Virus record (IMG/VR): IMGVR_UViG_3300003891_000021 | Span: 6,021 to 26,507 of that record | Reading direction: 5' to 3' (one strand) | From: a virus | DNA: 20,487 bases | Shown here: one piece after another, positions 1-20,487 of the stretch | How the letters are laid out: every line of letters begins with the position of its first letter | Position numbering within the stretch: the stretch's first letter is position 1 | Translations under genes and position numbers: made by a program | Notes under the pieces: model-generated | The model's input: only the letters and a program-made list of their open reading frames with translations | Told to the model about the DNA's origin: nothing | Database searches by the model: none

Positions 1-2
1 AT

Positions 3-236
3 TTGAAAGCAAATGAGAAATTTTTCAAAATTATTTTCCCTCTTCCTCTTGACGGGACAACTCTTTCAAATATTATGAAATATATAAAAATAGATGAAGA
101 AGAAAATTATGTATGGGATTATAAAGATATATATATCATAAAAAATAATAATCAATATTTATATAAGCAATTAGTAACAATTGAATTAATTGAAATGCTC
201 AAATATTATATTGAAAGATTATTAGAACAAAATTAG
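3..236 (+). CDS. Hypothetical protein, probably cut by the window edge
   Basis: An open frame of about 77 codons ends in TAG at 234-236. The first usable start in the window is TTG at position 3, and only two bases precede it, so the real gene probably begins upstream and this is its C-terminal part. The product is lysine- and tyrosine-rich with a charged middle (IDEEENYVWDYKD) and an amphipathic C-terminal helix. There is no signal peptide and no motif I recognise. It lies upstream of the sigma-54 promoter region, so it probably belongs to the preceding transcription unit. Codon use (ATA, AAA, AAT) matches the rest of the window. Function unknown. Confidence 0.5.
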   Translation: MKANEKFFKIIFPLPLDGTTLSNIMKYIKIDEEENYVWDYKDIYIIKNNNQYLYKQLVTIELIEMLKYYIERLLEQN

Positions 237-300
237 ATATATAAAACATTTTTTTATTTATATTATTTATTTCTTTGTTTTTTCTCTTTTTTCCGCTAAA

Positions 301-314
301 TTCAAAATTTTGAA
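301..314. promoter_or_regulatory. 14-bp perfect palindrome, candidate activator or repressor site
   Basis: TTCAAAATTTTGAA is a perfect palindrome inside the noncoding stretch 237-533. Its near edge is 133 bases before the -24 element of the sigma-54 promoter, a distance typical of enhancer-binding proteins. Half-sites TTCAA/TTGAA recur at 371, 391, 414 and 439, and a related palindrome (GTTCAAAAATTGAAC) is in the origin at 8118-8132. A+T richness makes such words common, so function is inferred from position only. The rest of 237-446 is T-rich with no gene or clear hairpin. Confidence 0.35.
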
Positions 315-446
315 CATCATTTTTTGAGGAAATGGCAGAGAATATAGGAAATATTTATAATCTCTCCCTATTCAAAAAAATGGACAAAAAATTCAATTTT
401 ATAAACATTTTTTTTGAAAAGTGTAGTAAAATCAATACTTCAAATC

Positions 447-462
447 TGGCACGCTTTTTGCA
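447..462 (+). promoter_or_regulatory. Sigma-54 (-24/-12) promoter
   Basis: TGGCACGCTTTTTGCA matches the sigma-54 consensus TGGCACR-N4-TTGCW at every defined position. The GG (448-449) and GC (460-461) dinucleotides are exactly 10 bases apart, as required. This predicts a transcript start at about 473, where two hairpins begin, and the first SD site and ATG follow at 524-536. Sigma-54 promoters need an ATP-dependent enhancer-binding protein; none is encoded here, so the host or another phage region would have to supply it. Such a match is unlikely by chance in A+T-rich noncoding DNA. Confidence 0.8.
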
Positions 463-472
463 TATAAATTAA

Positions 473-506
473 TGAGATTAAAAATCTCACTCCTGCTTGG
501 CAGGAG
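473..506 (+). promoter_or_regulatory. Two tandem 5'-UTR hairpins at the predicted transcript start
   Basis: TGAGATT (473-479) pairs with AATCTCA (483-489) around an AAA loop. It is followed without a gap by CTCCTGC (490-496), which pairs with GCAGGAG (500-506) around a TTG loop. The first base of hairpin one is the predicted +1 of the sigma-54 promoter, so the mRNA would begin in a stem. Hairpin two holds an SD-like AGGAGG that leads to no near start codon; the true SD is at 524-528. Likely roles are mRNA stabilisation, or a regulatory or decoy element (inference). Confidence 0.6.
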
Positions 507-533
507 GTAATAAAAACAAATTAGGAGGTAGTT

Positions 534-680
534 ATGTCATCATTTAATTTGGTTGTTACAATTAAGGCAAATCAAGAGGAAGATTTTTTTGATTTTCTTC
601 TGGTTGCTGTAGATGGAAAGAGGAAGTGGCTTAATGCCTCTTCCTTATTTTTTTTAGAGGAGGTGAATTATGTCAGATAA
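534..680 (+). CDS. Small leader protein (48 aa), first gene of the sigma-54 operon
   Basis: ATG at 534 follows a strong SD (GGAGG at 524-528, 5-base spacer) and opens a 48-codon frame ending in TAA at 678-680. The product starts MSSFNLVVTIKANQEEDFFD and is acidic, with a hydrophobic C-terminal half. I do not recognise it. The 3' part of the frame (621-655) is also an intrinsic-terminator hairpin with a run of eight T, and the last 11 bases overlap the next gene. This fits a leader peptide whose translation influences termination, though it could simply be a small gene. Its SD and start (524-536) are perfectly complementary to the loop of the hairpin at 3399-3473. Confidence 0.55.
   Translation: MSSFNLVVTIKANQEEDFFDFLLVAVDGKRKWLNASSLFFLEEVNYVR
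621..655 (+). terminator. Intrinsic terminator or attenuator inside the leader ORF
   Basis: AGGAAGTGGC (621-630) pairs with GCCTCTTCCT (636-645) with one T-T mismatch around a TTAAT loop, followed by TATTTTTTTT (646-655). The U-tract ends about five bases before the SD (AGAGGAGG) of the gene at 670. Lying within the coding sequence of the 534 gene and before the rest of the operon, it is better read as an attenuator than an operon end: a ribosome on the leader ORF would disrupt the stem. Confidence 0.65.
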
Positions 681-951
681 ATTTGGTAAACGGCTTATAA
701 ATGATGGAGACGAGATTGTAGGAGGGTGTGCTAACGCCTTTGGCGACAGATACTGGGCTTTGGTATATTTTTTTGGTGATAAATACAATGCAAGTGGATT
801 TTACTATGTGGCTTGGAATGTAGGGGGAAGTGGGCCTTGGGGATTTTGGTATAGCTACTGCAATAAGAAGCATGTTATTGACATTCTTATAGATGAGGGC
901 TGGGACGCAGAAGAAATTGATGCTGTTTTTAAAGAATATGAAGAAGATTAA
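670..951 (+). CDS. Hypothetical protein (93 aa), aromatic- and glycine-rich
   Basis: ATG at 670 is preceded by a strong SD (GAGGAGG). The product has a glycine/aromatic-rich centre (residues 25-65, with GGSGPWGFWYS) and an acidic C-terminal tail (DEGWDAEEIDAVFKEYEED). No signal peptide, membrane segment or catalytic motif is visible, and I do not recognise the family. It begins within the 3' end of the leader ORF in another frame (11-base overlap) and directly after the terminator-like hairpin, so its expression should depend on read-through. An antisense frame on the opposite strand is a low-complexity shadow. Confidence 0.7.
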   Translation: MSDKFGKRLINDGDEIVGGCANAFGDRYWALVYFFGDKYNASGFYYVAWNVGGSGPWGFWYSYCNKKHVIDILIDEGWDAEEIDAVFKEYEED

Positions 952-976
952 TTGAAAAAAAGAAAAAATTAAAGAA

Positions 977-1075
977 AAAGTGAAGAGGAAAGGCAAGAGG
1001 CGGAGATGAGCAAGTGGGTGAGGAAGAGCAGGTTAGCGGGTGAGGAAGAGATAAAATCCCTCTTCACTTTTTTTT
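977..1075 (+). ncRNA. Long hairpin with U-tract between genes; candidate RNA element
   Basis: AAAGTGAAGAGG (977-988) pairs perfectly with CCTCTTCACTTT (1059-1070), followed by further T's. The 70-base loop is nearly all purine and holds two copies of GGGTGAGGAAGAG (1016-1028 and 1038-1050), 22 bases apart. The structure ends about 20 bases before the SD of the gene at 1106. It can act as an intrinsic terminator or attenuator, or be processed into a small RNA. The large repeat-bearing loop is more than termination needs. Confidence 0.5.
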
Positions 1076-1105
1076 ATTTATGAAAAAAATTAATAGGAGG
1101 TAAAT

Positions 1106-1474
1106 ATGTCTGAAGAACAAGCTAAAAATAATATAAAATCTATTATGAAACATTATCTTGATTTTGAGATAATCTGGGCGGATGAGTATGGAATTGATGA
1201 TAATTATATCATTGACGCTCTTGCTTTTCTACATCCTAATCATTCTTATAAAAATGATGCGGGTTTTTATATTTTGTTTTATAAATATTGTGATTGTAAA
1301 TATGATATTAAAAATAATGAAATATATAAAAGTATGTATAATCATTATAAATGCAATTATGAAGAAGCTTGTAAATATTTGAAACTATACAGCAATCTTA
1401 CAGATGAAAAAATCAAAGAAATTTTAAGCCCTTATCAGGAAATTTTAGAAAATTATAAAAAGGAGGATATATGA
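1106..1474 (+). CDS. Hypothetical protein (122 aa)
   Basis: ATG at 1106 has a strong SD (AATAGGAGGTAAAT). The frame ends in TGA overlapping the next ATG (ATGA at 1471-1474), so translation is probably coupled to the annealing-protein gene. The product is helix-rich, lysine- and tyrosine-rich, with several cysteines in its middle (YKYCDCKYD, YKCNYEEACKYLK) but no regular zinc-ligand spacing. The C-terminal third (TDEKIKEILSPYQEILENYK) is strongly helical. I recognise no family. Its place directly before the recombination pair suggests an accessory role in DNA metabolism, which is inference. Confidence 0.7.
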   Translation: MSEEQAKNNIKSIMKHYLDFEIIWADEYGIDDNYIIDALAFLHPNHSYKNDAGFYILFYKYCDCKYDIKNNEIYKSMYNHYKCNYEEACKYLKLYSNLTDEKIKEILSPYQEILENYKKEDI

Positions 1475-2472
1475 AAGAAGAACTTAAAAATCAAAACGGC
1501 GTGAGTGTGCCGACGAACACTCAAAATCAAGAAGATGTAAAAACAGAAGTTGCTGAAATTCAAGTGCTTGAAAAAAAAGAAGACCTGGTCTCGCTTTCTC
1601 AAACTGCACAGGAAAAAGTTGAGGCAATTCAAAAAATCAAGATGGCTATGTTGCGATTGACTAACAAAAGCGATTGGCAAATCTTTTCTGACAAGCCACG
1701 ATTGACTGAAGCGGGCGTGAAAAGATTGATAATGCTATTAGGTATATCTTATAAAATAATTGAAATGCAGAGAGTAGTTGAGGAAGATGGCGAATATTCT
1801 TATGTAGTGAAAATCAAAGCTTGGTGGAAAGGGATTGAGATTGAGGATATGGGAACTGCGAATTCAAAAGACCCTTTTGTGCGAGTGAGAAAAGACAATC
1901 AAGGAAAAAAAATTGAACTGCCTTTGAAATTGGTGGATGAAAATAATGTAAGAAAGAAAGCAATTGCAAATGCTTGCCAGCGAGTGCTTACATCACTGCT
2001 GGGATTGAAAAATCTTTCTATTGATGAGTTGAGGCAGGCAGGAATTGAATTAGGGGCGACAATTGAATTCAAAAAGAAAAAAGAAGAAAAGAAAGAGGAA
2101 AAAGAAGAAGCAAAGGAAAAAGAAAAACAAAAAATAGATAAAGAAAATGAAGAACAAAATCAAGTGCAAATTGATGATGAAAAGATGAAAGATGAAATAT
2201 GTAAATTTTTGGATGGCGATGAGAATGATCCTGAAATCATTTTCACGGATGGAAATTTTTGGTGTCCTCTCTGCAATTCTAAAATGTATGATAATAGACA
2301 AATCAAAATTGAAAAAAAGCAAATGGGAAAAAAATTCCCCACCTTTGCTTGCAAAAATCCAGATTGTAGATGGAAATGGAATGAGAAAGATAAGATATGG
2401 ATTGTATCTGATAAGATAACGGCCATATGGGGAAGGGTAAGGGTGAAGCAGGAAGAGGATTTGAAAATATAA
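1471..2472 (+). CDS. Probable single-strand annealing (recombination) protein with C-terminal zinc finger
   Basis: A 333-residue protein with a strong SD (AAGGAGG). Residues about 50-190 form a compact domain: a helix, then 'DKPRLTEAGVKRL', a strand region with 'EEDGEYSYVVKIKAWWKG', and 'VRKKAIANACQRVLTSLLGLKNLSIDEL'. This resembles phage annealing proteins of the Rad52/Erf-like groups, which find a target (W), 'G..r', and 'k.A..na..r....llG' pattern. A very lysine/glutamate-rich linker follows (about 200-235), then a C-terminal zinc finger (CPLC ... CKNPDC). The next gene is a Cas4-like nuclease, the usual partner of annealing proteins in phage exonuclease/annealase pairs. The family call is from pattern memory, not a search, so moderate confidence. 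Confidence 0.55.
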   Translation: MKEELKNQNGVSVPTNTQNQEDVKTEVAEIQVLEKKEDLVSLSQTAQEKVEAIQKIKMAMLRLTNKSDWQIFSDKPRLTEAGVKRLIMLLGISYKIIEMQRVVEEDGEYSYVVKIKAWWKGIEIEDMGTANSKDPFVRVRKDNQGKKIELPLKLVDENNVRKKAIANACQRVLTSLLGLKNLSIDELRQAGIELGATIEFKKKKEEKKEEKEEAKEKEKQKIDKENEEQNQVQIDDEKMKDEICKFLDGDENDPEIIFTDGNFWCPLCNSKMYDNRQIKIEKKQMGKKFPTFACKNPDCRWKWNEKDKIWIVSDKITAIWGRVRVKQEEDLKI

Positions 2473-2482
2473 GGAGGAAAGT

Positions 2483-3391
2483 ATGATTATAGATAAGATA
2501 AAACCTGACAGAAAAAATTATGCTATATATAGTCATCACTCATCACAATTGGGACATCCTTGCAATAGATATTTGGTGCATAGGATATTGGATTGGGAAA
2601 AAAGGGAAGAACCCTGCGAGGACTTGCAATGGATTTTTTGGGAAGGTGAAAAACATCATAAGTTGCTTTTGCAAGACATAGTCAACGCTGGGATTGATAT
2701 TGTGGAAGTGGAAAAGACATATAATTGGAAAAAATATAATATATCAGGAAAAATTGATATTGTGGCAAAGATAAATGATATATTATATATATTAGAATTG
2801 AAATCAATGTCTGACTGGAGTTGGAATTCAATTAAGACAATTGAGGATGTTAAGAATAATGAGGAATACTATATAAGAAATTATTATACTCAAATTCAAA
2901 TATATATGTTGCTATTAGAAATTGAAAAAGGATTGCTGATATTGAAAAATAAACAAACGGGAAGATTGAAAGAATTTGAAATTAATCTTGATTATGATTT
3001 CTGTGAAAGTATAATTGAAAAAGTAGAGAGATTAAATCAATATATTGAAAAAAAGGAATATCCTGAAAGGCTTAACGATGCAACTGTTTGCTTTGATTGT
3101 GAGTTTAAGAATATTTGCCTTCCTGATTTGATACAAAAAGAAATTGATATTGATATAAATATACTTGATGAATTGTTATTGAAAATAGAAGAGTTGAAAA
3201 AAATAATGTTGCCCTATGAAGAAGAATTGCAAAAATTGGAAAGCGTGAAAAAGCAGGTTCTAACTGGAAAAGATAAGATATTGACCCCTCACTTTCTCAT
3301 AACTGGAAAACAAGTTAATATGCCTGAACGGGTAAGCAAGGCATACTCTTATTGGCGAATTAATGTCAAGAGATTAGGACAAGAGGAATGA
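2483..3391 (+). CDS. Cas4/RecB-like PD-(D/E)XK exonuclease with Fe-S cysteine set
   Basis: A 302-residue protein, strong SD (AAGGAGG). Visible in order: C27 (GHPCNRY); a GEKHH motif (H58); the nuclease core GKIDIV (D92) and LELKS (E105-x-K107); the Q137-xxx-Y141 motif (QIQIY); and a C-terminal cysteine triad C203, C206 and C212 (CFDCEFKNIC). One N-terminal plus three C-terminal cysteines around a RecB-type nuclease is the 4Fe-4S arrangement of Cas4 and AddB-like nucleases. The extra C-terminal helix (about 220-260) may mediate contacts. It probably resects DNA ends for the annealing protein encoded just upstream. No CRISPR array or Cas1/Cas2 is near, so an adaptation role is unlikely. Confidence 0.8.
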   Translation: MIIDKIKPDRKNYAIYSHHSSQLGHPCNRYLVHRILDWEKREEPCEDLQWIFWEGEKHHKLLLQDIVNAGIDIVEVEKTYNWKKYNISGKIDIVAKINDILYILELKSMSDWSWNSIKTIEDVKNNEEYYIRNYYTQIQIYMLLLEIEKGLLILKNKQTGRLKEFEINLDYDFCESIIEKVERLNQYIEKKEYPERLNDATVCFDCEFKNICLPDLIQKEIDIDINILDELLLKIEELKKIMLPYEEELQKLESVKKQVLTGKDKILTPHFLITGKQVNMPERVSKAYSYWRINVKRLGQEE

Positions 3392-3398
3392 AAATAAT

Positions 3399-3473
3399 GA
3401 GGACAGCAGAACATAACTACCTCCATCATCTTAATAATCATCATCATTGTTTTTCTGCTGTCCTCTTTTTTTT
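3399..3473 (+). ncRNA. Terminator-like hairpin with loop antisense to the first gene's SD and start
   Basis: GAGGACAGCAGAA (3399-3411) pairs perfectly with TTCTGCTGTCCTC (3453-3465), followed by eight T (3466-3473). The 41-base loop includes CATAACTACCTCC (3412-3424), the exact reverse complement of GGAGGTAGTTATG at 524-536, which is the SD, spacer and start codon of the operon's first gene. It lies between the Cas4-like gene and the SD (AAAGGAGG) of the gene at 3487. A frame starting at 3388 (ATGA overlap) crosses it, but 3487 is the better start. I infer an antisense RNA with its own terminator, acting on the leader gene. Confidence 0.6.
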
Positions 3474-3486
3474 GAAAGGAGGAATT

Positions 3487-3603
3487 ATGACTATATTAAA
3501 TATATATTTTTTAATTGGTTTTTTGGCTGGCTGGTTTTTATCAGGATTGGTGTTGCTTTTTTTGCAAGACATTGATATAATTGAGATAAGGTTGAAAAAA
3601 TGA
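3487..3603 (+). CDS. Small single-pass membrane protein (38 aa)
   Basis: ATG at 3487 has an ideal SD (AAAGGAGG) and follows the hairpin; the same frame is open from 3388, but that part would be the hairpin itself. The product is one hydrophobic helix (residues about 4-25, IYFLIGFLAGWFLSGLVLL) and a short charged tail (IDIIEIRLKK). Its TGA overlaps the next ATG (ATGA at 3600). A second tiny membrane protein of the same design is at 5782. Small membrane proteins in an early region may act on host envelope functions or exclusion, but nothing here shows which. Confidence 0.65.
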   Translation: MTILNIYFLIGFLAGWFLSGLVLLFLQDIDIIEIRLKK

Positions 3604-3827
3604 AGAAGATAAGATTAGTTGAGAAAAATGATAAGTGGTATGTAGAAGAGGTGGAAGTTGTGTATGTAAAAGATGAGACGAAAAATATTTGGGATTGGCA
3701 AGAGAAGATAATCACAGTAAGAAAAAGATTAGCAACTTGGCTGGAAATTGCAAAATGGAAAGCAGGATATCACTGGCTCATTGAATTTGATATACCTGCT
3801 TATGTAGGGAAAAAAAAAGAATTATGA
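3600..3827 (+). CDS. Hypothetical protein (75 aa), basic
   Basis: Starts in an ATGA overlap with the membrane protein before it; only a weak SD (AAGG) is present, so translational coupling is likely. The product is lysine- and tryptophan-rich (KWYVEEVEVVYVKDE, IWDWQEK, ATWLEIAKWKAGYHWLIEFDIP), mixed strand and helix, with no cysteines or membrane segment. I do not recognise it. It ends at TGA 3825-3827, just before the inverted-repeat element at 3833-3992. A frame overlapping its stop (3824) that crosses that element is probably not coding. Confidence 0.6.
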   Translation: MKKIRLVEKNDKWYVEEVEVVYVKDETKNIWDWQEKIITVRKRLATWLEIAKWKAGYHWLIEFDIPAYVGKKKEL

Positions 3828-3832
3828 AAACA

Positions 3833-3992
3833 ATACCTGCCCTCTGCCTCAAGTATAAGCAAAAATCTCACTCATATAACTTCCTTCAAAATCCCCCTAA
3901 ATGCTCTCCAAAGTCTGCTTATCATTTCATTTATATTTTTTCAAGACCTCTTTTATATCTTTACTCTTTTCTTTTTTTTAGAGGGCAGGTAT
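3833..3992 (+). ncRNA. Inverted-repeat-bounded pyrimidine-rich element, candidate RNA
   Basis: ATACCTGCCCTCT (3833-3845) is the exact reverse complement of AGAGGGCAGGTAT (3980-3992). The 134 bases between are very poor in G and rich in C and T, opposite to the purine-rich + strand elsewhere, and contain several C/U-rich anti-SD-like words (CTTCCTTC, CCCCCT, CTCTCC, GACCTCTTTT). A T-run precedes the right arm, so it is not a plain terminator. No SD leads into the open frame at 3824-4033. The right arm ends about 14 bases before the AGGAG of the gene at 4018. It may be a structured RNA or a long-range stem in the operon mRNA. Confidence 0.45.
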
Positions 3993-4017
3993 ATATTATG
4001 TATTATAGGAGATATAT

Positions 4018-4218
4018 ATGGCATATAATATAGCAGAAGATTTTGAAAAAGAACTACAAGAGATTTTAGGCGATTTGGAATTAGATAAGCAAATGCAAAT
4101 CTTACAGGAATTGCAAAAGGCATATGTGATGGGACAAATAGAGGGAATTCAATTAGGATTGAAAAAGTTAGATGAACTGCAAAAGGAAATTAGGAAATAT
4201 AAGGATAGGATTTATTAA
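4018..4218 (+). CDS. Hypothetical helical protein (66 aa)
   Basis: ATG at 4018 follows AGGAG with an (AT)n spacer. The product is almost entirely alpha-helical and charged, with heptad-like leucine and isoleucine spacing (LQEILGDLELDKQMQILQEL; LKKLDELQKEIRKYKD), which suggests a coiled-coil or oligomerising miniprotein. It has no signal peptide, cysteines or catalytic motif. I do not recognise it. It sits between the inverted-repeat element and the small nuclease gene. Confidence 0.65.
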   Translation: MAYNIAEDFEKELQEILGDLELDKQMQILQELQKAYVMGQIEGIQLGLKKLDELQKEIRKYKDRIY

Positions 4219-4244
4219 ATATATATACTATATGAAAGGAAATT

Positions 4245-4571
4245 ATGAAAAAATTAAAGAAAGGCTATAATCAAGATGTTGTGCTTTTGGCTCTTAATAA
4301 ATTGTTTGAAAATAAATTTGTTAAAGAATACAGATTTGATGAAAAAAGGAAATGGCGATTTGATTTGGCTTGCCCTTCTCTGAAGATTGCGATTGAGGTG
4401 CAAGGCGGGATTTGGATTGGCGGGAGGCATATGAGGGCGAAGGGATATGTAGCGGATATGGAAAAAAATAATGAGGCAGTGAAGCAGGGCTGGAAAATAT
4501 TATATTATCAAAGCTATGATGAGGTTTTGGAAAAGTATAATGATATAATATATACAATGAAAAACATATGA
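4245..4571 (+). CDS. Small PD-(D/E)XK-type nuclease (VRR-NUC/Vsr-like)
   Basis: A 108-residue protein with SD AAAGGA. After an N-terminal helix comes 'WRFDLACPSLKIAIEVQGG', in which D40 and E51-x-Q53 form the nuclease core with Q in place of the usual K. Then 'GRHMRAKGYVADMEKNNEAVKQGWKILYY' follows, the GR..H.....D..K.N.....GW pattern of small phage VRR-NUC and Vsr-like endonucleases. Likely substrates are branched or nicked DNA, so a junction resolvase or nicking role in replication fits. Its end overlaps the methyltransferase start (ATGA at 4568), so the two are translationally coupled; a nuclease-methylase pair also recalls restriction-modification. Confidence 0.7.
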   Translation: MKKLKKGYNQDVVLLALNKLFENKFVKEYRFDEKRKWRFDLACPSLKIAIEVQGGIWIGGRHMRAKGYVADMEKNNEAVKQGWKILYYQSYDEVLEKYNDIIYTMKNI

Positions 4572-5770
4572 AAGATATAAAAGAATTTCTTAATAGGGTT
4601 ATACAGGGGGATTGTCTGGAAGTAATGAAAGAAATTCCTGACAATTCCATTGATACTCTTATCACTGACCCTCCATATGGTTTATCTAATCATTCTGAAA
4701 AAATAATAAGAGAAACTTTATCAAAATGGTTGAATGGTGAGGATGATTATACCCCAAAAGGCAAGGGCTTTATGGGGAAGTCCTGGGATGCTTTTGTCCC
4801 TCCACCTGCGGTGTGGAAAGAATGTTTTAGGATAATGAAACCAGGTGCTACTATTCTGGTGTTTGCAGGCTCAAAGACATATGATTTAATGACAATGAGT
4901 TTAAGATTAGCAGGATTTGAGATAAAAGATACTTTGATGTGGTTGCACTCAATGGGTTTTCCTAAATCTTTAAACATAGCAAAATCAACAGCAAAGAAAC
5001 AAGGAGCAAAAAAGACAGGATTAATAAAGAAAGGAGCGGGCACTAGAGGAAACACTTTTCCATTATCACACGAATATCAAGATTATAAATTAACTCCCGA
5101 AGCCAAACCTTGGAATGGCTGGAAATCACACGGATTAAAACCAGCATATGAACCAATAATAATGGCTATTAAGCCAAATCAGGGAAGTTATTCTGAAAAT
5201 GCTTTAAAATGGGGAGTGGCTGGATTAAATATTGAGGGAGGGAAAATAGGAACAGAAAAAATAATAAGCAGAGGTTCAGAAATAGGAAAAGGATTTTTTA
5301 GCAGAGGTGAAGTAAATCAAGAACATCAAGGTCGCTTCCCTGCTAATGTTATTCTGGATGAAGAAACCGCTAAAATGTTAGATGAACAAAGTGGAATAAA
5401 TGCCTCCCGTTTCTTTTATTGTGCAAAAGCAAGTAAAAGTGAAAGGAATTTTGGACTAGAAGGAATGCCATTGAAAATTGGTGGGGGACTAAATGCTACT
5501 GTAAGTGGTGATAGCAGAACAGGAAGAAAAACTATGCAACAAAACAATCACCCAACAGTAAAACCTTTAAAATTATGTAAATATCTTTGTATTTTAACAA
5601 AGACGCCATTTGGCGGTATAGTTTTAGACCCCTTCGCTGGCTCTGGCTCAATTTTAGTATCTGCAAAGATGACTGGTAGGGATTTCATTGGCATAGAAAA
5701 GGAAAGCGAGTATGTGAAAATTTGTGAAGCAAGATTGAAAGCAGTAAAAGTTAATTTAGATTTATTTTGA
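4568..5770 (+). CDS. DNA methyltransferase (N4-cytosine or N6-adenine, DPPY type)
   Basis: A 400-residue protein with catalytic D34-P-P-Y37 near the N-terminus and the S-adenosylmethionine-binding FAGSG at 356-360 near the C-terminus (LDPFAGSGSI...FIGIEKE). This is the beta-class order. 'HPTVKPLKLCKYL' just before it is a standard feature of the family, and the segment between (about 130-320) should carry target recognition. No separate SD is seen; the start overlaps the nuclease gene (ATGA). It probably methylates phage DNA at a short site, protecting it from host or phage-encoded nucleases. Base specificity (A or C) cannot be settled from this. Confidence 0.9.
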   Translation: MKDIKEFLNRVIQGDCLEVMKEIPDNSIDTLITDPPYGLSNHSEKIIRETLSKWLNGEDDYTPKGKGFMGKSWDAFVPPPAVWKECFRIMKPGATILVFAGSKTYDLMTMSLRLAGFEIKDTLMWLHSMGFPKSLNIAKSTAKKQGAKKTGLIKKGAGTRGNTFPLSHEYQDYKLTPEAKPWNGWKSHGLKPAYEPIIMAIKPNQGSYSENALKWGVAGLNIEGGKIGTEKIISRGSEIGKGFFSRGEVNQEHQGRFPANVILDEETAKMLDEQSGINASRFFYCAKASKSERNFGLEGMPLKIGGGLNATVSGDSRTGRKTMQQNNHPTVKPLKLCKYLCILTKTPFGGIVLDPFAGSGSILVSAKMTGRDFIGIEKESEYVKICEARLKAVKVNLDLF

Positions 5771-5781
5771 AAGGAGTTATT

Positions 5782-5883
5782 ATGATTTTTTTATTTGGCT
5801 TATTGATTGGTTTTATTTTTTGTGTTATAATTATTTTCATTATTTTCCGATGGCGTGAAAAACAGATTATGAAAAATAAATAA
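5782..5883 (+). CDS. Tiny single-pass membrane protein (33 aa)
   Basis: A 33-codon frame with an ideal SD (AAAGGAG, 5-base spacer) fills the gap between the methyltransferase and the ATPase gene. Residues 2-22 are one hydrophobic helix (IFLFGLLIGFIFCVIIIFIIF), followed by a basic tail (RWREKQIMKNK), so an inward-facing C-terminus is likely. It resembles the protein at 3487 in design but not in sequence. Function unknown. Confidence 0.6.
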   Translation: MIFLFGLLIGFIFCVIIIFIIFRWREKQIMKNK

Positions 5884-5895
5884 TAAGGAGGTTTT

Positions 5896-7674
5896 ATGGG
5901 AAATGTGAAAAAATTTGTGCAAGCGGAAGGTGATTATTATTCCTTCTGCACCGAAGATGGAAATCTTTGGTCTTTTAGGTTTAAAAAAGGGGCTTTAAAG
6001 GGAGTTCCTATTTGTAATTTCAAGCCCGAGATTATTACAGAATATATATCAATTGAAAGTGGAAACAAAAAGAGATATTTTGAAATCAAGGGTTCTACTG
6101 TATACAAACTCCTTCCACCTTTTTTGATTGAGGCGGATGAAATTGAAAAATTGGTTTGGGAAAAATACTGGGGGGCGGATGTGTCCGTGTATAGCGTTCC
6201 TTCGCAGGCAAAAAAAGAAGTGATTAATGCTATGAAATATTTCTCACGAAATATTGAAAAAAAATTTATAGTAAAAAAAATTGGATGGGTCGAGACAAAA
6301 TCAAAAGAATATGTGGAAGAGTTTGGTGAAAGGGAAAGGCAATATGTGGGATTGGGCTGGCAAAATAATAAGGTTTTGTTTACTGATAATAAGATTAATA
6401 ATTATTATGATATATATATTGATGAGAAAATAGAAGTTAGCAATCCTAATTATATATTAGATATATTTGATTTGTTTGCTTCTTTGATTAAGGGCGGGAA
6501 AGGGAAGTTGCTTTTTTATTATGCTTTTCTTTGTCCTCTTCTTTCAATCCTGAAACCTCACTCTTTCTTTCCCATCCACCTCACAGGGCAGACGGGACAA
6601 GGCAAAACATCTCTTGCAAAATTGATGCTTTATTTCTTTTGCAATCAACCCGTTTTCTTTACTTTTGAAAGCACTGCAAATGCACTTCTACAAGGGCTCT
6701 CTGAAATTCAAGATAGTTTAGTTTTGATTGATGATTTTCATCCTTCTTTTTCTCAAACGCAAAAACAAGGTATGGAGAATGCTTTACAAAAAGTGATTAG
6801 GGCGGTGGCTGAACACCAGGGCAGGCAAAGAAGTAAGGCGGATGGGAGTTTGAAAACTATGAACGAAATTTATACGGGGGCAATCATCACAGGAGAATTG
6901 ACACCCGATATTGAAAGCACTTTGAAAAGATGTCTTATAGTATATATAGCGAAGAATGATGTTGATTTTGATGTATACAGACAATTACAGACGAAAGCAA
7001 GTGAAATGCTATTAACTATGCGAGAATTTGTGAAATTTTTGGGCAATAATATTGATAATTTGCTTACTAATTTCAACGGCTCTAATTATGATGACTGGTT
7101 TATTAAAAGATGGGTGGAGGTTGAAAAAGATGACTGGAAGGACAGAGAAATTGGTATGATTATATACTATGAAATTATCATTAGATTATTTTGGAAATTT
7201 TTGCAAAGTAAATATTCCCTTAAAGATATTAATATGTCAGAAGAAAAATTTCTAGAAAGAGAATTGTCTGTGGTTGAGAAGGCAATTAGGAATTCAAGAG
7301 AATATTCTTTTGAAGAAAATGTTGTGTTTAAGGTCTTCAAAGTTTTTGAACAATTGCTTCATACGAAAAAAATATATTTGATTAATAGATATGACAGCAC
7401 TGAAAAAATGGGGTCAGAAGGGCTTCTGGTTGGTTATTATGATGATGTGTATTATTATTTTATTCCTTCTGTTTTCTTTAATGCTGTGAGAAAAGAAATG
7501 AAACAATTAGGCGAATACCTTGACTTTAAGGAAAGACAATTCTACCAGTTGCTTGATGAAAATCAGTTTTTGGAAAAGGAAGAGAAATCTACCACCACTG
7601 TCAGGGTAGGCGAGAAAGTTATAAGAGTCCTGATTTGTATAAGAAAAATGGTTGATGATGTTATTAATTCTTAA
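5896..7674 (+). CDS. DUF927-like ATPase, probable replicative helicase or primase-helicase
   Basis: A 592-residue protein. The N-terminal third carries no motif I recognise. The centre has Walker A GQTGQGKTS (231-239) and Walker B LVLIDDF (275-281), then an arginine-rich stretch (GRQRSK, from 309) and TLKRCL (342-347) that could hold an arginine finger. The pattern resembles DUF927-type phage and plasmid ATPases (a superfamily 3-like AAA+ group) that open origins or move along DNA. The SD (AAGGAGG) has a short 4-base spacer. The gene is immediately followed by the iteron-bearing origin, which fits an origin-binding or unwinding role. The C-terminal 200 residues may bind DNA. A primase active site was not identified. 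Confidence 0.7.
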   Translation: MGNVKKFVQAEGDYYSFCTEDGNLWSFRFKKGALKGVPICNFKPEIITEYISIESGNKKRYFEIKGSTVYKLLPPFLIEADEIEKLVWEKYWGADVSVYSVPSQAKKEVINAMKYFSRNIEKKFIVKKIGWVETKSKEYVEEFGERERQYVGLGWQNNKVLFTDNKINNYYDIYIDEKIEVSNPNYILDIFDLFASLIKGGKGKLLFYYAFLCPLLSILKPHSFFPIHLTGQTGQGKTSLAKLMLYFFCNQPVFFTFESTANALLQGLSEIQDSLVLIDDFHPSFSQTQKQGMENALQKVIRAVAEHQGRQRSKADGSLKTMNEIYTGAIITGELTPDIESTLKRCLIVYIAKNDVDFDVYRQLQTKASEMLLTMREFVKFLGNNIDNLLTNFNGSNYDDWFIKRWVEVEKDDWKDREIGMIIYYEIIIRLFWKFLQSKYSLKDINMSEEKFLERELSVVEKAIRNSREYSFEENVVFKVFKVFEQLLHTKKIYLINRYDSTEKMGSEGLLVGYYDDVYYYFIPSVFFNAVRKEMKQLGEYLDFKERQFYQLLDENQFLEKEEKSTTTVRVGEKVIRVLICIRKMVDDVINS

Positions 7675-7828
7675 TTGATACTATGAAAGATATAGATATT
7701 TTCTGCAAAAACTCGGATATGCCTCTTTCTCTACCCTTTAAAAATGTAGATAATCTCTATACAAACTCTGATATGCTACTTTTTGCCACCACAGAAAATA
7801 TAGTTATTTTCTTAAAAAACTTGGCAAA

Positions 7829-8178
7829 GTGTTACAAGTGTTACAAAAGTGTTACACCCAAAACCTTCCAAAAATCCGTTAATTATAATAATAATAATAA
7901 TAATGTAACATGTAACACACACATATATATAAAAAATATATATATATATAAATATATATATTACGTACGTACTATGTATTCCTACAGCGATGCATATATA
8001 TATATATATATATTGTATAAAAAGTGTTACATGTTACAAAAATGGACTTTTTGCAGTTACTATCTGTATTCTCTCCCTGTTACAAAAGTGTTACAAAAGT
8101 GTTACAAGTGTTACAAAGTTCAAAAATTGAACAAAATTGGGGTTTTTTTTGTTATTTTTGCTTTAAATCGTGTAACAC
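7829..8178. other. Iteron-type replication origin
   Basis: GTGTTACA occurs in direct orientation at 7829, 7838, 7849, 8023, 8088, 8099 and 8108, with one-mismatch copies at 8030 and 8077. The reverse complement TGTAACAC occurs at 7911 and 8171, with a one-mismatch copy at 7904. Spacing inside clusters is 9 or 11 bases, about one helical turn. The middle (about 7920-8014) is nearly pure A/T, a good unwinding element. The region follows the ATPase gene. A 185-codon frame crosses it (7683-8240) but has no SD and encodes only repeats such as CYKCYK, YIYIY and NNNNNN, so I treat 7675-8243 as noncoding. It also holds GTTCAAAAATTGAAC at 8118. Confidence 0.8.
7904..8037. repeat. 15-bp inverted repeat flanking an A/T core with a central palindrome
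   Basis: TGTAACATGTAACAC (7904-7918) is the exact reverse complement of GTGTTACATGTTACA (8023-8037). Each arm contains two overlapping iteron-type words. The 104 bases between are mostly alternating TA, interrupted near the centre by the palindrome TACGTACGTA (7962-7971, within about four bases of the midpoint at 7970.5). The symmetry suggests a bidirectional origin core with protein bound on both sides. Confidence 0.8.
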
Positions 8179-8243
8179 ATTTTTTTTGTTATTGGGCAAA
8201 GGAAAACATAGGGAGAGCAAAAAAAATTGATTATAATTGAAAT

Positions 8244-8828
8244 ATGAAAGAATTAAAGGTATATAATATAGTATTACTAATTGTTATGATTTTAATACCA
8301 GCGTTGCTGGTTGATATTAAACAAGAGAAAGGAGTTTTTATGAAAGAAGAAAGTTTGCTTAATTTGGTGAAAAAGGTATGTCAGGAGGAAGGAGTAGAAT
8401 GGGAACTGGTGTGGGCAATCATACAAGTTGAGAGCAAGGGCAATCCAAATGCTATAAGATTTGAACCTAATTTCTATGCAAAGTATATTGACCACTTGCC
8501 TTTCATCTCGGCGGAGAAGATTTGCAGGGCTTGCAGTTTTGGACTTATGCAAATAATGGGCGAGACGGCAAGGGAGTTAGGTTTTGACCAGCCGTGGAAC
8601 AAGTTTTTTGACCCTGCTTTCAATGTCAGAGTTGGAATTAAGTTTATCAAAAGGATAATGAGCAAGTGTGATGATTATGAAAGAATTGCAAATTATTACA
8701 ACACAGGCATTAATTCAACTTACTGGAATGAAGATTATGTCAGGAAGGTGATGGCGGAGTTGCAGAAAATCAAAGCAGAAAATATGTTTGCAAAAGAAAA
8801 GAATGAAAAAAAACAGGAAGAAATTTAA
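8244..8828 (+). CDS. Lytic transglycosylase endolysin (GH23/SLT domain), possible dual start
   Basis: A goose-lysozyme/SLT-type transglycosylase of 194 residues. E63 in 'VWAIIQVESKGNP' is the catalytic glutamate, followed by 'CSFGLMQIMGETAREL' and 'VRVGIKFIKR...ERIANYYNTG', in the standard order. It would cleave peptidoglycan glycan strands at lysis or during entry. There are two starts: ATG 8244 adds a hydrophobic segment (residues 8-23, NIVLLIVMILIPALLV) but has no SD; ATG 8340 (residue 33) has a clear SD (AAAGGAG) and gives a cytoplasmic 162-residue form. The long form looks like a signal-anchor (SAR) endolysin, the short one like a holin-dependent or internal start. The C-terminal tail is lysine/glutamate-rich. 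Confidence 0.85.
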   Translation: MKELKVYNIVLLIVMILIPALLVDIKQEKGVFMKEESLLNLVKKVCQEEGVEWELVWAIIQVESKGNPNAIRFEPNFYAKYIDHLPFISAEKICRACSFGLMQIMGETARELGFDQPWNKFFDPAFNVRVGIKFIKRIMSKCDDYERIANYYNTGINSTYWNEDYVRKVMAELQKIKAENMFAKEKNEKKQEEI

Positions 8829-8931
8829 GAAAAATTTTCTTTGATAAGTTTAAAAGTTATAAAAATGTTTAGGAAAACTAACTAAAATTATTAATAATTA
8901 TACAAAAATAATAACAAAAGCAAAAAAGGAC

Positions 8932-8962
8932 TTGACAAAACAAAAATAATAATATATATAAT
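8932..8962 (+). promoter_or_regulatory. Sigma-70-like late promoter, -10 box abutting the next ATG
   Basis: TTGACA (8932-8937) is a perfect -35 box. The A/T tract behind it offers TATATA (8955-8960, 17-base spacer) or TATAAT (8957-8962, 19-base spacer) as the -10. The predicted start (about 8967-8969) coincides with the ATG at 8968, which has no SD. The 139 bases between 8829 and 8967 hold no gene. This is a likely promoter for the adsorption and virion operon, with a leaderless mRNA. Exact -10 choice is uncertain because several TATAAT-like words overlap. Confidence 0.55.
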
Positions 8963-8967
8963 ATAAT

Positions 8968-9780
8968 ATGCAAATCAATGTAGAAGACCCGTTGTGGCTA
9001 TTTGACGAGGCAGGGGCTCAAAGAGCAGTTGACTGGAAGAGCAATAATCCCCTGGGAATAGTGGAAATGCCTATATCATTAGGAGAAGAATACGAATATA
9101 ATACAAATAGAATAATACTTGATATACAGCAAAAAGAAGAAGAGGATTATATTGTTTATGTAAGCAAGGGCGATACAGGAAGGATAATCAGGTTACAGAT
9201 ATGTGACAATGGAGTAGCGAAGAATATAAATTTTTATTCTGTATATCTTACAACTTACAATGATAATTTAGTAAAAATCAAAGACAATGTAAATATATCA
9301 ACCTCAAAAACAGATGCAGGGAACGGCTACATAGAATATATACTTGATAGCACTGACACTTCACAAAATACATCAATGATTTTCAAAATAGCAAAAGCAG
9401 GCGAAGAAATTACATTTGCAAAAAGTGTGTATATATATATATGTGACAAAACACAACTTCCAGATACAGAGCAACGGGCAGATTTAGTTTTGAAAAAAGG
9501 CACAACAGGAATTAATATATATATATATATTAATCAAAAAATAAAAAATCAACTGGATGATGAGTATATATCATCGGCGTATTTTTACTGGAAAAACAAA
9601 GAGACAGGGCAAAATGGAAATTTTGGATTAACGAAAGGTGGCAAAAAATTTATTAATAGTGGAATAGGGAATTTAACGGCAAATGAGGGGATATATTATT
9701 GTTATATACTTTGCAATTTTTACACAGGTAAATCAATCAAAATCCCCACGGCGGGCTTTATCACGATTAAGGTGGTGTGA
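8968..9780 (+). CDS. Putative baseplate or tail-tip protein (BppU-like N-terminal pattern)
   Basis: A 270-residue protein starting at an ATG without SD, possibly on a leaderless mRNA. Residues about 60-110 (DYIVYVSKGDTGRIIRLQICDNGVAKNINFYSVYLTTYN) resemble the beta-rich N-terminal domain of phage baseplate upper proteins (BppU) in the 'D....i.lqi.dng...n....y...y' pattern, with further strand-rich segments and aromatic loops after it (YICDKTQLPDTEQ; EYISSAYFYWKNKETGQNG). No signal peptide is present, unlike the downstream fibre gene. The nearby fibre gene supports a tail-tip or receptor-attachment role. An alternative start at 9066 lacks a good SD. The family call is pattern-based. Confidence 0.5.
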   Translation: MQINVEDPLWLFDEAGAQRAVDWKSNNPLGIVEMPISLGEEYEYNTNRIILDIQQKEEEDYIVYVSKGDTGRIIRLQICDNGVAKNINFYSVYLTTYNDNLVKIKDNVNISTSKTDAGNGYIEYILDSTDTSQNTSMIFKIAKAGEEITFAKSVYIYICDKTQLPDTEQRADLVLKKGTTGINIYIYINQKIKNQLDDEYISSAYFYWKNKETGQNGNFGLTKGGKKFINSGIGNLTANEGIYYCYILCNFYTGKSIKIPTAGFITIKVV

Positions 9781-9782
9781 TT

Positions 9783-10325
9783 ATGGCAAGTTTAAGACAA
9801 TTAGAAAACAAAACAGGAATAACAAGAGACATAACGAATTTACAAAAATTATATGCAGAAGATTGGAATGAGATGAAGGCAAAAATCAACGATGGTGCAG
9901 ATGAAATCAACACATTGAGATTGAAAATAAATGGGCAAGAGGCAATAGGGGATACAAGGAATGCAACTTTCTCATCAATTCAAATCACAACAGGAGCGAA
10001 AACGAAATTAATCAAAAAAGGAAATCTCACATATCAAGACACAACATTCAAAACAATTGAGACATTAGCAAGCGATGATGTATTATTTAATATATACGTG
10101 AATGTTATCACGGCTTTCAATGGCACTACTCCAGTTTTGAATATAGGCACTGCTACGAATAATAGTAAATATGCAAACAATATTGATATATCAACGACGG
10201 GCTGGAAAACACTGACACTTACAAACATTCCTGACAAGCCAGGTGAGGCAATAGGTGGAATAATATCAGGAACAGGAATGACACAAGGGGAATTGGAGGT
10301 ATATTTTGAGTATGCGAAATTTTAA
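9783..10325 (+). CDS. Putative tail or baseplate structural protein
   Basis: I chose ATG 9783 because AAGGTGG lies 7 bases upstream; a GTG at 9777 would add two residues. The 180-residue product has a helical N-terminus (SLRQLENKTGITRDITNLQKLYAEDWNEMKAKINDG..INTLRLKI), suited to trimerisation, then a beta-rich domain with conserved-looking glycines (TGAKTKLIKKGNLTYQD; TTPVLNIGTATNNSKYANNI; GGIISGTGMTQGELEVYFEYAKF). Helix followed by a beta sandwich is common in fibre and baseplate components. I cannot name the family. It overlaps the fibre gene by up to 20 bases. Confidence 0.55.
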   Translation: MASLRQLENKTGITRDITNLQKLYAEDWNEMKAKINDGADEINTLRLKINGQEAIGDTRNATFSSIQITTGAKTKLIKKGNLTYQDTTFKTIETLASDDVLFNIYVNVITAFNGTTPVLNIGTATNNSKYANNIDISTTGWKTLTLTNIPDKPGEAIGGIISGTGMTQGELEVYFEYAKF

Positions 10326-11562
10326 TATTATAATATATACACTATCATTATTCTTTTCAGCATTTTTATTTTCACAATCAGGCATAGTCACTTCTCCAGC
10401 GATAGAAAAAGACACATTAGACAATGTATGTGAGAGAGGCAACACAACAGATCAAAGCATATCAATTCAACAAGGCAATTATACTTTGACATTCCAGCCA
10501 GCAAACAAAGAAGGCATAAAATATACAGATAGCAATGGCGATTTATTTGCGGTAAGTAACAATGGGGTTATATTTGCAAAAGACCAGCTAACTTTGTACA
10601 ATGGCAATTTTCAATTTTATGAACCATCAGCACCACTTGACAATTATTATAAGATATATACAGCGAACAAAGGATTATATTTTGAAAGCAATCCACAATC
10701 ATTTACAGATAACAGTGCCTTTTATTTTAAAGCTCCTTCTACTTTTACACAAGGCAATATTTTTCAAATTGCAAAAGGTGATAATGTAAAGTTCAGAATG
10801 GCGAATGATGATAAAGCATATTTTAATGTTCAATTATATGAAAATAATTCTGAAGTATGCACTCCTGCAAATGGCTTATGTAAAGAAAGCGACACATTAG
10901 ACACTGTAACGACAAGAGGAAATTCAACTTCTAATCAAATACAGACAAGGGGCTTTCAAAATTCATTGTCTTATGATTATAGGCAATATATGCAACCTGG
11001 CAACGGGGGCAAATGGATTTGCGATGAATGGTTTAATTATGTGGTAGATTGCGGCCTTGAGTGGTATAATTCAATAGCACCGAATTATGAGAATATATAT
11101 GGAGGCAATATCATCTGGGGCAAAACGACAATTGGAAGTCAGCAATATTTTTTACGAGCAGCAATGACAGAGGCAGGGGATTTTTCTTATACATTGAAAA
11201 TTGATGGAATACAAAGAACGACAAATACTGTATATGCTGGAATATTTGTAGTAGATACATCTGGGAATGGTTTTGTTTTAGTTGAGTATGCAAGCGGAAT
11301 ATATTATGCAATTGTTTCAGCGTGGGTAGTGTCATATTACACTACTTGGTTTTCATCTTATTATGGTGCAAAGTATTTGCAATTAGTAAGAAAAGGAACA
11401 ACCTTATATGAAAAAATATCAGAAGATGGTATAGTATATACATATAGAAACGCAGGCACATTCACAGCGACGAATATATATGTTGGAATATATATGCAAT
11501 TAGCACCATCTGACTTAACTTTTTCACAGATGGTTGACATAGATTTTATCAAAAAAGATTAG
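10306..11562 (+). CDS. Tail-fibre-like protein with signal-peptide-like N-terminus and lectin-like C-terminus
   Basis: TTG 10306 has GGAGG at a good distance; ATG 10312 is two codons on. The N-terminus has a strongly hydrophobic segment (residues 6-23, FNIIIYTLSLFFSAFLFS), signal-peptide-like with a SQS-G cleavage region. Two copies of a DTLD-x-V-xx-RGN motif (residues 36-46 and 196-206) are a repeat typical of fibre proteins. The C-terminal 200 residues are strand-rich with 'YLQLVRKGTTLYEKISEDGIVYTYRNAG', resembling a jelly-roll lectin fold. Six cysteines occur in the exported part. It is probably an adsorption protein, but a signal peptide is unusual for a virion fibre, so an exported host-surface role is possible. 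No enzymatic motif seen. Confidence 0.6.
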   Translation: MSMRNFNIIIYTLSLFFSAFLFSQSGIVTSPAIEKDTLDNVCERGNTTDQSISIQQGNYTLTFQPANKEGIKYTDSNGDLFAVSNNGVIFAKDQLTLYNGNFQFYEPSAPLDNYYKIYTANKGLYFESNPQSFTDNSAFYFKAPSTFTQGNIFQIAKGDNVKFRMANDDKAYFNVQLYENNSEVCTPANGLCKESDTLDTVTTRGNSTSNQIQTRGFQNSLSYDYRQYMQPGNGGKWICDEWFNYVVDCGLEWYNSIAPNYENIYGGNIIWGKTTIGSQQYFLRAAMTEAGDFSYTLKIDGIQRTTNTVYAGIFVVDTSGNGFVLVEYASGIYYAIVSAWVVSYYTTWFSSYYGAKYLQLVRKGTTLYEKISEDGIVYTYRNAGTFTATNIYVGIYMQLAPSDLTFSQMVDIDFIKKD

Positions 11563-11572
11563 GAGGATATAT

Positions 11573-11860
11573 ATGACAATCAATCCAAAAATCATTGGTA
11601 TCATCGTTACATTAGTTGCTTTATTGCAATTCATCAAAAAATTTTATGAAGAAATTTTGAAAAAATTTTTTGGTGTAGAAGAAATTCCTAAATGGCTTAA
11701 TTTTTTAATAGTGAATGTTTTACAAATTTTAATCTTGCTTGCAGGATATATACAAGATGGACAATTCACCTGGCAAGAAATAATTGAATTTATCACAACT
11801 ATATTAGGCACGAATGGATTATTCTTAATATACAAGGGATTAAAGCCAGAAAGTAAATGA
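11573..11860 (+). CDS. Holin-like membrane protein (95 aa)
   Basis: Strong SD (AGGAGG + ATATAT). Three hydrophobic stretches are visible: residues 7-20 (IIGIIVTLVALLQF), 42-60 (LNFLIVNVLQILILLAGYI) and 69-87 (EIIEFITTILGTNGLFLIY), separated by basic and acidic loops. The length and topology fit a phage holin, which permeabilises the inner membrane to time lysis. It lies 2.7 kb from the transglycosylase gene, an unusual split of the lysis cassette. Its stop overlaps the next ATG (ATGA). No sequence match to a named holin family is claimed. Confidence 0.6.
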   Translation: MTINPKIIGIIVTLVALLQFIKKFYEEILKKFFGVEEIPKWLNFLIVNVLQILILLAGYIQDGQFTWQEIIEFITTILGTNGLFLIYKGLKPESK

Positions 11861-12135
11861 AGAAATATTATATATATATATTAATTATTTTGATTTTGTT
11901 AATATTTGCTGGTGCAAGTGAAATATACACGAAAGACCCTTGCGAAGAGTGCTGGCAGAATTTGAAAGAGGTAGGATATATATTTGACACACGAACAGGA
12001 ATGCAATACCCTATATATTTAGAAAAAGAATTAAACATTAACTGGACAGAAATTCAGTTTCACAGAATACATCTCATCTTACCATCATCAAAACAAAAAG
12101 ATAGGACTACTTATGTTTTTGCAATACAAAAATAA
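11857..12135 (+). CDS. Small exported or membrane-anchored protein (92 aa) with CxxC
   Basis: Begins in an ATGA overlap with the holin-like gene. The N-terminus is basic (MKK) and then very hydrophobic (residues 4-19, YYIYILIILILLIFAG), followed by GASEIYTKDPCEECWQNLK, so signal peptidase I cleavage after GA or an anchor is likely. The CEEC motif and a charged C-terminal half (EKELNINWTEIQFHRIHLI, SSKQKDRTTYVF) follow. It is too short for a full thioredoxin fold. Position next to the holin suggests a lysis-accessory (spanin-like) or periplasmic role, but no spanin features (lipobox, proline-rich partner) are seen. Confidence 0.6.
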   Translation: MKKYYIYILIILILLIFAGASEIYTKDPCEECWQNLKEVGYIFDTRTGMQYPIYLEKELNINWTEIQFHRIHLILPSSKQKDRTTYVFAIQK

Positions 12136-12148
12136 CAAGTCCCCTTCC

Positions 12149-12223
12149 CATAAATACCTCCTTGCTTCAAGGTATATGAGGGAGAATATATATATTATAA
12201 TTATTCTCCCTCTTCTTTTTTTT
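12149..12223 (+). promoter_or_regulatory. Antisense-like word, SD-sequestering hairpin and terminator across a gene start
   Basis: CATAAATACCTCCTT (12149-12163) is complementary to AAGGAGGTTTTATG (5885-5898), the SD and start of the ATPase gene, with a single bulged base. CCTTG (12160-12164) pairs with CAAGG (12168-12172), hiding the SD of the gene starting at 12176. GAGGGAGAATA (12178-12188) then pairs with TATTCTCCCTC (12202-12212), followed by TTCTTTTTTTT, an intrinsic terminator inside the signal-peptide codons. Together this could act as an attenuator or small RNA upstream of the terminase and head genes. Confidence 0.5.
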
Positions 12224-12871
12224 ACTTCATATGCAAAAGCAGAATATTTTGACTGCTATATAGGGACTTCTGGATTGACAAAATCTGACTTTCAATTTCT
12301 TTATGTGAATTATACGAAAGAGCAGGAAGTATCAACTGATAATATTATTGTTAGCGAAATTCCTGAATTCTCGGGCAATTATAAAATATCTGGATTAGAA
12401 AGCATAGTGGGAAGTTATTATTATTTTCAGGTAAAATATAATAATGTAATATATTGTGAGTATAGGTATCCTTTAAAGGCGGGACTTCTGGCAGAGGCAA
12501 GCGTTTGCAGTGATTATCAAATAAGTAAGCCATCCAAACTGGTTTGGAAGTCAGGCGATACAAAGCCAAATTTAACAATCAATGTAACTGGCTTTCCCCA
12601 AGACCCATCTCTTATGACTTGCACTTTCAATGCTTACTCAAAAAATCTTTCAATCACAGGGACTTGCAACATACAAGCAACACAGCAGGGCGACACTTGG
12701 AACTTAACTTTGACTTATGTGTGGAGTGCAACAGATTTGAAAGTGGAGACAGGCAAAAAATCAACACAATGGATTGCACAATTTACATTAACGGATGGAA
12801 CAAATATATACACAATTCCGCCTGATAATTCATTAGTGTATATAGTATTATCAAAAGAAAATGTATGGTAG
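12176..12871 (+). CDS. Exported cysteine-containing protein (231 aa), function unknown
   Basis: ATG 12176 gives a clear signal peptide (MRENIYIIIILPLLFFTSYAKA, cleavage after AKA before EYFD). A frame opening upstream at TTG 12113 is less likely. The mature part is strand-rich with cysteines at residue 27, around 94 and 111 (YCEYRY; SVCSDYQ), then around 147 and 160 (MTCTFNA; TGTCNIQ), as expected for disulfide bonds in the periplasm. Two Ig-like halves are plausible. The start codon region overlaps the terminator hairpin and its weak SD (AAGG) is within a stem, so expression may be controlled. It overlaps the terminase start by 11 bases. Confidence 0.65.
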   Translation: MRENIYIIIILPLLFFTSYAKAEYFDCYIGTSGLTKSDFQFLYVNYTKEQEVSTDNIIVSEIPEFSGNYKISGLESIVGSYYYFQVKYNNVIYCEYRYPLKAGLLAEASVCSDYQISKPSKLVWKSGDTKPNLTINVTGFPQDPSLMTCTFNAYSKNLSITGTCNIQATQQGDTWNLTLTYVWSATDLKVETGKKSTQWIAQFTLTDGTNIYTIPPDNSLVYIVLSKENVW

Positions 12872-14423
12872 TAAAAAAAGAAGCAAAAGTAATACTGAAA
12901 AAAATGATTGGAAAAAAAAGATTATGATATTATTGCAAGAGCAAAAAGGATATATACCATATATAGCGAGAAAGTTAGGGATGACAAATTCTGCATTGAT
13001 GGATATAATTGAAAGGGATATTGAATTAAGGAAAACATATGAAGATATTATTAATGATAATGAAATTGAAATGCAATACGATAGAAAAAATTTGAGAATG
13101 AAGGCGTTAAAGAAAACATATGATTTAATTGACAAAGGCAAAGAAAATATAATTAGATTATGGACAGAAAAGGAAGCTGAAAAAGATGAAGAAATAAAAG
13201 AGACAAAGACAAGAGAATTAATCAAAATAGATGATTACTTTCCTCATATGACAATGATATATTATCAAATGCAGAAAAATAAAGATAAGAAAACAATAAT
13301 CAACATAGGCGGTGCAAGATCGGGTAAATCATTTGCAACATTGCAGTTATTAATTGAAAAGTTAATAAATGAAAACAATATAACTATATTAATTGTAAGA
13401 AAGACACTTCCTTCATTGAAATTATCAACTATACCCGTCATTGAGAGCATATTAGAAATGTTAGGACTGCTAAATAAAATAGAACATAACAAAACGGATA
13501 AATATTTTAAATGCAGAGAAAATATTTTATATTACAGAAGTTTAGATGATTACAATAAAATCAAATCAACAGAATTCAATTATATATACATAGAAGAAGC
13601 AAATGAATTAACCTATTATGATTATGAAATTTTGAAAATGAGATTATCACGACTTAATAATAATAAAAATAAAATCAATCAAATATATATGTCAACTAAT
13701 CCAATTAATTGCTGGATAAGGTGGGATATAGCAGAGAAACTGGACAATCATAAAGATATTGAAATAATCAAATCAAATTATCTTGGCAACATTGAAAATC
13801 TTCCGCCTGACTACATTCAAACATTAGAGAGCTTGAAATATCAGAATGAGAATTTATATAAAATATATACACTGGGGGAATGGGCAGACATAGAAGATAT
13901 AATATATCCAAAATGGCAAACAATAAATGAGATATTAATTAATTGGAAAGATATGGAAAAAATTGCATACGGACTTGACTTTGGCTATACGAATGAAACA
14001 GCGATGGTATTGGTAGGACAAAGAGAAAATAATATATATGTGAAAGAAATAATTTATAAAACTAAATTAACAAATCAGGATTTAATTAAGATAATAAAAG
14101 CATTGCCTCATAAATATGATATATATGCTGACCCTTCAGAGCCAAACTTAATTGAGGAAATTCAAAGAGAGATAAAAAATCAATATATATATCCTGCCAA
14201 TAATGATGTAGGATATGGCATAAATTATATACAAGCGAGGAATATATATATAGAAGAAAATTCAGTGAACTTGATAAATGAAATTAAATCTTATTGCTAT
14301 AAGCGGGATAAGGATGGCAGAATAACAGAAGACCCTGTGAAATTCAGAGACCACTTACTGGATGCGATGCGATATGGGGCATTAGTCCCCGAGCCACCTA
14401 ATATAATGATAGGAAGATTATGA
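12861..14423 (+). CDS. terL: Terminase large subunit with N-terminal small-terminase-like helix-turn-helix
   Basis: A 520-residue packaging motor. ATPase: Walker A GGARSGKS (150-157), Walker B YIYIEEA (241-247), coupling motif STN (278-280). Nuclease: D373 (GLDFG), D424 (ADPSE) and D501 (HLLDAMRY) give the RNase H-like metal site. It pumps DNA into the prohead and cuts it. Residues about 15-100 precede the usual start and include 'GYIPYIARKLGMTNSALMDIIERD', a helix-turn-helix followed by a helix-rich segment like that of small terminases. No separate small-terminase gene is in the window. The start overlaps the preceding gene by 11 bases, and SD is weak. Confidence 0.95.
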   Translation: MYGSKKRSKSNTEKNDWKKKIMILLQEQKGYIPYIARKLGMTNSALMDIIERDIELRKTYEDIINDNEIEMQYDRKNLRMKALKKTYDLIDKGKENIIRLWTEKEAEKDEEIKETKTRELIKIDDYFPHMTMIYYQMQKNKDKKTIINIGGARSGKSFATLQLLIEKLINENNITILIVRKTLPSLKLSTIPVIESILEMLGLLNKIEHNKTDKYFKCRENILYYRSLDDYNKIKSTEFNYIYIEEANELTYYDYEILKMRLSRLNNNKNKINQIYMSTNPINCWIRWDIAEKLDNHKDIEIIKSNYLGNIENLPPDYIQTLESLKYQNENLYKIYTLGEWADIEDIIYPKWQTINEILINWKDMEKIAYGLDFGYTNETAMVLVGQRENNIYVKEIIYKTKLTNQDLIKIIKALPHKYDIYADPSEPNLIEEIQREIKNQYIYPANNDVGYGINYIQARNIYIEENSVNLINEIKSYCYKRDKDGRITEDPVKFRDHLLDAMRYGALVPEPPNIMIGRL

Positions 14424-16441
14424 GCATAATAAAAAAGATATTTAATAAATTAATAAAGAAAGAATTCAAAGGCAATTGGTATACTATATACAGAGGAACA
14501 ATAGGAAGCAACACAATTAGAACATCTGGAAATGTGTTGGATGAGTTTAAAAATTGGAATTCTGTATGTATATCACTTATAATAAATCATATACAGCAAG
14601 CAACACTACGATTATATCAAAAAGGGAAAGACAATCAATACACAGAATTAGAAGAGCACGAATTACTTGACATAATTAGGCAACCTAATGAACTGCAATA
14701 TTATAGTGAATTCATTGAGCAAAGCGTGTTATGGCTTGAGCTGTCAGGGAATTTATTTTTATTGAAATTGAGAAATGGCAATAATAAAATATTTGGTTTA
14801 CTTCCTCTGCGTCCCGATTGTATTGAAATAGCGATAGACAAAAATGGATTTCCTGCCGAATATATATATCATATACCAAATTCAAATGTTGTAAAATATA
14901 CAAAAGAGGATATAATTCATCTTAAATATCCTTCGCCAAAATCATATATATATGGCGAGCCAGTCACGGCAAGGATTGCAAGTGCTTTGAAAATAGATGA
15001 TGAAATAAGGAACACAGAAAAAGCATTATTTGAAAATGCAGCAAATTTAGATTTTGCATTAATAGTGAAGAGCAGATTATCAGAAGCAGAGTTTGAAAGA
15101 TTAGAAACAAAATTCAAAGAAAAATATCAAGGAAGTAAAAATGCATATTCTCCCTTATTCCTCGCAGGCGAGGATATGCAAATACAACCTCTCTCACTTG
15201 CACCGAAAGACCTGGCTTTTCCGATTATGACATCTTGGATTAAAGAAATGATTTTCACTGCATATCACATACCCGTTGGCTTATTTGAGAATGTGACGAC
15301 TGTTGCAACAGCAGAGCAGGCAGACATTATATTTCAAAGAGAATGCATACTTCCACGATTGAAAAAATTGGAGCGAGCACTTACATTATTTGCAAAAGAA
15401 TTTGATAATAATTTACTTTTTGAATTTGATAATCCTATTCCAAAAGACCGAGAATACGAGTTGAGAAAAAATATAGCATATATACAAAATCAAGTAATAA
15501 GCATTAACGAATTAAGAAAACAGGAAGGGTTGGAAGAAGTTGTATGGGGCAACACTCCTCTTATTCCTGCGACTTACATTAATCTTAATAAAAATGAAAA
15601 TCAAATACAAAAGAAACAATTGAAAAACACAACTCAACATTGGCTACAATATATACAGAAAAGAAGATTAGTTGAAATAAATTTGAAACAAAAAATAATA
15701 GAAGCATTTCAGGAAGACAGAAAAAAAATTAAAGCAAAAATAAAAAATTATTATGAAACAAATAAAACAAAAATGATAACAAAAGATGACATAGATACTG
15801 ATTTTCTTCCCCTGCTTGATGAGATGATTGATTACTGGATTACATTATTAAAGAAGCCAGCAACGAAAATATTTTTGGATTTTGGAAAAGCAGAAATGGA
15901 AAGTTTAGGACTGCAAATCAATTGGTCAATTGAAAATCCGAGTATATATAATGTAGTAAATCTTCTTCTTAATAAAGGTGTAAGAGAAGTGGTTGGAACG
16001 ACAAGAGAAGAATTGAAAGAGCAATTAGCAGAAATGATAAAAGAAAATAGAAGCGTAGAAGAGATGATGGATGCAATTGACGAGACAGTTGACAACTGGA
16101 TAACAGGCAGAAGCCGTGCGTGGATGATTGCGAGAACGGAGACAACGAAACTTTCAAACGCAGGCAAAATCACAGCAGACGAAGAAATACAAAAAAATTA
16201 TAATGTGCAAATAATGAAAGTGTGGGCATCTGCAATAGATGAAAGGACAAGGTCTTTTGAAAATTCCGACTTTGGACACTTGGAGGCGGATGGCGAAGAA
16301 GTTCCAGTATCAGAAATGTTTGTGGCAACAGGCGAGGAATTAATGTATCCAGGCGATCCATCTGGCTCGCCCGGCAATGTAATTAATTGCAGGTGCACAT
16401 ATACATCATATATACAAGAGAAGGAGGAAACAAATGATTAA
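14420..16441 (+). CDS. Portal protein fused to a MuF-like C-terminal domain
   Basis: A 673-residue protein, about 250 longer than simple HK97 portals. Residues about 30-390 have portal features (YRGTIG start, 'ELLDIIRQPNE', 'SGNLFLLKLRNG', 'HLKYPSP', 'TAYHIPVGLFENVTT'). A helical linker follows (about 400-530), then a MuF domain: 'ARTETTKLSNAGK' (571 on), 'WASAIDERTR', H620, 'DGEEVPVSEMF', 'YPGDPSGSPGNVINCRCTY' (NCRC at 656-659). A dodecameric portal in the head vertex is expected, with the MuF domain inside the head. Starts in an ATGA overlap with the terminase gene. Confidence 0.92.
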   Translation: MSIIKKIFNKLIKKEFKGNWYTIYRGTIGSNTIRTSGNVLDEFKNWNSVCISLIINHIQQATLRLYQKGKDNQYTELEEHELLDIIRQPNELQYYSEFIEQSVLWLELSGNLFLLKLRNGNNKIFGLLPLRPDCIEIAIDKNGFPAEYIYHIPNSNVVKYTKEDIIHLKYPSPKSYIYGEPVTARIASALKIDDEIRNTEKALFENAANLDFALIVKSRLSEAEFERLETKFKEKYQGSKNAYSPLFLAGEDMQIQPLSLAPKDLAFPIMTSWIKEMIFTAYHIPVGLFENVTTVATAEQADIIFQRECILPRLKKLERALTLFAKEFDNNLLFEFDNPIPKDREYELRKNIAYIQNQVISINELRKQEGLEEVVWGNTPLIPATYINLNKNENQIQKKQLKNTTQHWLQYIQKRRLVEINLKQKIIEAFQEDRKKIKAKIKNYYETNKTKMITKDDIDTDFLPLLDEMIDYWITLLKKPATKIFLDFGKAEMESLGLQINWSIENPSIYNVVNLLLNKGVREVVGTTREELKEQLAEMIKENRSVEEMMDAIDETVDNWITGRSRAWMIARTETTKLSNAGKITADEEIQKNYNVQIMKVWASAIDERTRSFENSDFGHLEADGEEVPVSEMFVATGEELMYPGDPSGSPGNVINCRCTYTSYIQEKEETND

Positions 16442-17408
16442 AAAAAATTTGTCATTAGAAAAAAAAGAAAATGGTTATGTTATTTTGTCATCATCAAAGC
16501 CAGACAGCAACGGCGATGTGGTTGAGCAGAGCGGATGGATATTAGATGAGTTCTTGCAAAATCCAGTTATGTTTTATGCACACAATTATTTACAGCTGCC
16601 GATTGGCGTCTGGGAAGATGTAAGAGTAGAAGGCGATTATCTAATTGGCAAGCCAGTTTTCTCAAAGGTAGAAGAGCATTCACAAGCAAGAGTGATTGAG
16701 AAGTTGTGGAAAGAAGGGACAATCAAAGGAGCAAGTGTTGGTTTTATTCCTATTGAGTATGTGCCTTTGAAAGATGAGAACGGGAATGTAATTGGTATGC
16801 ATTATATACGACAAAAATTGATTGAAGTTTCAATCACTCCCTTACCCGCTCAATCAGAAGCATTGCGACTGCAATTGAAATCATATGGTATATATATTGA
16901 AAAAAAAGGAGCAATACCTTACAAAAAACATCCTCTTGCAAATGAAGACGAAAAATGGGATGCAAGCAAAGAAGTAAGAGAAGCAACAGTTGAGGACTTA
17001 AAGGAAATGTGTGCGTGGTATGATGAAGAAAATCCTGATATCAAAACATCTTACAAACTTCCTCACCACACGGCAAAGGGATATAAGACAGTATGGAACG
17101 GAGTAAGAGCAGCAATGGCTGCGCTGTTTGGTGCAAGAGGCGGAGTGGATATTCCCGAGAAGGACAAAGAAGGTGTATATAAACATTTGGCAAAACATTA
17201 TGAAGAATTTGAAAAAGAACCGCCAGAATGGAAATCAAGAGATTTATATTATGATATATATAGCAATATATATGATATAATAAATAAGATTAATGAAATG
17301 CAAATAAGAATATCATCTTTTGAAAATATAATCAATTCCAAAAAGGAAGAAAAAAATCTTGATGGAGGCGATTATAAATCAAAAGAAGATATAATAATAA
17401 TTAAATGA
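16434..17408 (+). CDS. HK97-type prohead protease with extra C-terminal domain
   Basis: A 324-residue protein with strong SD (AAGGAGG). The U35 serine protease core shows H50 (FYAHNY), S101 (KGASVGF) and E131 (LIEVSITPLPAQ). It cleaves the scaffold part of the capsid protein during maturation. After residue 160 comes a conserved-looking region (IPYKKHPLA...W, CAWYDEENPDIKTSYKLPHH, NGVRAAMAALFGARGGVDIP, YKHLAKHYEEFEKEPPEW) found attached to some prohead proteases, function unknown to me. A coiled-coil tail (about 280-310) may be scaffold-like. It overlaps the portal gene by 8 bases and ends just before the capsid gene. Confidence 0.9.
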   Translation: MIKKNLSLEKKENGYVILSSSKPDSNGDVVEQSGWILDEFLQNPVMFYAHNYLQLPIGVWEDVRVEGDYLIGKPVFSKVEEHSQARVIEKLWKEGTIKGASVGFIPIEYVPLKDENGNVIGMHYIRQKLIEVSITPLPAQSEALRLQLKSYGIYIEKKGAIPYKKHPLANEDEKWDASKEVREATVEDLKEMCAWYDEENPDIKTSYKLPHHTAKGYKTVWNGVRAAMAALFGARGGVDIPEKDKEGVYKHLAKHYEEFEKEPPEWKSRDLYYDIYSNIYDIINKINEMQIRISSFENIINSKKEEKNLDGGDYKSKEDIIIIK

Positions 17409-17422
17409 AAGGAGAAAAAAAT

Positions 17423-18532
17423 ATGGAATTAACAAAAGAAGAACTTATTAAAATGTTTGATGAGCAAATCAACAAAACATTTGACGAGAAGATTATAAGG
17501 TATTTTGATGAACAGCAAAAGAAGATGATTGTCAACAAACCTCAACTGCCTGTTGACAAAATGCTTGACACAGAAGGAAAACTAAAAGAAATAATCAAGC
17601 AACTTATTACTGGTGAAGTAAAAAAAGATGTTTTGTTTGGAACAAATGCAAGTGGAGGGTATGCGATACCAACTGAACTTGCAGAAGAATTGATTGCATA
17701 TACACTGCCTAATTCTATATTCTTACAGAAAGCAAAAGCAATTAAAAACAAATCAGGCAAGATGGATTTTGTAGGAGTGAACTGGCAATATGCAAATATC
17801 ACGAATGGATTTTGGGGCGGGATTAAATGTGAATTCACAGACGAAGCAACAGCACCAACCGAGACGCAACCTGGCTGGTATAAAGTTTCTTTGTCTGCTG
17901 AAGCATTAAGAGCTTATGTAGAAATATCAAGATTATGGCTGACTGGGAATGCAATCAATGGACAAGCGTCAATTGCAAACTTACTTGCACAAGCACTCGG
18001 CTTTTATATTGATTATTACTGCATAAACGGGGATGGCTCTGGACATTATCCGTTAGGAGTCCTAAATGCTACTTCATTAATCACACACACAAGGAAAACA
18101 GCAAATCAAGTAGCATATGAAGACCTTGCAGGAATGTATAGCAAATTCTACTTGCAAGGGAACGGCAATCCTGTTTGGATTATCAATCAATCAACATTGA
18201 ATTATATTGCACAAATGACAGGCGGAACAAATCAATTAATATTTGTCAATCCAAACACAGGGCAGGTCAACAGTATATATGGCATACCAGTTCATATCAC
18301 TTGGGCAAACCCAGTTCTGGGCTCAACTGGTGATGTGATATTGGCAGACCTTGCTTATTATGGTGTGCTATTACAGGAAGAAATGAGGATAGAGGCATCG
18401 GCAGATTACAAGTTTCCAACTGATATGATTGCAATGAAAGCGATTATGAATGTAGATGGTGCACCTCTCTGCGACAATAAAATCGCATATGCAACAAGCA
18501 CTTATGCCTCACCTTTTGTAGCACTTGCATAA
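17423..18532 (+). CDS. Major capsid protein (HK97 fold)
   Basis: I chose ATG 17423: AAAGGAG lies just upstream, whereas ATG 17405 (six codons earlier) lies inside that SD region and overlaps the protease stop. The 369-residue product has a charged, coiled-coil N-terminus (about 1-60, scaffold-like delta domain), then 'TNASGGYAIPTELAEELI', 'VEISRLWLTGNA', 'DYYCINGDGSGHYPLGVLNA' and 'GIPVHITWANPVL...GDVILADLAYYGVLLQEEMRIEAS', all typical of HK97-fold capsids. The protease encoded just upstream should remove the N-terminal part. Several hundred copies build the head. Confidence 0.95.
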   Translation: MELTKEELIKMFDEQINKTFDEKIIRYFDEQQKKMIVNKPQLPVDKMLDTEGKLKEIIKQLITGEVKKDVLFGTNASGGYAIPTELAEELIAYTLPNSIFLQKAKAIKNKSGKMDFVGVNWQYANITNGFWGGIKCEFTDEATAPTETQPGWYKVSLSAEALRAYVEISRLWLTGNAINGQASIANLLAQALGFYIDYYCINGDGSGHYPLGVLNATSLITHTRKTANQVAYEDLAGMYSKFYLQGNGNPVWIINQSTLNYIAQMTGGTNQLIFVNPNTGQVNSIYGIPVHITWANPVLGSTGDVILADLAYYGVLLQEEMRIEASADYKFPTDMIAMKAIMNVDGAPLCDNKIAYATSTYASPFVALA

Positions 18533-18541
18533 GGAGGATAT

Positions 18542-18895
18542 ATGGTAAAGCATATAGTCACACAAGAGGCAAATGATTATAGCGTTGGAACAAATACTTC
18601 CTCAGCTGTAAACATAGCCAATTTTGGCGAAGCAAAATCAGTGACAATGATTGCATCCGCTACATTAGGAGCAAGTGCAACAATAACAGCACAACTCAAA
18701 GGCTGTGCGACTGCAAGCGGAACATATACAGATATTGCAGGGGGAACAATCACATTGTCTGCAAATGGAAACTCATATGTGACTATTGACATTCCCGCCG
18801 ATGTGAATTACTTGAAAGTTGCTTTGACTGTTGCAACTGCTGCCAGCAAGGCATGCGTTGCATTGATATTTGGTAAAATCAGAATTAACACATAA
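18542..18895 (+). CDS. Putative capsid decoration protein (117 aa)
   Basis: Good SD (AAGGAGG). The product is rich in Ala, Thr, Ser and Gly, strand-rich and low in lysine compared with neighbours: 'VTMIASATLGASATITAQLKGCATASGTYTDIAGGTITL ...' then 'IPADVNYLKVALTVATAASKACVALIFGKI'. Two cysteines. Size, composition and position directly after the capsid gene and before a strong hairpin fit a head decoration or stabilising protein made at high level. No family motif is certain. Confidence 0.5.
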   Translation: MVKHIVTQEANDYSVGTNTSSAVNIANFGEAKSVTMIASATLGASATITAQLKGCATASGTYTDIAGGTITLSANGNSYVTIDIPADVNYLKVALTVATAASKACVALIFGKIRINT

Positions 18896-18897
18896 TA

Positions 18898-18928
18898 AAT
18901 AAGGGGAGAGTTTATCTCTCCCCTTATT
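18898..18928. terminator. Strong perfect hairpin after the capsid and decoration genes
   Basis: AATAAGGGGAGAG (18898-18910) pairs perfectly with CTCTCCCCTTATT (18916-18928) around TTTAT. The U-tract is weak (TTATT), so it may terminate only partly or block 3' exonucleases, which would keep the capsid mRNA more abundant than the connector genes that follow. The next SD (AAAAGGAG) begins a few bases later. Confidence 0.7.
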
Positions 18929-18943
18929 GCAAAAGGAGTATAT

Positions 18944-19147
18944 ATGGCAAAACAAATAAAAATCATTAAATGCGTAGATATCAACGGCAAAATGTATGAT
19001 ATAGGAGAAATAATAGAATTGGCAAGCGATGTAGCGGATTATCTTATCAGGCAAGGAATAGCAATTGAGGAAACAGAAACAGCACAAAAGGAAATTGAAA
19101 CAGAAAAAATTCAGAATACAAGCATAAAGAAGACAAAGAAAAAATAA
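18944..19147 (+). CDS. Small head-associated protein (67 aa)
   Basis: SD AAAAGGAG with an ATAT spacer. The product has a short strand-rich N-terminus ('IKIIKCVDINGKMYDIGEIIELASDVADYLIRQGIAI'), a pattern common in small proteins between capsid and connector genes in HK97-type phages ('...g..y.pGd.iel....a..Li..G.a'), followed by a charged, lysine-rich tail. Role not known; perhaps head completion. Its stop overlaps the next start by one base (TAATG). Confidence 0.65.
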   Translation: MAKQIKIIKCVDINGKMYDIGEIIELASDVADYLIRQGIAIEETETAQKEIETEKIQNTSIKKTKKK

Positions 19148-19683
19148 TGCCTTTCAATACCTTCCAAGAGCTGGGCTCAAGAGTTGCAATTTCTAATCCG
19201 ACGCCTGAACAAATTCAGGAATTGAAAAAATGCATTGACTTGGCTTATGGCATAATGAAGAATTGCACTGGAAGAGATTTGTTATATAATGCATACAAAG
19301 AAAAATATTATCAAACAAAAGGAACGAGATTGTATTTGAAAAATATTCCTGTTGCAAATTTAGTAAGTGTGAAAATAGATGGCACTTCTTATAATGTTTC
19401 AGAATTTATGATATTTGATGAGTATATATATTATAGTAATGGTTGGAATTGTGAGTATTATATTGAAATAGAATATGAGGGCGGTTATGAAGAAGGAACA
19501 GCAAATTACGAAACATTAAAAAATATTGAAAGAGAAATTGCAAGCATAATCTGGAAAAGAGGCGGTTCAGGGCATTTCACAATTGACCAGTATGGCGTTG
19601 CAAATTTCAGCACTTCACAACTGGATGTAGAAATGAAAGAATTGATAACACAACTGGATATATACAAAAGGATATTGATATGA
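19147..19683 (+). CDS. Head-tail connector (adaptor) protein
   Basis: A 178-residue protein that begins at ATG 19147 within TAATG. It has a helical N-terminus (TPEQIQELKKCIDLAYGIMKNCTGRDLLYNAYKEKYY), a beta insert ('GTRLYLKNIPVANLVSVKIDGTSYNVSEFMIFD..YIYYSNGWNCEYYIEIEYEGGY') and a helical C-terminus. This matches the helix-beta-helix layout of HK97 gp6-like connector proteins, which form a ring under the portal. Position between capsid and gp10-like genes agrees. No SD; coupled to the preceding gene. Confidence 0.75.
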   Translation: MPFNTFQELGSRVAISNPTPEQIQELKKCIDLAYGIMKNCTGRDLLYNAYKEKYYQTKGTRLYLKNIPVANLVSVKIDGTSYNVSEFMIFDEYIYYSNGWNCEYYIEIEYEGGYEEGTANYETLKNIEREIASIIWKRGGSGHFTIDQYGVANFSTSQLDVEMKELITQLDIYKRILI

Positions 19684-20108
19684 GCAAGGATGATTTTGAA
19701 TTTACTTTAAGATTAGATTTATCACAGCTGGAAAGAAAAATTGATTTAGGACTTCTAAATATGGCGATGACAATTGAAAAATATGTAAAGGAATTAATGC
19801 AGAAAACACAGAAAACAGGAAGACAATATTATATACCTGGCACGAGGCAGAAATACACTGCCTCCGCACCTTATCAACCTCCAGCTGTGAGAACTGGAAG
19901 ATTATTACATAGTATATATCATTCAAGTGTAGAAAAAGATATGCAAGGAAAATATGTGATGTTAGGAGCAGGTGCAAAAAGTGGAAATTATCTTTATGCA
20001 AAAGGGTTGGAATTTGGAACAGAGAAAATGAAGCCCAGGCCTGCTTGGATAAGAGTGTTGAAAGAAAAGAAAGATGAAATAATTCAAGCATTTAAGAAAT
20101 TTTTTTAA
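19680..20108 (+). CDS. HK97 gp10-like tail completion protein
   Basis: A 142-residue protein starting in an ATGA overlap. Family signature: 'YTASAPYQPPAVRTGRLLHSIYHS' followed by 'YAKGLEFGTEKMKPRPAWIRVL', as in HK97 gp10 and related proteins that complete the tail side of the head-tail junction. The N-terminal helix (SQLERKIDLGLLNMAMTIEKYVKELMQ) is typical as well. Confident call. Confidence 0.88.
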   Translation: MSKDDFEFTLRLDLSQLERKIDLGLLNMAMTIEKYVKELMQKTQKTGRQYYIPGTRQKYTASAPYQPPAVRTGRLLHSIYHSSVEKDMQGKYVMLGAGAKSGNYLYAKGLEFGTEKMKPRPAWIRVLKEKKDEIIQAFKKFF

Positions 20109-20117
20109 GGAGTATAT

Positions 20118-20258
20118 ATGGTGCAAATATTTATATGTAGCAAATGCAATAAAGAGCAGGAAGGTTACTACCCCCGAGTTTGTGAATGTGGGGGGCAGGA
20201 CTTTTCTGTTAAGAAAGAAAAAAAAATAAGAAAGGAGGAAAGCGATGACAATAAGTAG
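20118..20258 (+). CDS. Zinc-ribbon miniprotein (46 aa)
   Basis: ATG 20118 follows AAGGAG with an ATAT spacer. The 46-residue product has CSKC (C7, C10) and CECGG (C22, C24), a zinc-ribbon arrangement, then a basic tail (KKEKKIRKEE). It could bind zinc and DNA or RNA. It sits between tail completion and tail tube genes, an odd place for a nucleic-acid-binding protein. Its last 14 bases overlap the next gene. Confidence 0.6.
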   Translation: MVQIFICSKCNKEQEGYYPRVCECGGQDFSVKKEKKIRKEESDDNK

Positions 20259-20487
20259 TGATAATTTCAGGATTGGTGCTTGCAAAGTAACTTATAATTC
20301 AATTAATTTGGGCGCTCTTCATGGGACAGCGGAAATATCAATTGAAGGAAGTTACACTGATGAGAAAAGCGATCAGTGGGGCGATGTATTGATAAACAAA
20401 ATCATCAAAGGCAAAAGTGCAAAGGCAAAAGTTCCATTAACAGAAGCACAGATTGACCAATTAAAAAATGTATTTGGCGACTGGACT
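20245..20487 (+). CDS. Tail tube (major tail) protein, partial at window end
   Basis: ATG 20245 has a strong SD (AAAGGAGG). Eighty-one codons are visible and the frame is open to the window end. The fragment (NFRIGACKVTYNSINLGALHGTAEISIEGSYTDEKSDQWGDVL, then KAKVPLTEAQIDQL) resembles siphophage tail tube proteins: 'G...v.y....lg...g..ei......y.....d..G......... v...v.l.e'. It would polymerise into the tail tube. Position after the gp10-like gene agrees. Confidence 0.7.
   Translation, partial: MTISSDNFRIGACKVTYNSINLGALHGTAEISIEGSYTDEKSDQWGDVLINKIIKGKSAKAKVPLTEAQIDQLKNVFGDWT

Follow-up and report, generated by a model that had tools for sequence, protein, structure and literature searches.

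The window analysed here spans 20,487 nt, bases 6021–26507 of a virus record of 26,507 bases (IMG/VR IMGVR_UViG_3300003891_000021), and a short run of N divides it from the first 6 kb of that record. Genes for terminase, portal, capsid and tape-measure proteins mark it as the DNA of a tailed phage. Positions 534–5770 of the plus strand are filled with tightly spaced genes that apparently form one operon. Its apparent first gene, ORF1 (534–680, plus strand), encodes 48 amino acids and scores as coding (0.19) by a codon-usage measure that was calibrated on the phage's long genes; ORF1 and ORF2 fall into no known family, and we recognised in ORF1 no motif for sensing an amino acid or an antibiotic. 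ORF3 (1471–2472, plus strand), whose homologues adjoin an exonuclease in other phages, is followed by a gene for a Cas4-like, PD-(D/E)XK exonuclease (2483–3391, plus strand), and further downstream the operon carries several small genes and one for a DNA methyltransferase. The leader of ORF1 holds two short perfect hairpins (473–506, plus strand). About 70 nt 5′ of the ORF1 start lies an exact match to a sigma-54-type promoter, TGGCACGCTTTTTGCA (TGGCAC-N5-TTGCA; 447–462, plus strand), which is a possible promoter of the operon; the only other copy of the motif in the window has one mismatch. A phage operon driven by sigma-54 would be unusual. Outside the operon, the stretch 7683–8240 has numerous GTGTTACA/TGTTACA repeats, runs of TATATA and an ORF of dubious coding status; it is possibly a replication-origin-like region.

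Gaps are rare in this tightly packed operon, and each of its three large internal gaps within 950–4020 holds a large hairpin. Hairpin T2 (972–1075, plus strand), in the non-coding gap before ORF3, has a 17-bp stem that includes an A/T tract, a 70-nt purine-rich loop in which the SD-like sequence GGGTGAGGAAGAG is present twice, and a T8 run. The inverted repeat IR4 (3833–3992, plus strand) has a perfect 13-bp stem and a 134-nt non-coding loop that is strongly depleted of G (7 G in 134 nt, P ~1e-6); its T8 run lies just before the 3′ arm, and therefore IR4 is not a standard terminator. Between the two, hairpin T3 occupies a 95-nt gap that extends from the exonuclease stop codon, just 5′ of the hairpin, to the start of ORF6. 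It consists of the 5′ arm GAGGACAGCAGAA (3399–3411), a 41-nt unpaired loop (3412–3452), the 3′ arm TTCTGCTGTCCTC (3453–3465) and a T8 tail (3466–3473), all on the plus strand, with the ORF6 SD coming next at 3478–3482. The sequence thus confirms the perfect 13-bp hairpin with a 41-nt loop and T8 tail that a first-pass annotation had placed at 3399–3473.

With seven G-C pairs among its 13 and a folding z-score of −3.15 against dinucleotide shuffles, the T3 stem is stable, and a U-run follows it directly, as in an intrinsic (Rho-independent) terminator. Terminator loops are usually 3–8 nt long, and a scan of the window for terminators with loops set to 3–8 nt did not return T3. A long loop reduces terminator activity without excluding it; T3 is an atypical terminator in its loop length. 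The loop is also depleted of G (one in 41 nt, binomial P ~0.001 given the composition of the window) and contains simple ATC/AAT repeats, which could have arisen by slippage. By codon usage it is non-coding: the stretch 3397–3486 has a codon score of −0.11, compared with a first percentile of 0.02 for 30-codon pieces of coding sequence, and ORF6, from 3487 onwards, scores 0.19 and so reads as coding.

The T3 loop opens with a sequence that is antisense to the start of the operon. The earlier observation that the first 13 loop bases (3412–3424) are the exact reverse complement of 524–536 proved correct, and the match grows to 14 nt once the last base of the stem is included: the element ACATAACTACCTCC (3411–3424, plus strand) is the exact reverse complement of 524–537 (plus strand), the putative target, which comprises the SD GGAGG, the spacer, the ATG of ORF1 and one further base. 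The window has exactly two copies of the 13-nt sequence GGAGGTAGTTATG, one on the plus strand (524–536) and one on the minus strand (3412–3424). We rejected a minus-strand gene using the latter copy (3424–3412), as its frame is only 21 amino acids long. The duplex of the T3 loop with ORF1 is computed at −20.2 kcal/mol at 37 °C and at −13.8 kcal/mol once the energy needed to open the two sites is deducted; on the T3 side, 1.4 kcal/mol is predicted to free the 13 antisense bases, so that the loop is predicted to be open. Accessible bases complementary to an SD and start, with a favourable energy of pairing, are what is looked for in a small-RNA seed. At 75 °C the duplex still has about −6 kcal/mol, a temperature that may be relevant because some of the distant relatives come from a Hydrogenobaculum phage and a hot-spring-named MAG. 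As antisense to starts, the T1 loop (hairpin T1 lies within ORF1, see below), the T2 loop and the ORF1 leader gave at most 7 nt, and the IR4 loop gave 12 nt of low complexity. Pairing of the T2 loop with the T3 or IR4 loop was also considered and was rejected, as about 29–30% of shuffles reach the observed energy. From the arrangement at T3 we tentatively propose that its loop may act as an antisense autoregulator of the operon's ORF1, a possible reading that the anatomy modestly favours.

The first-pass annotation had cautioned that exact 13-nt matches also arise by chance in such DNA, and rightly so: the A+T-rich window contains 119 exact antisense 13-mer pairs, and therefore the length of the match alone means little. 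The weight was said to come from the functional character of both ends, and this holds, one end covering exactly the SD to the ATG and the other lying in a terminator-like loop. Dinucleotide shuffles of the T3 loop, compared with any of 29 start regions, reached at least 13 nt in 22 of 5000 cases. When the three large loops of the operon were shuffled jointly, at least 13 nt was reached in 52 of 2000 trials and at least 14 nt in 12 of 2000 (0.6–2.6%). In duplex energy, the observed value was equalled with some start by 3.3% of shuffled loops and with ORF1 itself by none of 1000, and 5 of 852 sampled 41-mers bound some start equally well. Ranked by energy, only two long-range antisense pairs of the 26.5-kb record, one of them a local inverted repeat, are stronger than the T3/ORF1 pair, and an equally strong pair appeared somewhere in 3 of 15 shuffled genomes. 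As a control we collected 118 hairpins (stem of at least 10 bp, loop of 12–150 nt) from 486 kb, both strands counted, of the window and related loci; only T3 had a match of at least 13 nt, the next best being 10. The match exceeds chance moderately, with a chance probability of roughly 0.1–3% that does not count a reader's freedom to notice any coincidence. A chance origin of the complementarity is unlikely, not extremely so.

These numbers bear directly on the strongest alternative, an intercistronic terminator or attenuator of the ordinary kind, which lowers expression after the exonuclease gene or sets the 3′ end of the exonuclease mRNA. The loop would then be neutral filler, and its match to ORF1 a coincidence helped by the GGAGG...TATG that the phage's starts share. 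We hold this to be nearly as probable as antisense autoregulation, with coincidence following close behind. It agrees with the abundance of long antisense matches in the genome, with the 0.4–2.6% of trials in which shuffled loops attain 13 nt, with the 41-mers that do equally well by energy and with the simple-repeat character of the loop; in addition, T3 is missing from distant relatives, and we found no strong promoter directly 5′ of T3 (3399). However, coincidence has to account for a match that has the exact SD-to-ATG span, falls on the gene with which this operon begins and is an outlier among all hairpins examined, and a plain terminator has to account for a G-depleted loop of 41 nt where 3–8 nt is usual.

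Other roles for the loop fare far worse. It might act in cis, with CCTCC (3420–3424) and CATAA (3412–3416) pairing with the SD and start of ORF6, GGAGGAATTATG (3478–3489), in a pseudoknot that hides the ribosome-binding site. The two complementary 5-bp blocks, the position of this SD a few bases 3′ of the T8 tail and a probable SD-sequestering inverted repeat directly after the exonuclease gene of a distant relative (L007) all fit such pairing, but ORF6 is not among the loop's eight best duplexes, and the structure requires a 3×2 internal loop and a pseudoknot and leaves the full 13-nt match unused; we regard it as improbable. Slightly less probable again is an anti-SD RNA whose main targets lie elsewhere, in several GGAGG-bearing phage or host messages, with ORF1 merely the best phage match. 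The loop does contain CCTCC and has shorter matches to the starts at 670, 1106, 5896 and 10306; among the phage starts compared, however, ORF1 leads the runner-up by about 6 kcal/mol. Least probable is translation of the loop as the His-rich peptide MRTAEHNYLHHLNNHHHCF (ORF 3397–3603), T3 being a leader-peptide attenuator: the frame is open, has a plausible start coupled to the exonuclease stop and includes many His codons in the loop, but it was rejected as a coding regulatory ORF on codon usage, 3397–3486 scoring below the first percentile of coding pieces and ORF6 having coding-like usage and its own strong SD.

Antisense autoregulation of ORF1 would connect T3 with a second terminator-like hairpin, T1 (621–655, plus strand). 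T1 is formed by AGGAAGTGGC and GCCTCTTCCT, with a 10-bp stem containing one T-T mismatch, the loop TTAAT and then TA and T8, and it sits in the 3′ part of ORF1, directly upstream of the ORF2 SD. Translating ribosomes that follow RNA polymerase are known to stop intrinsic terminator hairpins from forming (PMC5021804). With ORF1 initiation blocked, T1 would thus be free to form and to end transcription of the operon. In the mechanism we propose, T3 would be a non-coding intercistronic terminator-like hairpin that closes the recombination gene block. A transcript 3′ end made by T3, or a fragment processed from it, would carry the open antisense loop, and 3411–3424 would pair with the ribosome-binding site and start codon of ORF1 and block its translation. 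With ORF1 untranslated, T1 could form behind RNA polymerase, and the operon would be cut off early, a delayed negative feedback. Since the antisense element lies behind the recombination genes, it would be active only once those genes have been transcribed. The fullest form of this scheme, a timed off-switch in which a downstream terminator loop represses the operon's first ribosome-binding site by letting T1 form, and to which T2 and IR4 may add further RNA elements, is in our estimate rather unlikely.

The first-pass annotation had supposed that the operon makes an antisense RNA that represses its own first gene, and it stands in part. In its favour are the open, non-coding, G-poor loop, a target at the start of the apparent first gene, the presence of T1 within that gene and the small likelihood of chance. 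Several points weigh against it. We found no strong promoter directly 5′ of 3399, and therefore an RNA of 75 nt would need to be cut from the operon transcript; an Rfam search of the window at the gathering score returned no match; and the nearest relatives, with an exonuclease identity of at most 38%, have no such hairpin.

The arrangement can be compared with several known systems. C4 of phages P1 and P7 sits upstream of its own target. It is a phage antisense RNA with complementary sequences in its loops, aimed at a ribosome-binding-site region (PMC12197685), and titles cited in a further source (PMC8546580) describe it as a processed 77-base RNA and report that C4, icd and ant, which share an operon, depend on one another. 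T3 likewise holds in its loop an element complementary to a ribosome-binding site, and its target lies in the same operon. In contrast to T3, C4 works in immunity, has a different and conserved fold and involves other genes; the T3 element sits in a terminator loop, about 2.9 kb 3′ of its target. A search with the C4 Rfam family at E≤1 in 380–1110 and 3300–4030 gave no match. T3 is not a member of the C4 family, and the resemblance is one of logic.

The small RNAs sar of P22 and OOP of lambda owe their long complementarity to being transcribed antisense to their targets. Like the putative T3 RNA they are small, come from a phage and are directed at a phage message; sar interferes with the initiation of antirepressor translation (PMC12197685). 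The T3 match, in contrast, is 14 nt long, and the T3 element lies on the same strand as its target. Bacterial trans-acting small RNAs derived from 3′ UTRs end in the intrinsic terminator of the mRNA and carry a single-stranded seed against an SD. In the putative T3 RNA the candidate seed is inside the terminator loop itself. Translation-dependent attenuators have a leader ORF that overlaps a terminator, as ORF1 overlaps T1, so that translation of ORF1 could prevent termination; they differ in that the signal proposed here is an antisense RNA.

If antisense autoregulation is correct, a single hairpin would both form the 3′ end of a transcript and repress, as antisense, the start of the same transcript, a compact feedback loop. 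Such a circuit would be readable from sequence, and other phages could be searched for it by looking for terminator loops with complementarity to an SD and start. It would also extend the short list of phage antisense RNAs whose target is clear, here from a lineage in which we found no close relative. If the match is due to chance, it would indicate that hairpin loops with an anti-SD core yield such matches at about the per cent level in A+T-rich phages.

Relatives were sought by exact peptide scans with the exonuclease, capsid, terminase and primase-like proteins, by exact DNA scans with the ORF1 start and the T3 stem, and by alignment of the exonuclease and capsid. No close relative was found in viral collections and one genome scan, the best identities being 38% for the exonuclease and 31% for the capsid, and phage and plasmid collections held nothing relevant at the DNA level. 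The T3 hairpin is absent in the distant relatives (exonuclease identity of at most 38%). One of these, L011, has a long hairpin directly after its exonuclease gene (4196–4300), with a loop that contains CATAGAAACCTCC (4237–4249), again exactly antisense to an SD-spacer-ATG pattern. The 8.6-kb fragment of L011 holds no target for it, and therefore we do not count it as support for the antisense reading of T3. In L007, a likely SD-sequestering hairpin (1958–2025) follows the exonuclease gene, in which ACCTCCCC is paired with GGGGAGGT, the SD of the gene that comes next.
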